Source: Anaerolineaceae bacterium
Lineage (GTDB): Bacteria > Chloroflexota > Anaerolineae > Aggregatilineales > Phototrophicaceae
Length of the DNA stretch: 64,000 nucleotides
Assembly: GCA_002699585.1 (NCBI GenBank)
Contig: PABP01000009.1
Location: 607,750-671,749, forward strand
Reading direction: 5' to 3'
Both the position numbers and the translations under genes were made by a program. This document shows, piece after piece, positions 1 through 64,000 of the stretch (positions are counted from its first letter, which is position 1; the number at the start of each line of letters is the position of its first letter). The notes under the pieces were generated by a model that saw nothing but the letters and a program-made list of their open reading frames with translations, did not search any database and was not told where the DNA came from.

Positions 1-666
1 AGCAATACATCTCACGAACTAAGAACGCCGTTGACGACCATCCGCTTGCGATCCGAGGCACTGCGCTACGATATGCTCGATGTGGGTACCAGCAAACAGT
101 ATGTCGCCGAGATTGACGACGAAGTGCGGCGGCTGGGTTCGTTAGTAGAGGATCTAACGCTGCTGTCACGCTTTGATGCCGGACGTGGACAGCCAGGTCA
201 GGATAAAATTGACATGCGGCGTTTTGCCAGCAGTCTGATCCGCCAGGTACAGCCTCAGGCTGAAACACGACAGATCACGCTTGAACTGAACAGCCCTGAC
301 GAAGCAGGTCCAGTCTACGTCAGCCTCAACCACCTAACCGTCGTCTTCCGCAACATCTTGGATAACGCGATCAAATACTCGTCAGAAGGTGGCAGCATCT
401 ATTGGGAAATCAGCCAGATGGACGAGGGGGTGCGCTGCACAATCATTGATAATGGACAAGGCATCGAGGCCGAACAGCTTGACTATGTCTTTGAGCGTTT
501 CTACCGCGCGGATAAGTCCCATTCGCGGGAGGTACCCGGTACAGGCCTCGGATTGGCACTTTGTCGCTCGATTGTGACGGCCTACGGCGGTGATATTCAT
601 GTAGCGAGCGACGGCCTCAACCAGGGAACGAGCGTTACTATCTTCTGGCCTTTCCGTACATCGTAA
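1..666 (+). CDS. Sensor histidine kinase, 3' part only
   Basis: The reading frame is open from base 1, so the gene starts outside the window; the sensor, membrane and probably HAMP parts are missing. The first codons already encode the phospho-acceptor H-box (SHELRTPLT, His codon at bases 13-15). Then come the N-box (LDNAIKYSSEGG), G1 box (DNGQGI), F box (YVFERFYRADKS) and G2 box (GTGLGLALCRSI), so dimerisation and ATP-binding domains are complete and look functional. Family knowledge: such kinases autophosphorylate on the H-box His and pass phosphate to a response regulator. No regulator follows directly; it may lie upstream. A decayed copy of its middle part lies at about 2476-2590. Confidence 0.93.
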   Translation, partial: SNTSHELRTPLTTIRLRSEALRYDMLDVGTSKQYVAEIDDEVRRLGSLVEDLTLLSRFDAGRGQPGQDKIDMRRFASSLIRQVQPQAETRQITLELNSPDEAGPVYVSLNHLTVVFRNILDNAIKYSSEGGSIYWEISQMDEGVRCTIIDNGQGIEAEQLDYVFERFYRADKSHSREVPGTGLGLALCRSIVTAYGGDIHVASDGLNQGTSVTIFWPFRTS

Positions 667-688
667 TCGGCTAGTAACTCCGTTCGGA

Positions 689-1015
689 TTGACGGAAGAC
701 AGCATTAAGCGGCTGAAACTGCTGACGACGGCTATCATCGAACGCAACAGACGCATCAGTGTGGAAGAGTGGGCCGATGTCATTAGGCGCGATGTAAATC
801 CTGAGAAACACTTCCGCGACCTGTTTTGGGTCGGAGATGAGTACCTGTATCCAATGATTCAGGGCGGTGTGCTAGCAACCTACACCGGTATTTTCTTCCC
901 CTGGCCGGATGTACACGCTTATACGCGCGGTTGCCATTCTATCGGCATCATCAACGCCCGTAATCCAGCAGAGGCAGTCCCCGTCGATGTGGGTATACTC
1001 ATGTATCCGCGTTAG
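689..1015 (+). CDS. Small hypothetical protein (108 aa)
   Basis: It starts at a TTG 22 bases after the kinase stop and has no convincing Shine-Dalgarno site. The N-terminal half is charged and probably helical; the C-terminal half is rich in aromatic residues and glycine (GVLATYTGIFFPWPDVHAY). There is no signal peptide, membrane segment or metal motif that I recognise. Its position suggests co-transcription with the kinase. It could also be a shortened relic, since the following 1.5 kb looks degraded. Confidence 0.4.
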   Translation: MTEDSIKRLKLLTTAIIERNRRISVEEWADVIRRDVNPEKHFRDLFWVGDEYLYPMIQGGVLATYTGIFFPWPDVHAYTRGCHSIGIINARNPAEAVPVDVGILMYPR

Positions 1016-1121
1016 GGCTCCTGATGGTTATTCGCCGACCTATGTGGAGATGAGCACGGTAACAGATCTATCGCCTGAGTAAAACCATAAAACACTCTAT
1101 CTCCTAGGAAGCCATGGACGC

Positions 1122-1541
1122 TTGCTGCGCTCGCGTTTTGGCTGGCGACCCACGTCGCAGACATCCTCACATCCACTGGAAGCGATCTATGCCTATCTCA
1201 TGATTTATCGGCGCATATATGACCTGGTACCTACAGTAGATGAAATTGCCACTGCAATAAGTCTGTCGCGTTCCATGCTGCAAATCCATTTACAGCAGCT
1301 AGAAACCACGGGTCACATCCACCGACGGGGCAGTCACCAACTCGGCAGTCGCGGAGACCACATTCAACTCCAATATCCGGATGCCATCATCCGACAGGTG
1401 CTTGGTAAAGAGGTGAAGCAGTTTTTCGCATACGAATCCCTTGAGAATCCACCCGCTGACGTGGGGTTTCCTGGCGCTAGATCAACACAATTGGAATACG
1501 CTGAATTCTCCTCACGCCAGGAGCGTGTGGCATATGGCTAA
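1122..1541 (+). CDS. LexA-like winged-helix DNA-binding protein (139 aa)
   Basis: Residues about 20-75 resemble the LexA N-terminal winged helix: a first helix (LEAIYAYLMIYRRIYDLVP), then TVDEIATAISLSRSMLQIHL as helix-turn-helix, and a short wing (HIHRRG). The LexA autopeptidase domain (Ser-Lys dyad) is absent. The TTG start at 1122 is uncertain; an ATG at 1200 would keep most of the fold, while an ATG at 1114 with a good AGGAAG site opens another frame that closes after 29 codons, which hints at a frameshift near the 5' end. Its stop overlaps the start of the next HTH gene by 8 bases. Confidence 0.5.
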   Translation: MLRSRFGWRPTSQTSSHPLEAIYAYLMIYRRIYDLVPTVDEIATAISLSRSMLQIHLQQLETTGHIHRRGSHQLGSRGDHIQLQYPDAIIRQVLGKEVKQFFAYESLENPPADVGFPGARSTQLEYAEFSSRQERVAYG

Positions 1542-1764
1542 TCCAGAAACGCTCGACACGATCTATACCTTCATCGCTGAATACATAACCCGAAAAGGTG
1601 TCTCGCCCAGCCAACGCGAAATCGCCGAAGGTTGCTATATCGCGCTCTCGACCGTCTCCCGCTATCTGGACCTGCTTGAAATGCAGGAACGTATCCAGCG
1701 CGAACCGGGCATGGCACGCAGCATCCACCTGGTAGAAGTTGACAGACAAATCGACTCCCGTTAA
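1534..1764 (+). CDS. LexA-type HTH mini-protein (76 aa)
   Basis: The whole protein is essentially one LexA-type DNA-binding domain: helix 1 ETLDTIYTFIAEYITRKGVS, then PSQREIAEGCYIALSTVSRY as helix-turn-helix, then RIQREPGMARSIHL as wing. I chose the ATG at 1534 because AGGAG sits about 11 bases upstream and because it overlaps the previous stop (ATGGCTAA), a usual translational-coupling layout. Full LexA is about 200 aa with a peptidase domain, so this is a stand-alone domain. It may act as a small repressor, perhaps together with the preceding HTH protein (inference). Confidence 0.62.
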   Translation: MANPETLDTIYTFIAEYITRKGVSPSQREIAEGCYIALSTVSRYLDLLEMQERIQREPGMARSIHLVEVDRQIDSR

Positions 1765-2475
1765 GGCTCATCAAAAAAGGAATAGATGTTCGAGCAAATG
1801 TTTCACTCAACAAGAACATTCGTGCTACTCTGAGATCAACAGGTCAAATGACGATGAATCAAATGATGAGTGAGATGTTATGACGTCAAACGCGAGTGAG
1901 TCAAGCCTGATGGGCAAGCGAACTCATAGGTTCAAATCAGATGACCTTCGAAAAGGCATAAGGGGTTGAGGCTCTAGTTGGAACAGGTTGCGATCTCCTA
2001 GATCACAACCTTTCCAGACAGGCCCAGGCCACCTTTGCACCTTAACAATCACCAAAGCGCGTTGCCATTCAGTATGGGATGAAAAGCCATATCCGCATGT
2101 GCGACACAGGGTCATAGCAAACAGGTTCAAGCGTCACATCGCCCAAACGAACAATGTGATCTTTCAGCGCCAGATCATCGCGGCACTACTGCAAGGCTCG
2201 GTCAAGGGATAATCGCGGAGGGGGTATCGAGTTCAGTGGATAATAGCCCGACACCCTGTAAATAAAATGTGTGTTCAACAGGCGTGATAAACGTCAGCAG
2301 TACACATACAGCACCTTTAGAAGCCCGCAGGCTGTGGCGCATGCTGCGTCAAGATGGGTGACATGGCTAGGTCCAATCCTGATGGCATCGCCTTCGTAAC
2401 GCATGCGTCCATAGCCTTTTGTCAGGAACAGGGTGGCATTAGGTAGAGTATAGTCAATACATTTATCCGAGTTTT
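1765..2475. other. Gene-poor stretch, probably decayed sequence
   Basis: About 700 bases without a reading frame I can support on either strand; the open frames are short, unlike any family known to me and without ribosome-binding sites. I see no tRNA, no strong terminator and no clear inverted-repeat ends. It lies between two small HTH genes and a decayed kinase fragment, which fits gene decay after duplication or rearrangement. Confidence 0.6.
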
Positions 2476-2590
2476 CGGCGCTTTGTTAGCATCCTGATCC
2501 GTCAGGGACAGCCTCAGACTGAAACGCGTCAGGTTAAGCTTGAACTGAACAGCCAGGATGAAGCAGCAGGGCCAGTCTGTGTGACGCTGG
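2476..2590 (+). pseudogene. Remnant copy of histidine-kinase middle segment
   Basis: Translated in frame from 2476, this reads RRFVSILIRQGQPQTETRQ and then VKLELNSQDEAAGPVCVTL. The kinase at the left edge reads RRFASSLIRQVQPQAETRQ and then ITLELNSPDEAGPVYVSL (bases about 214-330). The match covers some 38 codons, with one codon inserted and scattered substitutions. It has no start, no H-box and no ATP-binding domain, and it runs into the 3' end of the opposite-strand phosphoribosyltransferase. It is therefore a partial paralogous copy that has lost function. Confidence 0.85.
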
Positions 2591-2591
2591 C

Positions 2592-3002
2592 CTATTCCGG
2601 CTTCCAGGGCCAGTGAACACAACTTGCCACTGTGGGGAAAGCCACGTAATCCGCATGGCCTTTGAGCACAAAGGTCGTCACCCGATGGCCTTTAAGCAGC
2701 GATTTGGCGAAGTCCATTGTCTTGCCACTCACGCTGACGTCATCCACCAGCAAAATATGCTCTGGTGTGTCCGGTAGGTCCGGCTCTTGTAGCAATTCTG
2801 GGCCGGGACGCTGTGGGCTGTTATCCGGCGCCCGGAAGTTGATATACAGCATGGTCATGGGCTTGCGCAGTTGATGCGCCACCATCACCGCGGCGGAAGC
2901 CCCACCTGTTGCGATGCCGACCACCCGGTCGACGTCCGGCAGGTCCATGCTGTACAGGCGGTTGCTGATTTCTTCAAAACTCAAAGTGACTTTGTCAGAC
3001 AT
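2592..3002 (-). CDS. Phosphoribosyltransferase-like protein (136 aa)
   Basis: A small type I PRTase fold. The PRPP-binding signature ILLVDDVSVSGKT is at residues 83-95, with the two acidic residues and the SGKT turn intact, and an earlier glycine loop IATGGASAAVM fits the pyrophosphate loop. Members transfer ribose-5-phosphate from PRPP to a base or act as regulators. At 136 aa it is shorter than Hpt or Apt (about 170-180), so the base specificity cannot be read. It starts at ATG 3002, just downstream of the heparinase-like gene, with which it may be co-transcribed. Confidence 0.72.
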   Translation of the reverse strand: MSDKVTLSFEEISNRLYSMDLPDVDRVVGIATGGASAAVMVAHQLRKPMTMLYINFRAPDNSPQRPGPELLQEPDLPDTPEHILLVDDVSVSGKTMDFAKSLLKGHRVTTFVLKGHADYVAFPTVASCVHWPWKPE

Positions 3003-3019
3003 AATCGAAAATGGCTCAC

Positions 3020-5110
3020 TTAACTATGGATAGTCGGTATGGGGCGCGATTGGGATAGATCGATGCGGTAATGTGGCCCCTGCGCTGCTTCAATAGATAG
3101 CACATCGCTGTCCTGTCTTACGCGGGTGTCGGTTGTTGTGAAGACGCTCCACAACACGGTTGTCGCCCCGTGGGTCGTCATCACTACGGACACCGCAGGT
3201 GTCTTCTGGCCATAGTAGCGCGACTGCCAACCACGCACGCTGGCGCTGTCAGCTCGCACCACATCCAGCTCGGTTATATGGCTCGCACCTAAATGAAGAG
3301 CGTAAGGTCCTTTGACTGTTTCCAGTGTAATCTGCTGCCCGTTGATCGCATAAGGGAAATCGTTCAGTAGCCAGTGCAGGCGATAGTCATGTGCTGCGGA
3401 TACCAGCATGCGGTCAATGATGACCCATGAATTATCTGCCAGTCGCAATACGCTGCGCTGGTGATCGACCGCGTTTTCAAGGAGATGATAGCCTGTGTGT
3501 GCACCCTGCCACAATGACCATTGGCCACTGGCATCAGCTTCACGGTAGATGTCTTCGCACTGGGCCCAATCCATCCAGGTGAAGCGGCTGGCCCGTGTCA
3601 TGTGTTCCAGCCCATCGACCATGACCGTATTATGAACGGCTGTTGTCGCTAAGGCGTTGTTCCAGGGATCAGGCGCATTGTAGCGATACGTTCCAGCATC
3701 AATAGCGATGTTCTGGCCACGCCACCACAAATCAACGTGCAGTTGATCGCTGTGCTGGGGACGTTCGCTGTAAACGGGCGCATGGATGAACGCCCAACTG
3801 GTTTCCCCATGCTGCGTATAATAACCGCCCTCGTTGAAGCTGCTATTCTGCTGAATAAGCCCAATCGGTACATCCTCGGCATGGTAGCCAAACCATAGCA
3901 GCGCTTCATCCCAGGGACCCGCATCCAGCAAACGCCGACCATGACATAGATAGTGGCCTAGCTGCACCAAGGGCCGGAAATCACTGTAGTCGCAGGCAGT
4001 TAACTGCAAAATGTGCGAGCCATCGTTGCTGCCATGATTGGGCGTCATGCCACTTTCTGGGACCATCACCTGGCTGATGAAATCAATAGCATTGGCAACT
4101 CGACCATAAAGCCACTGCGGCAAACGGTTATGATTGACCTCCCCTAGCCGCAACGCCCACAAAACGGCCTGTAAGGACATACGTTGGTAGTTGAGCGAAT
4201 GCATGGAGCACGTGCCATCAGGGACCAACTGATAAGCTGATTCTTTGAGTAGCACCTCATAGCCGATTTGCCGCCAATGTTCGGCTTGTGCCAGTTCCGG
4301 GTAGAGTAGCCCGACTGTCCACAGACCAACCGCTTCTGTGATGCTGTGATTGCCACGCGTAGACCGTGCGAAACCGATATACTGGGCGACTCGTTCCGCT
4401 TCAGCGGCAACAGCTTGTACCAGTCGGCTAACGCGCTCGGCTGTTGTCGCGGCTGTATCCTTGAATGCATACAGGCCGAAGCTCCACATCATCAGTCGGA
4501 TGGATGTTTCCTGGCCGCATTTCCAGTTTGGCCCATGCTGCGGCGGATTGCGTTCGATCCAATCCAATACCAGCGACCAGAAGGCTTCCGCATACAGCGC
4601 GTTATGCGTGCGCGCATAGGCCCGCACCAGCGCTGGAACAAAATCAAAACGGCTCAGTTCCCATACATATTTGATGTCCTGCCCACCAAAATCGGGGATA
4701 AGCGACCAGTGTTTGTCATGGGGCAGGCGGCTGCCATTGAGTGGGTTGCGGTGCCAATCCGGTGGAAATGTACCCTCAACTGTCTCACTGGAAAAATAGG
4801 AATAGATGCCTTGCAACAGAGCATCTGCCTGGGCGATGACTGCTTCGTCAGGCACATCATCCAGTTGAGGTAGACTGTCGAAAAGAAAACGCGGCGCGTT
4901 AGCTTGTCCCCATGCGAAGTAGGCATCGGGTTCAGCCGGAATATCTGGCTTGAGCCAGCTCACCAGGGGACGGTCTTCCCACTCGTAAGCGGCCATCTGC
5001 CACGTCAAAAAGCCACTTTTTGCCCGTACCGCATAGCTTAGACGTTTCAGCAACCAGCCCGCACCAAACTGCTGGACGAGTTTTTGGGCGTGTTTGATCC
5101 TATTGAGCAT
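3020..5110 (-). CDS. Heparinase II/III family protein (696 aa)
   Basis: It has the two-part layout of polysaccharide lyases of this family: an alpha-helical toroid (about residues 60-370, with RSTRGNHSITEAVG, the Asn-His pair often at the active site) and a C-terminal beta domain with HSDQLHVDLWW followed by IDAGTYRYN. Families PL12/PL15/PL21 use such residues to eliminate across uronate linkages. There is no obvious signal peptide at the chosen ATG (5110), which is unusual for a lyase acting outside, so a role in handling a cell-associated or imported glycan is possible. In many genomes such proteins lie in capsule clusters; here the only neighbour in that direction is a PRTase. Confidence 0.8.
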   Translation of the reverse strand: MLNRIKHAQKLVQQFGAGWLLKRLSYAVRAKSGFLTWQMAAYEWEDRPLVSWLKPDIPAEPDAYFAWGQANAPRFLFDSLPQLDDVPDEAVIAQADALLQGIYSYFSSETVEGTFPPDWHRNPLNGSRLPHDKHWSLIPDFGGQDIKYVWELSRFDFVPALVRAYARTHNALYAEAFWSLVLDWIERNPPQHGPNWKCGQETSIRLMMWSFGLYAFKDTAATTAERVSRLVQAVAAEAERVAQYIGFARSTRGNHSITEAVGLWTVGLLYPELAQAEHWRQIGYEVLLKESAYQLVPDGTCSMHSLNYQRMSLQAVLWALRLGEVNHNRLPQWLYGRVANAIDFISQVMVPESGMTPNHGSNDGSHILQLTACDYSDFRPLVQLGHYLCHGRRLLDAGPWDEALLWFGYHAEDVPIGLIQQNSSFNEGGYYTQHGETSWAFIHAPVYSERPQHSDQLHVDLWWRGQNIAIDAGTYRYNAPDPWNNALATTAVHNTVMVDGLEHMTRASRFTWMDWAQCEDIYREADASGQWSLWQGAHTGYHLLENAVDHQRSVLRLADNSWVIIDRMLVSAAHDYRLHWLLNDFPYAINGQQITLETVKGPYALHLGASHITELDVVRADSASVRGWQSRYYGQKTPAVSVVMTTHGATTVLWSVFTTTDTRVRQDSDVLSIEAAQGPHYRIDLSQSRPIPTIHS

Positions 5111-5185
5111 ACTTTCTCCTGCCGATGTGCTCTGTGTTCATTATCACACAGGCTGGTACAAGTCGGTATGGAGATTTCAAAGAGA

Positions 5186-6019
5186 CTATGCTTGCTGAAC
5201 TGGCATCTCTGCTGCCGGGTAGGAGCCTAACACGCGCACATTGGCGGTATGCTCTTGTAGCTCGGCAAATGCCTCCTGGAAGTTAGCGTCCTGCGTATGG
5301 CCCTCGAAGTCCATATAAAACATATATTCCCAGGGACGGTCGCGCAGAGGCCGCGATTCCAGCTTGGTGAGGTTGATATTTCGCTTGCCGAAGCACAGCA
5401 AACACTCGACCAGTGCGCCCGGTTTGTGCTTGGTCGTAAAGATGAGTGAGGTCTTATTCTGCTTGGCGGGGGCGACTTCTGTCTGGCCCAGCACGAAAAA
5501 GCGCGTGTAATTCTGCTCGACATCCTGTATCTGTGTGGCGATGACTTCTAAGCCATACATCTTAGCCACATCAGCCCCGGCAATAGCGGCCACACCAGGG
5601 ACCGGGTCCGCCGCCAGGTCTTTGGCACTGCCGGCTGTGTTATACCAGTTGACGGGTTCAAAATTATGATCTTTCAAAAAGCTGGCGCATTGGGCCAATG
5701 CCTGGGGATGCGACCGCACTTGCTTGATGTCCGCCAGCGTCGTACCGGGCATGGCCAGTAGGGCATGGTCAATCTTGAGGATGACTTCGCCCTGAATTTT
5801 GACATTGTGCGCGGTTAGCAGTTCATAGGCTGTGGAAACCGTCCCGGCGAGGCTGTTTTCAATCGGCAAAATGCCATGATCGACTTCGCCGCTTTCGACC
5901 AGCGCCAGGATGTCATCGAAGCTCTGGCACTGTACGTCGTCCATCTCATTGCCGAAGTGCTGCGCTGCCGCACGCTCGGAATAGGCCCCTTTGATGCCCA
6001 GATAGGCTACTTTTTTCAT
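5186..6019 (-). CDS. pheA: Prephenate dehydratase
   Basis: Converts prephenate to phenylpyruvate in phenylalanine synthesis (cytosol). At 277 aa it is a monofunctional enzyme without chorismate mutase. The N-terminal catalytic domain (about 1-180) shows GAYSE, the ILPIENSLAGTV stretch and the catalytic Thr in YTRFFVLG (172-174). A C-terminal ACT domain (about 190-270) carries GALVE and ESRPLRDRPWEYMF, the phenylalanine-binding feedback signature. The ATG overlaps the tyrA stop (ATGA), and the two follow an aminotransferase gene, so the three form one transcription unit. Confidence 0.95.
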   Translation of the reverse strand: MKKVAYLGIKGAYSERAAAQHFGNEMDDVQCQSFDDILALVESGEVDHGILPIENSLAGTVSTAYELLTAHNVKIQGEVILKIDHALLAMPGTTLADIKQVRSHPQALAQCASFLKDHNFEPVNWYNTAGSAKDLAADPVPGVAAIAGADVAKMYGLEVIATQIQDVEQNYTRFFVLGQTEVAPAKQNKTSLIFTTKHKPGALVECLLCFGKRNINLTKLESRPLRDRPWEYMFYMDFEGHTQDANFQEAFAELQEHTANVRVLGSYPAAEMPVQQA

Positions 6020-6897
6020 GCGTCTTGTTCTCCTGGTTGGCTGGCCGCCTGGGAACTATTACCATATAGGCGCTGCCAGATGTCCTCGGCTTGTTGACTG
6101 TGTGCTGCGATGGCGTCGATGTCACCCGCTTCGATGAGTTGCGCGAATTGCTCTAATTGGTTGGCCACGTCGCGCAGGTTGGTGCTGATACCTGCCGGAT
6201 TGGTGGCGAACACATCCCGCCAGAACCCCAGCGGCTCGCTGGCCATGCGCGTCATCTCTCTGAAGCTGCCCGCTGCCAGTTGCCAGATGAGGTCGTCTTT
6301 CTGGCTGGCCGCGCTCATGACCGCAATCGGCAGCAATCGGCTCAGGTGGCTGACCATCGCCACGTATTCGTCGTGTTGATAGGCATCCAACCACAGCGGC
6401 TTGGCTCCCAGGCTCTCGACGAAGTCCGTGACCTGGTTTTTGGTATCTACGCTGGTGTGATGCGTCGGGCATAGAGCGAAAATGCGCCCCTGGAACAGCT
6501 TTTCCGATGCTGTATCGACGCCCTGCGTCAATCGCCCGGTCATGGGGTGCCCACCGACAGCTTGCACGCCCTCCGGCAGCAAGTTCATAGCCTCTATGAT
6601 TTGCGCCTTGGTGCTGCCGACATCCAGTACCACCGCGCCCGGTTTCAGCAATGGGCCAATTTCCGTCAGGATGTCCATAATCGCTTCGACAAACACCGCC
6701 AGAATGACCATATCGGCATCGGCGATGGCTTCGGCAATGCTGGTTGCTGCCTGGTCGATGTGGCCCTGCGTCAATGCACTGATGGTCGCCTGCTCGTTGC
6801 GGTCGTAACCGGTGATCGTCACATCAGCGTTGATCGCTTTCAGGCTGGCCGCTATTGATGCGCCAATGAGTCCCAGGCCCAGGATGCTAATCTTCAT
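6016..6897 (-). CDS. tyrA: Prephenate dehydrogenase
   Basis: Oxidative decarboxylation of prephenate to 4-hydroxyphenylpyruvate, the tyrosine branch. A Rossmann dinucleotide motif ISILGLGLIGASIA opens the protein, and GGHPMTG (about 140) and HDEYVAMVSHLSRLLP (about 200) belong to the TyrA core, with the His that contacts substrate. It is 293 aa, with no mutase or ACT domain. Overlaps of four bases with the upstream aminotransferase and downstream pheA point to coupled translation. Arogenate rather than prephenate could be the substrate; the sequence alone does not decide. Confidence 0.93.
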   Translation of the reverse strand: MKISILGLGLIGASIAASLKAINADVTITGYDRNEQATISALTQGHIDQAATSIAEAIADADMVILAVFVEAIMDILTEIGPLLKPGAVVLDVGSTKAQIIEAMNLLPEGVQAVGGHPMTGRLTQGVDTASEKLFQGRIFALCPTHHTSVDTKNQVTDFVESLGAKPLWLDAYQHDEYVAMVSHLSRLLPIAVMSAASQKDDLIWQLAAGSFREMTRMASEPLGFWRDVFATNPAGISTNLRDVANQLEQFAQLIEAGDIDAIAAHSQQAEDIWQRLYGNSSQAASQPGEQDA

Positions 6898-8018
6898 CGC
6901 GCAGCTACTGCTTCAATGCTTTCAGCGATGATCTGTGCCCCTGTTTGTAGCTTTTCATCGTCCATCATGGTGAAGCATACGCGCATATAGCGGTCGTCCG
7001 CGCCATCGACATACGCCAATCGACCGGGCATAAAGTCGGCACCGCGTGCCTGCGACAGTTCCAACACATCCTGTGCTTTGATGTGCTCTGGCAGCGTCAT
7101 CCACACGAAATAACCACCCTGCGGAACGTCCCACTGCACATAGTCCAGCATGACCTTTTGTAATGCCTCAACCAGCACACCGCAGCGCTCGGCATAGTGA
7201 TTACGGGCGTATTCGAGTTGTGTATCATATTGGCCCTGGGCGATGAACTCACCGACCATGCCCGATGTCAGCGTGCTGGCGACAGAATCGCCTTTGAATT
7301 TGGTGAAGGACTGCGCATGGGCTTCGTCAGCCGCCCATATCCAGCCTAGCCGCAGCGACGGCATCAGCGTCTTGGAGAATGACCCGACCGAAACGACGTG
7401 GCCGCTGCCATTGTCATAATGGCGGCATAGTGGCGGCGGGGGTGAATCAAAGTACAGCCATTGATAGGTGGTGTCTTCCAACACCGTGAAGTTATTTTGC
7501 TGCGCCAATTCGACCAGCTTCTTACGATTTTCCGGCGAGGCATTGACCCCCGTTGGGTTATGGTAGCTCGGAATGCTATAAACCAGCTTTAGCCGTTCGC
7601 CGTATTGCTCAACCACGCCTGCCAGCGCCTCCAGATCCATGCCCTGTGGCGTCATCGGCACGCCAACAACCTCGATGTTGCTCATCTTGAGGATGTTAAT
7701 CATGTAATAGAACGTTGGGTCTTCCACGACGACGATGTCGCCCGGTTCAGTGACCGTCCGGCACACCAAATCTGTTGCCGCAATTGCGCCCGATGTAATG
7801 ACCAACTGCTCCGGCGTGGCGGGCTGGGTGGCATTGGCCGTCAGCCACTTGGCGATTTGCTCACGGGGCATCAGCGGTCCCTGCAAGATGCCGCCATATT
7901 GGGTGGCGCGGTCCGTGAGGAGTAAGTCCTGGGCGATAGCTGCCAGTTTTTCATGCGGAACCAGGATTTCCGTATTTGGGTAACCTGTACGTAAATCGTA
8001 AGGGTATTTTGGCGTCAT
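6894..8018 (-). CDS. PLP aminotransferase, class I/II (LysN/aromatic type)
   Basis: A fold-type I aminotransferase of 374 aa: substrate loop HNPTG at 153-157, Asp/Tyr of the cofactor site around 181-190, and the Schiff-base Lys in VGSFSKTLMP (Lys216). It belongs to the branch that includes MocR C-terminal domains and 2-aminoadipate aminotransferase (LysN). Leading the unit with tyrA and pheA, it most likely transaminates phenylpyruvate and 4-hydroxyphenylpyruvate. LysN of Thermus is known to accept both aromatic and aminoadipate substrates, so it may also fill the LysN step missing from the nearby lysine operon (inference). Confidence 0.85.
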   Translation of the reverse strand: MTPKYPYDLRTGYPNTEILVPHEKLAAIAQDLLLTDRATQYGGILQGPLMPREQIAKWLTANATQPATPEQLVITSGAIAATDLVCRTVTEPGDIVVVEDPTFYYMINILKMSNIEVVGVPMTPQGMDLEALAGVVEQYGERLKLVYSIPSYHNPTGVNASPENRKKLVELAQQNNFTVLEDTTYQWLYFDSPPPPLCRHYDNGSGHVVSVGSFSKTLMPSLRLGWIWAADEAHAQSFTKFKGDSVASTLTSGMVGEFIAQGQYDTQLEYARNHYAERCGVLVEALQKVMLDYVQWDVPQGGYFVWMTLPEHIKAQDVLELSQARGADFMPGRLAYVDGADDRYMRVCFTMMDDEKLQTGAQIIAESIEAVAAR

Positions 8019-8123
8019 AATGTTCTCTGGATGATAAGGCGTGTAGAATAAGTCTCAAGCATACCACCAAGAGGATTGCCTCAGCAAATGGTCGCTGCTA
8101 AGGTGGCATGATAGTGTCTAAAG

Positions 8124-9251
8124 ATGATATTTATATTTGACCACATGCGAATGAATGCGATACATAAAATGACAATTATTTCTCTTGCTCGCGGTGTTCC
8201 CATCCATGCCATGATGCCCGTTGACTTGCTCGCTCGTAGTAGCCAACTTGCCCTGGAAGAAAACTCACAGGCGGCTTTGCCTTATGGCTCAGTCTATGGC
8301 TATGAACCGTTGCGCCAGTGGTTGGCCCAACACAACGACTGTGCCGCCGACCGCATCATTATTGGTAATGGCTCGATGAACTTGATTGCCAATTGGGCAC
8401 AGCACTATATTCACCCTGGGGATTATGTCCTCGTGGAAAGCCCGACCTATGACCGTGCCCTGACCATTTTGCGCAGTCTGGGGGCGCAGGTGATCGGCTT
8501 GGAGCAGCACAGCGATGGCATTGATCCTGATGAATTGGCCGCATACATCAAACAATATCGCATCAAGATGGCCTACCTCATTCCCGACTTCAACAATCCA
8601 TCTGGCGTATCTACCAGCGATGAGAAGCGCCGCGCTATCGCCCAACTGGCGCAGCAGCACGATTTCATGATCGTTGAGGATGGCGCGTATTCTAGCCTGC
8701 GCTATGTAGGTGAACGCATCCCGCCGATTCGTCATTATGCCCCTGAGCACACCGTATCGACGGGGTCGTTTAGCAAACTGCTGGCTCCTGGCTTACGTAC
8801 CGGTTGGATGGTCATGCCGGAAAATCGCACCCAGGAGTTCGCTACTTTCCTGCTGAATACCTATATATCGCCCAATCAATTCGCCCAGGCGACGATAGCT
8901 AAAGCCGTAACATCCGATGAATTCGGCCCGCATCTGGCTTACCTGCATAAGACCTATCTGCACTTACTCAACCTGACACAAGCCGCACTGACTGATCAAC
9001 TTGCTCCTCTCGGCGTCACCTGGACCCAGCCAGAAGGCGGTTTCTTTATAGGTCTACATTTGCCACCGACTAAAAAACCGATCTGGGATGTTGCCTCTGA
9101 CTATGGCTTGCAACTGGTTAATGGCGATGCCTTCTTCGCCTTACCGAAGCCGACCAACTTTGTGCGTCTGCCATTCTGCTCTTTGACCGAAAATGAAGTC
9201 AACGAGGGTGTCGAACGCTTGGCCAGGGCCGTTGCGGATACACTGGCCTAA
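8124..9251 (+). CDS. PLP aminotransferase, class I/II (second copy, divergent)
   Basis: A 375-aa enzyme of the same branch as the preceding gene: NNPSG at 157-161, cofactor Lys218 in TGSFSKLLAP. It is transcribed away from the tyrA/pheA unit across a roughly 100-bp gap. The start is uncertain: ATGs at 8124, 8145, 8151 and 8169 are all in frame, and homologues begin close to the motif ISLARGVP, favouring 8169; none has a strong Shine-Dalgarno. The substrate is unknown; aminoadipate, aromatic or branched-chain keto acids are possible. Confidence 0.82.
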   Translation: MIFIFDHMRMNAIHKMTIISLARGVPIHAMMPVDLLARSSQLALEENSQAALPYGSVYGYEPLRQWLAQHNDCAADRIIIGNGSMNLIANWAQHYIHPGDYVLVESPTYDRALTILRSLGAQVIGLEQHSDGIDPDELAAYIKQYRIKMAYLIPDFNNPSGVSTSDEKRRAIAQLAQQHDFMIVEDGAYSSLRYVGERIPPIRHYAPEHTVSTGSFSKLLAPGLRTGWMVMPENRTQEFATFLLNTYISPNQFAQATIAKAVTSDEFGPHLAYLHKTYLHLLNLTQAALTDQLAPLGVTWTQPEGGFFIGLHLPPTKKPIWDVASDYGLQLVNGDAFFALPKPTNFVRLPFCSLTENEVNEGVERLARAVADTLA

Positions 9252-9277
9252 TCATAGCTATATGGCATCCAATTGGC

Positions 9278-9306
9278 TTGACGGTCACTATTGAGAAGGG
9301 TAGCAT
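9278..9306 (+). promoter_or_regulatory. Possible promoter of the GH4-kinase pair
   Basis: TTGACG, 17 bases, TAGCAT. This would give a leader of about 125 bases before the GH4 gene. The leader holds a short hairpin (CGGCC/GGCCG, near 9368-9383) and the 14-bp tandem repeat at 9401-9428. A second -10 candidate (TATGAT near 9338) has a poor -35. Confidence 0.35.
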
Positions 9307-9400
9307 TCCTGAGGGTGGCATCAGTACAATATGATTTAATTGCTTCCATGTGTTTCTTGTGAACTGTCGGCCCGAGTAGGCCGTACTGAATTTCTTAAAA

Positions 9401-9428
9401 CAAGAATATTGAAACAAGAATATTGAAA
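9401..9428 (+). repeat. Exact 14-bp tandem duplication in the GH4 leader
   Basis: The unit CAAGAATATTGAAA occurs twice with no gap and no mismatch. The second copy runs straight into the ribosome-binding site GAAAGG of the GH4 gene. It is AT-rich and could keep the start region open, be a repeated regulator half-site, or be a recent slippage duplication. Confidence 0.8.
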
Positions 9429-9436
9429 GGTCTGAC

Positions 9437-10828
9437 ATGGCAAAAATAGCATTTATTGGGGCAGGGAGCACGGTCTTTGCCAAGAATTTGATGGGGGATA
9501 TTCTCAGCTACCCGGAATTAGCTGATTCACACATCGCATTGATGGACATTGACCCGGAACGCCTCAAAACGTCCAAAACAGTCGGCGACAAAATCGCCAA
9601 AACGCTCGGCGTCAATCCGACCATTACCGCTACGACCAGCCGTGAAGAAGCCCTCACAGGCGCCGATTACGTCATTGCCATGATCCAGGTCGGCGGCTAT
9701 GAACCCAGCACCGTCATCGATTTTGAGATTCCGCGCAAATATGGCCTGGAACAAACCATCGCTGATACCCTCGGTATCGGGGGCATTATGCGCGGCCTGC
9801 GTACCATCCCTGTGCTGCTGGACATCACCCGTGATATGGAACGCCTGTGCCCGAACGCACTGTTCATCAACTACGTGAACCCGATGTGCATGAACCAGTG
9901 GGCGCTCAGCCGCGGAACCAGCATCAAGACAGTCGGCTTGTGTCACAGCGTCCCGCATACGGCTCACGAACTTTCACACGACATCGATGTACCCTACGAG
10001 GACATCAACTATCTGGTGGCTGGCATCAACCATATGGCCTTCTACCTCAAGTTTGAGAATCGCCACACCGGCGAAGACCTCTATCCGCTGATCCAGAAAG
10101 TGGTCGATGAAGGCCGCGTACCGGATTATAACCGTGTCCGTTACGAGATGTTCCAGCGCCTGGGCTACTTCGTCACGGAGTCCAGCGAGCACTTCAGCGA
10201 GTACACGCCGTACTTCATCAAGAAAAATTACCCTGAACTGATCGAGAAATTCAACATCCCGATTGATGAATACCTGGGGCGTTGTCAGGCGAGTGTTATT
10301 GCCTGGGACATGCTGGAAGAAGCCCGTGCTGTGGGTAAGCCAGTCGATGAAGCCGCTATTAAGGACGCAATTGCTGGCCTCAAGCTCATGCCGCGCATGA
10401 AAGAGGGCACCATCCATTCTGTGACGCACTATGATGAGGTTCGCCGCAGCGTGGAATACGGCTCACAGATCATCTACAGCATGGAAACAGGCAAAGAGCA
10501 GGTGATTTACGGCAATATGCCCAATACAGGTATCATCACCAACCTGCCTGATGGCTGCTGCGTGGAGGTCCCGTGCCTGGTGGATAGCAATGGCGTCCAG
10601 CCCACGCACATCGGTGCGATTCCGCCACAGCTTGCCGCCCTCATGCAGACCAACATCAACGTGCAGTCGCTGACCGTAGAAGCGGCGATCACGGGCAAAC
10701 GGGAGCACATTTATCACGCTGCCATGCTTGACCCGCACACGTCATCCGAGCTGCCGCTGGATAAAATTTGGTCGATGGTCGATGAACTGATCGAAGCTCA
10801 CGGAGACTACTTGCCAGAATACAGCTAA
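9437..10828 (+). CDS. Glycoside hydrolase family 4, probable alpha-galactosidase
   Basis: GH4 enzymes cleave glycosides by an NAD- and Mn-dependent redox mechanism. The Rossmann NAD loop AFIGAGSTVFAKN is at the N-terminus, NYVNPM at 145-150, the metal/subfamily signature Cys169-His170-Ser-Val, and GINHMAF at 197-203. In this family the tetrad at that position tracks substrate: CHSV marks alpha-galactosidases, while CNVP and CDMP mark phospho-glucosidases. So it probably acts on unphosphorylated alpha-galactosides such as melibiose imported by the neighbouring ABC system. ATG with GAAAGG seven bases upstream; 463 aa, full length. A PfkB kinase follows after 8 bases. Confidence 0.88.
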   Translation: MAKIAFIGAGSTVFAKNLMGDILSYPELADSHIALMDIDPERLKTSKTVGDKIAKTLGVNPTITATTSREEALTGADYVIAMIQVGGYEPSTVIDFEIPRKYGLEQTIADTLGIGGIMRGLRTIPVLLDITRDMERLCPNALFINYVNPMCMNQWALSRGTSIKTVGLCHSVPHTAHELSHDIDVPYEDINYLVAGINHMAFYLKFENRHTGEDLYPLIQKVVDEGRVPDYNRVRYEMFQRLGYFVTESSEHFSEYTPYFIKKNYPELIEKFNIPIDEYLGRCQASVIAWDMLEEARAVGKPVDEAAIKDAIAGLKLMPRMKEGTIHSVTHYDEVRRSVEYGSQIIYSMETGKEQVIYGNMPNTGIITNLPDGCCVEVPCLVDSNGVQPTHIGAIPPQLAALMQTNINVQSLTVEAAITGKREHIYHAAMLDPHTSSELPLDKIWSMVDELIEAHGDYLPEYS

Positions 10829-10836
10829 GGTAACTC

Positions 10837-11772
10837 ATGATACTGTGTGTCACGCCCAATGCGGCCATTGACCGCACCCTGATTTTGTCCTCTGTCACTC
10901 TGGGTGAGGTACATCGCCCCAAAGATATGATCGCGGCTGCTGGCGGCAAGGGCCTCAATGTTGCCCGTGCGATTAAGGTGCTGGGGGGTGAGCCTTTATG
11001 TGCTGGCATCATCGCTGGGCATACCGGGCGCATGATCGCTGACCTCGCCGAAAAAGATGGTTTACCATCCCATTGGACGCAGCTCGCAACGGGTGAATCA
11101 CGCATGTGCGTCATTCTGGTGGATCAGTCGCGCAGTGAGTCCACCGTTGTCAACGAAGCTGGCATCAATGTCACCGCTGAGGATTGGGCGCAATTCGTTG
11201 CTGATGTCCAGGCCGAGGCGCATAATGCCAGTCTGGTCGCTTTCTGTGGCAGCCTGCCTAGCGGGTCATCGCCCGATGCCTTCGCTGAGGTGCTCTCGAC
11301 CTTGTCCGGTATTGGCAGCCGTGTCTGGGTGGATACGAGTGGCAAATGGTTGCAAGCCGCCGCCGGATTGCCAGGTGTGTCCATCAAGATCAACGATGAA
11401 GAACTGGCGCAACTGGTCGGCCATGAAGCTGCTGATCCGGGCCAGATAGCGGACTCCGCTGTGGAAATCTGGCAGAAGTCGCAAGCACCTGTTGTTGTGA
11501 CGATGGGCAGCAAAGGGGCCATTTTTGTCCAAAATGCCGACAATCGCTGGTGGGCACAGTCTCCGCCGATTGAGGTCTTTAACGCTGTGGGGAGTGGGGA
11601 TTCTTTCCTGGCTGGCTTGCTGAACGCTATCGAAAAGGGCGCAGACGCGCCGCAGGCCTTGCGTCATGCCGTTGCTGCCGGTTCCGCCAATGCCATGTCT
11701 AAGGGTGGGGCACACTTCTCTGAAGATGATTTCCAGACTATCCTGGCTGGCACTACCATTCAATCTCTATAG
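10837..11772 (+). CDS. PfkB-family sugar-phosphate kinase (1-phosphofructokinase / tagatose-6-P kinase type)
   Basis: A 311-aa ribokinase-fold enzyme. The N-terminal LCVTPNAAIDRT and AAGGKGLNVARA (about 35-45) are typical of the FruK/LacC group rather than ribokinase. The C-terminal NAVGSGDSFLAGLL (about 250) carries the catalytic Asp and anion hole. The group phosphorylates fructose-1-P, tagatose-6-P or similar. Being 8 bases behind an alpha-galactosidase gene, tagatose-6-phosphate or another galactose-derived phosphate is a fair guess, not shown by the sequence. An intrinsic terminator closes the pair. Confidence 0.85.
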   Translation: MILCVTPNAAIDRTLILSSVTLGEVHRPKDMIAAAGGKGLNVARAIKVLGGEPLCAGIIAGHTGRMIADLAEKDGLPSHWTQLATGESRMCVILVDQSRSESTVVNEAGINVTAEDWAQFVADVQAEAHNASLVAFCGSLPSGSSPDAFAEVLSTLSGIGSRVWVDTSGKWLQAAAGLPGVSIKINDEELAQLVGHEAADPGQIADSAVEIWQKSQAPVVVTMGSKGAIFVQNADNRWWAQSPPIEVFNAVGSGDSFLAGLLNAIEKGADAPQALRHAVAAGSANAMSKGGAHFSEDDFQTILAGTTIQSL

Positions 11773-11790
11773 GTCAAACTGCAAAATTAA

Positions 11791-11823
11791 AACGCCTCAG
11801 CAAGCTGCTGGGGCGTTTTTTTG
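11791..11823 (+). terminator. Intrinsic terminator after the sugar kinase
   Basis: AACGCCTCAGCA and TGCTGGGGCGTT form a 12-bp stem (one G-T) around AGC, followed by a run of T. It lies 18 bases after the kinase stop and just before the convergent permease gene. Confidence 0.9.
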
Positions 11824-11841
11824 TTGATGGTATTGTGTAGA

Positions 11842-13008
11842 CTAGCCGCCTTTGACGGAACCAGCCAGCAAGCCGCGTACAAAGTAACGCTGCAAGCTGA
11901 AGAAAACAATCAGCGGCACCAGGATCGAGACAAACGCACTACTCGTCAAGATCTCCCAGTTATCCCCGCGTGACCCAAGCAACTCTCTCAGCTTGGAGGT
12001 CATGACGATCTGGTCAGGTGTCTTGTTCAGGAACACCAGCGCCACTAGCAGATCGTTCCAGACCCACAGGAACTGGAAGATAGCGAAGGCTGCCAGCGCT
12101 GGGATCGACAAGGGCATCACCAGCCGGATGAAAATCTGGAAGTGAGATGCACCATCAATCTTGGCGGATTCGATGATTTCACGAGGCAGTCCGCCGATGT
12201 AGTTACGCAGCAGGTAAATCGCCAACGGCAGGCCGAAGCCCGTATGCGCAAGCCATATACCTGGATACGATTTGGCGGCGAAGCCAAAAGTCTCCCCGAC
12301 ATTGTTGTACAGCCTTAGCAGCGGGATCAGCGACATTTGCAGCGGGACCACCAGCAAGCCAACCACGATGACGAATAACACTTGCCGACCGGGGAAGTCC
12401 ATCCAGGCGAAAGCATAAGACGCAAAGGCCGCAATCGCAATCGGGATGAGCGTTGCCGGGATCGTCACGGTGAATGTGTTGATGAACGACTGGCCGAAGT
12501 CTTCTGATGCCAGCACTTCTTCGTAGTTTGCTAGCGAGAACGAGGGCGGAATATTGGCGACATAGAAGAAGCGTACACCGCGATCAATATCGAAGGCTTC
12601 TGGCGACGTATATTCATAGCTGCCATCGGAATTGAGTGTGAAGGTTTGGCCATCGTCAAGTGCAACAGTCTCGCCGGGCCCATAGTCTGTAATCTCACCC
12701 GGCAGCAAACCATCGCCATAGGTCGCGATGTTCTTGGCGCTATTTTCATCGAAGACGTTACCAACGATGACGAATTCGCCATCGCGTTCAATCTGATCTT
12801 CAGCGGTACCCGTACGACCAGCTTGGCTCTCCTGCACATTTTGCAGGGCATTCCACCAGCCACTAATCGCTAGTTGGTCTTTGTCTCGCAGCGAGCTGAT
12901 GAACAGACCAAACGTAGGCACCGTCCATACGATGACGATGAACAGCAAGAGCGCTCTGGCCAAAAATGCACCAATGGACATATTCAAAATCGGAATTTTG
13001 GTACTCAT
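11842..13008 (-). CDS. Sugar ABC transporter permease, MalG type, with long extracytoplasmic insert
   Basis: A MalG/LacG-like inner-membrane subunit with the EAA loop EIIESAKIDGASHFQIF (about 275-291), which docks the ATPase. The usual size is about 280 aa; this one has 388 because about 100 residues, hydrophilic and rich in Gly/Asp, are inserted after the first membrane helix (about residues 45-145, with DGQTFTLNSDGSYEYTSP). The insert should lie outside the membrane, where it could contact the binding protein. The ATG overlaps the stop of the MalF-type permease by four bases. No ATPase gene is in the unit; a shared MsmK/MalK-type ATPase elsewhere is likely. Confidence 0.9.
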   Translation of the reverse strand: MSTKIPILNMSIGAFLARALLLFIVIVWTVPTFGLFISSLRDKDQLAISGWWNALQNVQESQAGRTGTAEDQIERDGEFVIVGNVFDENSAKNIATYGDGLLPGEITDYGPGETVALDDGQTFTLNSDGSYEYTSPEAFDIDRGVRFFYVANIPPSFSLANYEEVLASEDFGQSFINTFTVTIPATLIPIAIAAFASYAFAWMDFPGRQVLFVIVVGLLVVPLQMSLIPLLRLYNNVGETFGFAAKSYPGIWLAHTGFGLPLAIYLLRNYIGGLPREIIESAKIDGASHFQIFIRLVMPLSIPALAAFAIFQFLWVWNDLLVALVFLNKTPDQIVMTSKLRELLGSRGDNWEILTSSAFVSILVPLIVFFSLQRYFVRGLLAGSVKGG

Positions 13009-14033
13009 CGTAGGGCCTCCTCTTGCTGGAAGCGGCGAATATTCCAGACTAGGATCGGAATGACCGCAATCATGATGACGGTTGCAATGGCGCCTGCGCG
13101 ACCATAGTCACCACCGCCACGGAACATCCAGTTGTACATTAAGTTCGCAAGTACATCCGTATCCCACTGGCCATTGGTCATCGCCAGCACAATGTCGAAC
13201 ACTTTTAGCACCGTGATCGTAATTGTTGTCCAGACCACCAAGATGGTGCCGACGATCTGCGGAATCATGATGTTGAAGAAAATACGGATTTCATTGGCGC
13301 CATCAATCCGCGCAGCTTCCAATGTCTCGTCAGGGACGCCACGCAGGGCGGCTGATAGCACCACCATGGCGAACCCAGTCTGGATCCAGATCAAAATCAC
13401 CATCAGTAAAAGGCTGTTGACGACAGGCTGCAACGTAATCCACGGTTGAGGTTCGCCGCCCAAAGCTTGGACGATGGCATTGAGCACACCAATCTGCGGG
13501 TTATCTGGGCCACGATAGTCATACACGAATTTCCAGATAACGCTCGCACCGACGAATGAAATCGCCATCGGCGTAAACACAAGCGATTTTGCAATGCTGC
13601 CCCAGCGGACATTATCAGCGAGTACGGCGACCAAAAGGCCGATAGCTGTACTCATAGAAGGAACAATAAGCAACCACAGTATATTATTACTAATTGCTTG
13701 CCGGAATGTGGCATCGCCGAAGGCCCACTGATAATTACTCAGCCCCACAAAGTCATCGCCATTTGCGTCGAAGAAGCTCAGGATGAACGTCTGAATAGCG
13801 GGGTAAACCAGGTACAGCCCTAATAAAATGACCGCTGGCCCAACAAATAACCAGGGGCGTATCGCTTCGCGGATGCCTTCACGGCTTTTGGTGACGTGCC
13901 CGTCCGGTGTTACGACATCGGCAAAAATCGTGTCGAGCAGCCAATTAGAGCCGAAGAAATAACCGATGAGTGCGGCAAGGCCGAAGACAATGATGACCAC
14001 CGCCTGACCGACATACTCGAAATTAAGGTCCAT
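13005..14033 (-). CDS. Sugar ABC transporter permease, MalF type
   Basis: A 342-aa membrane protein. The EAA loop DETLEAARIDGANEIRIFF (about 230-248) is followed by IMIPQIVGTI. There is an extra N-terminal membrane helix (about 10-35) and a short charged loop before the standard six-helix core begins at RPWLFVGPAV. It forms the heterodimeric channel with the following MalG-type subunit. It is separated from the binding-protein gene by a strong intercistronic stem-loop, which probably gives the usual excess of binding protein over permease. Confidence 0.92.
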   Translation of the reverse strand: MDLNFEYVGQAVVIIVFGLAALIGYFFGSNWLLDTIFADVVTPDGHVTKSREGIREAIRPWLFVGPAVILLGLYLVYPAIQTFILSFFDANGDDFVGLSNYQWAFGDATFRQAISNNILWLLIVPSMSTAIGLLVAVLADNVRWGSIAKSLVFTPMAISFVGASVIWKFVYDYRGPDNPQIGVLNAIVQALGGEPQPWITLQPVVNSLLLMVILIWIQTGFAMVVLSAALRGVPDETLEAARIDGANEIRIFFNIMIPQIVGTILVVWTTITITVLKVFDIVLAMTNGQWDTDVLANLMYNWMFRGGGDYGRAGAIATVIMIAVIPILVWNIRRFQQEEALR

Positions 14034-14109
14034 AATCTTGATCCGTTGCTAAGGTCTCGTATCAGGGTTGTGCCATACGACAGCACGGCTTGACTGAGTA
14101 CTAGATACA

Positions 14110-14140
14110 CAATGGGGTGACACAAAGGCCACCCACATTG
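14110..14140 (-). promoter_or_regulatory. Stem-loop between binding-protein and permease genes
   Basis: CAATGGGGTG pairs with CACCC-A-CATTG (10 bp, one bulge). The T-run is on the + strand side, so as read in the operon transcript it is a hairpin preceded by A residues: more likely an mRNA-stabilising or processing hairpin than a terminator. Confidence 0.55.
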
Positions 14141-14179
14141 TTTTTAGCACTTTGCTATGTAGACGCTGTCGTAGGAGCG

Positions 14180-15547
14180 TTACTCCTCTTTGATTGCGTC
14201 CCAGGCGTCCTGGATTTGCTGTGCAACTTCTTCAGCGCTTGCGCCACTGACGAAGTCGACCATACCCGTCCAGAATGCACCCTGGCCAATGGCACCTGGC
14301 ATCAAGTCAGAGCCATCGAAGCGGAAGGTGGTTGCGCCCAGCAAGATTTCGCCCTGGCCGCGTAGTGTGCTGTCAGCATAGGTATCGAGGTTGACGCCGC
14401 TATGCGGGGTCAAGAAACCAACCTGTGCCATCCAGATTTCATGTGCCAATGGCAGCGTAAGGAAGTCGAAGAACGCGCGGGTTGCTTCGGTGTCATCGGT
14501 CATTGCCAGCAGCGTACCACCACCAAGAACCGGGCTACCCAGGTCCATGTCACTTTCAGCGAAGCCAGGGAAGTAGAAGAAGTCAGCATCGACGCCTACT
14601 TCAACATCTTCCGGGAAGAAGCCGCTGATGAAGCTCGCTTGACGGTGCATGTAGCACTCAGGCGGAACGGTGAACAAGCCAGCCGGGGCATCACGGAAGT
14701 CGGTTGAGGCAACCGAAGCTGCGCCACCATTGACCCACTCGTCATTCTTGGCAAACATGCCGAAGGTTTCTAGGGCATTGATGACTTCTGGGGCGGTGAA
14801 GGGCAGTTCATTTGTCACCCAGGCATCATAAACCTCAGGCGGCTGCGTACGCAGCATGATGTCTTCAACCCAGTCAGTTGCAGGCCAGCCAGTGGCATCA
14901 CCACTACCCAGGCCGATGCACCACGGCGTTTCGCCGTCAGCAACCATCTGCTCGCTCAGGGCGATTAAGTCTTCCATCGTGGTCGGGACTTCGTAACCAG
15001 CATCAGTGAAGTTGTCCGGGCTGTACCAGACAATGCTCTTGAGGTTCACATTGTAGAAGAACCCGTAGAATTGATCTTCACCGTTTTCATCCGCGTAGGT
15101 GCCCAGGTCAACCCAGGATTCGCCAGCGGCATAGTTGTCAAGAACCCACTGTTCCATGTCGTCGCCTAGCGGGATCAGGAAACCACGTTCGGCCATGTTG
15201 GTGGCCAGACCGGGCTGCGGGAAGGCCGCGATATTCGGCGGGCTACCGGCTTCCAGGTCGATGACGATCTGCTGTTCGAAGCTGTCCGAACCCGCGTATA
15301 CGATGTCAGCGCCAGTGGCAGCTTCAAAATATGCGAATACATTTTCGAAAGATTCCTGGTCGGCGGTCAGCCACGGGCCAGAAATTGTTACTGTCTCACC
15401 AGTGAAGTCGTTCGCATCAGCGAATTCCTGGTAGCTATCCCAGGTAAAATCGCCTTCGCCGACTTCGAAGAGCAAGTCTTGTGCGTTGACGGGGACGATT
15501 GCGATGACAAGCAGCATCACAATCAGCAAGGATGCATATTTCTTCAT
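14180..15547 (-). CDS. ABC transporter sugar-binding protein
   Basis: Family 1 (MalE-like) solute-binding protein, 455 aa. I chose the ATG at 15547 because AAAGGAG sits nine bases upstream and because it directly opens a signal peptide (MKKYASLL... ending at VNAQ). An ATG ten codons upstream only adds a hydrophilic leader. The mature protein is acidic and Trp/Tyr-rich, with the family stretch VNLKSIVWYSPDNF that forms part of the sugar cleft. It has no lipobox Cys, so it is either free or tethered in an unusual way for a monoderm. It is the first gene of the importer unit; the substrate is probably a galactoside, from the GH4 neighbour. Confidence 0.9.
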   Translation of the reverse strand: MKKYASLLIVMLLVIAIVPVNAQDLLFEVGEGDFTWDSYQEFADANDFTGETVTISGPWLTADQESFENVFAYFEAATGADIVYAGSDSFEQQIVIDLEAGSPPNIAAFPQPGLATNMAERGFLIPLGDDMEQWVLDNYAAGESWVDLGTYADENGEDQFYGFFYNVNLKSIVWYSPDNFTDAGYEVPTTMEDLIALSEQMVADGETPWCIGLGSGDATGWPATDWVEDIMLRTQPPEVYDAWVTNELPFTAPEVINALETFGMFAKNDEWVNGGAASVASTDFRDAPAGLFTVPPECYMHRQASFISGFFPEDVEVGVDADFFYFPGFAESDMDLGSPVLGGGTLLAMTDDTEATRAFFDFLTLPLAHEIWMAQVGFLTPHSGVNLDTYADSTLRGQGEILLGATTFRFDGSDLMPGAIGQGAFWTGMVDFVSGASAEEVAQQIQDAWDAIKEE

Positions 15548-15603
15548 ATTGAAGATCTCCTTTAGAAATTGTGCCATAAAGTAACTGTGTGAAGATTGTG
15601 TAA

Positions 15604-15621
15604 GGTGCCATAGATGACACC
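15604..15621. promoter_or_regulatory. Operator-like palindrome 1 (at the start site)
   Basis: GGTGCCATAGATGACACC: seven of eight base pairs match around a 2-base centre. It overlaps the predicted -10/start region of the binding-protein promoter, as expected for a repressor site. Confidence 0.5.
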
Positions 15622-15647
15622 TATACCCAATGACTTGATCCTATCAA
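15620..15647 (-). promoter_or_regulatory. Likely promoter of the sugar importer unit
   Basis: On the minus strand TTGATA (15647-15642), 16 bases, TATAGG (15625-15620). Transcription would start near 15613, leaving about 65 bases to the ATG at 15547. Confidence 0.5.
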
Positions 15648-15670
15648 CGTACAGAGGAGCGTCAACGTTT

Positions 15671-15687
15671 TTGTGCAGTGTGCACAA
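15671..15687. promoter_or_regulatory. Operator-like palindrome 2
   Basis: TTGTGCA-GTG-TGCACAA, a perfect 7-bp inverted repeat about 60 bases upstream of the start site. The same TGTGCA/TGCACA core recurs in a palindrome upstream of the lysine leader (24546-24560), so one regulator could see both. Confidence 0.5.
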
Positions 15688-15715
15688 GTTGAGTTGTGAA
15701 TTGCTTGCAATAACT

Positions 15716-15727
15716 CGAAACGTTTCG
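15716..15727. promoter_or_regulatory. LacI-family-like operator palindrome
   Basis: CGAAACGTTTCG is a perfect 12-bp palindrome with the central CG and A/T-flanked half-sites usual for LacI/GalR operators. It lies about 105 bases upstream of the predicted start site of the importer unit. No LacI-family gene is in the window. Confidence 0.6.
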
Positions 15728-15783
15728 GGGAAGAGCTTCTGATCGCTTTCGTATGAGAACGTTTTTAAGTGTTTAACCGGGGT

Positions 15784-16287
15784 TTAAACCTGCTCTGTAA
15801 TCGACCAATCGCGCTGTTGGAGCATGTTGACCAGTCCATCTGCGTCGAGGATGGCCCGCACAGTCGGCGACAATGTGGGGATGGGGTAGGCTTGACCATT
15901 CGCCACGATGACATGCTCATCGAGATCAATTTCGATGTGATCACCCGTTTGCAGCCGATCAGCTAGCTCTGGGCAAACGATGGGGTGTACGCCCTGGTTG
16001 ATGCAATTGCGGAAGTACAATCCACTAAATGACACCGCAATAATCGTGCGAACCCCTGCGTATTTCAGCGCGGTGACGGCCTGCTCACGGCTGCTACCAC
16101 AGCCCCAATTACGGCCCGCTACGATCACGTCCCCAGGCTGAACCTGGCTGGCGAAATTGTCGTCCAGGTCTTGCAGGGCCACGCTCGACATTTTGTCGGG
16201 GTCTTTGAGCGTGTACGTATATTTCCCTGGGAAGATGACATCGGTATTGACGTGATCGCCGTAAACCCATACGCGGTGGCTGCTCAT
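15784..16287 (-). CDS. lysU: Homoaconitase small subunit (LeuD/LysU family)
   Basis: The swivel domain of a two-subunit hydro-lyase, 167 aa, with [10 protein letters not shown] near the N-terminus and [14 protein letters not shown] (about 58-71), the signature contacting the substrate carboxylate. It pairs with the large subunit whose stop it overlaps (ATGA). Together they would turn homocitrate into homoisocitrate. The loop that tells homoaconitase from isopropylmalate isomerase (usually Tyr-Leu-Arg/Val-X) reads Tyr-Thr-Tyr-Thr here, so the assignment rests on the operon. It is the last gene of the lysine unit; no clear terminator follows. Confidence 0.85.
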
Positions 16288-17573
16288 AAGATGGCTCCTG
16301 GTGCATTAATCGCATGTTGAATGAGGATGCTATTGGGGTCAGCGATGGCCCCGGCGATGGCGCTGGCCGCGACGACGGCAGGGCTGGCCAGATAGATATC
16401 GGCTTGGGCCGTACCCATGCGCCCGCGGAAGTTTCGGTTTCCAGTGCTGATGGTGGCTTCATCGGGTGCGGGGATGCCCATGTGGTTGCCCATGCACGGG
16501 CCACATCCCGGTGTGTTGATCGTTGCCCCGGCTTCGATGAGTGTCTGCAAAACGCCAGTTCGGGTCGCACGCAATAAGACTTCGCTGCTGGCGGGGATGA
16601 CAATCGTGCGCACCGCTACCCGCTGCCCACTCAGGACCTGGGCGGCTGCCGCCAAATCTTCATAACGGCCATTGGTACATGTGCCGATGAACGCCTGCTG
16701 GATCGGTCGCCCGATAACATCCGACAGGTTGTGCACGTTATCCGGGCTATGCGGAATAGCGACTTGCGGCTCTAAAGTGCTCAGGTCTATCGTATAGTCA
16801 GCAGCATAAATGGCATCGTCGTCAGGATACAGTGGCGTATAATCACGCTGCCGATTGCGCTCCAGATAGTCAAAAATGGCCTGGTCAGGTGGTAAATAGG
16901 CGTTCATCGCGCCAAATTCGGCCATCATGTTGGGTAGCACAGCCCGTTGGTCCAATGTCAGGCTGCTGATGCCATCCCCGGCAAATTCCACCGAACGATA
17001 CTGGCCGCCATCTGCGCCCCATTGGCCCAGGATATACAGCGCCAGGTCTTTGCTGGTGACCCCCGGTCGCAGTTGGCCCGTCAGGGTGATGCGCATTGCT
17101 TCTGGGACCTGTAGCCACAATTCGCCTGTCGCCCATAGTGCGGCCATTTCCGTGCGACCGACGCCCATGCCGAACGCGCCCAACCAGCCATAATGTGTGC
17201 TGTGGCTGTCGGCCCCCAGGATGACCTCACCCGGCAAAATTAGCGCTTCTTCACTGATGACCTGATGGCAAATCCCACGCCCGACTTCAAAGAAATTGGC
17301 AACACCCTGTTCCTGCACCCACTCCCGGATTTCAGCATGGTTCTGGGCGTGCTGCGTGGTCGGTGCAGGGGCCGCATGATCCAGCGTGAAAGCGACGCGG
17401 TCGGGTCGTGCGATGCGCTGGGCACCCGTCTGCATGAAGATGCGCCGGATGGCTGCGCTGTTATCATGGCTAAAAATCAGATCGGGCTGGACGTCCAGTA
17501 CATCCCCGGCACGGGCACTCTCGACGTGGGCCGCGCGTGCCAGGGCTTTTTCAACAAAAGTGTATCCACTCAT
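16284..17573 (-). CDS. lysT: Homoaconitase large subunit (LeuC/LysT family)
   Basis: Binds the 4Fe-4S cluster that activates homocitrate/homoaconitate. The three cluster cysteines are visible: one in [13 protein letters not shown] (about residue 300) and two in [11 protein letters not shown] (about 355-365). [10 protein letters not shown] (about 120) and the [16 protein letters not shown] stretch are family features. Its 429 aa is the length of the short LeuC/HacA type. The immediate neighbour upstream is homocitrate synthase, with ATGA overlaps on both sides, which is why homoaconitase is preferred over leucine-pathway isomerase. Confidence 0.9.
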
Positions 17574-18769
17574 AAGACATTGCTCGTTTCGACGTTATTT
17601 GTTTCAATAGACGAGTCGATGGGGTTGCAGACATGGTCCTGGCTAGCCTGATAGAGCAGGTCGTCAATCGCCGCCAGATTGAGCGCTTCGTCATCCGCCT
17701 GCGATTTAATATTGGCTGTGATCTGGCGCAGGGTAGCGTCATCCAGGTCCAGGCCCAGATCCTGAGCACGGCTGCGAATCGTGTTCCAACCCGTCAGATG
17801 ATGGCCAATAGCGATTTCGCGGGCCAGCCCAAAATCAGCCGGATTGAGTGCTTCATAGGTTTCCGGGTCGGCCAAGACGGCTTTGGCATGGATACCAGCT
17901 TTATGAATGAACGCGCTCGTGCCAGTGATGTAATTATTGAAAGGAATCTCTAGCTGGCAGATGTCGGCGATCAGGGCGTCGATTTGCGGCAAAAGGGCCA
18001 GATTGTAGCGGCGCACGTACTCCCGATTGAGGGTGTACAGCCGCGCGATCAGGCCACCTAGCGGCGTAATGCCGTTGCGCTCCCCGATGCCTAACACGGT
18101 TGTATCGACGTGTGTCGCGCCGGCCTCCAGGGCTGCTGCCGCGTTGGCAATCGCGCAGCCGCTGTCATTATGCCCATGAAATTCGATGTCTAGCCCGGTC
18201 ATGCGCACCAACTGGTTGACCAACCGCCAAACCTGGCTCGGCATGGCTACACCGACGGTATCAGCAATCCCCAGCCGATTAACCAGACCCAGGTTGGCAA
18301 TCGCCAGGTAGACGCGCATCAGGTCAGCTTCATTGCTCCTGAAGCTGTCCTCGGTGCTGAACCGCAGGATCACATCCGGGTTCTGCGAGCGAATGAAGGT
18401 CATGACATCTTCGGCAAGGTCGATGATCTGGCGAATGTCTTTGCCATGACTGTGCGTCATCAACTGCGGCGAGGTTCCAATTACTACGTCGATGCCATGC
18501 ACGCCCGTATCCAGGGCGCGCTGGGCATCTTCCCGTGTGCAGCGGATATGCGTCAGCACCCGCAGATTGAGATTCTCTGCCAGTACCGCCCGAATATCGG
18601 CTTCGCTGCGTGGTGAGGCGCATGGTGACGTCATTTCCAGCATTTCCACACCGAACTGATCGAGCAGGGTGGCAATTTCGATTTTTTGCGCGGTATTAAA
18701 GGTTGCAGTGCTGAATTGCTCACCTTCGCGCAGGGTACTTTCAATAATATGGAAGTCGTGTAAAGGCAT
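17570..18769 (-). CDS. lysS: Homocitrate synthase
   Basis: Condenses 2-oxoglutarate and acetyl-CoA, the committed step of the alpha-aminoadipate route. The DRE-TIM barrel opens with [12 protein letters not shown] (catalytic Arg-Glu). [20 protein letters not shown] (about 196-215) holds the metal-binding His-X-His, and [21 protein letters not shown] follows. The C-terminal [13 protein letters not shown] is typical of homocitrate rather than isopropylmalate synthases; there is no LeuA-type regulatory domain (399 aa), so feedback control would act through the barrel or at transcription. It lies between lysK and the homoaconitase genes. Confidence 0.93.
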
Positions 18770-18778
18770 ATCAGGCTC

Positions 18779-19843
18779 CTAAAGGCGTTCGAGGACGGCG
18801 GTCAGCACGTCAATCGCACGTAAATATTCGTCCAGGTCGATGTGCTCATCCGGCGTATGGTCGAGCGATGAGTCCCCAGGCCCGTATGCCAGGATGGGGC
18901 AGTTCCAGTGCGGCCCAACGATGTTCATATCGCTGGTCCCGGTCTTATGAACAAAACGGGGTGTGCCGCCATTAGCGCGGATAGCTCCGCGGAAAGCACG
19001 CGCTAGCAGGCTGTCACGCTCCCCCAGGAAGGCGACTTCGTGGCCATAAGCGCGGGTGCTTGCTTGTTCATCTGCTAGGTCGGCAGCAATCGTATGCGGA
19101 TCGGCATTCGGTGGCAGCCGGAACCCGACTGTCAGTTCACACCAGCCATAAGCGCCATCCACGCCACTGTTGATGGCCTGCAAAGTGGCATCCAACTGGC
19201 CGAAGATGCGTTCTTCGTCCTGGTTGAATTGCGCAACGTATTCTTGAATGTGCTGCCAGTAAGCGAATCCGCGTTCCGGTGCGCTGGCGGCTTCCCCGGC
19301 ACTGTGGGCCAGTGGCCCATCCCAGCGCCAGTCGATCAGCAAGCGGCCTTTGTAGCCCAGCGTCATGCGATCCCAGTTGGAAGGCTCTCCGATGATGCAC
19401 ATTTCTGGCTGATACTGTGTAGCGGCGAAGCGTGCCCCTTTGCTGCTGGCGGCTTCTTCTTCCACCGCGCCGATGACGACCACCCGTACATCCTCTGACA
19501 GCGTAGCGCGGCCCGTAGCGGCGGCGAAGGTCGCCAATGGCCCCTTGGCATCGACGCTGCCGCGGCCATAGAGCAGGCGGTCTTCAATGCGCACAGGTGG
19601 ATTGCCACTGAAGGTGTCGATATGGCCCAACAGCACGACCTCGCGCGGTCCGCTGCCCACGACGCCGACAGCGTTTCCGGCTTCATCGACGAAGGCCTCG
19701 TCATAGCCGTTCGCCCGCATCCATTCAACCAGCAGATGACTGGCATCTGCTTCATGTGTAGATGGGCTAGCTGCTGCGACCAGATCATGCAGCAGATTTT
19801 CAGCGATCTCGTCCGTGATACTGTGTGTTGTCGTCGGCATCAT
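18779..19843 (-). CDS. lysK: LysW-lysine/ornithine hydrolase
   Basis: M20-family metallopeptidase that releases lysine from the gamma-carboxyl of the LysW carrier protein. Motifs: [15 protein letters not shown] with metal His and Asp (about residues 72-85), [14 protein letters not shown] (about 94-107) with the bridging Asp, [12 protein letters not shown] (about 130) with catalytic Glu-Glu, and [17 protein letters not shown]. Its 354 aa matches LysK. The start overlaps the stop of lysJ by four bases. In related organisms LysK may also serve ornithine synthesis. Confidence 0.93.
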
Positions 19844-21027
19844 GCGTTCTGCTCCTGCAAAATCGCCTCGATGCTATCGACGATGGTTAGCAGTTCTGCC
19901 TGGGTGATGGTCAGTGGTGGCAGCAGTCGCAGTACAGTTTTACCAGCAGGTAGCGCCAGAATGCCGCGCTCTTGTAGCGCTTGCAGGATGGGCGTCACCC
20001 GTACCCGTAGATCAATGCCGATCATCAGGCCCAGGCCGCGAATTTCACGAACGCCCGGTAAATCGCGGCTGTTGAGTTCGTTCAGCAACCACGTGCCCAG
20101 TTCAGCACTGCGGGCAGGTAGATTGTCTTCGCGTAGGTTGGTGATGGCTGCGATAGCCGCCGCACTCGCCAGCGGATTGCCGCCGAAGGTGCTGCCGTGT
20201 GAGCCTTTGGGCAGGGTGCCCAGCGATCCACGCCATGCGACTGCACCCATGGGGACACCGCCCGCGATGCCTTTGCCCAGTGCGACGACATCTGGCACGA
20301 TGCCTGCATGTTCAAATGCGAACCAGCGCCCGGTACGGCCAAACCCGGTTTGGATTTCATCGACGATCAGCAGCGCGCCGCGTTCATCACACAATTGGCG
20401 CAAGCCCTGCAAATATTCGACATCCGCTGGATGCACGCCACCTTCACCTTGCACCGCTTCCACGACCACAGCGGCAGTGTCTTCGTTGATAGCTTCTGCT
20501 GCCCGTTCCAGGTTGTTATAAGGAAAATGGTTGACGGTTGGCTGCCATGCTTCAAATGCTTCCCGGTACTCTTTGTTCCACGTCAGCGACAGCGCCCCCA
20601 GCGTCCGGCCATGAAAGCCGCGCATGGTAGCGACGATGCCCGTGCGGTTGGTCAGCAAGCGGGCGACTTTGAGTGCGCCTTCGATGGCTTCTGCGCCGCT
20701 GTTGCACAAAAAGTAACGGTCGAGGTCATTCGGCAGGACGCTGTGGAGCTGCTCATACAGCGCCGACCGTTGATCGTTATAAAAAATCTCCGGGCAGGTG
20801 ATCAGCGTCTGTGCTTGCTCGCTGATAGCGATCACGACTGCTGGGTGGCAGTGGCCGAGCAGGGCGACTCCCTGACCACTGGTGGCATCCAGATAGCTGT
20901 TGCCGTCGCTGTCCCAGACGGTGCTGCCGCTGCCACGCACGATGCTGACAGGGCGTTTGGGGTACGCACCGGATGTATGCGCGTCTTCCCGCTCAATGCT
21001 GCTGAGGGTGGTTTGAATGTCGATCAT
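19840..21027 (-). CDS. lysJ: LysW-aminoadipate semialdehyde / LysW-ornithine aminotransferase
   Basis: Class III PLP enzyme, 395 aa, that transaminates LysW-aminoadipate semialdehyde to LysW-lysine. The cofactor site is ALLIVDEIQTGFGRTGRWFA, and the Schiff-base Lys is in VVALGKGIAGGVPMGAV. MRGFHGRTLGALSLTWN is typical of the ArgD/LysJ group. It is flanked by lysZ and lysK with four-base overlaps. Confidence 0.93.
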   Translation of the reverse strand: MIDIQTTLSSIEREDAHTSGAYPKRPVSIVRGSGSTVWDSDGNSYLDATSGQGVALLGHCHPAVVIAISEQAQTLITCPEIFYNDQRSALYEQLHSVLPNDLDRYFLCNSGAEAIEGALKVARLLTNRTGIVATMRGFHGRTLGALSLTWNKEYREAFEAWQPTVNHFPYNNLERAAEAINEDTAAVVVEAVQGEGGVHPADVEYLQGLRQLCDERGALLIVDEIQTGFGRTGRWFAFEHAGIVPDVVALGKGIAGGVPMGAVAWRGSLGTLPKGSHGSTFGGNPLASAAAIAAITNLREDNLPARSAELGTWLLNELNSRDLPGVREIRGLGLMIGIDLRVRVTPILQALQERGILALPAGKTVLRLLPPLTITQAELLTIVDSIEAILQEQNA

Positions 21028-21872
21028 GCTCTGAATACCGTTCCTGCACCGTTGAGTGCGTTGGTTACTGGGTTGCTGGTGCGGCCATCACCGATAATGA
21101 CGCGCTCGACGTTGCCATTAAGGGCTTCTTGTGCGCCGAGTACTTTGCGTTTCATGCGGCCCTGGGCGTAATCCATGACACGCTCGATCTGGTTGCCCTG
21201 CACATCCGCGATGACCGTGCTGGCGTCAGTATGGTCGCGCATCAGGCCGGGGACGTTGCTCAGGATGACCAGATCGCTGGCACCAAGTTCGGCGGCGACG
21301 GCGGCTGCGGCCCGGTCGCCATCAATATTGAGCAGGCCATCAGCGCTATCTGCCAGCGGCGGGACCACGGCCACGCGGCCTACCGTCAGCGCCTCCCAGA
21401 TCGAACTGGCCTGCACGCTGTCGATACTCCCGCTGTAGTCATCGCGCACCACGCGGATGCGTCCATTGACCACCGCGCGGATAGCGGCTTTGCGCGTGCC
21501 CTGTACGGGGACCGTTTCCGTTAGCCCGACGGCGTAGACCCCATGCTGCCGCAGTTCGGACACAATTTGTCGATTGACCGCTTGTGCTGCTTCCACGAAC
21601 AGGTCACGGGTTGCAGGCGGCGTATAGCGTGAGCTGTGGCCGCTGGGGGAGGTCAGCGTTTCAATAGGCAGGCCGCGCTCGGCGCTCATTCGGGCCATCA
21701 TGCCACTGACGCCGTGGACGATCACCAATGGGCGCGTCAGGGCGATTTCGGCCAGGTCAGCGCAGGCGGCTGCCAGGTCCAGGCCTTCGCCACCGCCTAG
21801 CTTCACCACCAGAATATGATCGGTGCGTGTGCTTGTTTGATCGTCTGTTGCTATGTCGGTTAGGCGGTTCAT
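21024..21872 (-). CDS. lysZ: LysW-aminoadipate kinase
   Basis: Amino acid kinase family, 282 aa; phosphorylates the aminoadipate side-chain carboxyl while it is attached to LysW. VVKLGGGEGLDLAAA at the N-terminus is the phosphate loop of the LysZ type, VIVHGVSGMMARMS follows, and LNIDGDRAAAAVAAELGASD is the C-terminal nucleotide site. It is preceded by a 157-bp gap holding three hairpins, the only real gap in the lysine operon, so its expression may differ from that of lysWXY. Confidence 0.93.
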   Translation of the reverse strand: MNRLTDIATDDQTSTRTDHILVVKLGGGEGLDLAAACADLAEIALTRPLVIVHGVSGMMARMSAERGLPIETLTSPSGHSSRYTPPATRDLFVEAAQAVNRQIVSELRQHGVYAVGLTETVPVQGTRKAAIRAVVNGRIRVVRDDYSGSIDSVQASSIWEALTVGRVAVVPPLADSADGLLNIDGDRAAAAVAAELGASDLVILSNVPGLMRDHTDASTVIADVQGNQIERVMDYAQGRMKRKVLGAQEALNGNVERVIIGDGRTSNPVTNALNGAGTVFRA

Positions 21873-21949
21873 GTTGTAATCCTCTTTAGTTAGGCTTATT
21901 GGCCAGGATTTACTTTTGCGTATCCCGAAGAAGGTTCAACCTTGATCCT

Positions 21950-22028
21950 CTGCTTTCGGCGCTTGCGCCGAAAACACGGGGTCCAGGGGAGAAATCCTCT
22001 GGCGGGGTCGTAGGGGCAGCGCCCCTAC
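21950..22028. repeat. Triple-hairpin REP-like element inside the lysine operon
   Basis: Three adjacent inverted repeats: TTTCGGCG-CTTG-CGCCGAAA (21954-21973), CCAGGGGA-GAAA-TCCTCTGG (21983-22002, one G-T) and GTAGGGGC-AGC-GCCCCTAC (22010-22028). The last ends just before the lysY stop codon at 22030-22032. The compact GC-rich palindromes and the phrase around GTAGGGGCAGCGCCCCTAC resemble dispersed intergenic repeats of other Chloroflexota (recollection, not searched). Read in the operon, the hairpins lie between lysY and lysZ. Confidence 0.75.
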
Positions 22029-22029
22029 A

Positions 22030-23055
22030 CTATGGGTATAGGCCGGGGAACGACAGTCCGGCGCATTCGTCGAAGTTATGCATCAGGTTGAGGCACTGCA
22101 CGGCGCTCCCGGCGGCCCCTTTACCCAGATTATCGAGCGCGGCGATCAGCACCAGATGGCGACCATCGTCGTCCATCTCAAAGCCGATGTCGCAATAATT
22201 GGTCCCGGCGACGATGCGTGGCTCCGGCAGGCGATGCAGTCCGTTACGGTCGCGCACCAGCCGCACGAAGGGTTCCTCGTTGTAAGCGGCCCGATACAGC
22301 CGCCAGATGTCTTTTTCGCTCATTTCCTGGTTGAGATCGACATGTGCCAGCAAATGTATGCCGCGTATCATCTCGATAGCTGTCACAGAAAATCGAACGG
22401 CCACTTCCTGGCCGAGCATCATCTGGACCTCGGCCATATGACGGTGGCCCGTTGCTTTGTAAGTCCGTACCGCGCCGCTGCGCACCGGGTGATGACTGCC
22501 TGCATTGGCTGTGTTACCGCCTTCCGACGATCCCACTTTGAGTTCCGCGCTGACGCGCTCCAGCAGGCCCGCATTCGCCAGCGGATATAGCGCCAGGTTG
22601 AGCGTGGTCGCGTTGCAACCGACGCCGCTGGCATAATTCGCACCGCGTAGGGCATCTCGGTTCAGTTCCGGCAAGCCATAGACAAAGCGATCAATCCACT
22701 CCGGCGCGGGATGGGCTTCACCATACCAACGCTGGTAAGCCTCGGTATCGCGCAGTCGGAAATCGGCTGACAGGTCAATCAGACGCGGGGCCAACGCCGC
22801 ATAATGGTCGATATTGCGGGCTGTTGTCCGGTGGGGCAGCGCCAAAAACAGCACATCACAGGCTTCCAGCGCATCTGGGTGAATAAACTGCAAACGCGAT
22901 ACCCCGCGCATATTCGGATGCACCGTATGCACATAACGTCCAGCGTGCTCCCGGCTGGTGATCTGCGTGACCTCCACCTCCGGGTGGAAGTGCAGCAGAC
23001 GCAATAATTCGCCGCCGGTGTAGCCGCTGCCGCCAACAATCCCAGCCCGGATCAT
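22030..23055 (-). CDS. lysY: LysW-aminoadipyl phosphate reductase
   Basis: An ArgC-family NADPH-dependent dehydrogenase, 341 aa, reducing LysW-aminoadipyl phosphate to the semialdehyde. It has the NADP loop GIVGGSGYTGGELLRLL, the catalytic Cys in ASGVGCNATTLNL (about 150), and the LysY-type stretch GSSEGGNTANAGSHHPVRSG with GHRHMAEV, which differs from ArgC and suits binding of a protein-bound substrate. The ATG overlaps the lysX stop by four bases. Confidence 0.94.
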   Translation of the reverse strand: MIRAGIVGGSGYTGGELLRLLHFHPEVEVTQITSREHAGRYVHTVHPNMRGVSRLQFIHPDALEACDVLFLALPHRTTARNIDHYAALAPRLIDLSADFRLRDTEAYQRWYGEAHPAPEWIDRFVYGLPELNRDALRGANYASGVGCNATTLNLALYPLANAGLLERVSAELKVGSSEGGNTANAGSHHPVRSGAVRTYKATGHRHMAEVQMMLGQEVAVRFSVTAIEMIRGIHLLAHVDLNQEMSEKDIWRLYRAAYNEEPFVRLVRDRNGLHRLPEPRIVAGTNYCDIGFEMDDDGRHLVLIAALDNLGKGAAGSAVQCLNLMHNFDECAGLSFPGLYP

Positions 23056-23930
23056 GCTACGACCTCCGCCTGCGCCAGGGCATAAGCGACGACTTCTGCG
23101 GCGATGTCGACGCCTGTCGGTGCGCTGCTGTTACGGAACTCCATCGTGTGGTTGATCTCGTTGATGAGCAGTTCGCCGTTGCTGTCTTCCAGCACATCAA
23201 TCGCCAGGATACCGCCACCGACCGCTGCCGCTGCCCGCTGGCAAATCTCATCCAGCTCCGGTGTGACCGGACAATTGCTGGCGCTGCCGCCGCGTGCTGT
23301 ATTGGTGATCCAGTGCTCGCTGTTGCGGTAAATCGCGCAGATGGTGCGGCCACCGATCACAAAGGCGCGGATGTCCCGACCCGGTTTGTTGACATAAGAC
23401 TGCACATAATACGTGTGGTGGTTGTAGTCGCCCAAGGTTTGGCGATGCTCGATGATGGCTTCGGCGCTGTCACTGTCGTTGACACGGGCTAGCAAGCGCC
23501 CCCAGGACCCGGTGGTGGGTTTGAGGACTGCCGGATAGCCGACGCGCTCAATCGCACCCATTGCGGATTCCGGCGTGAAGGCCACGCGCGTTTCCGGCTG
23601 ATTGACGCCTGCGGTAGCCAGCGCCAGGGTCGTTTGCAGTTTGTCGCTACAAATGGACGCTGTTTCATACGTGTTGATCGTGCGGATGCCCCAGCGATTG
23701 AGAATCGCCAGCAGGTACAGTCCGCGGGACGTACTCACACAGCGTTCCAGCACCAGGTCATACTCTGACCAGGGGCGACCGGATGGCGCATGCTGGTCCG
23801 GCCCAGCCACCAGGTCGATGTTAATATCGCGATCCAGGATCACATCGGGTTCGACGCCTGCTTCGGCAAAAGCTGTCAGCAGCAATTTTTCTTCAGCGCG
23901 GATATGCGTTACCAGGAATGCGATCTGCAT
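23052..23930 (-). CDS. lysX: Alpha-aminoadipate-LysW ligase
   Basis: ATP-grasp ligase of 292 aa that joins the amino group of alpha-aminoadipate to the C-terminal Glu of LysW. ATP-grasp features: PAVLKPTTGSWGRLLARV (Lys and flexible loop), IRAFVIGGRTICAIYR, and the metal site INEINHTMEFRN near the C-terminus, the LysX/ArgX family ending. The ATG at 23930 shares one base with the lysW stop (TAATG); a TTG four codons further upstream is possible but has less to support it. The related ArgX uses glutamate, and dual LysX enzymes exist, so a role in arginine synthesis is not excluded. Confidence 0.93.
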   Translation of the reverse strand: MQIAFLVTHIRAEEKLLLTAFAEAGVEPDVILDRDINIDLVAGPDQHAPSGRPWSEYDLVLERCVSTSRGLYLLAILNRWGIRTINTYETASICSDKLQTTLALATAGVNQPETRVAFTPESAMGAIERVGYPAVLKPTTGSWGRLLARVNDSDSAEAIIEHRQTLGDYNHHTYYVQSYVNKPGRDIRAFVIGGRTICAIYRNSEHWITNTARGGSASNCPVTPELDEICQRAAAAVGGGILAIDVLEDSNGELLINEINHTMEFRNSSAPTGVDIAAEVVAYALAQAEVVA

Positions 23931-24103
23931 TATTCGCCCCAATCTTCTTCAACCTCAGGTGCGAGGTCGACGGTCAGTGGGTTCAGGCTCAGGACTTCTA
24001 GCTCGACGCCGCAATCGGGGCAGGCCAGCAGTTCGTTTTCCATGACATCGGTTGGGATATTGATGTCAGCATCACACTCTACGCAGGTTACGTTATGGTT
24101 CAT
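23930..24103 (-). CDS. lysW: Amino-group carrier protein LysW
   Basis: A 57-aa acidic carrier to which aminoadipate is attached during lysine synthesis. Two Cys pairs (Cys7/Cys10 and Cys28/Cys31) form the zinc ribbon, and the C-terminus is the family tail EDWGE; the last Glu takes the substrate. ATG at 24103 follows the AGAGAGGAAC ribosome-binding region; the stop overlaps lysX. It is the first structural gene of the operon and lies about 50 bases after the second leader terminator, so everything downstream depends on read-through of that site. Confidence 0.97.
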   Translation of the reverse strand: MNHNVTCVECDADINIPTDVMENELLACPDCGVELEVLSLNPLTVDLAPEVEEDWGE

Positions 24104-24151
24104 GATTTGTGTTCCTCTCTTAGATCGTTACTGGGTTATGGGTTCACTAGA

Positions 24152-24194
24152 CAAAATAAAAAGCCGCCGTCTCAGGTCAATCTGGACGGCGGCT
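24152..24194 (-). terminator. Intrinsic terminator 2 of the lysine leader
   Basis: A perfect 10-bp stem AGCCGCCGTC/GACGGCGGCT with a 13-base loop, followed on the minus strand by TTTTTATTTT. It lies between leader peptide 2 and lysW, with no other gene in front of it to terminate, so it fits an attenuator. UCCAGA in its 5' arm and loop (24186-24181) is complementary to UCUGGA in the last codons of leader 2 (24229-24224); with one flanking G-U the match is 7 bp. Confidence 0.88.
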
Positions 24195-24220
24195 GGGTAC
24201 ACGCTTTTAGCGCAGCACAA

Positions 24221-24289
24221 CTATCCAGAATGAGCGTCCGGCTTCTTTTCCTTCTTCTGTTTCTTGGTTTCGTTGATGATGTGCTGCAT
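24221..24289 (-). CDS. Lysine-rich leader peptide 2 (22 aa)
   Basis: ATG CAG CAC ... TAG encodes MQHIINETKKQKKEKKPDAHSG. Six of 22 residues are Lys, as three pairs at 9-10, 12-13 and 15-16. GGAG sits six bases before the ATG. An intrinsic terminator begins 27 bases after the stop. Inferred logic: a ribosome short of Lys-tRNA stalls at the Lys pairs, codons 17-22 stay free and can pair with the terminator's 5' arm; a ribosome that reaches the stop covers them and the terminator forms. Leader-peptide control of lysine genes is, to my knowledge, known in Thermus thermophilus. Confidence 0.78.
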   Translation of the reverse strand: MQHIINETKKQKKEKKPDAHSG

Positions 24290-24321
24290 GATGTTCTCCA
24301 ACGTCGATCAAAATTTGACAA

Positions 24322-24346
24322 CAAAAAACCCCGCCTGTGGGCGGGT
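24322..24346 (-). terminator. Intrinsic terminator 1 of the lysine leader
   Basis: CCCGCC-TGTG-GGCGGG stem followed on the minus strand by GTTTTTTG. It lies between leader peptides 1 and 2. The 5' arm CGCCCAC (24343-24337) is exactly complementary to GUGGGCG (24392-24386), five bases after the leader 1 stop, giving a 7-bp GC-rich antiterminator that would exclude the terminator. Confidence 0.88.
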
Positions 24347-24396
24347 CTGCTTGTTTGTCTGTGCTCGGCTAGCGAGAAAGCAAAACGCCCACTGGG

Positions 24397-24441
24397 TTAG
24401 CGGTTCGTCTTCTTTGCCTTCTTGCTGATGATGATAAGCAT
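24397..24441 (-). CDS. Lysine-rich leader peptide 1 (14 aa)
   Basis: ATG CTT ATC ATC ATC AGC AAG AAG GCA AAG AAG ACG AAC CGC TAA encodes MLIIISKKAKKTNR, with four Lys in five consecutive codons. AGAAGG lies eight bases before the ATG. The Lys codons (AGAAGGCAAAG, 24422-24412) can pair over 11 bp (two G-U) with UUUUGCUUUCU (24385-24375), just behind the antiterminator strand. So the classical four-segment attenuator can be drawn: segment 1 within the Lys codons, 2 after the stop, 3 and 4 the terminator arms. Confidence 0.75.
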   Translation of the reverse strand: MLIIISKKAKKTNR

Positions 24442-24492
24442 CGATAATGCCTTCTTCGCCGAAAATGTTTGCTGAAATTTGACTTCGCGTTC

Positions 24493-24521
24493 AGTTTAAC
24501 GTGTGTCTAGGAACGATACAA
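24493..24521 (-). promoter_or_regulatory. Possible promoter of the lysine operon
   Basis: On the minus strand TTGTAT (24521-24516), 17 bases, TAAACT (24498-24493). It is a moderate match only. A start near 24486 would leave about 45 bases before leader 1. Transcription could also enter from the MFS gene upstream. Confidence 0.35.
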
Positions 24522-24545
24522 TGCAGCACACCGCCCGATCTTTGC

Positions 24546-24560
24546 TGTGCAAGTTGCACA
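24546..24560. promoter_or_regulatory. Palindrome upstream of the lysine leader
   Basis: TGTGCAA-G-TTGCACA, a perfect 7-bp inverted repeat. The one-base centre is too short for an RNA hairpin, so a dimeric DNA-binding protein is the likely reader. It lies 13 bases after the MFS stop and about 25 bases upstream of the predicted -35. The core is shared with the palindrome at 15671-15687. Confidence 0.5.
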
Positions 24561-24572
24561 AAATACTGGGCT

Positions 24573-25856
24573 TTAGGCCCCGCTGGGTTCAAGTGCAGCC
24601 GGGGATGACTCCTGCGTTTCCAATCGTTTGACGATCCAAATCCAGACCACCAGCGGCACAATGGCAACCACGCCCGTCCCTAAAATGATCCAATGTAACT
24701 GCTCCAGCGGTACTTGATCGACCAGCCAGCCATGCACCAATGTGCTGATCACGGTCGCAATCTGGAAGCCGGCGAAATCCAGTGCAAACATGCGCCCTAG
24801 TTTGGCATCCGGCGCGGTTTTCTGGATGATGATAACGCTGTAAGTCCAGTTGATCGACCCACCCAGGCCCCGGATGAACACGGCGAATATCACCATGAAG
24901 AAGACGCTCGACACACCCCACAGCAGCCAAGCACCAACCATCGACGCAAAGCCAATGATGATCAGGCGGCGCATCTGCTGGACGCTGCCATCATTGAAGC
25001 GGTTGGTCAGCATCGGCCCGATGAAGGCTCCCAGGCCGAAGGCACTGTACAGCAAACTGAGCGAAACCTCGCCGTCGTTGCCCATAATGAAGATTTGCGT
25101 GGCCACAATCGTAACCAACGTATCGACATTGCCCACGCTGCCGCCGAACTTGACGAACAGTGCCGCTAGCATCTGCGGGGTACGCAGCACGTAACGGATG
25201 CCCTCCATAAAGGAAGTATCTTCTTCCTCTTTAGGCTCAATTTCCAGCTCTTTGCGCAGTTTACGGGCTAATTCGGGCTGATAGTCAATCCAGAAGATCA
25301 ATCCAGCGGCAATAGCAAAAGTCAATGCATCGGCGATCAGGGCCGCTTGAGTACCGAAGATATAGGCGAACACGCCACCTAAAACTGCACCGAGCGCCAG
25401 CATGACCGACCATGTCACGCTAACCAGCGTATTGGCTTCGACCAGATCATCGGGGTCGGTTAGCGCAGGAATAATGGCTGATTGTCCCGGCTCAAAAATC
25501 GCCGACAGCGTAAACTGGGCAATTGTCACGGCGTAGATGATCCACAGGTGTTCGGGTCCCGTCACTAGTAAAAATAGTGGCACGATCAAAGCCCGCAGCA
25601 AATTGCTCCAGATCAGTAGTTGCTTGCGGTTGAAGCGATCCACCAGTACCCCGGCGAAAGGGCTGACCAGCAGCGGCGGCAAGAAGCGCGCCATCAAATA
25701 CAGGCTGACAGCCAGACCGGAGCCTTGTGTATAGGCCGCCACAAGCGTTGAAAGCACGACGGTGCTAAACCAATCGCCCGTCAGGCTGATGACCTGTGAT
25801 AACCATAATTTTGTGAATTCAGGGTTGCGTCTAATCAACTGCCAATAACGTATCAT
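24573..25856 (-). CDS. MFS transporter
   Basis: A 427-aa, 12-helix major facilitator of the MFS_3/EntS-like group. Between helices 2 and 3 is FAGVLVDRFNRKQLLIW, the family A-motif (Gly-x-x-x-Asp-Arg-x-x-Arg). A central acidic cytoplasmic loop (KELEIEPKEEEDTSF, about 205) separates the two halves. It is probably an exporter of small hydrophobic compounds; the substrate cannot be read. It lies upstream of the lysine leader on the same strand, and no terminator with a T-run separates them, so read-through into the leader is possible. Confidence 0.85.
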   Translation of the reverse strand: MIRYWQLIRRNPEFTKLWLSQVISLTGDWFSTVVLSTLVAAYTQGSGLAVSLYLMARFLPPLLVSPFAGVLVDRFNRKQLLIWSNLLRALIVPLFLLVTGPEHLWIIYAVTIAQFTLSAIFEPGQSAIIPALTDPDDLVEANTLVSVTWSVMLALGAVLGGVFAYIFGTQAALIADALTFAIAAGLIFWIDYQPELARKLRKELEIEPKEEEDTSFMEGIRYVLRTPQMLAALFVKFGGSVGNVDTLVTIVATQIFIMGNDGEVSLSLLYSAFGLGAFIGPMLTNRFNDGSVQQMRRLIIIGFASMVGAWLLWGVSSVFFMVIFAVFIRGLGGSINWTYSVIIIQKTAPDAKLGRMFALDFAGFQIATVISTLVHGWLVDQVPLEQLHWIILGTGVVAIVPLVVWIWIVKRLETQESSPAALEPSGA

Positions 25857-26021
25857 AGGGTTCCCGACGTAAGATGGATCGCTTGAACAAGAAAGTCTGG
25901 AGGTTTTGAAATCTATGGGTAGCGAACACGTATACTATCGAACAAGTGGCCGTCTGCCCATGCCCATATAACCAGTTTTGTTAGGTCATTGTATAGGTCC
26001 TAATAGTGTGGATAGGTCCGA

Positions 26022-26050
26022 TTGACAGCCCTTATAGGCTGGCCTATGAT
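26022..26050 (+). promoter_or_regulatory. Strong sigma-70-type promoter of crcB
   Basis: TTGACA, exactly 17 bases, TATGAT: one mismatch to consensus in total. Transcription would start near 26057, which leaves about 34 bases before the crcB ATG and no room for a fluoride riboswitch. Confidence 0.8.
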
Positions 26051-26090
26051 GGACCCGTCTTTCTTAACTTCAACCAGGGAAGCATACATC

Positions 26091-26489
26091 ATGGGAACGT
26101 TACTGGCTGTCGGTGTCGGCGGCTTTTTTGGTGCGATTGCGCGCTTTGTGACGGTCAATTGGGTGACGCAATACGAGTTGGCCATCGGTGGTATTGTTAT
26201 GCCCTATGGCACTTTGGCCGTAAATGTGATTGGATCATTCTTGTTGGCTGTTTTTGCAGCACTGGTTGAACATCACTTTCAGCCACCCGATCATGTACGC
26301 TTGCTTATTGCGACAGGGTTTTTCGGCGCATTTACGACATTCTCTACATTTGCCAATGAAGGCCTTGCTATGCTCTCGATTGGTAACTGGCGGACTGCAC
26401 TCTTCTATATTGCAATTACGAATGTGCTTTGTCTGATGGGTGCGGCGTTGGGTTTTTTCGTTATCGGTCGCTTGTTGCCGAATGCTTAA
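26091..26489 (+). CDS. crcB: Fluoride channel CrcB/Fluc
   Basis: Small four-helix membrane protein (132 aa) that exports fluoride as an antiparallel dimer. VGGFFGAIARF, YGTLAVNVIGSFLLA and GFFGAFTTFSTFANE carry the conserved Arg, Asn and Phe/Thr track residues. I chose the ATG at 26091 because it follows an AGGGA site and because the excellent promoter at 26022-26050 overlaps the longer reading frame. It is a single full-length copy, so homodimeric. uppP follows in the same direction after 52 bases. Confidence 0.93.
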   Translation: MGTLLAVGVGGFFGAIARFVTVNWVTQYELAIGGIVMPYGTLAVNVIGSFLLAVFAALVEHHFQPPDHVRLLIATGFFGAFTTFSTFANEGLAMLSIGNWRTALFYIAITNVLCLMGAALGFFVIGRLLPNA

Positions 26490-26541
26490 AGTACTCTTTA
26501 GCAAACACTGCAATTAGCAACCTCTGGAATAGGAAAATCGC

Positions 26542-27363
26542 GTGGAAGAGTGGGTAAAAGTAGTCATCCTCGGCATTATCGAGGGCCTAACCGAATTCTT
26601 GCCAGTTTCATCAACCGGGCACTTGATTGTGTCGAGCCATTTTTTGCAACTTCGGGAGAGCTTGCAGGGCGTCTTCGAAATCTTCATCCAGATAGGGGCT
26701 GTGGTTGCGGTTATCGTCTACTACTGGCCGGACTTGTGGCAACAGGCGCGGACCATCACCCGCGATACCAGCGTTCAACGCCTATGGATGGGCATTATCC
26801 TGGCCTTTATCCCGGCTGCGGGTATTGGCTTCTTCTTAGAAGACGAAATTGATCGGGTGCTGTTTTCGCCCATCGTTGTGGCCATTGCTCTGATTGTTGG
26901 CGGCATCCTGTTCATTGTTGTTGAGCGTTACATCGTTCCGCGGACTGAACAAAACCAACAGGTCACAGAATTACAGCAAGTCAGTCCACGACAGGCGCTT
27001 GTCGTTGGTTTTTGGCAAGTACTGGCACTCATACCGGGGATGTCGCGCTCCGGCATGTCCATATTGGGTGGCATGATGGCCGGACTAGAGCGCAAAGTAG
27101 CCACGCAATTTTCGTTTTACCTCGCTCTGCCGACCCTCGGCGCGGCCACTGTATATAAACTCATCACCAGCCTGGACCAGATTACGGGCGATGACATGGT
27201 CCTTCTCATCGTCGGTGCTGTGATTTCCGGGATTGTGGCCGGGGCATCGATTGCCTGGTTGCTGCGTTACATCGCCAATCACAACTTCATCCCCTTTGGT
27301 GTGTACCGAATTGTCGTCGGTGTTATCATATTAATACTCGTTGCGAGTGGAACTGGCGCATAA
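26542..27363 (+). CDS. uppP: Undecaprenyl-diphosphatase
   Basis: Recycles the lipid carrier of peptidoglycan synthesis by cleaving undecaprenyl diphosphate at the membrane. 273 aa, about eight membrane segments. Both catalytic motifs are present: EGLTEFLPVSSTGHLIV (residues about 13-29) and PGMSRSGMSILGG (about 160-172). The start is GTG at 26542. Overproduction of this enzyme is known to give bacitracin resistance. A two-component hybrid gene follows after 29 bases and might be co-transcribed. Confidence 0.95.
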   Translation: MEEWVKVVILGIIEGLTEFLPVSSTGHLIVSSHFLQLRESLQGVFEIFIQIGAVVAVIVYYWPDLWQQARTITRDTSVQRLWMGIILAFIPAAGIGFFLEDEIDRVLFSPIVVAIALIVGGILFIVVERYIVPRTEQNQQVTELQQVSPRQALVVGFWQVLALIPGMSRSGMSILGGMMAGLERKVATQFSFYLALPTLGAATVYKLITSLDQITGDDMVLLIVGAVISGIVAGASIAWLLRYIANHNFIPFGVYRIVVGVIILILVASGTGA

Positions 27364-27392
27364 TGATATAAATTAGATTTGGTAGACGATTT

Positions 27393-28487
27393 ATGACCAC
27401 AATACTGGTAATTGATGACACCCAGGATTTGCTTGAAGATATTGTCGAGGCCCTTCAAGCTGAGGATTATGAGGCTTATGGGGCAACCTCTGGCTTGGAG
27501 GGGGTACGCCTTGCGCAAGAGTCGCTGCCGGATCTTATCATCTGTGACATCATGATGCCCGGTATGGATGGTTTTGAAGTCCTCAAAACCCTGCGGGCTG
27601 ATCCTAAAACGGCGACTATCCCTTTCATTTTCCTGACGGCGCTGACAGGCCGTACCGACCGTCGTCAGGGCATGTCCCTGGGCGCGGATGACTTTTTGAC
27701 CAAGCCCTTTGCCGTCGATGAATTGCTTACCAGCATTGAAACTCAGATACGCAAGCGCCAGGAACTCAATGATCTCGCTGAAGGGCACTTGATGGAACTG
27801 CGCAACACCATCGTCACTGCGCTGCCGCATGAACTGCGCACACCTTTGAATACCATCTTGGGTTTTGCGGATATGCTGCAACTAGAAGCGGAAGTGCTCA
27901 AGCCCGATCAGATCATCAGTTGGGCACAGCTCATCAGCGATGCCGCCAATCGATTGATGCGCATGAATGAGAATTTTTTGTATTATGCGCGCTTACGCCT
28001 CGCCCTAAGTTCGCCAGAAAATGCGGAGTCGTTTGGTTCGCCCACGGTAGACAATCCTGAACTGATTATCTCGGAGTTGGTGCGCAGTCAGTTGATGCGG
28101 GCGGGCCGCCTTGATGACCTCGAACTCAACCTGGCAAGCGTTGAACATATCCGCTGTCCCTCAGAGAATTTTAATAAAATCTTTGAGGAACTCATCAATA
28201 ATGCGCTCAAATTTTCAGAAAAAGACCAGAAGATTAGATTGTCCAGCATGGTAGAAGATGGCTGGTATGTGATTTGCATGCAAGATGAAGGCCGCGGAAT
28301 GGAAGCCGACGCGGTGGAGAAAATCGCCCTCTATCGCCAGTTTGACCGCACGCTTTATGAGCAGCAGGGCATGGGCATGGGGCTGGCCATTGTCAAAGAC
28401 ATCATGGATCTATGTAAGGGCAAGCTGGTCATCAAGACCCGGCCAAATGAGGGCTTCCAGGCCCATCTTCACTTTGAAATCGCCTGA
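27393..28487 (+). CDS. Receiver-histidine kinase hybrid (REC-HisKA-HATPase)
   Basis: A soluble 364-aa protein with the receiver domain first: Asp8-Asp9 acidic pocket, phospho-acceptor Asp52 in LIICDIMMPGMDG, Lys104 in FLTKPF. Then HisKA with His146 in LPHELRTPLN, and a C-terminal ATPase with NNALKFSEKD (N), DEGRGME (G1) and GMGMGLAIVKDIMD (G2). There is no membrane segment or sensor domain, so it probably receives phosphate or a signal from another kinase. It ends without a partner regulator next to it; the response regulator at 48169 is the nearest. Confidence 0.93.
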   Translation: MTTILVIDDTQDLLEDIVEALQAEDYEAYGATSGLEGVRLAQESLPDLIICDIMMPGMDGFEVLKTLRADPKTATIPFIFLTALTGRTDRRQGMSLGADDFLTKPFAVDELLTSIETQIRKRQELNDLAEGHLMELRNTIVTALPHELRTPLNTILGFADMLQLEAEVLKPDQIISWAQLISDAANRLMRMNENFLYYARLRLALSSPENAESFGSPTVDNPELIISELVRSQLMRAGRLDDLELNLASVEHIRCPSENFNKIFEELINNALKFSEKDQKIRLSSMVEDGWYVICMQDEGRGMEADAVEKIALYRQFDRTLYEQQGMGMGLAIVKDIMDLCKGKLVIKTRPNEGFQAHLHFEIA

Positions 28488-28574
28488 TATTCGCCTTTTT
28501 GTGCCAACTTTTTCGCTATTTTCCAGACAAACCATACGGCTCTGTAACAGGTTGCAAAGCTTAATCACTCTTGC

Positions 28575-28604
28575 TTGGCAGCAACTGTGGAAAGCACGTA
28601 TAAT
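28575..28604 (+). promoter_or_regulatory. Sigma-70-type promoter of the LysM lipoprotein
   Basis: TTGGCA, 18 bases, TATAAT. The start site near 28611 gives a leader of about 90 bases before the ATG at 28701. Confidence 0.7.
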
Positions 28605-28700
28605 TGAAAATGCGAACTCTACGACACAATAAGCACTTTGTATATTCGTCCCGTTTTGCACGATATGAGATGCATAAACGACCCGGAGAAAGCGTGCAGC

Positions 28701-29576
28701 ATGATTAATTTCGCAAAAACTTGGCAACTGGTGGTGGGTTGTTTGATGCTCATAGCCGTTATGGCTGGTTGCTTCCAACCCGCTGATGAGGCGTTATCGG
28801 GAACGGCAGTCGCAGGGAGTGTGCCATCCGCCACCTGGACGCCAGTCCCCAGCTTGACGAGCACGCCGTCGGACACGCCGACCCCTGGTGAAGGCATTCA
28901 GGTCGTCATAGAAACGGCGACACCCTCGCCGACCCCTGATGCCGCTATTGATCTGATTGCCCAGAGTTCGACCGAGGTCGCCCAGGAACAGGTGCTAGAA
29001 TCCTGGGAACTGACTGCGACACAGATCGTCGCTACGGTGACTTTGGGTTATGAGCAGATGTTGACGCAGACAGCCCTGGCAGCCGGTATTGGCTCCACGC
29101 TCACACCGACGCCAACAGCTACAACCTTTGGTATCGATCCGCAACAGCCAGTTGTGACATCCATCCCCGGTGGGAGCTGTGTACATCAGGTGGTTGCAGG
29201 CGATAACCTGTTCCGTTTGTCCTTGCGCTATGGTGTGACGATTAATGATATCGCCGCTGCCAATGGCATCAGCAACATTCAGTTGATTGTGGTCAACCAG
29301 CGCCTGACCATCCCCGGTTGTGGGACAACAGGCGTGTTCCCACCACCTACGACGACTGCTGGCCTGACAACTGCCAACACCGGCACAACGGGTACGGTCA
29401 ATGTGGGTACAGGGACCGCCACCTGCCCAGGTACATATACTGTGCAGCAGTACGATACCCTCTTCCAGATTTCCATGCGCTGCGGCGTCCCGGTCCAGAG
29501 TATCGCCAACGCCAATGGCATCTCCAATATCAACCTGATTATCTTGAGTGATACGCTGGTAATTCCGGCGCAGTAG
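28701..29576 (+). CDS. LysM-domain lipoprotein (two LysM repeats)
   Basis: A 291-aa exported protein. The ATG at 28701 directly opens a lipoprotein signal (MINFAKTWQLVVGCLMLIAV, then lipobox Met-Ala-Gly-Cys); the upstream TTG at 28638 would only add a hydrophilic lead. A Ser/Thr/Pro-rich stalk (TPSDTPTPG) follows. Then two LysM modules, about residues 155-205 (HQVVAGDNLFRLSLRYGVTI) and 240-290 (YTVQQYDTLFQISMRCGVPV), linked by a Thr/Gly-rich spacer. LysM binds N-acetylglucosamine chains, so the role is attachment to peptidoglycan. No catalytic domain is visible. Confidence 0.9.
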   Translation: MINFAKTWQLVVGCLMLIAVMAGCFQPADEALSGTAVAGSVPSATWTPVPSLTSTPSDTPTPGEGIQVVIETATPSPTPDAAIDLIAQSSTEVAQEQVLESWELTATQIVATVTLGYEQMLTQTALAAGIGSTLTPTPTATTFGIDPQQPVVTSIPGGSCVHQVVAGDNLFRLSLRYGVTINDIAAANGISNIQLIVVNQRLTIPGCGTTGVFPPPTTTAGLTTANTGTTGTVNVGTGTATCPGTYTVQQYDTLFQISMRCGVPVQSIANANGISNINLIILSDTLVIPAQ

Positions 29577-29614
29577 CCTGGCTGGTAGATAGCCAATACA
29601 TAGGTAAAGCATGC

Positions 29615-29643
29615 AAAGGGCGGTACAATAACCGTCCTTTTTG
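29615..29643 (+). terminator. Intrinsic terminator after the LysM lipoprotein
   Basis: AAGGGCGGT and ACCGTCCTT form a 9-bp stem (one G-T) around ACAATA, followed by TTTT. Confidence 0.85.
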
Positions 29644-29723
29644 CTTTCAGATGGGCTTGTGTTTTCAGCATGGCCTGAACAAGCCATAAACACGGATACC
29701 GTGACGGGGAAGGGTAGCAGCAC

Positions 29724-30254
29724 ATGGAAGAAAAAATCGTCGGGACAACGCGCGTATACGATGGCAAACTGGTAAAGGTCGATAAGCTCACGGTCCAACT
29801 GCCGGACGAAGCCATCGCTTTGCGAGAAGTGATTAAGCATCCGGGGGCAGTTGCTATTGTGCCGCTTGATGAAGATCAGAACGTGCTGATGGTGCGCCAG
29901 TTCCGCATTGCGGCCCAGCGCCAACTGTTGGAAATCCCCGCCGGGACGCTTGAACCCAATGAAGAACCCGACTTGGCCGCAGTCCGAGAAATGCGCGAAG
30001 AAACGGGCTACCAACCCCAGCAAATCCAGCATATCGGCGGTGTCTACCCGGCCCCTGGCTACACGACCGAGTACATTCATCTTTACTATGCGACCGACCT
30101 TGTCGAATCGCCATTAGAGCAAGATAGCGACGAATTCATCGATCTGGTGCGCATGCCACTGTCCCAGGCAATTGATATGGTCGCTGATGGTCAGATTGAT
30201 GATGGCAAAACAATTGCAGGTTTACTGCGTGTCGCGCGCATGTTAGGCCGCTGA
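29724..30254 (+). CDS. Nudix hydrolase, ADP-ribose pyrophosphatase type
   Basis: Cytosolic 176-aa enzyme. The Nudix box is complete: Gly-Thr-Leu-Glu-Pro-Asn-Glu, seven residues, then REMREETGY (about 73-95), which binds the catalytic Mg. The N-terminal beta strands and the PGYTTEYIHLYYATDL stretch fit the ADP-ribose/NDP-sugar group (NudF/YqkG). It likely clears ADP-ribose or related nucleotides. It is a single-gene unit before the rplS promoter. Confidence 0.88.
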   Translation: MEEKIVGTTRVYDGKLVKVDKLTVQLPDEAIALREVIKHPGAVAIVPLDEDQNVLMVRQFRIAAQRQLLEIPAGTLEPNEEPDLAAVREMREETGYQPQQIQHIGGVYPAPGYTTEYIHLYYATDLVESPLEQDSDEFIDLVRMPLSQAIDMVADGQIDDGKTIAGLLRVARMLGR

Positions 30255-30303
30255 TTGCGACCAAATCAACCCTAAAACAGGCTATTCAGGCAGGGTTGCG
30301 CCC

Positions 30304-30333
30304 TTGTCGCGTCTTCTCTCGCCATGATATAAT
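30304..30333 (+). promoter_or_regulatory. Promoter of rplS
   Basis: TTGTCG, 18 bases, TATAAT with the extended -10 TGATATAAT. Transcription would start near 30340. Confidence 0.65.
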
Positions 30334-30358
30334 TCTCGTCTGTTAGACCGCAATGTGC

Positions 30359-30388
30359 CACGCGCTACAGTTTTGTCGCGCGTGTTTT
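30359..30388 (+). promoter_or_regulatory. Hairpin in the rplS leader
   Basis: CACGCGC and GCGCGTG form a perfect 7-bp stem with a 12-base loop, followed by TTTT, between promoter and start codon. It may be an autoregulatory or attenuation structure for L19; the T-run is short. Confidence 0.45.
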
Positions 30389-30406
30389 GATGAAAGGCAA
30401 ACGAGT

Positions 30407-30754
30407 GTGAACGAACTGTTACAAGCCGTACAGGCTCCTAAGGCAGAACACCCCCAACTTGCACCTGGGGATACAGTCAAAGTGCATGTGCGCATCGTAG
30501 AAGGCAACCGCGAACGTGTCCAGATTTTCCAGGGTGTGGTCATTCGCCTGCGTAAGGGCGGCAACAATGCCAACTTCACCGTGCGGCGTATTGCCAGCCA
30601 CGGCGTCGGCGTTGAACGTACCTTCCTGCTGCAAAGCCCGCGTGTAGAGAAGATCGAAATAACCCGCAGCGCCAAAGTCCGCCGCGCGCAGCTCTACTAC
30701 CTGCGTGATCGTCGCGGTAAGGCAGCTCGCCTTAAGGAACGTCGTCGTCGCTAA
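30407..30754 (+). CDS. rplS: 50S ribosomal protein L19
   Basis: A 115-aa protein of the 30S-50S interface. The start is GTG at 30407 (NELLQAVQ follows), because AAAGG lies nine bases upstream and the length matches L19; the ATG at 30353 lies in the leader hairpin region. Family features: [32 protein letters not shown], and the basic tail [19 protein letters not shown]. Usual partners (rpsP, rimM, trmD) are not adjacent; rplS stands alone between a Nudix gene and an amidotransferase. Confidence 0.96.
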
Positions 30755-30783
30755 GTTGATCTTTACGCGCAAGGGGCAAAACA

Positions 30784-31518
30784 TTGAAGCCGCTCATTGG
30801 TGTCGTTGCCTATCGCCGGGCCTTCCCTAAAACGGGGTGGCTTTACGACGTCTCTTATGCGCCCAACTCAACCGCTATTCAGGAATCGGGTGGTTTGCCT
30901 GTTCTGGTTCCAATCTGGTTGGATGAGCAAGACCTGCGCGACGTGTATGATCGTTTAGATGGCATCTTATTGACCGGTGGCGAGGACGTTGACCCGGCCA
31001 ATTACAACAAGCCACGTCACGAAACGGTCAAGACGACAGATCCCCAGCGGGATAAAACGGAATTTATACTCACTCGATGGGCTGTCGCTGATGACAAGCC
31101 CATTTTGGGTATCTGCCGAGGCTGCCAGGTGATGAACGTTGCCCTGGGCGGCACACTGCACCAGGACATCCCCACTTTTGTTGATACCCAACAGCGCCAC
31201 GATCTCAATGTGCCGGAAGAACCTCGTCATCAGATCATGCACAGTGTCCTGATCGAAGACGGCACGCTGCTGTCCGGTATCATGGGGGGCCAGCAGGTGC
31301 GCGTCAACAGCATCCATCACCAGTGCATTGACGATCCCTCGCCCGATGTACGCGTCGTGGCCCATGCCGATGATGGCATCATCGAAGGCATCGAAGTGCC
31401 CAACAATCAATTTGCACTCGCCGTACAATGGCACCCTGAGGACATCACGTCTGACCCCCATATGAAAAATCTCTTCGACCAATTCGTTAACGCTGCTCGC
31501 GCTCGTATCCGCATATAG
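30784..31518 (+). CDS. Class I glutamine amidotransferase-like peptidase (PuuD family)
   Basis: A 244-aa gamma-glutamyl hydrolase. The nucleophile elbow is ILGICRGCQVMNVALGG (Cys near 112), and the catalytic His-Glu are in VQWHPEDI near the C-terminus. GILLTGGEDVDPANY is the usual peptidase C26 stretch. PuuD cleaves gamma-glutamyl-GABA in putrescine breakdown; relatives act on other gamma-glutamyl compounds, and no other Puu gene is nearby, so the substrate is open. Start TTG with AAGGGG upstream. Confidence 0.87.
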   Translation: MKPLIGVVAYRRAFPKTGWLYDVSYAPNSTAIQESGGLPVLVPIWLDEQDLRDVYDRLDGILLTGGEDVDPANYNKPRHETVKTTDPQRDKTEFILTRWAVADDKPILGICRGCQVMNVALGGTLHQDIPTFVDTQQRHDLNVPEEPRHQIMHSVLIEDGTLLSGIMGGQQVRVNSIHHQCIDDPSPDVRVVAHADDGIIEGIEVPNNQFALAVQWHPEDITSDPHMKNLFDQFVNAARARIRI

Positions 31519-31580
31519 TAATAGGTAAGCCTGCGTAACGTCGTAGGGCCTTATATACGGATTATTGTGAGGTCGCCATC

Positions 31581-32162
31581 ATGGATGGTCTGCGTCAGTT
31601 GATCCTTGTATTGCTGGGGTCGATTGTAATTGGGGTACTGTGGTACCTGCCCATGCACTTTGAAATGTACTTTTTCATTGTGATTCCGGCTGTTGCGGGG
31701 CTGCTTATCGGGGCGCTAGTGAACTTATCCGATAGCCAGCAGAGGATGCCTGGGCTAACACTCGTCTTGTTTGCCATCATTGGCGTGCTCGTGATGGCAG
31801 GGACTTTCTGGAGTGCACAGTACACAGTCTACCAGAATAACACCATCGACTACATCCAATCTCAATACCCCTACGCCACACATGAGGACATTATCGCTGG
31901 TCTTGAAGAAGCGCAAATGGAATTATACGGCACAACAGGCTTTATGGCATTCCTGACCGATGTGGCTGAAACGGGCTTTAAGGTTCAACGGCGATCTTCA
32001 TCAACGGCCACTGTTAATGGTATGACGGCTTTCCTCTATTGGGGCGTGGAAATCCTGGTCGCGCTGTTTGTCGCTATTTCGACCGTACTCAAGCGAAAAA
32101 AGCCTGTTTCCAATCTCGCTGTTCCCGATGCTGAATTCATGGAAAAGCTCAAAAATAGCTAG
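31581..32162 (+). CDS. Membrane protein of unknown function (193 aa)
   Basis: Four predicted membrane helices: about 7-24, 28-46, 57-76 and 148-168. The loop between helices 3 and 4 (about 80-145) is hydrophilic and contains two alpha-helical segments. The C-terminus is basic (LKRKKP) and should face the cytoplasm. I recognise no family. It stands alone before a bidirectional terminator. Confidence 0.65.
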   Translation: MDGLRQLILVLLGSIVIGVLWYLPMHFEMYFFIVIPAVAGLLIGALVNLSDSQQRMPGLTLVLFAIIGVLVMAGTFWSAQYTVYQNNTIDYIQSQYPYATHEDIIAGLEEAQMELYGTTGFMAFLTDVAETGFKVQRRSSSTATVNGMTAFLYWGVEILVALFVAISTVLKRKKPVSNLAVPDAEFMEKLKNS

Positions 32163-32173
32163 AAGCTACCTAC

Positions 32174-32203
32174 AAAAAAAGCACGCTCATCGGCGTGCTT
32201 TTT
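32174..32203. terminator. Bidirectional intrinsic terminator
   Basis: AAAAGCACGC and GCGTGCTTTT form a 10-bp stem with A- and T-runs on the two sides, between the convergent membrane-protein and AlbA/Schlafen genes. Confidence 0.92.
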
Positions 32204-32225
32204 GAGTTGCCTCACAATCTGGCAT

Positions 32226-33863
32226 CTACTTCAAAATGTAGTGCGTGCCCTTCTTAGAGCCGACTTTGATGAGGATACCTTTTTCGACCATATCCACTAG
32301 ATCGAGGCGCAACGTTTCCGCTGAGACGCCGTCACACAATCCGCGATACTCGCGGTTGGTGATCGACCCTTGTTCACGGATGTATTGCAGTGCCCGTGCC
32401 TGCCGATGGTTCGTATTGCGGACCCATTCGGGCGGCTTGGGCTTCTCGCGCTCGTTCAGTAGCGTAACCGCAAAACTGTAAGGCCGTGCGTCAAAAGTCG
32501 GTGGGCGATGTCCGGCTTGCTCCATGACTTCAATCATGCGGTCGATGCCCAGGCCCAGTTCTTCAATATAACCCCACTGGAACAGCCCATTCACCAGACG
32601 CGGATTTCGGCTGAAATGCTCGTCCTTGATGTTCTCTATGGTGATGAAACCGGGCAAGCCACCTGGGGAGATGACTTCCAGGCGGTCAGAATACATGCGC
32701 AGTTCGATGCGCCGCCCACGCAGCCGATAGTCGCGGTGGCAGATGGCGTTCACGATGGCTTCACGCACGGCAAATTGTGGGTATTCCGTCTTTTCTTCGC
32801 GTTCCAGCCCCTTGACTACGGCACTGACCGCCATCTCGCTCCAGATCAAATTCCACGAGGCTTCGATCAAGCGGGGGAGGGGGCCTGTCAGTTCTTCACG
32901 GCGCGTATAACCCGCTAGGCCGCTTTCGCCACGCGGCGTCGTGCCCACGAACTTAGCGAAGACCACGCTGCTCTGCGGCAACCACTGCTGTGGATATTCA
33001 CAGAACAGCAGCACGCCCGTAACCGTTGGCTGGCCATCAGAAGTAATCGCGCCAATCTCTTGCAGCAGGTCATCGACCTTGCCGTTATACGGGCGCTTGG
33101 TCCGTTCTGCGCGTTTTTCAAGGTACTCGTCGATCATCTTGCGGCTGAAGTCGTCGCGCGTCGCACCAGGGACAATCTCTGATTCAAACGCGCCGGTGCT
33201 CTTGGCACTGGCCAACCGCAGAATTTCCTGGCCACCTAGCGGGCGGTTACGTGCGCCGCTGCGGATCAGGACACGGCCATCTTCTAGCGCGTGTAGTTCG
33301 ATGCTGCGTGGCACCCGGATCGCATAGACCGTGAATTTCTCGTTTTCATTGCCTTTTGCTTCAGTTGCCTTGCTGTCGTCTTTCTTGTCAGCAGCTTGGG
33401 CATCTTTTTCGTCTTTGGCAGATGAGGCCTTGGCATCCTTATCCGATGACGCTTTTTCAGTGCCTTTGTCATCAGATGTCTTATCGTCAGATGCTTTATC
33501 AGCCGAAGAATCGTCTTTTTTGCTCTCTGGCTCAGTCGTTTTGACCTGACCGTTGCTGCTGCTCTTGTCAGCATCGTCATTAGGTGCATTCAGGTCCGCT
33601 GCGCTGACTTCCAACTCTTCCCACTTATCGACGACGACGGGCGGGTTGTATAGGTCGTCAGCAGCCTTCATGGCCTGCTGGACATCGTCAGGTTTGACTT
33701 TTGTGGCCCCCTGATTGCCTTTTTCCGACAGACCAATCAGAATCGTGCCGCCCTCCGTATTGGCCAGGGCGACTAATGTTTCTGCCAGAATTTGCGGGTC
33801 AGCCGTTTCCATGAATGCGAGACGAGGTCCCGCACCACCTATAATAAGGTTATTATTCAGCAT
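32226..33863 (-). CDS. AlbA/Schlafen-type ATP-binding regulator with charged insertion
   Basis: 545 aa. The N-terminus (about 15-75, AETLVALANTEGGTILIGLS) is the AlbA_2/Schlafen domain; residues about 360-475 form the RecG-like/HATPase_c_4 domain (REAIVNAICHRDY, then GLGIDRMIEVMEQAGH). The C-terminal 60 residues form a winged helix (EQGSITNREYRGLCDGVSAE). The N-terminal domain is split by about 85 residues (92-176) made almost only of Lys, Asp, Ser, Ala and Glu, which must be disordered. Such proteins are usually taken as transcription regulators, and some Schlafen-like ones act in phage defence; neither is shown here. No partner gene lies next to it. Confidence 0.82.
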   Translation of the reverse strand: MLNNNLIIGGAGPRLAFMETADPQILAETLVALANTEGGTILIGLSEKGNQGATKVKPDDVQQAMKAADDLYNPPVVVDKWEELEVSAADLNAPNDDADKSSSNGQVKTTEPESKKDDSSADKASDDKTSDDKGTEKASSDKDAKASSAKDEKDAQAADKKDDSKATEAKGNENEKFTVYAIRVPRSIELHALEDGRVLIRSGARNRPLGGQEILRLASAKSTGAFESEIVPGATRDDFSRKMIDEYLEKRAERTKRPYNGKVDDLLQEIGAITSDGQPTVTGVLLFCEYPQQWLPQSSVVFAKFVGTTPRGESGLAGYTRREELTGPLPRLIEASWNLIWSEMAVSAVVKGLEREEKTEYPQFAVREAIVNAICHRDYRLRGRRIELRMYSDRLEVISPGGLPGFITIENIKDEHFSRNPRLVNGLFQWGYIEELGLGIDRMIEVMEQAGHRPPTFDARPYSFAVTLLNEREKPKPPEWVRNTNHRQARALQYIREQGSITNREYRGLCDGVSAETLRLDLVDMVEKGILIKVGSKKGTHYILK

Positions 33864-34219
33864 GATGCAACGCCATTGTGATGAGTCGATTGGTCGGTAT
33901 GGACTGGATAAAATATTCTAACATAGTTATACATGCAGTGCGCACAAATACTTGGTGATAAGCTTCTGGCTAGCAGCGAGACTGGGATGTTGCTTGGGTC
34001 GAATATGTAAAGCTCGTTTGCGTAGACTCGTTTGCGTAAGGCTCAATTGCGCGATGTTCAAAATTATAAGTGCTGCTGGATGTGTTGGATTGCTTGTAAA
34101 AAACCATCTAACTCATTGTATCGTGTTTTATGGTCACAATCTATGTGACTTTGTGATACTTTAAGCCTATTCGTTTTGAGTATAATCATGATAGACAGCC
34201 ACTTTGGAGTTTTTTTGCA
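33864..34219. other. Intergenic region with a 14-bp imperfect tandem repeat
   Basis: About 355 bases without a gene. CTCGTTTGCGTA occurs at 34013-34024 and 34027-34038 (14-base period), with a degenerate third copy CTCAATTGCG at 34042. TATAAT at 34181-34186 could be the -10 of the following gene, but no -35 at the right distance is good. The rest is AT-rich and featureless to me. Confidence 0.6.
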
Positions 34220-34693
34220 ATGGAATATGCTTTTTTAGGGTCAGGCTTACTCTTAGTAATGGTTTTGCGATCAGTCCTGATTGTCATCGGTGTTCACAAA
34301 GACCCTATTCTACGCAGTTTTGAAAAATATGGTGAAGAATCTCGTTACAGCCCCTTTATCGTCATGATTATTTGGGCAAGCCTCTTTATTGCCTATCACA
34401 TGGTCATTTTTTTGCCATCACCAGGGCTGTTTTTCATGGTACTCGTCGTTAGTGCGGTTCTTGTCAATGCGATGTTCATCAACCCATCGTCATTTTTTGC
34501 GCGCTTACGACCTCTTTTTGATCGCTTCCCACGCTGGTATGTTGAGCTTTCACGCCGCACCACGCGGGAAGAGCGCCGCCGGATTGCTTACCTCTGGCTG
34601 CGGCTGCCCATACGGACCCGTGTTCTCTACAACACCCATGATTTTTACTTCTTTAAATGGGCGGATCTGGTGCTGCTCTCAATAGCCCGCTAG
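34220..34693 (+). CDS. Membrane protein of unknown function (157 aa)
   Basis: Three hydrophobic helices: about 5-22, 47-63 and 70-88. A strongly basic cytoplasmic tail follows (SRRTTREERRRIAYLWLRLPIRTR), ending with an aromatic stretch (HDFYFFKWADLVLLSIAR). GGAG lies about ten bases before the ATG. No family recognised; it converges on a small membrane protein gene. Confidence 0.6.
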   Translation: MEYAFLGSGLLLVMVLRSVLIVIGVHKDPILRSFEKYGEESRYSPFIVMIIWASLFIAYHMVIFLPSPGLFFMVLVVSAVLVNAMFINPSSFFARLRPLFDRFPRWYVELSRRTTREERRRIAYLWLRLPIRTRVLYNTHDFYFFKWADLVLLSIAR

Positions 34694-34702
34694 GCCAGCG
34701 AG

Positions 34703-34930
34703 CTAATCCTCGCGGGAGTTGCGGACGTAGAGCGCATACAACCCGGCGATAATGCCGATCACAACCGGCGGTGAACATAGCGCTGTAAACAGGCGTGTCG
34801 CCTGGTCAACCTGATCTAGGGCCGCGTAAATCAGCAAAAATAGAACAATGCCGATAACGGCCAGGACAAGCCCCACGACCAATGCCTGGATGAGTGTGCG
34901 GTTCGGCGAGGATCCGTTTTTGTTTTGCAT
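34703..34930 (-). CDS. Small two-helix membrane protein (75 aa)
   Basis: MQNKNGSSPNRTL, then helix 1 (about 15-37) and helix 2 (about 47-68), and a charged end (RNSRED). The ATG at 34930 has GAGG about nine bases upstream. A longer frame to 35044 overlaps the tRNA-Gln gene and is not credible. Function unknown. Confidence 0.55.
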   Translation of the reverse strand: MQNKNGSSPNRTLIQALVVGLVLAVIGIVLFLLIYAALDQVDQATRLFTALCSPPVVIGIIAGLYALYVRNSRED

Positions 34931-34992
34931 GGACCATACCTCGTGCAGGCTGGCGAATTGCCACCCGAATTGGCTAGCGATATGTCGACAAC

Positions 34993-35014
34993 AAAAAAGC
35001 CGCGCGAACGCGGC
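34993..35014 (-). terminator. Intrinsic terminator after tRNA-Gln
   Basis: On the minus strand GCCGCG-TTCG-CGCGGC followed by TTTTTT: a tetraloop hairpin with strong T-run, seven bases after the tRNA 3' end. It ends the gltX-tRNA unit. Confidence 0.93.
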
Positions 35015-35020
35015 AAATTG

Positions 35021-35092
35021 CTGGGGGACCTGGACTCGAACCAAGAACGATAGATCCAGAATCTACTGTTTTGCCAATTAAACTATCCCCCA
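35021..35092 (-). tRNA. tRNA-Gln (anticodon CTG)
   Basis: The minus strand folds as a cloverleaf: acceptor TGGGGGA/TCCCCCA, D-arm GTTT...AAAC with TTGG in the loop, anticodon arm GTAGA-TTCTGGA-TCTAT with CTG at 34-36, T-arm CTTGG-TTCGAGT-CCAGG, discriminator G. CCA is not encoded. The first pair T-A (U1-A72) is usual for bacterial tRNA-Gln. It lies 85 bases after gltX on the same strand. Confidence 0.95.
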
Positions 35093-35177
35093 ATAAGGAG
35101 GCTAAAAATATCATGCAATCAGCCAGAATTCAAGACCCAAACCGCTGATTTACATAGATATTTTGCCACCCGTTTAG

Positions 35178-36674
35178 CTAAATATCTGCGAACTGGCCTA
35201 AGGCCAATTCCAACCGCCGGATGGACTCGTCCTTGCCCAGGATTTCCATCGTTTCAAAGGTCGGCGTGGAAATCGTCTGTCCGGTCAGGGCGACGCGCAG
35301 TGTACCGAACAATTGCCCATTTTTGACATCCAATTCCTGCGCCAGATCCTTGAAGGTCGCATACAAATCATTATGTTCGAAGCTCTCTGATGCTTCCAGC
35401 ACGGTGATAGATGCCTCCAGGCAGCGTTTGGTTCCGGCAGCATCCATCTTCTTCTGGATGAGCATGTCCGCAGGCGGTGCCTGGAACTTTGACCAATCTT
35501 CGAAGAAGAACCCGGCTAGGCCGATGAACTCATTCAGCGTCTTGATGCGCGTCTGTGCAACCGGGGCCACCTTACCAACCAGCTCTGGGTCGGCATTTAG
35601 TCCGGCCTCAGCGACGACGGGTACCAGTAATTCAGCCAGTGCCTCTGGCGCTTTCTCACGGATGTATAGGCCGTTGAGCCAATCTAGCTTCTCGACCGGG
35701 AAGGCCGCGTTTGCTGGATTCACATCTTTTAGATCAAAGCGCTCAATGGCTTCTTCGACAGTGAAAATCTCCTTATCATCGCCGAAGTTCCAGCCAATAT
35801 TTGCCAAGAAGTTGAACGTGGCATCGGACAGATACCCGGCCTCAATATACTCGCTCACCTTGATGAGGACGCGCTGGCCACTCTGGTCGAAAGACTCTTT
35901 GCGTTTGCTCAGCTTACCCTGACCATTGGGGTTCAGGATCAAGGGCAGGTGCGCGTGTTGTGGCATTTCCCAGCCGAATGCGTTCCAGATGTTGATATGC
36001 AGTGGGAATGAGGGCAACCATTCTTGGCCGCGCGTCGTATGCGTGATTTCCATGTAATGGTCATCGACCACATGCGCCAGATGGTAAGTCGGGAATCCGT
36101 CCGACTTTAAGATAACGGCATCCTGCAACGTATTGTTTGGGAACTCGACATCGCCCAGAATGATGTCATGGCCCTTGGTGGTGCCTTCCAGCGGCATCTT
36201 CATGCGCACGACATAGGGCAGACCCTCGGCTTCTTTAGCAGCGACCTCGTCAGCGGTCAGCGTGCGGCAGTGCCGATCATAACCGGGGGGCTCTTTGCGA
36301 GCCTGTTTCTCTTTGTTGACGCGGTCCAGGCGCTCTGATGTGCAGAAGCACTTATAGGCTTTGTCGTTGTCCAGCAGCCACTGTACCGAATCCTGATACA
36401 GCTTGAGGCGCTCGGACTGAATGTAGGGGGCATATGGTCCGCCCACATCTGGACCTTCATCGTATTCCAATCCCAGCCAGCGCAGCGCTCCGATGATGTA
36501 ATCCAGCGACCCTTCGACGAAGCGTTTCTGGTCGGTGTCTTCAATACGCAGGATGAATTGGCCACCACAGTGTTTGGCATACAGCCAGCCAAAGACGGCC
36601 TGACGCAGGTTACCAATATGCATAGGACCAGTTGGGCTGGGGGCAAAGCGCGTACGAACGGGCTTATCGCTCAC
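35178..36674 (-). CDS. gltX: Glutamyl-tRNA synthetase
   Basis: Class I synthetase of 498 aa. The HIGH motif is PSPTGPMHIGNLRQA (about residues 12-26) and the KMSKS motif is GKLSKRKES (about 255). The long all-helical C-terminal half (about 330-498) is the bacterial anticodon-binding domain. Start GTG at 36674 with AAGGAG eight bases upstream. Since a tRNA-Gln follows in the same unit, and no GlnRS is in the window, this may be a non-discriminating enzyme that also charges tRNA-Gln with Glu for the GatCAB route (inference). Confidence 0.95.
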   Translation of the reverse strand: MSDKPVRTRFAPSPTGPMHIGNLRQAVFGWLYAKHCGGQFILRIEDTDQKRFVEGSLDYIIGALRWLGLEYDEGPDVGGPYAPYIQSERLKLYQDSVQWLLDNDKAYKCFCTSERLDRVNKEKQARKEPPGYDRHCRTLTADEVAAKEAEGLPYVVRMKMPLEGTTKGHDIILGDVEFPNNTLQDAVILKSDGFPTYHLAHVVDDHYMEITHTTRGQEWLPSFPLHINIWNAFGWEMPQHAHLPLILNPNGQGKLSKRKESFDQSGQRVLIKVSEYIEAGYLSDATFNFLANIGWNFGDDKEIFTVEEAIERFDLKDVNPANAAFPVEKLDWLNGLYIREKAPEALAELLVPVVAEAGLNADPELVGKVAPVAQTRIKTLNEFIGLAGFFFEDWSKFQAPPADMLIQKKMDAAGTKRCLEASITVLEASESFEHNDLYATFKDLAQELDVKNGQLFGTLRVALTGQTISTPTFETMEILGKDESIRRLELALGQFADI

Positions 36675-36786
36675 TCGGAGTCTCCTTATTGATGTTTAGT
36701 TGGACAGCTATAGAGCTATTGTAACGATGGGAGTGGAACCCATGAAGGGGCAGGTTTTGGAGATCAGGTTGTGCGCGGTCAGTCGC

Positions 36787-37929
36787 CTAGATCATCAAAC
36801 GCTTGCGACGTACGATCACGCTTTGTACCAGACCAATACCAATCATCGTGAACAGCAGTGATGTCCCGCCGGAACTGACGAACGGCAATGTCAGGCCTGT
36901 TACAGGCATCAAGCTCAGGTTCATGCCGATAGATACCACCGTCTGGAAGAAGACCATCCCTGCGACCCCATAACAGATCATGCTGCCGAGAGGATCAGCC
37001 GCATATCGCGCGCCGCGCAAAATACGGAACACGACAAAGCCAAGCAGGCTCATGGTGGCGACGGCACCCACGAAGCCAAACTCATGCGAAATAACACTGA
37101 AGATAAAGTCGGTATGGCGCACGCGCAAAAAGCGACCACTGTTCTGTGGACCCGCTGTATAACCCTTGCCAAATAAGCCACCGGAACCAATCGAAATGAT
37201 AGCCTGGTCGATGTTATAGCGTGCTTCCTGGATGGCTTCGTCCCCTTCGCAGGCATCCATCGCGATGCAGATAAAGGTCGTGAAGCGCGCCACCTGATAC
37301 GCTTCTAATTTCTGAAAGCCGATAGGCACGATGATAGCTGCGGCTGTCCCCAATAGGGCAATATGCCGCAAGCGCAGGCCCGCACCCCAACTGATAGCAA
37401 ACCAGATGACACCAAATACAATCGTCGTACCCAGGTCCGGCTGAATGAATATCAGCGCAGTCGGTATGCCCAGGTGGATTAACGATTTGAATACGGTACT
37501 CAGGCTGTCGAGTTTAGTGTAATTGCGCGTATAGAAGGTTGATAGCGTGACGATAATGATGATCTTGCCGATTTCTGAGGGCTGGATACGAATACCCAGG
37601 TTAATCCAGCGCTGGGCACCGGCATCGCCCTCTACACCCACCAGGCGCACCATCAGCAGGAGGATAATCATGGCGACATACAACCACATGTGCAGGCCGC
37701 CCAATGTGCGATAGTCGATGATCGTCAACACAAATACGGCAATCACGCTAGCAATCGCAAACGTGATCTGATCGGGCACGCGGTTAATGAGATCCGGGTC
37801 GACAGCCCCCTGAGTCGCACTCGCAATCACGAGAATGCCGAAGACGATCAAAACAAGCGTCGCGGCCAGCAGCAAGTAGTCAAAACGTCTGAAGATGTTG
37901 GTTTCCTGGTACATAGCGTCCAGTGTCAC
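36787..37929 (-). CDS. rodA: Rod-shape glycosyltransferase RodA (SEDS family)
   Basis: 380 aa, about ten membrane helices. SEDS proteins polymerise glycan strands from lipid II. Features: the C-terminal LTLPFVSSGGTSLLFTMIGIGLV and the middle GVEGDAGAQRWINLGI-RIQPSEI stretch with the catalytic Asp loop. It follows minE and lies downstream of mrdA and mreBCD, so RodA is preferred over FtsW. The ATG at 37929 or the one five codons on (37914) could be the start. Confidence 0.92.
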   Translation of the reverse strand: MTLDAMYQETNIFRRFDYLLLAATLVLIVFGILVIASATQGAVDPDLINRVPDQITFAIASVIAVFVLTIIDYRTLGGLHMWLYVAMIILLLMVRLVGVEGDAGAQRWINLGIRIQPSEIGKIIIIVTLSTFYTRNYTKLDSLSTVFKSLIHLGIPTALIFIQPDLGTTIVFGVIWFAISWGAGLRLRHIALLGTAAAIIVPIGFQKLEAYQVARFTTFICIAMDACEGDEAIQEARYNIDQAIISIGSGGLFGKGYTAGPQNSGRFLRVRHTDFIFSVISHEFGFVGAVATMSLLGFVVFRILRGARYAADPLGSMICYGVAGMVFFQTVVSIGMNLSLMPVTGLTLPFVSSGGTSLLFTMIGIGLVQSVIVRRKRLMI

Positions 37930-38001
37930 ACTAACGACAACGCGGCGGGATTATACTGGCTGTTATGGAGCCTGATAAGTGACAATTTGAGCGGAGCGAC
38001 C

Positions 38002-38457
38002 TTAAACCGGGTCGTTATCGTCTTCAGTAGGGGGTTCGTCGGTTTCAGCGTTGAGTGCGTCATCCTCGATAAAACTGGGTTCGACCATTTCCTTGGGGGT
38101 GTCCCCGTCGTCGGCAAACGTGTTTTGTGTTTGCTTGGTCTTGGCTTGCTCCCACGCTTCCAGGTCAGCGTCGTAGTCCGCGTCGCTTGGCAGGACATCC
38201 TTGGCTTTCTGGAAGGGAATGTCGGCAACCAACGCGCTGGAGCGGTCGCGCTGCTCCAGCGAAATATCGACCATATCGTGGTCATAAGAAACGTATTTGG
38301 CAATGACCTGTAGAATCTCGGCTTTCATCTCTGCCATACGCTCTGGCGGCAAATTGATGCGGTCATGCACCAACACGAACTCAAGACGAGACTTAGCGGT
38401 TGCGCCTGTACCGGGCTTATTGTTTTTTCCAAACATGCGATCGAAGAAGTTTGTCAT
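38002..38457 (-). CDS. minE: Cell-division topological specificity factor MinE, extended
   Basis: Residues 1-95 match MinE: membrane-binding start MTNFFDRMFGK, then AKSRLEFVLVHDRINLPPERM (MinD-activating helix) and the dimer domain to DISLEQRDRSSALVADIPF. Normal MinE is about 85-90 aa; here about 55 more residues follow, rich in Asp, Glu and Thr, with no predicted fold. MinE displaces MinC and stimulates MinD ATPase to place the septum. It follows minD after 41 bases. Confidence 0.9.
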   Translation of the reverse strand: MTNFFDRMFGKNNKPGTGATAKSRLEFVLVHDRINLPPERMAEMKAEILQVIAKYVSYDHDMVDISLEQRDRSSALVADIPFQKAKDVLPSDADYDADLEAWEQAKTKQTQNTFADDGDTPKEMVEPSFIEDDALNAETDEPPTEDDNDPV

Positions 38458-38498
38458 GATCGTCAGCTCCCTAGCTAAATGGCGGCTCCGCTATGGCT

Positions 38499-39293
38499 TT
38501 ACCCATTGAACAATTTAACTAATCTGCGGAAAAATCCGGGTTGTTGTTCCAGGTCCATCAAGGGCACATTCTGGCCCAGCAAGCGGCGCGCGATATTCTG
38601 GAAAGCCAAACCAGCTTTAGAATCTTCGTTTAGCGTGACGGGCACGCCACTGTTCGATGCCGGGATGACAAACTCGTCCTCCGGCACAATACCGATGATG
38701 TCCAGCGCCAGAATATCGGTGATATCGTCTGCCGACAGCATTTCACCCTTTTTGACCATATCCGGTTTCAAGCGATTAATAATCAGTTTACCGGGTTCCT
38801 TATTTTCTGCTTCCAATAATCCGATGATTCTGTCAGCATCGCGTACCGCGGAGACTTCCGGGTTAGTGACAATGATCACCTCATCGGCTGGGGCCACCGC
38901 ATTACGGAAGCCGCGCTCAATGCCCGCCGGGCTGTCAATGATGATGAAGTCGAATTCTGGTTTCAGCTTGGCGACAATGTCCAGCATATCAGCTGGGCTG
39001 ATGGCGGTTTTATCGCGCGTTTGTGCTGCCGGGATCAAGTATAGGCTGGGGAATTGCTTGTGCTTAATCAGCGCTTGCTTTAAGTTGCAGCGCCCTTCGA
39101 CGACATCTACAATGTCGTACACAATGCGGTTCTCCAGGCCCGTGACCACATCTAGATTACGCAGGCCGATGTCTGCATCTAGCATGACAACGCGTTGGTC
39201 CAGGCGAGATAGCGCCACACTAATGTTGGCTGTGGTCGTCGTCTTACCGACCCCGCCTTTCCCTGAAGTAACCGTAATGACACGTGCCCCCAT
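38499..39293 (-). CDS. minD: Septum-site determining ATPase MinD
   Basis: 264 aa. The deviant Walker A VTSGKGGVGKTTTTANI opens the protein. VMLDADIGLRNLD and FIIIDSPAGIERGF carry the switch residues. The C-terminal amphipathic helix GFFRRLVKLFNG is the membrane-targeting sequence. It forms the membrane-bound ATPase of the Min system with minC upstream and minE downstream. Confidence 0.96.
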   Translation of the reverse strand: MGARVITVTSGKGGVGKTTTTANISVALSRLDQRVVMLDADIGLRNLDVVTGLENRIVYDIVDVVEGRCNLKQALIKHKQFPSLYLIPAAQTRDKTAISPADMLDIVAKLKPEFDFIIIDSPAGIERGFRNAVAPADEVIIVTNPEVSAVRDADRIIGLLEAENKEPGKLIINRLKPDMVKKGEMLSADDITDILALDIIGIVPEDEFVIPASNSGVPVTLNEDSKAGLAFQNIARRLLGQNVPLMDLEQQPGFFRRLVKLFNG

Positions 39294-39424
39294 CTTGCTT
39301 CCCTTTCTGGCTGCACTCTATCGGGCCATTCCTGGCTATTGAAGGCCCGATGGGTATCTTTTACAACGCAAGTTTATGTTGTATGTATCAGTCGTATGTA
39401 TCAATTGTAAAAAGTCGTCAGGGC

Positions 39425-40147
39425 CTATGTCCAGGCTTCGACGACGATTTGATTATCACGCACAAAAGCGACTTCCGGCATGACCTGCCGTTGGTGTTCC
39501 GACGGTGAAGTGACGATATGATCGGCGATGCGCAACTGATTCGGGTTCATATCCAGCGCGCACACAATCACGCTGTCATCGCCTTCCGCACCTGCATGGA
39601 CCATACCACGCAGCTTGCCCCAGATAATCACATCCCCAGCGGCGATGATTTTGGCGCCAGGGTTCACATCACCAAACACGACGACATGCCCGCGGCTGTG
39701 GACCGTGCGCCCACTGCGCAGCGTTCGCTTGACCATCACACCTTGTGTGCCCGCTTCTTCGGAATCAATGGGTTTATCACCCCGATCATCGTTATCGCGG
39801 TCACGCTGTGGAATCTTGGTATCTTCCAGGTGCGAGTTGTCGATGGCAAAGGTCCGCAGGTCAAGTGAATTGGCCGATGCCAGCGTTGTTTCACTTTCAC
39901 TACGCACCAGCGATAGCAGCATCCCACGACGTTCGAGCAGGGCCTTCAGCGAACTCAATTCGTATTTGGGCACAGGTCGCGCACCCACATCGATTGTCAC
40001 TTTGGCCCCACTAAAGAAGGCACTTTGCTCGTCCAGTTTTTCGGCGAGTTCTTTAGTGATACTCAACCACTCTTCTGATGGACTCAGTGCAATCAGCAAA
40101 CCTTCTTTGGTGCCCTTAATCGATACCTGTTCTTGTTGATTGTTCAT
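39425..40147 (-). CDS. minC: Septum-site inhibitor MinC
   Basis: 240 aa. The N-terminal domain (about 1-110) inhibits FtsZ. The C-terminal beta-helix (about 130-235) has the Gly-rich repeats LRSGRTVHSRGHVVVFGDVN and AGDVIIWGKLRGMVHAGAEG, which bind MinD. A charged linker (RDRDNDDRGDKPIDSEE) joins the two. It precedes minD on the same strand, completing minCDE. Confidence 0.93.
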   Translation of the reverse strand: MNNQQEQVSIKGTKEGLLIALSPSEEWLSITKELAEKLDEQSAFFSGAKVTIDVGARPVPKYELSSLKALLERRGMLLSLVRSESETTLASANSLDLRTFAIDNSHLEDTKIPQRDRDNDDRGDKPIDSEEAGTQGVMVKRTLRSGRTVHSRGHVVVFGDVNPGAKIIAAGDVIIWGKLRGMVHAGAEGDDSVIVCALDMNPNQLRIADHIVTSPSEHQRQVMPEVAFVRDNQIVVEAWT

Positions 40148-40272
40148 GGAGTACGGAAATCTTCCTGATCTGACAATCCCGATTCCATCAGGCCAACGGG
40201 ACTATGCGTGCTATCTACAACTATACAGCGTTTTATAGGGTCTGCATGCAATTGCAGGTGATTTTAGCGAAG

Positions 40273-41454
40273 TTAGTTTACCACATTCGTAATATTTAGC
40301 AGCATTTGTAAGGGGATCAAGCCATAAAGCCCATAGACGACCCAACTGACATAAGGCGAAAGCTGGGGCAGACTCTTCTTTGACCACTCGCCAATAGCGA
40401 AAATCGCATATGTCATCCATGTAATCTGGATGATGAACAGCGGCATCATCAGGATCGCGCGGTAGGGGCCGACGTAGACCAGCCCGAACATAAAATAAGC
40501 GCCGTAGCCGAACATCGTCACGATACCCAGCACCGGATACCAGCGTGCCAACCGCGATAATCCCAGGATGCTCAGTGCGATGCCAACTGGCGAAAATTGG
40601 CGCACGATAATCTGCGATACATCAAACCAGCGATCTGCATCGCGCCATTTCTCAATCAGGAATTGATAGTCACGGAGTTGCAGATAGTCCACCGCAAATC
40701 CGCGCAGCCCGATGAGCACCAGTATCGTCATTGCCAGCCAATACCAGCGCGGCAGCCGATTCTTGGTAAGTGCCAGGCTGAGGATCACCGTCGGAGCCAG
40801 GAACACCAGCGACCCATCATTGAGGATACCAACCGCATACAGCAGCAAAATGCCCAACGTGTGATAGGGCTGCGCGGCGTAAGAACCATCCTCACGGGCT
40901 TTGCCTGTTTCGATGCCCTGCAAGCGCATGATGAGCGGAGCACTGTCGCTGGGGTGCGGGTTGGTCATTAGCAGCATGTCAATAATCAAGAACATCAGCC
41001 AGCCAACAACGAACCCACCCAGTCGCAGGCTTTGTGGCGTACCAATCTGGCTCCAGAACAGGCCAGCAAATATCACAATGCCTATGCCTAGACCGAAGGT
41101 TGGGCGGCGTAGTGCCAGCGATAGCACGACCATGGCCACAAAAGCTACAATCAAGGCGATGACCACAGTTGCAAAATCGCCGAACTGCCCACCGGATTGT
41201 GCCCAAAATGCCGGGATCATCAGCAGAATCAAACCAGCAATGGAGCAGAGCATAGCTCCCATTCGTCGCAGCCCCAGCGCCACACCCACGATCGCCAATG
41301 CCATCCCCCCGGAGCGAATGACGGGCGTGTCACCGACTGCTACCAGGATAAAGAAGGCTATGATGCCCGTAAGCAGGGGAGGCAGCCAGTAGCGCACCAG
41401 TTGATCGCGCGCGGCAGTGGCAGATACAGGAGTGGCAAGGGTCGCAGAGGGCAT
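40273..41454 (-). CDS. Polytopic membrane protein of unknown function (393 aa) in the shape operon
   Basis: About ten to eleven hydrophobic helices with short loops. The ATG at 41454 lies four bases after the mrdA stop and is preferred; the open frame runs further upstream but into mrdA. A mid-protein hydrophilic loop (TNPHPSDSAPLIMRLQGIET) and an aromatic loop (DYLQLRDYQFLIEKWRDADR) may be extracytoplasmic, as in O-antigen-ligase or ArnT-like proteins, but no diagnostic motif is present. Its position between mrdA and minC suggests a role in envelope synthesis or division (inference). Confidence 0.72.
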   Translation of the reverse strand: MPSATLATPVSATAARDQLVRYWLPPLLTGIIAFFILVAVGDTPVIRSGGMALAIVGVALGLRRMGAMLCSIAGLILLMIPAFWAQSGGQFGDFATVVIALIVAFVAMVVLSLALRRPTFGLGIGIVIFAGLFWSQIGTPQSLRLGGFVVGWLMFLIIDMLLMTNPHPSDSAPLIMRLQGIETGKAREDGSYAAQPYHTLGILLLYAVGILNDGSLVFLAPTVILSLALTKNRLPRWYWLAMTILVLIGLRGFAVDYLQLRDYQFLIEKWRDADRWFDVSQIIVRQFSPVGIALSILGLSRLARWYPVLGIVTMFGYGAYFMFGLVYVGPYRAILMMPLFIIQITWMTYAIFAIGEWSKKSLPQLSPYVSWVVYGLYGLIPLQMLLNITNVVN

Positions 41455-41458
41455 TCGT

Positions 41459-43816
41459 CTAGGGTTCCTCGGTTGTTGTATCTGGTGCTGTCGTTTCAGT
41501 CGTTGTGTCGGTTGTCGTATCTGTCGGTAGCTCGATAGCACGATCTTCTGCAGCCGCAGCACTCTGCAGCTCGAAGTATGCATTCATCGTTTCTTGCACG
41601 ACAGGCAGCGCAATACCAGAGCCTTCACCGCCGTTATACACAAACGCCACCATCAAAATTTCTGGGTTTTCAAAAGGTGCATACCCCGCAAACCAGGCAT
41701 GGGCTGGCCAACTACCGGGGACGCAGTAGCCCAGCGGGCGCGCGATATCGTCACAGTATTCGGCGGTTCCTGTTTTGCCGCCGACCACCACATATCCTAA
41801 ATCGGCTGCGGATGCTGTACCGCCCTCGGTATAGACGGCATCAAGCGTACCCTGGCGCACAATGTCTAGCGACTCTGTGCTCAAAAATGCTGGCTGGAAC
41901 GGATTCGTCGGCGGCGGGAAACGCACGGGTTGGCATACTGCACCGTTGGCGAATTCATAGTTAAAAGGAATGTGGACTTCATACTCGCGCTCAATCGGGG
42001 CGAACTCTTCGCCCACGTTGACCACATTCCGATAGCCTTCGGGGTCACAGCGCGCTGCGTCATAAAAGTCACTGCTCGGTTCACAGATGCATGCCAGACT
42101 CGTCGGCCCCTTAAGCAGCATATCTTCTAGCAGTAACAGGGTGAGCGGCTCGTTACGTGGGATGGTATCCAGATTGATTGTGCGCAGCGGATTTGGCTCG
42201 AACGGTTCAATGACATTGCCTTCTTCGTCAAGGAACTCACGGATGACCGTCGGCTGGTAAAGTGTGCCACCGTTAATCAGGCTGGCTACTTGTGCGGCCA
42301 GTTGCAACGGTGTGACGGTCACATAGCCCTGGCCGAATGCGGCATTATAGGTATCACCTGTTGACCATGCCTGACCGTAATTACGACGTTTCCAGTCGGG
42401 GTCGGGCATACGTCCTGGGTTCTCAAACGGCAGTTCAATGCCTAGCTCGGACCCAATCCCCGTTGCTGTCGAATAGCGGAATAGGTTATTGATGCCCAGG
42501 CCACCTTCTGCTAGTACGGCTGGTGAAATATTGCCATTGCCGCCGCCGACCTGATAAAAATAGACATCGCAGCTCCAGGCGATTGCCTGGATCAGGTTGA
42601 CCGAGCCATGCCCACCAGGCAGCCAGCAGACAAAACGTTGTGCTGCTGCCTGATCGTTGGGTGCATAGCGATCTTCTAACAGCAGCGAGCCTTCATCACG
42701 GAGCTGCTGCAAAGGATCAATGACATTTTCTTCGGCAACACCAGCCGCGGTAATCAGCTTAAAGACCGACCCTGGCGGGTAGAGGCCCTTAATCGCATTA
42801 TTGACCAGTGGGCGTGCCGGGTCCGCTGTGATGTCCAGGTAATATTCAAAGTCAATCGAGCGGGCGAAGCGCGTGTTGTCAAAAGTTGGCCAACTCACCA
42901 GCGCCAGGACTTCGCCTGTCTGCGGGTTCAGCGCGACGACCACCCCCTGGCTACTCAGGCCGCGATAATTGGTCGGGTTTTCATTACGGTACTGGATCAT
43001 ACGCAGCAGGGCAGTTTCCGCAGCGGCCTGTAGATCGGTGTCGATGGTTAGGCGCACGCTCAAGCCCGGTTGGGACTCGCGCCGTTCAATGACGTTGATG
43101 ACCTCACCCGCCACGTCGACTTCGCGCAGTTCTTCGCCTCGGACACCGGCCAATTGCTGTTCAAGGTAACTTTCCACACCTTCATAGCCAATACGGTCGA
43201 AGGCCGGGTTGTAGCCTTGTTTGCGTAGCTCTGCAGCTTCTTCTTCGGGGATTGGCCCCATATAGCCGATGATATGCGCTGTGGTCGCGCCAGTGGGGTA
43301 TTCACGCACACTGACGGCTTCAATATCGACACCCGGCATATAGATGCGCTCTTCCAGAATCTGGATCATGACGCGCCGGGGTACATCCGTAGCGATGACC
43401 ACCGGACTAAATGGACGGAAGCCTTCACCCTCGACGACCAATTCTTCAATACTGCGGACGTTGCTGCCTTCGCTCCGGGCGATTTCTGCCGTCGGCGGCA
43501 CACCTACCAGCGCTGACAGCTTGCTGAAAATCTCCAGCACTGTTTGCTCGTCACTGGGTAGTTCTGCTGGAACGATTGTGACGTTGTATGCGGGCACGTT
43601 GAAGGCTAAACGTAAGTTGTCACGATCACGAATGATGCCGCGGCTAGTCGATAGCGGCAGCGAGTTGAAACGGTTTTCGTTCGCATCCGCTTCGTAAGTT
43701 TCATAGTCGATGAACTGCAACTGGTACAGGCGCATGGTAAACACCAGGAAGATGGCAATCACAACCCCCTGGAAAAAGTGCAAACGCCAGCCCTGGAAAG
43801 GCAACAGCCGTTTCAT
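41459..43816 (-). CDS. mrdA: Penicillin-binding protein 2 (transpeptidase of the elongasome)
   Basis: 785 aa from the ATG at 43816 (GGAG nine bases upstream). One N-terminal membrane helix, then the PBP dimer domain (SLPLSTSRGIIRDRDN) and the transpeptidase: active Ser in PPGSVFKLITAAG, SxN-type Ser-Cys-Asp in IAWSCDVYFYQVG, and KTG in VVGGKTGTAEYC. The SxN motif reading SCD instead of S-x-N is as in other MrdA proteins. The loop around residues 570-650 is long and has several Cys. The last 40 residues are a Thr/Ala/Glu tail (TTTETTAPDTTTEEP), probably surface-exposed. It cross-links wall with RodA. Confidence 0.94.
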   Translation of the reverse strand: MKRLLPFQGWRLHFFQGVVIAIFLVFTMRLYQLQFIDYETYEADANENRFNSLPLSTSRGIIRDRDNLRLAFNVPAYNVTIVPAELPSDEQTVLEIFSKLSALVGVPPTAEIARSEGSNVRSIEELVVEGEGFRPFSPVVIATDVPRRVMIQILEERIYMPGVDIEAVSVREYPTGATTAHIIGYMGPIPEEEAAELRKQGYNPAFDRIGYEGVESYLEQQLAGVRGEELREVDVAGEVINVIERRESQPGLSVRLTIDTDLQAAAETALLRMIQYRNENPTNYRGLSSQGVVVALNPQTGEVLALVSWPTFDNTRFARSIDFEYYLDITADPARPLVNNAIKGLYPPGSVFKLITAAGVAEENVIDPLQQLRDEGSLLLEDRYAPNDQAAAQRFVCWLPGGHGSVNLIQAIAWSCDVYFYQVGGGNGNISPAVLAEGGLGINNLFRYSTATGIGSELGIELPFENPGRMPDPDWKRRNYGQAWSTGDTYNAAFGQGYVTVTPLQLAAQVASLINGGTLYQPTVIREFLDEEGNVIEPFEPNPLRTINLDTIPRNEPLTLLLLEDMLLKGPTSLACICEPSSDFYDAARCDPEGYRNVVNVGEEFAPIEREYEVHIPFNYEFANGAVCQPVRFPPPTNPFQPAFLSTESLDIVRQGTLDAVYTEGGTASAADLGYVVVGGKTGTAEYCDDIARPLGYCVPGSWPAHAWFAGYAPFENPEILMVAFVYNGGEGSGIALPVVQETMNAYFELQSAAAAEDRAIELPTDTTTDTTTETTAPDTTTEEP

Positions 43817-43947
43817 CAGTAAACTCCATGACGTGCAACAGAACGCTGCTGTTGCTGTGGTCATATTTGCTATCTGTTACGGCCCGTCTGTCACAGGCCC
43901 GTCGATGGTACCGCATCCCAGGCCAAGCCTGAACGGTGAAAATTCGG

Positions 43948-44451
43948 CTACAGCCGCGTGCCCGGTTCCGGGTAAAGCCGCTGTTGAAGTCCGCGAATGA
44001 CGATATAGATCGGTAAAAACAGCACAAGATGATAAAACAATTCCGGTAGCATCACATACTGGAAGACATCACCTGGCGATAGTCCAAAGCCCCGGAACGC
44101 CAGGATCAGGTGGGTCACGGTAATCTGTATCACCGTGCCGAGCAGCAAAAATCCCGCCACCAGTACGATATTGATGTGGAACAACTGCACAGACAGGCGC
44201 TTGATCAGGTAAATCATGATGAGCATGCCCATCACCGAGGACCCCAGCGGAATGACCGACAGCAGATCCAGCGTGATGCCGCCCACAAACGCCCAGAAAA
44301 TGGCTTCGTTAAGGGGGGCGTGGATGCTCCACAGCAGTACCAGAATCAGTACCAAGTCCGGCGCACCGCCAGCAATACGCAGTTGGCCCATCAAACTAGA
44401 CTGCAATGCAGCAGCCAGGATCAATGCAGGCAAGCTCAGATAATATCCCAT
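43948..44451 (-). CDS. mreD: Rod-shape protein MreD
   Basis: 167 aa, five to six membrane helices, with the family start LSLPALILAAALQSSLMGQL and GAPDLVLILVLLWSI. MreD joins the MreBCD complex that guides RodA-PBP2. It lies between mreC (12 bases upstream) and mrdA. Confidence 0.9.
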   Translation of the reverse strand: MGYYLSLPALILAAALQSSLMGQLRIAGGAPDLVLILVLLWSIHAPLNEAIFWAFVGGITLDLLSVIPLGSSVMGMLIMIYLIKRLSVQLFHINIVLVAGFLLLGTVIQITVTHLILAFRGFGLSPGDVFQYVMLPELFYHLVLFLPIYIVIRGLQQRLYPEPGTRL

Positions 44452-44463
44452 AACTTCGCTTAC

Positions 44464-45324
44464 CTACTGCGTTCCGTCTTCTTCGTCAAACACGGAGATG
44501 TCGGCGGGTTCGAAGTTGGTAATCACCAGCACGAACTCCAGCGTGTTGAAGTCGATCAGACTGCGTAACTGGGCCGACTGAGACAACTCAAATTCAAAAT
44601 CGCGGTAACTGGTTATCTGTCCAATGACCAGATCGGGCGGTAAATTACCCCCCAGGCCGGACGTCACCACCAGCTCGCCTTCGGTAATTTCAGTATCAAC
44701 CTGGATATGCTGCATCTCAAGGATGCCATTGGTCAGGCCGCGGCCAACGACGCTGCCCTCAGCCCGCGAGTTTTGCAGACGTCCGCTGATGGCACTGTTC
44801 TGGTCCGTCACCAGTTGCACCAGCGCCGCATTGGCACTGACGTCAATGATGCGCCCGACCAGGCCCAACTGCGTCACGACAGGCATACCCAATTCAATGC
44901 CGCTGCGCGTGCCCTGGTTAATGATGATACTGCGTACGCTTGATTGCGTATCCAGGCCGATGACTTCTGCTGTGACCAATTCCTGATCCTGGGCCGCTGA
45001 TGTATACGAGAGCAGGTCGGCCAGTCGCTCGTAGTCACTGGCGATTTCACGTAGGCCGATATTTTCTGCCTGGATAATCGCCAGTTGTTCTTCCAGATCA
45101 TAAATGCGATTGCGCAGGGAAATAATATCGGCGCTTTCGCCAAAGGCGCTGCTGATCGAAAGCTGGGCGCGGTTGAAGATGCCCGTTATGAAATTGATAG
45201 GGGCAGCAGCAATGCCCTCAACCGGGCGCAGAATGCCAGTTGCACTGAGTGCAATCAGCACCGCGCACGCGATCAAGCTGAGGAAAAGTATACCAATTGA
45301 GTTGGATCGCCAGCGACGCCGCAT
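44464..45324 (-). CDS. mreC: Rod-shape protein MreC
   Basis: 286 aa from the ATG at 45324, which has GGAG eight bases upstream; the frame is open further to 45360. One N-terminal membrane helix (about 7-28), a coiled coil (LRNRIYDLEEQLAIIQAENIGLREI, about 60-90), then the beta-barrel domain with VTQLGLVGRIIDVS and VVTSGLGGNLPPDLVIGQI. MreC links cytoplasmic MreB to PBP2 outside. It is followed by mreD. Confidence 0.93.
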   Translation of the reverse strand: MRRRWRSNSIGILFLSLIACAVLIALSATGILRPVEGIAAAPINFITGIFNRAQLSISSAFGESADIISLRNRIYDLEEQLAIIQAENIGLREIASDYERLADLLSYTSAAQDQELVTAEVIGLDTQSSVRSIIINQGTRSGIELGMPVVTQLGLVGRIIDVSANAALVQLVTDQNSAISGRLQNSRAEGSVVGRGLTNGILEMQHIQVDTEITEGELVVTSGLGGNLPPDLVIGQITSYRDFEFELSQSAQLRSLIDFNTLEFVLVITNFEPADISVFDEEDGTQ

Positions 45325-45457
45325 GGGCTGGGCTCCGTTTATGGACACACAATTTGCCAATTCGCGCCCATTATAACAGCCTGTATGGCGGGGTTAGATA
45401 GGCAAAACCCAGGCCAAAAGCCACAATCGTAGGGGAATGATGGGGTAGTTTGCTGGT

Positions 45458-46519
45458 TTAATGATGCGTACTGCCACGCTCTGGCCCGACCAGCAGTCGC
45501 CGCAGATTGTTGTAATCTTCCAGGATGCGGCCTGCACCACGCGCGACACAGGTCATCGGGTCTTCTGCCACGTACGCCCGAATATTGACCTCTTGCGAGA
45601 CACGCTGTGCAATGCCTTTCAGCAAACCGCCGCCCCCTGCAATCGTGATACCACTCTCCATCAGGTCAGCTACCAACTCTGGCGGCGTATCATCGAGTGC
45701 ATCTTTGATCGTGTCAATCAAAATATTGACCGAGCCACTAATCGCCTCGCGGATTTCAATCGAGCTAACCTCAACCGAATCCGGCAAACCGGTTGTCAGG
45801 TTGCGGCCCTTGATTGTATAGGTCAATTCTTGTGGCAAGGGGTAGGCGGAGCCGATCTCCATTTTGACTTTCTCCGCCGTGGGTTCGCCGATCAGCAAAT
45901 TGTGCTTATTGCGCATGTACTGGACAATGTCCTCGTCCATTTCGTCGCCTGCTACACGGATCGATCGGCTGATGACCACGCCACCCAGGGAAAAGAGGGC
46001 GACTTCAGTTGTGCCGCCGCCAATATCGACGATCATACTGCCGCGTGTTTCTAGCACAGGTAGGCCCGCACCGACAGCCGCCGCCACCGGCTCTTCGATC
46101 AAGTGCGCCTCACGCGCGCCAGCATCGAGTGTGGCTTCGATCACGGCGCGCTTTTCGACTTCCGTCACGCCTGTCGGGATGCCCACAACCACGCGCGGAC
46201 GCGGAATCGGGACCCAGCTCTGCTCGTGCGCCTTGCGAATCAAATAGTCAAGCATGCGCGCGGTCACTTCGTATTCGCTGATGACACCATCTCGCACCGG
46301 GCGTACAATCAAGATGTCTTTTGGATTTTTGCTCCACATTTCTTTGGCGTGGGCGCCGACTTCGATAGGTTCTCTTGTTTTGCGGTTAAGCGCTACAAAC
46401 GATGGCTCGTTAATGACAATGCCCTTACCCCGCACGTAGACTAGCGTGTAGGCTGTACCAAGGTCGATGCCGATGTCGAGAGAAAAGAGACCAAAGAAAT
46501 AGTCTAGGGGACTTAGCAC
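45458..46519 (-). CDS. mreB: Rod-shape actin homologue MreB
   Basis: 353 aa actin-fold ATPase that directs cylinder wall growth. Phosphate 1 loop DIGIDLGTAYTLVYVRGKG, phosphate 2 VDIGGGTTEVALFSLGGVV, adenosine loop ITIAGGGGLLKGIAQ. MreB is anchored to the membrane by an N-terminal segment (MLSPLDYFFGLFS). It is the first gene of the shape array and has its own extended -10 promoter. Confidence 0.97.
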   Translation of the reverse strand: MLSPLDYFFGLFSLDIGIDLGTAYTLVYVRGKGIVINEPSFVALNRKTREPIEVGAHAKEMWSKNPKDILIVRPVRDGVISEYEVTARMLDYLIRKAHEQSWVPIPRPRVVVGIPTGVTEVEKRAVIEATLDAGAREAHLIEEPVAAAVGAGLPVLETRGSMIVDIGGGTTEVALFSLGGVVISRSIRVAGDEMDEDIVQYMRNKHNLLIGEPTAEKVKMEIGSAYPLPQELTYTIKGRNLTTGLPDSVEVSSIEIREAISGSVNILIDTIKDALDDTPPELVADLMESGITIAGGGGLLKGIAQRVSQEVNIRAYVAEDPMTCVARGAGRILEDYNNLRRLLVGPERGSTHH

Positions 46520-46552
46520 ATTGAACTCCTAGGGAGCGTCGGCCCGCGCCGG

Positions 46553-46582
46553 ATTATAGCACAACCACCGTTCAATGGTCGA
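46553..46582 (-). promoter_or_regulatory. Promoter of mreB
   Basis: On the minus strand TCGACC (46582-46577), 18 bases, TATAAT (46558-46553), with the extended element TGCTATAAT. Transcription would start near 46546, about 27 bases upstream of the mreB ATG. Confidence 0.7.
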
Positions 46583-46616
46583 TGTGCCCAATCTGCGGGA
46601 TTTTCAGTTGCAATAG

Positions 46617-48044
46617 TTGGATACCTGCATCATAAATCATCACATGATCCTGCAAACTGTACTCAACGTTTTAACACATTACAAGCGCCTATCACCTGAC
46701 GTTACCTATGTGGTGGCCGTATCAGGGGGTGTGGATTCACTTGCCTTGCTGGATATTTGTATCCAGATTCAACCCAGTTTGGCTGTGCCTTTCCATATAG
46801 CGACCCTGGATCATGGGCTGCGGGGCCAACAGGGCCAGCAGGATGCCCAATACGTCGTACAAGTCGCACAAGAAGCGGGATTGCCTGTGCATCACCACAC
46901 AGCCGATACCGCCGCATATGCCAATAGGCACAAACTGGGAACAGAATTAGCCGCGCGTCAGGTGCGTTACAATTGGTTGGCTGATGTGGCCCGTTCCGTG
47001 ACAAATGGCGTCGTCGTGACTGCGCACCATGCTAACGATCAGGCAGAAACCTTACTATTGCATATCATTCGCGGATCAGGCCTGCGCGGCTTACGTGGCA
47101 TGCAAACCATTGGCTCTGTTCCAGGCCATGTTGACGTGCCCCTTTTGCGGCCCCTCTTGTCGCTTACGCGCCAGCAGCTTGCGGCCTATTGCCAGGAGCG
47201 CAGTTTACAGCCGCGTCACGATGCTAGCAATGACGATACGCACTATCGACGTAATGCCATTCGCCACACGCTCATGCCCATTTTGCAAGATATCAATCCG
47301 AACATCACCCAGGCCCTGAATCAACTGGCCGATAATGTGTCGGTCGATCTCGATTTGCTGGACCATCTGGTTGAGACAGATATTTTGCCGCGGGTACGGT
47401 ACGACCAAAAACGCGCTTCGGTTGTATTGACCTTGTTCCGTAGTTGGCATCCCGCCTTGCAACGACGCATGTTTATCGCCGTGTTGACGCAGCTTGCAGG
47501 CGACACCGACATCAGCCATGAGCGTATCCTGGCTGCGGTTGACCTGGCCATGACGGGGCAGGTCGGGCAAATGAGTGAATTCTCAGCAGGGTGGCGACTC
47601 CGCCTGGGGTATGATGAACTGTTCATTGAGCATAGCGATCAGTCGCTGCCACTGGCGGCGGTTGTGCAGATCACGGGTGAATTCGATCTGCCGCGCGATG
47701 GCCACACCGAAATCGCCCCAGGGACGATTCTGCATACGTCGTCTCAACCGCCGCCAGATGTACCAAGCGTGTGGGTTCCTGATGGCGCGCGCCTGTGGGT
47801 AAGGACGCGCCAACCGGGGGATCGCTATAGCCCACAAAGTACTTCAGACACAAGACGAAAACTTAAGAAATGGTTTATTGATCGTAAGATCGAAAAGCGC
47901 GTGCGTGACCACATTCCGTTGATTTGTGTCGATGACAAGATCGTTGCGTTATATTCCCCGAAAGGTTGGTCCTACGTAGAAACACGCAAAGCAGCCGCCA
48001 AAAATGCAACGAAAATTGGTTTTTGGTTAGAATTAAGTTCGTAA
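46617..48044 (+). CDS. tilS: tRNA(Ile)-lysidine synthase
   Basis: Modifies C34 of the CAU-anticodon tRNA-Ile with lysine, so it reads AUA. 475 aa. The PP-loop VAVSGGVDSLALLDI is at about 33-47, followed by ATLDHGLRGQ and VVTAHHANDQAETLLLH; the C-terminal domains (TRQPGDRYSP, then RKLKKWFIDRKI) bind the tRNA. ATGs at 46617 and 46644 are both possible. It is divergent from mreB across about 100 bases. It uses free lysine, whose operon is in the same window. Confidence 0.95.
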   Translation: MDTCIINHHMILQTVLNVLTHYKRLSPDVTYVVAVSGGVDSLALLDICIQIQPSLAVPFHIATLDHGLRGQQGQQDAQYVVQVAQEAGLPVHHHTADTAAYANRHKLGTELAARQVRYNWLADVARSVTNGVVVTAHHANDQAETLLLHIIRGSGLRGLRGMQTIGSVPGHVDVPLLRPLLSLTRQQLAAYCQERSLQPRHDASNDDTHYRRNAIRHTLMPILQDINPNITQALNQLADNVSVDLDLLDHLVETDILPRVRYDQKRASVVLTLFRSWHPALQRRMFIAVLTQLAGDTDISHERILAAVDLAMTGQVGQMSEFSAGWRLRLGYDELFIEHSDQSLPLAAVVQITGEFDLPRDGHTEIAPGTILHTSSQPPPDVPSVWVPDGARLWVRTRQPGDRYSPQSTSDTRRKLKKWFIDRKIEKRVRDHIPLICVDDKIVALYSPKGWSYVETRKAAAKNATKIGFWLELSS

Positions 48045-48123
48045 ATGGCAATATCACAAGGTTTTATTGAGGATTCACGGCCTCAAAAGTCTCAAAAAGC
48101 TTGCCTTGCTGTTTAGGATGTTA

Positions 48124-48141
48124 TATCCTTAAGAAAGGATA
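48124..48141. promoter_or_regulatory. Inverted repeat upstream of the response regulator
   Basis: TATCCTT-AAGA-AAGGATA, a perfect 7-bp repeat, 28 bases before the ATG. It contains no T-run, so it is more likely an operator or a leader hairpin; autoregulation by the downstream regulator is a natural idea. Confidence 0.45.
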
Positions 48142-48168
48142 AGGCTACAATAAATTTGGGACAGACTT

Positions 48169-49041
48169 ATGGAACGTCATATGGTTTCAAATCAGCCATC
48201 TGCCAATGTTCTGGTGGTGGATGATGAGGGGGCCAATCGCTATTCTGTTAGCAAGACCCTCCAACGTGTGGGCTACATGGTCAGTGAGTCGGCCAGTGGC
48301 GAAGAAGCTCTGGACAACCTGGGCAGTCAGGAATTCGATGTCGTCCTGACAGACATTCGTATGCCTGGTATTGATGGTGTGGAACTCCTGCGCCGCATTA
48401 AAGAAGAATCCCCTGATGCAATTGTGATCTTGATGACTGGTTATGCCAGCCTGGGCACAGCGGTAGAAGCCCTGCGTTTAGGCGCGCATGATTATCTCAT
48501 TAAGCCCAGTTCCAGCCAGGATATCCGTCAGAGCGTATCGCGCGGTATTGAGCGTGCTCGTAACCTCAAACGCCGCCGTCGCCTGTTGGAAACTATCAAG
48601 GCGGATGTGTTTGAACTGACCCGTGCCGACATCGAAGCTAGCAATGCTGCGCTCAGTGTTTCCTCGGCGATGGATCGTAACGAAATTGATTATCGTCAGA
48701 CTACGCCGGATACCAACGGCAGCACCATGAAGCTTGGCCCATTGACGGTTTACCCGGGACGGTATCAAATCTCCGTCGATGACCAGCCGATTGACCTGAC
48801 GCCGACTGAATTTGACTTGCTGCTGTATTTGGCGGCTCATCGTGGTCGTGTGGTTCCGTGCCATGAACTGGTCCGTGAAGTGCGCGGTTACACCGTTGAT
48901 GAGAGCGAAGCTCGCGAAGTGATTCGCCCGCATGTCAGCAACTTGCGCCGCAAGCTCAAGACCGCTGGCCAGGGCACCGACCTCATTGTCAACGTACGTG
49001 GCATTGGCTATCGCCTGAGCGAACGGGCGGCTGGCGACTAA
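48169..49041 (+). CDS. Response regulator, receiver plus OmpR-type winged helix with linker
   Basis: 290 aa. The receiver (about 12-130) has the acidic pair Asp18-Asp19, phospho-acceptor Asp62 in VVLTDIRMPGIDG, and Lys in YLIKPSSSQDI. The receiver sequence (MTGYASLGTAVEALRLGAHD) is of the NtrC type, but the output is a C-terminal OmpR winged helix (LTPTEFDLLLYLAAHRGRVV, then SNLRRKLK). About 55 residues of basic helical linker (RARNLKRRRRLLETI) lie between, so the protein is about 60 aa longer than usual OmpR members. No kinase is adjacent; the hybrid kinases at 1 and 27393 are the candidates in the window. Confidence 0.92.
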   Translation: MERHMVSNQPSANVLVVDDEGANRYSVSKTLQRVGYMVSESASGEEALDNLGSQEFDVVLTDIRMPGIDGVELLRRIKEESPDAIVILMTGYASLGTAVEALRLGAHDYLIKPSSSQDIRQSVSRGIERARNLKRRRRLLETIKADVFELTRADIEASNAALSVSSAMDRNEIDYRQTTPDTNGSTMKLGPLTVYPGRYQISVDDQPIDLTPTEFDLLLYLAAHRGRVVPCHELVREVRGYTVDESEAREVIRPHVSNLRRKLKTAGQGTDLIVNVRGIGYRLSERAAGD

Positions 49042-49079
49042 AGCCGACCCTTATTCTTCATCAAATTCTGCTATCATTG

Positions 49080-49103
49080 AGGCCTCATTTATGGGGCCTT
49101 TTT
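49080..49103 (+). terminator. Intrinsic terminator after the response regulator
   Basis: AGGCC and GGCCT form a 5-bp GC stem with a 10-base loop, followed by TTTT. It is modest in strength. Confidence 0.6.
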
Positions 49104-49139
49104 GCATTTAATGCGGGTGGGGTTGAGGTTAGGGTATCA

Positions 49140-51389
49140 ATGACAAATCTGGCAAACAGCAAAATCCGAACCCTATGCATGATGATCCTGGCTGCACTCT
49201 GGCTAAGTCTTGCCGCAGTTGTGACTGCTCAGCCTGCCTGCACAGAACCTTCCGGCACGGTCACACGCCAGACTTACTCCAGTGGTTTGCTAGGGCAGAC
49301 CATGTATTACACGATCTACATGCCACCCTGCTACGATGCTGACTACAACACGACTTATCCCACGCTCTATCTGATGCATGGCTCCAACGAGGATGATGGC
49401 CATTGGGTTCGCCTGGGTATCGTCGATTTGCTCGATGCGGGTATCACATCCGGTGATCTGCCGCCGATGCTGGTCGTTTTGCCCTTTGGCAACGTGATTG
49501 CCAATCGCAATCGCTTCGATGCCCTCTCATGGGGCAATATCTTCATGACTGAACTGCTGCCCACCGTCGAAGACCTCTACCGCACCGATGATCGCCGTGC
49601 GATTGGTGGTATCTCTCGCGGTGGCTTCTGGGCTTATCAGATTGCGCTCAAACACCCTGACCTGTTCCCCATAGTCGGTGGTCATAGTGCTTTTTTTGAT
49701 CTCTACCATGCGCCTGAAGAGGAAAATCCGCTGCATCTGGTGGAAAGCGTCGATTTGACGAACATGCGCTTCTGGCTGGATCGCGGCAAGGATGACTTTG
49801 CCTACGAAGGCCTCGACATCATGGGTGAACGGCTGGCAGCGCAGCAGGCAGATTATCAGTACACCATTCAGCCCGAAGGCCAGCATAACAACGCTTACTG
49901 GTCGCAATATGTCGCGGACTATCTGGCATTCTACGTGGCGGATTGGCTGGATGCGCAGCCGAGTCAACCCCAGCCGACATCGCCGCCTGCCAGCGCCTTT
50001 GCGACCAACACGCCTTCGTCACCTTTGGCTGCTACAGCCCAGCCAACACCTGAAGCAACGGCCCTATCCACAACGAAAACGGGCCAATCCACATGGAATG
50101 CCTTCTTCCCGGTGGTGGCCTTCCCCAGCTTGCGAACCAGCATTTCGTCAGATTGGGTGGCTCAAGTAGCTAATGGGGAAGCTGTACCCGATCTCATTCT
50201 CGATACCGATACGCTCGCTCAGATGCAAGCTACCGGGTTGACCATTTCGTCAGATGTTCAGACGGTCGCACCTGACGCGCTGCGTAATGCGCTCTGGCGG
50301 GATTACAACGCCATTACGTTACTACCCATCGACCGCATTGGGGTGGATATGCGCATTCTCTGGCTGGATGACGTGCCCATTGTCGATCAACTGGAAAGTT
50401 ATGCGTTAGCGTTGCCAGCCAGCAATGGCAACTTCGATCCATCAGCGCTCTATCGCCTGACGCTCTCCGGTGTCACGGCCCTCACGCGCCAAACGACGAC
50501 TGCGCTTGATGACAATGGCATCGAATGGGCTGCCAGCGGCATTCAGGATTATGTCCAACGCAGTGATGCATTCCATATCAGCAACGAGGTCAGCATCTAC
50601 CCAACTTGTCCGCAGACGACTGAGCCAACCCTCGGTGGACCCACTAGCTTTTGCAGCAAACCGGAGCATTTTGGCCTGCTGCCGTTGTTGGATGTCGATA
50701 TTGTCGAGCTATCCGGCAATCACAACAATGACTATGGCTACCAGGTTTACACCGATACCTATGCTTATTACCAGTCACATGGCATGGCGACTGTGGGCGG
50801 TGGCCTGACCTTAGAAGAGGCGCGTCGTCCGCTGCTGCTGGATGATGGGGCAGTCGCTATGCTGACCTGCAACATCCCGGGTCCATACTATGCGCTCGTT
50901 AATGAAGATGCGAGCTTGCTCGGTGGCCTCCGACCGGGAGCTGCGGCCTGCGATTGGGATTGGCTCTCCCAGGTGCTGCCGGAACTCAGCCAGCAGGCGG
51001 GGACAGTCATCGTGACGCTACAGCATTTTGAGATTGAAGATTATGTACCCTCTGATGAACAACGCATCGATTTTCGCCGACTCGCGGATTTAGGCGCAGA
51101 CGTGGTTATCAGTACCGCCGCGCACAAGCCGCAAACCTTTGAGTTTTATACTACCCAAAGCGGAGAACGTGCGTTATTGCATTATGGATTGGGCAATTTG
51201 TTCTTCGATCAACCTTTCTGGGGCAATAGTCGTTTCTTTATGGATACCCTGTACATTTACGAAAGTCGGCTGGTCGGGGTAGAATTGTTCCCAGGCCTGA
51301 TCGAAGATCTGGCACGCCCACGCTTGATGACGCCCGATGAGCGCGAGCAATTTTTATTCTTCATGCTCCGGCAGCAAAACGGTTTCTGA
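49140..51389 (+). CDS. Secreted esterase-CapA (metallophosphatase-like) fusion
   Basis: 749 aa from the ATG at 49140, which opens a signal peptide (TLCMMILAALWLSLAAVVTA). Residues about 40-285 are an alpha/beta hydrolase of the putative esterase (feruloyl/antigen 85-like) type: LMHGSNEDD, nucleophile Ser159 in GGISRGGFW, and a late Asp/His (EGQHNNAYW). A Pro/Ser/Thr/Ala linker (about 285-330) leads to a CapA/PgsA-like C-terminal domain with SGNHNNDYG and VIVTLQHFEIED and ISTAAHKPQTFE, the metal-type His/Asn of poly-gamma-glutamate proteins. Each domain is known; their fusion is new to me. Confidence 0.85.
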   Translation: MTNLANSKIRTLCMMILAALWLSLAAVVTAQPACTEPSGTVTRQTYSSGLLGQTMYYTIYMPPCYDADYNTTYPTLYLMHGSNEDDGHWVRLGIVDLLDAGITSGDLPPMLVVLPFGNVIANRNRFDALSWGNIFMTELLPTVEDLYRTDDRRAIGGISRGGFWAYQIALKHPDLFPIVGGHSAFFDLYHAPEEENPLHLVESVDLTNMRFWLDRGKDDFAYEGLDIMGERLAAQQADYQYTIQPEGQHNNAYWSQYVADYLAFYVADWLDAQPSQPQPTSPPASAFATNTPSSPLAATAQPTPEATALSTTKTGQSTWNAFFPVVAFPSLRTSISSDWVAQVANGEAVPDLILDTDTLAQMQATGLTISSDVQTVAPDALRNALWRDYNAITLLPIDRIGVDMRILWLDDVPIVDQLESYALALPASNGNFDPSALYRLTLSGVTALTRQTTTALDDNGIEWAASGIQDYVQRSDAFHISNEVSIYPTCPQTTEPTLGGPTSFCSKPEHFGLLPLLDVDIVELSGNHNNDYGYQVYTDTYAYYQSHGMATVGGGLTLEEARRPLLLDDGAVAMLTCNIPGPYYALVNEDASLLGGLRPGAAACDWDWLSQVLPELSQQAGTVIVTLQHFEIEDYVPSDEQRIDFRRLADLGADVVISTAAHKPQTFEFYTTQSGERALLHYGLGNLFFDQPFWGNSRFFMDTLYIYESRLVGVELFPGLIEDLARPRLMTPDEREQFLFFMLRQQNGF

Positions 51390-51397
51390 GAATCACT

Positions 51398-51976
51398 ATG
51401 ACCCAACATTCCGAAGACAACTCCAATCCCAATGGCCGCATCGTACTATTCTTCATTGCGACTGTGCCCGTCATCGTCATGTTATTGATCGTTTATTTCG
51501 CGTTCCGGGCGAACAACGCTGGGCGCGTCCTGACGTGCACGTCCAACGTCAGCAGCGGCGGCACGGTGACCCTGCGCGTGGAACCGCTGGATGTTTCCGG
51601 CGTGTACCATGAGTCACATCAGTTCACCTACAAGTCTTCGCCTGAAAGTGACGAATCCGAGGTGATATTTGATATGGCATTGCCTAACCCAACTATGGTC
51701 ATGAACTGCGCTGATAACATCGGTAGTGCGGGCCGTGTCGTCTGGGTGTGGAATGACAAGGGGCTTGCTGTCACCGACGATGCAGGCGAAAGCTGGCAAG
51801 AATGGGAAGTCTGCGATGATCCGCGTCCGCGCTTTGCCTGTTCCCAATACGAGCACCTGGAATCCGTATTGTTCCTTGAGAACGGCAGCGGACAAGCCGC
51901 GGTTTATGCGCCGGAGGGCGGCTATATTTTGAATACAAGCGACGGGGGAGACACATGGACGATGGCCACTCCCTGA
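51398..51976 (+). CDS. Membrane-anchored protein with BNR/Ycf48-like repeats (192 aa)
   Basis: One N-terminal helix (about 10-33, IVLFFIATVPVIVMLLIVYF), then an extracytoplasmic domain. Two stretches, KGLAVTDDAGESWQEWEVC and GGYILNTSDGGDTWTMATP, have the Ser/Thr-x-Asp-x-Gly-x-x-Trp form of BNR repeats found in Ycf48 and sialidase-like propellers. With two repeats only, it would need partners for a full propeller. It lies eight bases behind the CapA fusion. Confidence 0.65.
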   Translation: MTQHSEDNSNPNGRIVLFFIATVPVIVMLLIVYFAFRANNAGRVLTCTSNVSSGGTVTLRVEPLDVSGVYHESHQFTYKSSPESDESEVIFDMALPNPTMVMNCADNIGSAGRVVWVWNDKGLAVTDDAGESWQEWEVCDDPRPRFACSQYEHLESVLFLENGSGQAAVYAPEGGYILNTSDGGDTWTMATP

Positions 51977-52461
51977 GACTGATTGATGTATGGAATGAAG
52001 CCTCCGACTATTTCATGGGCTATAGTGAAGAAGCTCCAGAGATTGTGTTGGGCGGCTTGGCACCTGGCGTCATGCGCGAGTGCCTCCATTATTTGATCAC
52101 AACTGCCCGCGAAGTGACCACCCAATTTGTTATGCTCAACACCAATATTCAGGTGATGACTCCCTCGCCGACGATGGCCGCTCGTGCCTTGTCTGCTGGC
52201 CATATCGGCGGCGGCATGTGGCTCGATTTACCCCTGATGCCCACCCTCGGCGTCTTTATCGATGGTCCCCAGGCCTTGAGCATCAGCTTTGTGCGTGGTG
52301 AATGGGACGCGATGAGCCTGCTGGCGCTCTTTGTTCTCCTGCGCGAGTTGTACCTGATGGCTCCTCATGTCGAGGTCGGCCTGCTCGGTACCGATTATGC
52401 TACTGAAGATCGTGCCGGTTTTGCGGCTTGTGTGCGGGCGTTTTGCCATGAAGTTGCCTAA
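51955..52461 (+). CDS. Hypothetical protein (168 aa)
   Basis: Starts inside the preceding gene's last codons (22-base overlap) and ends inside the next gene's signal peptide (14-base overlap), so all three are translationally linked. Two amphipathic-to-hydrophobic segments (GHIGGGMWLDLPLMPTLGVF, MSLLALFVLLRELYLMAPH) lie in an otherwise soluble protein. No motif recognised; no signal peptide. Confidence 0.55.
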   Translation: MDDGHSLRLIDVWNEASDYFMGYSEEAPEIVLGGLAPGVMRECLHYLITTAREVTTQFVMLNTNIQVMTPSPTMAARALSAGHIGGGMWLDLPLMPTLGVFIDGPQALSISFVRGEWDAMSLLALFVLLRELYLMAPHVEVGLLGTDYATEDRAGFAACVRAFCHEVA

Positions 52462-54076
52462 ACTCAGCGTAGTCTTTCTCCTTCTGGTTAGCCTGTTGCA
52501 GCCGATTGTGGCCCAGTCTGATCCAGTTGCAGAGATGTTGATCTCAATGACACTGCGCCAGAAGGTCGGCCAGATGTTTGTTGCCAGCTTTTATGGCCCG
52601 ACGATCAATGAGCCAACACGCCAGTTTTTAGAAGCCTACCAGCCGGGGGCTGTCGTCTTTTTGCCATCTAATCTGGAGAACCCTGGCCAGATTGCACGCC
52701 TGACCAACGACATTCAGCAGACCTTGCGCACTGCCGGGACGGTTCCGACTTTCATTGGCGTCGATCAAGAGGGCGGTATCATCGCCCATCTGGAAAATGG
52801 TTTCACCCGTTGGCCCGTTCCTACGTTGTTGACTGCAACGGCAGACCCCCAACTTGCGTATAGTGTCGGGATGGCTTTTGCACAGGAGATGCAAGCCGTG
52901 GGAATCAATATGAACCTGGCCCCGGTTGCCGATCTATATACCAACCCGGATAACCCGATCATCGGGCGGCGCTCATTTGGCACCTTCCCGGAGCAAGTCG
53001 CGCCGATTGTGACAGCCTTCGCCCAGGGTATGCAGGCCGAGGGCGTTTTGGCAGTTGCCAAGCATTTTCCGGGGCATGGCGATACCAGTGCCGATTCGCA
53101 TGTTACGCTGCCTGTCGTCACCTATGATATGGGGCGCCTGTCAGCGACCGAACTGGTGCCTTTTATGGCCCTGGCTCAGGCCGATGTCGGCGGCATTATG
53201 ACGGCCCATATCAGTTTCCCGGCCCTGGAACCAGAAGTAGGCCTGCCGGCTTCGCTTTCTGGTCATATTGTGACCGACCTGCTGCGTGATGAATTGGGCT
53301 ATGATGGCTTGGTGATGACTGATGCGCTCGACATGGACGCCATTGATACAGTGTATTCGCCAGCAGAGGCGGCCCTGATGACCATTGAAGCCGGCAGCGA
53401 TTTTGTGCTGATCGGGGCGCACGTCAGCCCGGATGCCCAGGCTAGCGCGATGGAGGCTGTTGTCGCAGCAGTCGAATCTGGCCAGATCGCGGAAGCGCGT
53501 ATAGATGAATCCGTGCGTCGTATTCTAAGTGCCAAGCAGCAATTGGGTGTGCTCGATGCTGAACCCGTTGACGTGACCTTCGCCGCTGATGCCATCGACC
53601 TGGAGGCCCATGCGGTCCTCATCACGCAGATGTTCGAGAAGGGCACAGCAGTCGCCTATGGGGGTGATACAATACCGGTAGCTACTGGCGCCCTGATGAT
53701 CTACCCGGCATCACAGCCTTCGTTGTGGAACGCTTGCGCCGAGGTCGGCAGTTATCAGCCATTGGGTATTTCGGATCGGCCCACGCCAGATGAAATCACC
53801 TGGGCACAGTCAGCCGTTGCCAGTGCGGAACAAGTTGTTGTATTTACGCGCAATCTGGCGGAAAATGCACAATTAAAAGAGTTGGTAGAAGGCTTGCCCT
53901 TGGCGCGCACGATTGTCGTGGCGCTGCACTCGCCGGAGGACTGGCGCGAGATCGACCAGCCCCAGGCTTATGTGATGACCTACAGTCCGCTCCCTGCTGC
54001 TTATGAACCCGTTTGTAAGGTGCTGGCAGGCACAATACCTGCGGTCGGGCAGGTGGTAATCAACTTGGAGCCATAA
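52448..54076 (+). CDS. nagZ: GH3 beta-N-acetylhexosaminidase, secreted
   Basis: 542 aa from the ATG at 52448, which opens a signal peptide (KLPKLSVVFLLLVSLLQPIVAQ). The GH3 barrel has VDQEGG, VAKHFPGHGDTSADSHVTLP (the NagZ loop with the catalytic Asp-His dyad, about 195-215) and the nucleophile Asp in VMTDALDMDAI. It removes GlcNAc from muropeptides. Unlike cytoplasmic NagZ of E. coli (about 340 aa), this one is secreted and has a C-terminal domain (about 360-542), as in Bacillus. The overlap with the upstream unknown gene suggests an operon. Confidence 0.9.
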   Translation: MKLPKLSVVFLLLVSLLQPIVAQSDPVAEMLISMTLRQKVGQMFVASFYGPTINEPTRQFLEAYQPGAVVFLPSNLENPGQIARLTNDIQQTLRTAGTVPTFIGVDQEGGIIAHLENGFTRWPVPTLLTATADPQLAYSVGMAFAQEMQAVGINMNLAPVADLYTNPDNPIIGRRSFGTFPEQVAPIVTAFAQGMQAEGVLAVAKHFPGHGDTSADSHVTLPVVTYDMGRLSATELVPFMALAQADVGGIMTAHISFPALEPEVGLPASLSGHIVTDLLRDELGYDGLVMTDALDMDAIDTVYSPAEAALMTIEAGSDFVLIGAHVSPDAQASAMEAVVAAVESGQIAEARIDESVRRILSAKQQLGVLDAEPVDVTFAADAIDLEAHAVLITQMFEKGTAVAYGGDTIPVATGALMIYPASQPSLWNACAEVGSYQPLGISDRPTPDEITWAQSAVASAEQVVVFTRNLAENAQLKELVEGLPLARTIVVALHSPEDWREIDQPQAYVMTYSPLPAAYEPVCKVLAGTIPAVGQVVINLEP

Positions 54077-54228
54077 GCTGGTAATGCTCTAATGAGCAGG
54101 ATATGAAGAACGTCACTATAAGATATGTATTAGATAGACACCTTCAACCTGAGCGCAGCTTGTGTACGACGTCATTTTCAGGTTAACTTATTCGTGTAGT
54201 AAACCCAGAATCAGGACAACATACCGTT

Positions 54229-56481
54229 ATGACAACGCTTAACCCGGATTTGCTGTCAAAAGATATGGACGCCGCCCTCAACGATGCGGCAGCCATGCGT
54301 AAAGAATTCCAGCAGCAAACCATCATGCCAGAGCTTTTACTGCTGGCATTGTTACGTCGCCAGGAAACGGCTGCTTCGCGGTTGCTAAACGTTTTTAAGA
54401 GCACGCGCGGCGTCGATCTTGAGCAGCTAGAGCGCCAGGTCGAACTGGCTATTCGCAGTCGCCGCGATCAGGACGGCAACCTGGACTTTGTCGCTAAAGG
54501 CAACAAAAAAATCCCACTTAGCCGTCAGACCATCATCATGTTGGATGACGCGCTTAGTGTGGCTAATTCCATGCACGAGGTCCGTATCGATACCGACCAC
54601 GCCCTGACCGTGCTTTCGGAAAGCTCGATGAGCACCAGCGGCCTGCTGCGTCAGGTGGGCATCACACCCAAAGCACTGCGCGACATCGTCAGCGATAGCA
54701 GCCAGGTATTACCTGTCAAGCGCTCCAGCGGCACAACCCAGGACTTCGTGGCAACCGCCCGTCGTGGCAATATGCGCGCCGTCTACTTCCGCGAGGATTT
54801 GCTGCGCGAGATGATTAATATTCTCTCGCAGTCGGTCAATCGCCATATCATCCTGCTTGGCCCCGATGGCGTCGGCAAGCGCACCCTGGCTTACAGCCTC
54901 GCCCTGCTGATGTCTGAAGGTAAAGGCCCTAATGGGCTGGCCAGCTTGGTGCAGATCGACGAAACAGCTTTACTGGATAACGAACAGCAAGCAGTCCGTG
55001 CTGGCATGAGCAAGGCGCGCAATGGCATTCTGTTTGTGCCGCACCTGCATCGGTTCTTTGGTGGTCCCATCAAAGCCGAGTTTTCCAAAGCGACACCGCT
55101 CATCCAGAAAGCCTTCCTGGATGACAACCCGGTCATCATCGCTTCTACCACCGATCAGGAATATCAGCAGCGCCTATCGTTGGTGAGTGCCCTTACGGAA
55201 AATAGCCAGATCATTCGTGTGCCGGAGCCGTCTGTTGAGGAAACGGTCGAGATGCTCAGCATCATGAAGCCGCATCTGGAAGCTGATTACAGCATTGAGA
55301 TAGAAGAAGAAGCCATCGGCTTGTCGGCTAATTTGGCCAAACGCTATCTGGCTGCTACGCCACTGCCGCGCAGCGCGGAGCACCTTTTGCATCGTACGGC
55401 AGCGATGGTTAGCATGGCGCGCCAGCAGCACCTGGCCTTTAAGCCAGATATGGCTGATGATGGCAAACTCGATGTCGCTGACATCACCCTGGCCGCCAGC
55501 CAGATGACAGGTGTGCCCGTCAGCAAGCTGGGCGAGGACGAACGTTTGCGTTATGCCAGTATGGTCGAGCATCTTAGCGAACGCATCAAAGGCCAGGATG
55601 AAGCCGTTATGGCGGTCAGCCGTGCTATCAAGACCGCGCGCGTCGGTCTCAAAGATCCACGTCGCCCGATTGGTGCCTTCTTATTCCTAGGCCCGACGGG
55701 TGTCGGCAAAACCGAACTGGCCCGCGTCCTGGCTGATTTCATGTTCGGTGACGAAGATGCCATGCTGCCGTTGGATATGTCCGAGTTCAAAGACGAGAGC
55801 AGCATCAACCGCCTGATTGGTTCGCCAACAGGCTACATTGGCAGTGAAGAAGGCGGCCAGCTAACAGAACGTGTCCGCAACCAGCCGTATATCATTGTTC
55901 TCTTCGATGAAGTCGAAAAAGCCCATCCACGTGTGCTGGATATCTTGCTGCAAGTCATTGAAGAGGGCCGCTTGACCGATGGTCGGGGTGTGACGACGCG
56001 CTTCAGCGAGACAGTCATCATCATGACCAGCAACATTGGTTCGGAGCACCTGTCTGTGCCTTATCTCAATGATGAGATCAAAGAATCGGTCATGGAAGAA
56101 GTTCGCGATTACTTGCGCCCGGAATTCATCAACCGCCTGGACGAAGTCGTCATGTTTAACTCCCTCGATGATGAGACGCTTGGCCTCATCATGCGCCTGG
56201 AACTCAGGAAAGAGACGCGCATGGCGGAAGAACGTGGCCTGACGCTGTCCTTCACCGATGGTGCGGTTGACTATCTGCTTTCGCTCAATGACGAGCCGGA
56301 ATACGGCGCGCGTCCGCTCAAGCGCATTATTCGCCGGAGTGTCCGCGAACCGCTTGCCGACTTCCTGCTGCGGGCCAATCCGCCCGCCGGGACTGAAGTG
56401 CGCATCAGCAGCACGCGCAAAAAAGGTGGTGGCCTCAAATTCGCCGCCACGGTCGATGGCGAAGAAATCAGCATGGCATAG
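54229..56481 (+). CDS. Clp/Hsp100 AAA+ ATPase with degenerate first ATPase domain
   Basis: 750 aa. An N domain (about 1-150), then NBD1 with GPDGVGKRT (211-219) where Thr/Ser after Lys is replaced by Arg, and a Walker B reading ILFVPHLH (267-274) where the usual Asp-Glu is Pro-His. NBD2 is canonical: GPTGVGKTE (488-496), VLFDEVEKAH (557-566), sensor TSNIGS, arginine finger FINRLDE. There is no ClpB middle domain and no Ile/Leu-Gly-Phe loop for ClpP after the sensor. So NBD1 should not hydrolyse ATP, and the protein is neither typical ClpB nor ClpC. A terminator follows. Confidence 0.9.
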   Translation: MTTLNPDLLSKDMDAALNDAAAMRKEFQQQTIMPELLLLALLRRQETAASRLLNVFKSTRGVDLEQLERQVELAIRSRRDQDGNLDFVAKGNKKIPLSRQTIIMLDDALSVANSMHEVRIDTDHALTVLSESSMSTSGLLRQVGITPKALRDIVSDSSQVLPVKRSSGTTQDFVATARRGNMRAVYFREDLLREMINILSQSVNRHIILLGPDGVGKRTLAYSLALLMSEGKGPNGLASLVQIDETALLDNEQQAVRAGMSKARNGILFVPHLHRFFGGPIKAEFSKATPLIQKAFLDDNPVIIASTTDQEYQQRLSLVSALTENSQIIRVPEPSVEETVEMLSIMKPHLEADYSIEIEEEAIGLSANLAKRYLAATPLPRSAEHLLHRTAAMVSMARQQHLAFKPDMADDGKLDVADITLAASQMTGVPVSKLGEDERLRYASMVEHLSERIKGQDEAVMAVSRAIKTARVGLKDPRRPIGAFLFLGPTGVGKTELARVLADFMFGDEDAMLPLDMSEFKDESSINRLIGSPTGYIGSEEGGQLTERVRNQPYIIVLFDEVEKAHPRVLDILLQVIEEGRLTDGRGVTTRFSETVIIMTSNIGSEHLSVPYLNDEIKESVMEEVRDYLRPEFINRLDEVVMFNSLDDETLGLIMRLELRKETRMAEERGLTLSFTDGAVDYLLSLNDEPEYGARPLKRIIRRSVREPLADFLLRANPPAGTEVRISSTRKKGGGLKFAATVDGEEISMA

Positions 56482-56517
56482 TTTGGTTTTTAGCTTGATA
56501 CAACCAGCCCAACAAGA

Positions 56518-56540
56518 ATGGCCCGTAAGGGCCGTTTTTG
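56518..56540 (+). terminator. Intrinsic terminator after the Clp ATPase
   Basis: GGCCC-GTAA-GGGCC followed by GTTTTTG, about 40 bases after the stop. Confidence 0.85.
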
Positions 56541-56617
56541 TATCTCTATGCGTTTGGTACACTTGATTATGAGCACCGCTTATAACTTGCAGGTAAACTC
56601 GCTTATGAGGAATACGC

Positions 56618-57157
56618 ATGGACTGGTTTTTTAACAGTTTTACGGATTTGGCACGGGTGGTCGTCGTGGGCACATGCGCCTATATTGGCGTGATCGTGTT
56701 GCTGCGGGCTGCGGGTAAGCGCACCTTGTCCAAAATGAATGCCTTTGACTTAGTGGTGACTGTCGCCATCGGCTCGATATTGGCCAGTGTGCTCTTGTCG
56801 AAAGACGTCGCCCTGGCAGAGGGTCTGGTCGCGTTTGCCACACTCATCACCCTGCAATACGCGATTGCCTGGTTGTCCGTTCGTTCAGCTTGGGTGCGGA
56901 ATATGGTGAAGTCAGAACCTGCCTTGCTTTTTTATGATGGGGACTACTTAACCCAATCGATGAAGAAAGAGCGCGTCACCAAAGAAGAAGTCTGGGCAGC
57001 CGTTCGCGCTCAAGGGTTGGCATCGATGGCTGAGGTTGGTGGCGTGGTTTTAGAAACAGACGGTTCATTCACTGTATTTGCCCCCACGGATGAATCCGCA
57101 ACAGCCTTGCAGCAAGTGCTGCATTTTTCTCCTGATGATGCTAACCAACCGCTTTGA
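56618..57157 (+). CDS. YetF/DUF421 family membrane protein
   Basis: 179 aa. Three N-terminal helices (about 10-90) with LLRAAGKRTLSKMNAFDLVV, the family signature, then the cytosolic YetF fold with EPALLFYDGDYL and VTKEEVWAAVRAQGLASMAE. Members have no settled function; some affect spores or stress survival in Bacillus. Single gene. Confidence 0.88.
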   Translation: MDWFFNSFTDLARVVVVGTCAYIGVIVLLRAAGKRTLSKMNAFDLVVTVAIGSILASVLLSKDVALAEGLVAFATLITLQYAIAWLSVRSAWVRNMVKSEPALLFYDGDYLTQSMKKERVTKEEVWAAVRAQGLASMAEVGGVVLETDGSFTVFAPTDESATALQQVLHFSPDDANQPL

Positions 57158-57255
57158 TCATGAAATGATGTCAAGTCCTCGTTATGATCGCGTTAAGTTT
57201 TCTCACTTTGTGCGAATTTAACAGAAATTTCGTCCAAATCTAAGGCGCATCATCG

Positions 57256-57284
57256 TTGGCAAATGAGTTACATCGATATATAGT
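57256..57284 (+). promoter_or_regulatory. Sigma-70-type promoter upstream of the membrane esterase
   Basis: TTGGCA, 17 bases, TATAGT. The leader to 57453 would be about 160 bases, AT-rich, with an 8-bp inverted repeat TAACAATT/AATTGTTA (57288-57295 and 57319-57326). The surrounding gap (57158-57452) holds no gene. Confidence 0.6.
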
Positions 57285-57452
57285 TTGTAACAATTGGCGT
57301 TTGATGACATTGCACAGAATTGTTATGTCAATTGCAACTATCAGAATGTGGGTCATATGCGTTAGTTTAGGCATGTCGGTTATAGGACACAACCACGTTG
57401 ATTAGGAAGTCGCGCCTCAACCTGCTAGACAATTGGTCAAGGGGATGCCGAA

Positions 57453-58625
57453 TTGCGGCGTAAAGTCTCAGCCATTTTTAGTCTGTTCTCGCTCCTTATC
57501 GGGATGATTATTGCGCTGCCGCCCATTGTACTGCTTCAGTGGTCGGTACAGCTTGCTGCGACTGAAATCAGTTGGCTTTCGACGTTGGCGGGTGCTGTTG
57601 CTGTTCTGATACGACCGCGCCATTGGCGCACCGTTCTCGTTAGCTTGTTAGGCATCTGGTTATCGACGGGGCCGTATCGCCAGTTTCGGCAGGCCGTTCG
57701 TCAGAATGATTTGGAACTGCGAGCTTCACTTGGTGCCAGCTACCTGGATAACATCCCGCAGGCCGTTCGCAGCCAACTTCAACAGAAACCTTTATCATTA
57801 CGCCGCTTCTTCTACCTTAATCTTAAATCAACACAAGCTGAAGTGATCCGCGATGTGCCTTATCTGGACGTCGAAACGCGTACGCTTGTTATGGACATTT
57901 ACAAACCCAATAAACCGTCGATTCGGCCAGAAGGGTATCCCTGTGTGGTGACGATTCACGGCGGCAGTTGGCGCTCTGGGGATAAAGGCCAGTACTTTGC
58001 CGATGCCTATCGTCGCATGGCTGATCAGGGGTATATGGTATTCGATATTCAATACCGCTTCTCGCAAGAGGCCCGCTGGCCAGCCCAGCACGAAGATGTT
58101 GCCAATGCCCTGCGCTGGGTGGCTAAACATGCCACTGAGTACGGGGGCGACAAAGACTGTCTGGCGTTGATGGGGCGGTCTGCCGGGGGCTTCCTGGCGC
58201 TACATGGGGCCTATCGCTCTGTGCCGGAGGTCAAGGTCAAAGCTGTGATCGCTGCCTACGCACCCGTTGACTTGCGCTTGTGGCCGATGAACCCCGGTTC
58301 TGTCGGTGTGCTGTTGATGGGGGGCGTCCCGCACGAAATGCCGGAACGTTATTACGATTCTGCCGTGACGACCCACCTGCACAAGGACTGCCCGCCGACG
58401 CTGTTGCTGCATGGCGGCAAGGATTCCGTCGTGCCCATCCTGCACTCGCAGGTTTTACAGCAGTCGCTGGAGCAAGTCGGTGTCACCTGTGCCCTGATCG
58501 ACGTCCCCTGGGGCCAACACGGCTTTGACGGTAACACCAATGGATTGGGTGCGCAGCTTGCGCAATATTATCTGGATCGCTTCCTGGCTTGGACAATGTA
58601 CAATGGTGCTATGCCGATGGACTAG
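57453..58625 (+). CDS. Membrane-anchored alpha/beta-hydrolase (HSL/BD-FAE-like esterase)
   Basis: 390 aa. Two N-terminal hydrophobic segments (about 8-30 and 38-70), then a loop and the hydrolase: oxyanion HGGSWRSGDKG (about 170), nucleophile Ser in MGRSAGGFLAL (about 240), Asp in GGKDSVVP and His in WGQHGFDG. This is the hormone-sensitive-lipase-like class that deacylates sugars and small esters. Start TTG at 57453, without strong Shine-Dalgarno. It may be coupled to the next gene, which starts 11 bases after its stop. Confidence 0.85.
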   Translation: MRRKVSAIFSLFSLLIGMIIALPPIVLLQWSVQLAATEISWLSTLAGAVAVLIRPRHWRTVLVSLLGIWLSTGPYRQFRQAVRQNDLELRASLGASYLDNIPQAVRSQLQQKPLSLRRFFYLNLKSTQAEVIRDVPYLDVETRTLVMDIYKPNKPSIRPEGYPCVVTIHGGSWRSGDKGQYFADAYRRMADQGYMVFDIQYRFSQEARWPAQHEDVANALRWVAKHATEYGGDKDCLALMGRSAGGFLALHGAYRSVPEVKVKAVIAAYAPVDLRLWPMNPGSVGVLLMGGVPHEMPERYYDSAVTTHLHKDCPPTLLLHGGKDSVVPILHSQVLQQSLEQVGVTCALIDVPWGQHGFDGNTNGLGAQLAQYYLDRFLAWTMYNGAMPMD

Positions 58626-58636
58626 GTAAACAAGCC

Positions 58637-59251
58637 ATGCCGGATAACTACAATGCCGAAACTGTCATTAGAACGCCCCAGTACGAGCGCCCCCGTTACG
58701 GCTGGGATGCCTGGACCAGTGTCGTAGGCTACATCGCAGATCAACATAGCCCGGACGCGCTGCTGCGCGTCTCTTTGTCTACCGATAGCGAGGGTGGGCT
58801 GCAATGGGATACGATGGTGCAGTGGGGTTCCCACTTAGAGGCGATCTCTGGTCGAAAATCTCTCGGTAGTGCCCTCACCGATCTCTGGCATGATGTTGAA
58901 GATAATCACCGTATTTTCTGGTCGCAGCAGGATGCAGTCCGCCGCCCCGTGCCATATCGCCCGGAGTTCTGGCTGGATGATCGATCCGGGGCTGCATTGC
59001 AAAGTTTGGTTCATATCGGCCAGCGTTTGTTCCAGGGTGACTGGCATGTGATCATCGTTTACCAACCCTCGGAGCTATCTTACGCGCGTGTTCAGACGCG
59101 ATTGCTGGCCGCACAATACACGATCTGTCGTGGCGGGCGCGGGGCAACTTTGCGAGAATCGTGCCAGACGCTGTATCATAATGCTATCGATTTATTCACA
59201 GCACACATTCAGCGAATTTCAGACAATATCATTCATGAGGGGACAAAATGA
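58637..59251 (+). CDS. Hypothetical soluble protein (204 aa)
   Basis: No recognised domain. Trp- and His-rich (WDAWTSVVGYIADQHSPDAL, WHDVEDNHRIFWSQQDAVRR). The ATG at 58637 follows AGG by nine bases. The stop overlaps the phosphohexomutase start (ATGA), pointing to coupling. Function unknown. Confidence 0.6.
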   Translation: MPDNYNAETVIRTPQYERPRYGWDAWTSVVGYIADQHSPDALLRVSLSTDSEGGLQWDTMVQWGSHLEAISGRKSLGSALTDLWHDVEDNHRIFWSQQDAVRRPVPYRPEFWLDDRSGAALQSLVHIGQRLFQGDWHVIIVYQPSELSYARVQTRLLAAQYTICRGGRGATLRESCQTLYHNAIDLFTAHIQRISDNIIHEGTK

Positions 59252-60669
59252 CCCAGGTTGATCATTCTATTTTCCGCAAATACGATATTCGTGGCATTGC
59301 TACGGGCGACGATCCGCAGATCACGCCGGAACTTGCCCGGTTGGTAGGTAAGGCGCTCGGCACCTACTTGCCCAAAGAATTTAATACCGAGCGTGTTTTT
59401 GTCGGCAGTGACAATCGCGTGACCTCGGCACCGCTGCGCAATGCCATGATTGAGGGCTTGCTCTCGACAGGCATGAACGTCACCGATATTGGTGAGGTCA
59501 TCACCCCCACAGTGTACTTCGCATCGGCTACCTATGAGGGTAACGGGGCAGGTGTACAGATTACGGGCAGTCACCTGACCACTGAATACAACGGCATCAA
59601 GATGGCTTACGGTCCGCTGGCACTCTCCGGCGACCGCATTATTGCCTTGCGTGACATGATCGAGAGCGACAGCTTCGCCACAGGCGAGGGGCAGCTCGAC
59701 AAAGACCACGACATGATTAACAAGCACATGGCCAAAATCGAGACGATGGTCAAGATGGGCGATAAGAAGCTAAAGGTCGTTGTCGATGCAGGTAACGGCC
59801 TGGTTGGCGGTTACATTCCACAAGTTCTGGAAAACTTAGGCGTGGATGTCATCTGCCTCTACTGCGAACCAGATGGCACCTTCCCCAATCATTTGCCCAA
59901 CCCGGAAGACCCGGAAATGACCAAAGACCTGGAAGCCAAAGTCAAAGAAACTGGGGCCAATTGCGGCCTTGCCTTTGATGGTGACAGCGACCGTGCGGGT
60001 TTCGTTGATGAGAACGGCCATCACATCGCTGCTGACAAACTGCTGGCTGTCCTCGCGCGCGACTTACTCAGCCGCCATCCGGGGTCATCCATCGTGTTTG
60101 ATGTCAAGGCATCCCAGGCCCTGCCGGATATGATTAAGCAGTACGGTGGCGTGCCTGTCATGTGGAAAACCGGCCATAGCCTGATGAAGCTCAAGATGCA
60201 TGAAATCGGCTCACCCTTAGGCGGTGAGGTCAGCGGTCATCTCTTCATCGGCGAAGACTACTATGGCTTTGACGATGCACCGCTGGTGGCGCTTAAAGCC
60301 CTGTCGATCTTCTCCCAATCGGAAAAGAGCGTTTCAGAAATCTTCGGCGAATTCCCCAAACTGTTCGCCACGCCGGAGGTCATTCTTTCCGCGCCGGATG
60401 ACCTCAAATTTGGCATGATTGACGAGATGGTCAAGGTATTCAGCGGTAAGTATGAAACCATCACGCTGGATGGCGTGCGCGCCCAGTTTGAAAAAGGTTG
60501 GGGTATGGTCCGTGCCAGTAACACACAGCCGGCCATCACCCTGCGCTTTGAGGCCTACACCAAAGAAGACCTCGTCAAGTACATGAAAATCTTCAAAGAG
60601 CAGCTCGACAAATACCCACAGGTCGACAAGTCCAAGCTCGAAGTCCAGATCGAGCGCTTCAGCGAATAA
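59248..60669 (+). CDS. manB: Phosphomannomutase/phosphoglucomutase
   Basis: Alpha-D-phosphohexomutase, 473 aa, interconverting 6- and 1-phosphates of mannose or glucose for nucleotide-sugar supply. Four domains show: substrate start FRKYDIRGI; catalytic Ser in ITGSHLTTEYNGIK (about 110-123), where the common His-Asn-Pro reads His-Leu-Thr; Mg loop AFDGDSDRAGF (about 245); sugar loop GGEVSGHLFI (about 330); phosphate site RASNTQPAITLRFEA near the end. Confidence 0.94.
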   Translation: MTQVDHSIFRKYDIRGIATGDDPQITPELARLVGKALGTYLPKEFNTERVFVGSDNRVTSAPLRNAMIEGLLSTGMNVTDIGEVITPTVYFASATYEGNGAGVQITGSHLTTEYNGIKMAYGPLALSGDRIIALRDMIESDSFATGEGQLDKDHDMINKHMAKIETMVKMGDKKLKVVVDAGNGLVGGYIPQVLENLGVDVICLYCEPDGTFPNHLPNPEDPEMTKDLEAKVKETGANCGLAFDGDSDRAGFVDENGHHIAADKLLAVLARDLLSRHPGSSIVFDVKASQALPDMIKQYGGVPVMWKTGHSLMKLKMHEIGSPLGGEVSGHLFIGEDYYGFDDAPLVALKALSIFSQSEKSVSEIFGEFPKLFATPEVILSAPDDLKFGMIDEMVKVFSGKYETITLDGVRAQFEKGWGMVRASNTQPAITLRFEAYTKEDLVKYMKIFKEQLDKYPQVDKSKLEVQIERFSE

Positions 60670-60690
60670 GCAAAATCGCCTGATTACCAG

Positions 60691-60719
60691 AGAGCGTCCC
60701 AGCGCGGGGCGCTCTTTGC
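60691..60719 (+). terminator. Hairpin after the phosphohexomutase
   Basis: AGAGCG and CGCTCT form a 6-bp stem around a 13-base loop with a short TTTG tail; a weak terminator. Confidence 0.5.
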
Positions 60720-60774
60720 ATTTGGGGATTTGCCATATTTGGCCTTTGTATTTTGGCGCGCGCAAGGGTATCGT

Positions 60775-61482
60775 ATGGTCATGACAGATCATTTCAAAGC
60801 GATTTACGCGAACAAAGCAATCGAATACGACCGCATGGTCAGCCGGGAAGACATGCATGGCAATTTGTTTGCCGCGCTCAACGAACTGCACGATTTATCC
60901 GGTGCAGTCGCTGTCGATATCGGTGCGGGTACAGGTCGCCTGACGCGCCTGCTGAGTTTTCAGGTCGGGCAGGTCATTGGCCTGGATATCGCCCCAGCCA
61001 TGCTGATTGAAGCCCGTGACCAACTTTTGCAATCGGGCATGGACAACTGGACGCTCGCCTGTTCTGATAATGTCGCCTTGCCATTGGCATCCAACAGCGC
61101 CAATTTTGCCATCGAAGGCTGGAGCTTCGCCCACAGCGTGGCCTGGTTCCCCGATGATTGGCGCACCCAAATTGGCCGTATGCTCGATGAAATGCGTCGC
61201 ATTGTCCGGCCCGGCGGCACCCTCGTGCTGCTGGAGACACTCGGCACAGGGAATAAGTCACCACAGCCGCCGACGGAGGGCCTCGCTGAACTCTATAATT
61301 GGTGGGAAAGCGAACAGGGCTTTAATCATCGCTGGATACGCACCGACTATCAGTTTGAAAGCGTGGCCGAGGCCGATGAACTGACGCGCTTCTTCTTCGG
61401 TGATGAATTGGCCGACGAGATTGTCGCCAATCAGATGGCGATTTTGCCGGAGTGTACCGGCATCTGGTGGCAGACGGTTTAG
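60775..61482 (+). CDS. SAM-dependent methyltransferase
   Basis: 235 aa class I methyltransferase. Motif I is VAVDIGAGTGRLTRLL (about 40-55), followed by VIGLDIAPAMLIEAR (acidic loop) and RPGGTLVLLETL. ATG at 60775 with AAGGG six bases upstream; another ATG two codons on is equally possible. The substrate is unknown; the group includes ubiquinone/menaquinone and small-molecule methylases. Confidence 0.88.
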   Translation: MVMTDHFKAIYANKAIEYDRMVSREDMHGNLFAALNELHDLSGAVAVDIGAGTGRLTRLLSFQVGQVIGLDIAPAMLIEARDQLLQSGMDNWTLACSDNVALPLASNSANFAIEGWSFAHSVAWFPDDWRTQIGRMLDEMRRIVRPGGTLVLLETLGTGNKSPQPPTEGLAELYNWWESEQGFNHRWIRTDYQFESVAEADELTRFFFGDELADEIVANQMAILPECTGIWWQTV

Positions 61483-61536
61483 CCCTCTTGTTGTATAGTA
61501 GCGCCTCAATAACCAGAATCAGCACCGCTTAGGACA

Positions 61537-62406
61537 ATGCTCATGGCGCAATCGCCTGTATCCGCAATTCTACTCATCTCCTGCCCGGATGGCCCGGGCC
61601 TGGTCGCCGCAGTGACCGACTTTGTGTTTTCGCATAATGGCAATATCTTGCAACTCGACCAGCATGTCGACCAGCAGGAGAATGTTTTTTTCATGCGCAT
61701 CGAATGGGACATGACGGGCTTCAGCCTGGATCGTGACACGGTTGAGGTCGCCTTCGCGCCGCTGGCCAAGTTCTATGAAATGGACTGGCAACTCCACTTC
61801 AGCGATACGCGCACGAAGATGGTCCTTTTCGTCAGCAAGCAGTCGCATGTGCTGTATGATGTCCTATCGCGCTGGCAAAGCGGCGAGTTCCAGGTTGATA
61901 TTCCGCTGATCGTCAGCAACCACGATACCCTGGCAACAGTTGCCCAGCAGTTTGATATTCCCTTCCGTGTGTTCAGCATCAACAAAGAGAACAAGGCCGC
62001 TGTTGAGCAGGAGCAAATCGCTCTTTTGGATGACATCCAGCCTGACTTGATCGTCTTGGCGCGCTATATGCAGATCATCACCGACGACTTCATCCAGCAC
62101 TATCCAAGCCAGATTATCAACATTCACCACTCGTTCTTGCCCGCCTTCATTGGAGCGCGGCCCTATCATCAGGCCTTTGCCCGTGGCGTCAAGATTATCG
62201 GCGCGACCAGCCACTACGTCACCGCCGATCTGGATGCTGGTCCCATCATTGAGCAGGACGTCGCCCGCGTGACGCACAAAGACAGCGTGCGCAGCATGGT
62301 TCGCAAAGGCCAGGACTTAGAGAAAACGGTGCTCTCACGGGCGGTTTACTACCACCTTCAGCATCGCATCCTCGTCTACAACAACAAAACAGTCGTCTTT
62401 GACTAA
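61537..62406 (+). CDS. purU: Formyltetrahydrofolate deformylase
   Basis: Hydrolyses 10-formyl-THF to formate and THF, balancing one-carbon units. 289 aa. An N-terminal ACT domain (ILLISCPDGPGLVAAVTDFV, about 10-85), then the formyltransferase fold with INIHHSFLPAF (catalytic His, about 200), ATSHYVTADLDAGPII and the catalytic Asp in it. Start ATG 61537 or 61543. Its last four bases overlap the stop of the convergent WD40-sortase gene. Confidence 0.95.
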   Translation: MLMAQSPVSAILLISCPDGPGLVAAVTDFVFSHNGNILQLDQHVDQQENVFFMRIEWDMTGFSLDRDTVEVAFAPLAKFYEMDWQLHFSDTRTKMVLFVSKQSHVLYDVLSRWQSGEFQVDIPLIVSNHDTLATVAQQFDIPFRVFSINKENKAAVEQEQIALLDDIQPDLIVLARYMQIITDDFIQHYPSQIINIHHSFLPAFIGARPYHQAFARGVKIIGATSHYVTADLDAGPIIEQDVARVTHKDSVRSMVRKGQDLEKTVLSRAVYYHLQHRILVYNNKTVVFD

Positions 62407-63917
62407 TCAAGTTTCTGAGCGACGACCACCAGCCGTTCATAGTAAAGGCCCTGGTCAGCCACATACGAAGGAATATCACAGGTGATGAGCGTCAAGCGCT
62501 GGTCACCTGTGGGATACACCACACTGACATCGCGATAATCTACCGAGTGAATATGCGTGACGATGTAGCGCTCGCTCAGGTCGCTATCACGCACGATGAT
62601 GGCATCTCCCAGGCCGACATCCACCAGCGCATGGAACGTCCCTGGCGTGCCGTCGGGGTATTCTGAGTGTGCCCCCAGTACGATATTTCCCGCTGTGCCC
62701 AACCAACTCGTCCCATAAAAATGCCCAACCCGATGCTCCCAGAGATCGATGTCCCATGTGCGCCCTTCGCCATCCAGCGGAAACGTCGTCACTTCGGACT
62801 CAATGCCTACGCTGGAGATCATCACTGATGGCGCGGGTAGGGTGGGTGCTGGCTCTGATGGGGATGCCACATTGCTGCGCTCAACCATCATGTCATTCGG
62901 GGTAAGTGAGACTAGCTGTTGCGGAACGTCCAGCAACGTGAGCATACCTTGATGGTCGACCAGCGCGATTTTGTCGCTCGTACTGGCATGTCCCAGCAGT
63001 GGGGAGCCACTCTCGTAACGGTAAACAGGCTGCAAGCTGCTGCCATCCCACTGCCAGATGATGAGCGTCCCGTCCAGGCTTGATGACACCATATGTTGGC
63101 TATCGAGCCAGCTTAGGCCCATGATAGGCGCACGATGGCCTTCGCTGCTGACAACCGCTGTTTCGCTACCAATGTCCCGCATGCTGATCTGCCCACTCAA
63201 GCTGCCTGTGACGATTTGCTGGCTGCCCTCAGCGAAAATGACTTGCGTCACGGGGTTATCATAGACGCTTTGTGAGCGACTCAGCATCCAGTCGCCAACC
63301 GTATAAAGGGCAACCGTGCCATCTTCACTGGCAACCGCTAGATAGCTGCCATCATCGCTGAAAAGCACTTGCCAGATAGGGCCACTCTCGTTTTCCAGGC
63401 GGCTTACTTGTTGGCTAGATGCTGCATCGTACAGGTGGACAATGCCATCATTGTCACTGCTGGCGACCCACTGACCGTCTGGACTGGTATCCAGGCTGGT
63501 GATGGCTGCGTCGTGCTGTCCCAAAATGCTGTCAAGTTCGCCTGTTTGCGTATGCACTCGCCGCACCGTCAGGTCCCGACTGCCCGTATATAGCCATTCT
63601 CCATCGGGGCTAAAGGCCAGCGCTGTCACCCAATCCTCATGGGATCGACTCTGCCAGCTTTGTTCTCCTAACTCCCAATCCCATAGATAGATCGTCTGAT
63701 CGCGGCCAGCCGTGGCTACTGATTGGCCATCCGGCGAGAACGTCACTGCATCAATGGGCTGGTTACTGGCCTTAATCTGCTGGTGAACATAGCCGGATTC
63801 CTGGGCCCGGATAGGTAACATCATCAGCCCTAGCAGCGTCCATATTAAGAGAATGTTGTAAAGATGATGTTTACAATAAGAGATCGTGCGTCGACGAGGC
63901 TTACGGCTGGTAATCAT
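62403..63917 (-). CDS. Secreted WD40 propeller fused to a sortase domain
   Basis: 504 aa. A signal or anchor segment (about 18-38). Residues about 45-335 are WD40-like repeats (for example IDAVTFSPDGQSVATAGRDQ, VTALAFSPDGEWLYTGSRDL), enough for a seven-bladed propeller. A Pro/Ser linker (about 350-365) leads to a sortase domain (about 370-504): His417 in VLGAHSEYPDG, Cys480 in RLTLITCDIP, Arg495 in YYERLVVVAQ, the full catalytic triad. Sortases link proteins to cell wall or to pili; the propeller could bind the substrate or partner proteins. No LPXTG-type substrate gene is nearby. Confidence 0.9.
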   Translation of the reverse strand: MITSRKPRRRTISYCKHHLYNILLIWTLLGLMMLPIRAQESGYVHQQIKASNQPIDAVTFSPDGQSVATAGRDQTIYLWDWELGEQSWQSRSHEDWVTALAFSPDGEWLYTGSRDLTVRRVHTQTGELDSILGQHDAAITSLDTSPDGQWVASSDNDGIVHLYDAASSQQVSRLENESGPIWQVLFSDDGSYLAVASEDGTVALYTVGDWMLSRSQSVYDNPVTQVIFAEGSQQIVTGSLSGQISMRDIGSETAVVSSEGHRAPIMGLSWLDSQHMVSSSLDGTLIIWQWDGSSLQPVYRYESGSPLLGHASTSDKIALVDHQGMLTLLDVPQQLVSLTPNDMMVERSNVASPSEPAPTLPAPSVMISSVGIESEVTTFPLDGEGRTWDIDLWEHRVGHFYGTSWLGTAGNIVLGAHSEYPDGTPGTFHALVDVGLGDAIIVRDSDLSERYIVTHIHSVDYRDVSVVYPTGDQRLTLITCDIPSYVADQGLYYERLVVVAQKLD

Positions 63918-63965
63918 GGGTCAATGACTTACAATCAACCATGTTGGCGATCAACAGATTGTGTG

Positions 63966-63995
63966 ATTGTACACCAGGGACGCCCGCTATGTCAT
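63966..63995 (-). promoter_or_regulatory. Promoter of the WD40-sortase gene
   Basis: On the minus strand ATGACA (63995-63990), 18 bases, TACAAT (63971-63966). Transcription would start near 63959, about 42 bases before the ATG. Confidence 0.6.
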
Positions 63996-64000
63996 TTGAC

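Follow-up and report, generated by a model that had tools for sequence, protein, structure and literature searches.

The leader region of the lysine operon in the window, which is the whole 64,000-nucleotide stretch of Anaerolineaceae bacterium DNA that was analyzed, very probably contains two ribosome-mediated transcription attenuators in series on one leader RNA, both predicted to sense the charging of Lys-tRNA. Lys-rich leaders, terminators, cognate antiterminator pairing, and ribosome geometry, all conserved at both positions, make this, as a preliminary description of the DNA had proposed, the best reading of the region. Three hallmarks of such an attenuator are present, at the sequence level, in each unit: a leader open reading frame (ORF) with a ribosome-binding site and codons for the amino acid that the operon produces, an intrinsic terminator between the leader and the first structural gene (one per leader), and an antiterminator that shares a strand with the terminator.

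Under the proposed mechanism, a ribosome translating either leader while lysine is ample would reach the stop codon and cover region 2, the antiterminator strand; region 3, the 5' arm of the terminator, would then pair with the 3' arm, and transcription would end. When charged Lys-tRNA is scarce, the ribosome would instead stall on the KK codons, at least 12 nt before the stop, leaving region 2 free to capture region 3 ahead of the synthesis of the 3' arm, and RNA polymerase would pass. To reach lysW, the polymerase would have to clear terminator 1 and then terminator 2, with a fresh ribosome on leader 2. If both leaders are translated, respond to lysine, and act serially in this manner, the readthrough of the two units should multiply, yielding low leak and the steeper response expected of an AND-type gate.

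The two minigenes, two ribosome-binding sites, and two intrinsic terminators were found again where the preliminary description had placed them, on the basis of sequence, terminator calls, and folding (Table 1), and so were the competing pairings in both units, each of 7 bp when counted as a contiguous helix. Compared with dinucleotide shuffles, folding is more stable both in the stretch that runs from leader 1 through terminator 1 (z of −3.3) and in the one from the last part of leader 2 through terminator 2 (z of −3.6). The assignment of lysW and eight more lysine genes downstream was likewise borne out by NCBIfam names: LysW, LysX, an ArgC-type reductase (LysY), [LysW]-aminoadipate kinase, a LysJ/ArgD-type transaminase, [LysW]-lysine hydrolase, homocitrate synthase, and two homoaconitase-type subunits. 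Each of the nine genes matches some NCBIfam model above its cut-off, and the specific LysJ and HacB models score below theirs. The window alone is not enough to establish the earlier statement that there is no other gene for the terminators to serve, since a same-strand MFS-type gene ends 228 nt before terminator 1; conservation is the stronger argument that the terminators belong to the leaders.

Table 1. Features of the leader region and lysine operon in the window (positions count from the first nucleotide of the window)
Feature	Position	Strand	Basis or remark
Leader region and lysine operon	24441-24153, then lysW and eight lysine genes	minus	Sequence, ORF and terminator calls
MFS-type transporter gene, immediately 5' of the leader region	24573-25856	minus	Best NCBIfam match below its cut-off
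Candidate promoter TTGTAT, 17 nt, TAAACT	24493..24521	minus	By eye; weak, 3/6 and 4/6
Shine-Dalgarno-like GAAGAAGG of leader 1	24450..24457	minus	Sequence
Leader 1 ORF MLIIISKKAKKTNR	24397..24441	minus	Four Lys codons, all AAG; KKAKK-type leader here in many relatives
Stop-codon hairpin (CCGCT/AGTGG), candidate 1:2 pause hairpin of unit 1	24389..24403	minus	Folding
Unit 1 region 2 (GTGGGCG), antiterminator strand right behind the stop codon	24386..24392	minus	Pairs with 24337-24343; whole duplex −19.7 kcal/mol
Intrinsic terminator 1 (CCCGCC CACA GGCGGG, then T-run)	24320..24345	minus	−12.4 kcal/mol
Shine-Dalgarno GGAG of leader 2	24296..24299	minus	Sequence
Leader 2 ORF MQHIINETKKQKKEKKPDAHSG	24221..24289	minus	Lys codons: 5 AAG, 1 AAA
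Unit 2 region 2 (TCTGGAT), lying over the final codons and the stop of leader 2	24223..24229	minus	Pairs with 24181-24187; whole duplex −19.8 kcal/mol
Intrinsic terminator 2 (stem-loop 24162-24194, then TTTTATTTT)	24153..24194	minus	−24.2 kcal/mol; covarying stem
lysW, amino-group carrier protein, zero Lys	23930..24103	minus	NCBIfam TIGR01206 above cut-off
lysX, lysY(argC), lysZ, lysJ, lysK, homocitrate synthase, hacA, hacB	15784..23930	minus	NCBIfam; proposed regulated operon

Over 104 loci, TANNNT words peak 41 to 50 nt upstream of the first leader start (62 words; 42 in the next bin and 5 to 31 in the others), and the TAAACT word of the candidate promoter in the window, which starts 57 nt upstream of leader 1, lies outside this peak. 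Neither a T-box nor a lysine riboswitch was found in the window at the Rfam gathering threshold, the only Rfam match being a tRNA, and no Rfam match was obtained in the five further lysW loci scanned (L022, L188, L190, L194, and L200). Elsewhere in the genome of origin (6.7 Mb in 42 contigs), KKNKK words are found 63 times versus 86 times for a reversed control pattern, raw counts that leave room for a further unit elsewhere.

To gauge conservation, LysW was searched in 154 genomes of the order; 120 matched at an E value of 1e-8, and the upstream regions of all 120 were taken, including those of L032 and L187, which have just 234 and 128 nt of upstream sequence. Units were called when K + 0.4 R reached at least 3 within 7 residues and a terminator followed 8 to 75 nt after the stop. 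At least one Lys-rich leader with a terminator is present in 110 of the 120 loci: two units in 53, one in 57, none in 10, and three in 0. Among 600 base-shuffled copies, 2 had one unit and 0 had two. At least one unit occurs in some genome of 40 of the 43 genera, and two occur in some genome of 28. By family, double units are found in 36/86 loci of f1, 9/11 of f3, 7/7 of f8, 1/4 of f2, 0/11 of f7, and 0/1 of f6. Of the genomes searched, a single one, G001, belongs to the genus of the window's genome; it has the same pair of leaders, MLVAISKKAKKTNH and MQHLFIDTKKQKKAKKPDRRPG, with a terminator after each.

A stricter rule (4 K in 7 residues, a terminator 10 to 75 nt past the stop, and 600 nt before lysW) returned at least one unit in 100/120 loci and two in 41/120, and in five dinucleotide-shuffled sets (600 copies) it returned one unit in 1 copy and two in 0; a scan with the same Lys threshold overlooked units in L002, L007, L035, and L156 that can be seen by eye. 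Demanding a Shine-Dalgarno-like word, with other thresholds also changed, brought the doubles down to 33 of 118 loci. The final caller misassigns unit 2 of L012 (in a shifted frame) and unit 1 of L035 and misses unit 2 of L024; these were left as called. When other residues were put in the place of Lys, Arg was the runner-up, with 14 order loci versus 100 for Lys under the stricter rule and 32 versus 110 under a relaxed rule (3 in 6 residues). In the leaders as a whole, Lys accounts for 676 of 2,868 codons (23.6%) and Arg for 170.

Several loci depart from the common pattern. In L012, some 96 to 180 nt upstream of lysW, leader 2 is frame-shifted relative to its relatives and the TCTGGATAG word and the terminator are kept, which could reflect a real change or an assembly error. 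In family f7 (L187-L188, L190-L196, L199, and L149), one unit was called in 4 of 11 lysW loci and none in 7, the sequence of L187 being incomplete upstream; the f7 loci L195, L196, and L199 have poorer Lys leaders and a different terminator word.

The pairing of each leader end with its own terminator was examined in 163 units. On average, a segment of at most 38 nt surrounding the leader stop binds the 5' part of the cognate terminator at −17.1 kcal/mol, compared with −12.05 (standard deviation [SD], 0.23) for permuted partners and −10.75 (SD, 0.23) kcal/mol for a shuffled segment. The preference persists when partners are permuted within a class: −18.06 versus −13.20 (SD, 0.43) for unit 1, −18.12 versus −14.55 (SD, 0.40) for unit 2, and −15.34 versus −12.28 (SD, 0.32) for single units. 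Cognate pairing is stronger than the median noncognate pairing in 47/53 first units, 43/53 second units, and 46/57 singles, with a minority showing no preference. Within one locus (53 loci), cross-pairing of the two units is weaker, at −12.0 and −10.4, versus −18.1 for both cognate pairings.

The words involved change together. In unit 1 they covary by genus: GTGGGCG/CGCCCAC in g1, GTCCGGGC/GCCCGGAC in g12 and g23, TCAGGCG/CGCCTGA in g14, and CGAGTGGTTT/AAGCCACTCG in g46. In unit 2, the pairs include TCTGGAT/GTCCAGA, GTGTTCCGG/CCGGAACAC, and GGCGATTA/TAATCGCC, and the antiterminator pairing accounts for the recurrent Ser-Gly-stop ending of leader 2, which as RNA is the word UCUGGAUAG. Two alignments were used to quantify this pattern. 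The first, of 26 of the 53 first units (one per genus for 25 genera, with g1 represented twice), has 70.2% of antiterminator cells paired and a covariation score of 0.325, versus at most 0.142 when the helix is slid; RNAalifold returned just a 4-pair helix of the antiterminator type from it, because the rows of family f3 sit in another register, which also explains many of the unpaired cells. The second, of 12 of the 53 second units picked by the TCTGG word (Ser-Gly ends 11 of these leaders), has 95.4% of antiterminator cells paired and a covariation score of 0.342, versus at most 0.061 when slid; both sides change in just 3 of the 9 pairs, a result matched by 22 of 500 shuffles. The terminator that shares a strand with this antiterminator has 96.3% of cells paired and a covariation score of 0.404 and is the structure that RNAalifold returned from the second alignment.

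The placement of region 2 relative to the leader stop is also conserved and differs between the units. Counted from the first base of the stop, region 2 starts at +2 to +5 in 37/53 first units and at −10 to −5 in 36 of the 52 second units in which a helix was found. The last Lys codon of the cluster lies at a median of 15 nt (unit 1) and 21 nt (unit 2) before the stop. With a ribosome footprint assumed to extend about 12 nt past the first base of the A-site codon, this geometry fits a model for both units in which a ribosome at the stop would hide region 2 and one at the Lys codons would free it. In folding of the nascent RNA that still lacks the 3' arm, the probability that the 5' arm is paired upstream rises, from a ribosome at the stop to one at the last Lys codon, from 0.26 to 0.76 in unit 1, from 0.27 to 0.67 in unit 2, and from 0.30 to 0.69 in singles. 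Real sequences exceed shuffled spacers in 49/53, 42/53, and 52/57 cases, respectively. The shuffled spacers themselves pair at 0.45, 0.53, and 0.49 with the ribosome at the last Lys codon; therefore, the nascent effect is specific in part only.

At equilibrium, with the ribosome moved from the stop to the last Lys codon, the probability of the terminator drops in unit 1 (0.94 to 0.53) and in singles (0.95 to 0.58) and changes little in unit 2 (0.98 to 0.89); for the two units of the window, the corresponding values are 0.97 to 0.00 (unit 1) and 0.99 to 0.97 (unit 2). A probability of 0.5 is crossed in 24/53 first units, 3/53 second units, and 20/57 singles. Equilibrium folding was accordingly rejected as proof of switching by unit 2, which stays terminated with the ribosome on the Lys codons, and unit 2 must therefore act kinetically, if at all, by forming its antiterminator ahead of transcription through the 3' arm. 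A hairpin over the stop codon followed by a T-run (strict rule) is found in 21/53 first units (0.5 expected) and 31/57 singles (0.7 expected), compared with 2/53 second units (0.3 expected). In L004, L007, L013, and L131, the stop-codon hairpin of unit 1 has its own T-run and resembles a further small terminator. The median terminator energy is −15.4 for unit 1 and −24.9 for unit 2. Taken together, these differences suggest that unit 1, with region 2 mostly just past the stop and often a stop-codon hairpin that might pause the polymerase, would be a weaker first gate and that unit 2, with region 2 mostly over the last codons and the stop, would be a stronger second gate.

The same differences leave room for graded control by two thresholds, in which the weaker unit 1 would open at mild lysine shortage and the stronger unit 2 at severe shortage. 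The unequal terminator medians and the different placement of region 2 speak for such an arrangement, which is a variant of the serial explanation, compatible with it, and is rated as a possibility on the unlikely side. A further alternative, considered improbable, has a single unit regulating the operon, with the other reduced to a relic or to a fixed terminator that is weakly regulated and does no more than lower expression. Many relatives manage with a single unit, as in 33 of the 34 genomes of genus g17, and unit 2 shows neither an equilibrium switch nor, with the two exceptions counted above, a stop-codon hairpin. However, a relic would be expected to lose its complementarity and its Lys richness, and the complementarity of regions 2 and 3 is kept and covaries in both classes, with both leaders Lys-rich in 28 genera, so relic status is disfavored for either unit.

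In the window, the two leaders together have 9 AAG codons and 1 AAA, versus 30 AAA and 3 AAG in the operon (lysW included), whose nine genes have 12.1 Lys per 1,000 codons; 25 other ORFs of at least 250 residues, picked as controls, have 28.5 Lys per 1,000, of which 47% are AAG. The comparison was extended to the window plus 20 further genomes, mostly chosen for long contigs, of which G051 was dropped because it lacked control ORFs, leaving 20 genomes; in three of them 6 of the 9 lysine genes were recovered, and in one, 8 of the 9. The lysine genes use the main Lys codon of the leaders less than the control ORFs do in 17 of the 20 genomes, significantly so in 11 (sign test, P = 0.0026; stratified z, −10.0), in a set in which genomes are related (four of one genus and two each of three others) and some controls are small (544 codons in G020). 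The three exceptions, G033, G045, and G108, are each nonsignificant, and as a rank correlation the contrast is also nonsignificant (Spearman, 21 genomes, −0.28; P = 0.21). The lysine genes have fewer Lys codons per 1,000 than the controls in 18 of 20 genomes, the exceptions being G004 and G033.

The direction of the contrast is not fixed. The window's genus combines AAG sensors with AAA-biased enzymes, and the arrangement is reversed in genus g31 and in G100; in six genomes (G049, G054, G043, G059, G004, and G100), AAA is the main Lys codon of the leaders and the enzymes show a shift toward AAG, significant in four of the six. A pattern of this kind in attenuator codons is expected under selective charging of isoacceptors (Elf and Ehrenberg 2005; PMC1183508). 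The gene content for tRNA-Lys was considered as the cause of the reversal and found no support, given that the CTT gene is also present in the AAA-leader genomes G049, G054, G043, G059, G100, and G004, in a comparison that rests mainly on CTT genes. The genome of the window has both tRNA-Lys genes, CTT and TTT. A fuller reading, held tentatively and at slightly less than even chances, is that the conserved same-signal tandem comprises two nonidentical functional modules tuned to different depths of Lys-tRNA uncharging, with sensor and enzymes written in opposite Lys codons and the isoacceptor swapped in evolution as leaders and enzymes switched codons together.

Codon choice also bears on the idea that the positively charged, Lys-rich nascent peptide stalls the ribosome in the exit tunnel, such that the device senses translation generally rather than lysine. 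With nearly a quarter of leader codons encoding Lys, and positive residues reported to slow ribosomes in the portion available of PMC3595205, stalling by charge is conceivable; however, Arg is no substitute for Lys in the leaders, the controlled operon makes lysine, and synonymous choice appears to matter, as the enzymes use the leaders' codon less, which charge cannot explain, so that this alternative is regarded as very improbable. Finally, that the terminators end the upstream MFS-type gene or insulate the operon, the Lys ORFs being there by chance, can practically be dismissed despite the position of that gene on the same strand, since shuffles yield almost no ORF-terminator pairs and never two, the cognate pairing at stop codons is conserved, and the conservation of the leaders speaks against it. 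Dual control by arginine occurs in LysW systems elsewhere. It was set aside for this operon on the grounds that the leaders are Lys-rich and not Arg-rich.

The comparison of regions upstream of lysW in other Chloroflexota, proposed in the preliminary description as a check on the tandem, came out in its favor within the order, whereas beyond the order two units are rare. In a class-wide sample of 296 genomes, 197 have LysW, 177 of them outside the order. The 53 outside loci, from 35 families, comprise 13 returned by search and 40 picked by hand from among the matches listed, one to four per family, omitting some matching families (for example, f25, f30, f34, f36, f52, and f57) and retaining L319, L328, and L335, whose upstream sequences measure 79, 230, and 128 nt. 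Of these 53 loci, 3 have two units, 15 have one, and 35 have none. Among 80 loci identified by name, 11 duplicate order loci and were left out; of the remaining 69, taken irrespective of order and overlapping in part with the class set of 53, 12 have two units, including records titled Ardenticatena, Ardenticatenaceae, Ardenticatenia, and Caldilineae. The 41 units of these loci show cognate pairing of −17.6 versus −14.65 (SD, 0.50) when permuted, with weak pairing in unit 2 of L061 (−6.5), unit 1 of L055 (−8.9), and both units of L088 (about −10). Double units thus belong chiefly to this order and turn up only sporadically beyond it. Records titled as other phyla, L098 (Phycisphaeraceae), L100 (Gemmatimonadetes), and L108 (Myxococcota), also have a Lys-rich leader and a terminator before lysW, and L108 has two.

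Other amino acid operons of the same genomes are organized differently. A T-box precedes trpE in 9 of 9 loci scanned (L276-L284, of which L281 is from the window's own genome), an incomplete tenth locus being excluded. Therefore, the lineage does use tRNA-sensing RNAs, and lysine appears to be handled by ribosome-mediated units instead. Upstream of ilvB, no terminator was found within about 600 nt in 10 of 10 loci, and no Rfam match was obtained in the 6 of 10 that were scanned.

The usual description of an amino acid operon has one attenuator, and a natural, widely conserved pair for the same amino acid allows the benefit of a serial arrangement, whether in leak, steepness, or two thresholds, to be asked about directly. 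The conserved pair suggests a double lock on lysine production, and the opposite Lys codons in leaders and enzymes, in both directions across genera, constitute a natural test of the selective-charging theory. Among the literature matches listed, most subscription papers being outside the coverage, no amino acid attenuator was reported that is double and reads one signal twice, and no lysine leader was reported in Chloroflexota. PMC8632094 describes a cysS leader, and the accessible part of a study of leader genes that includes Chloroflexi (PMC4833913) contains nothing on lysine.

The lysine units resemble attenuators of the trp/his type in having a leader peptide rich in the product amino acid, a strand shared by antiterminator and terminator, and, in many first units, a hairpin over the leader end. 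Unlike these, two complete units here serve one amino acid and one operon serially, and region 2 of unit 2 lies mostly within the last codons and the stop. The lysine cluster of Thermus thermophilus is reportedly controlled by leader peptide attenuation with one leader; it would share with the present system the amino acid, the LysW-type pathway, and the leader peptide and would differ in the number of leaders. Tandem T-boxes are serial attenuators on one leader. They and tandem riboswitches, such as those of metE (mentioned in the available part of PMC3641672), are serial too, but in them the RNA itself recognizes tRNA or ligand and no leader peptide takes part. The nearest precedent among the literature matches listed is the leader of the Salmonella mgtCBR operon, which contains tandem attenuators, mgtM and mgtP, that answer ATP and proline (Lee and Groisman 2012; PMC3641672); in the portions available, its authors consider it a singular example, a single attenuator being normal for nutrient biosynthesis genes, and note that, unlike the metE tandem riboswitches, it lacks two intrinsic-terminator sites. 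Like the mgtCBR leader as described there, the lysine leader has two short ORFs in tandem, and each ORF comes with alternative structures of its own. Unlike mgtCBR, both ORFs here are Lys-rich and each has its own intrinsic terminator, and their sequences point to one signal rather than two different ones.
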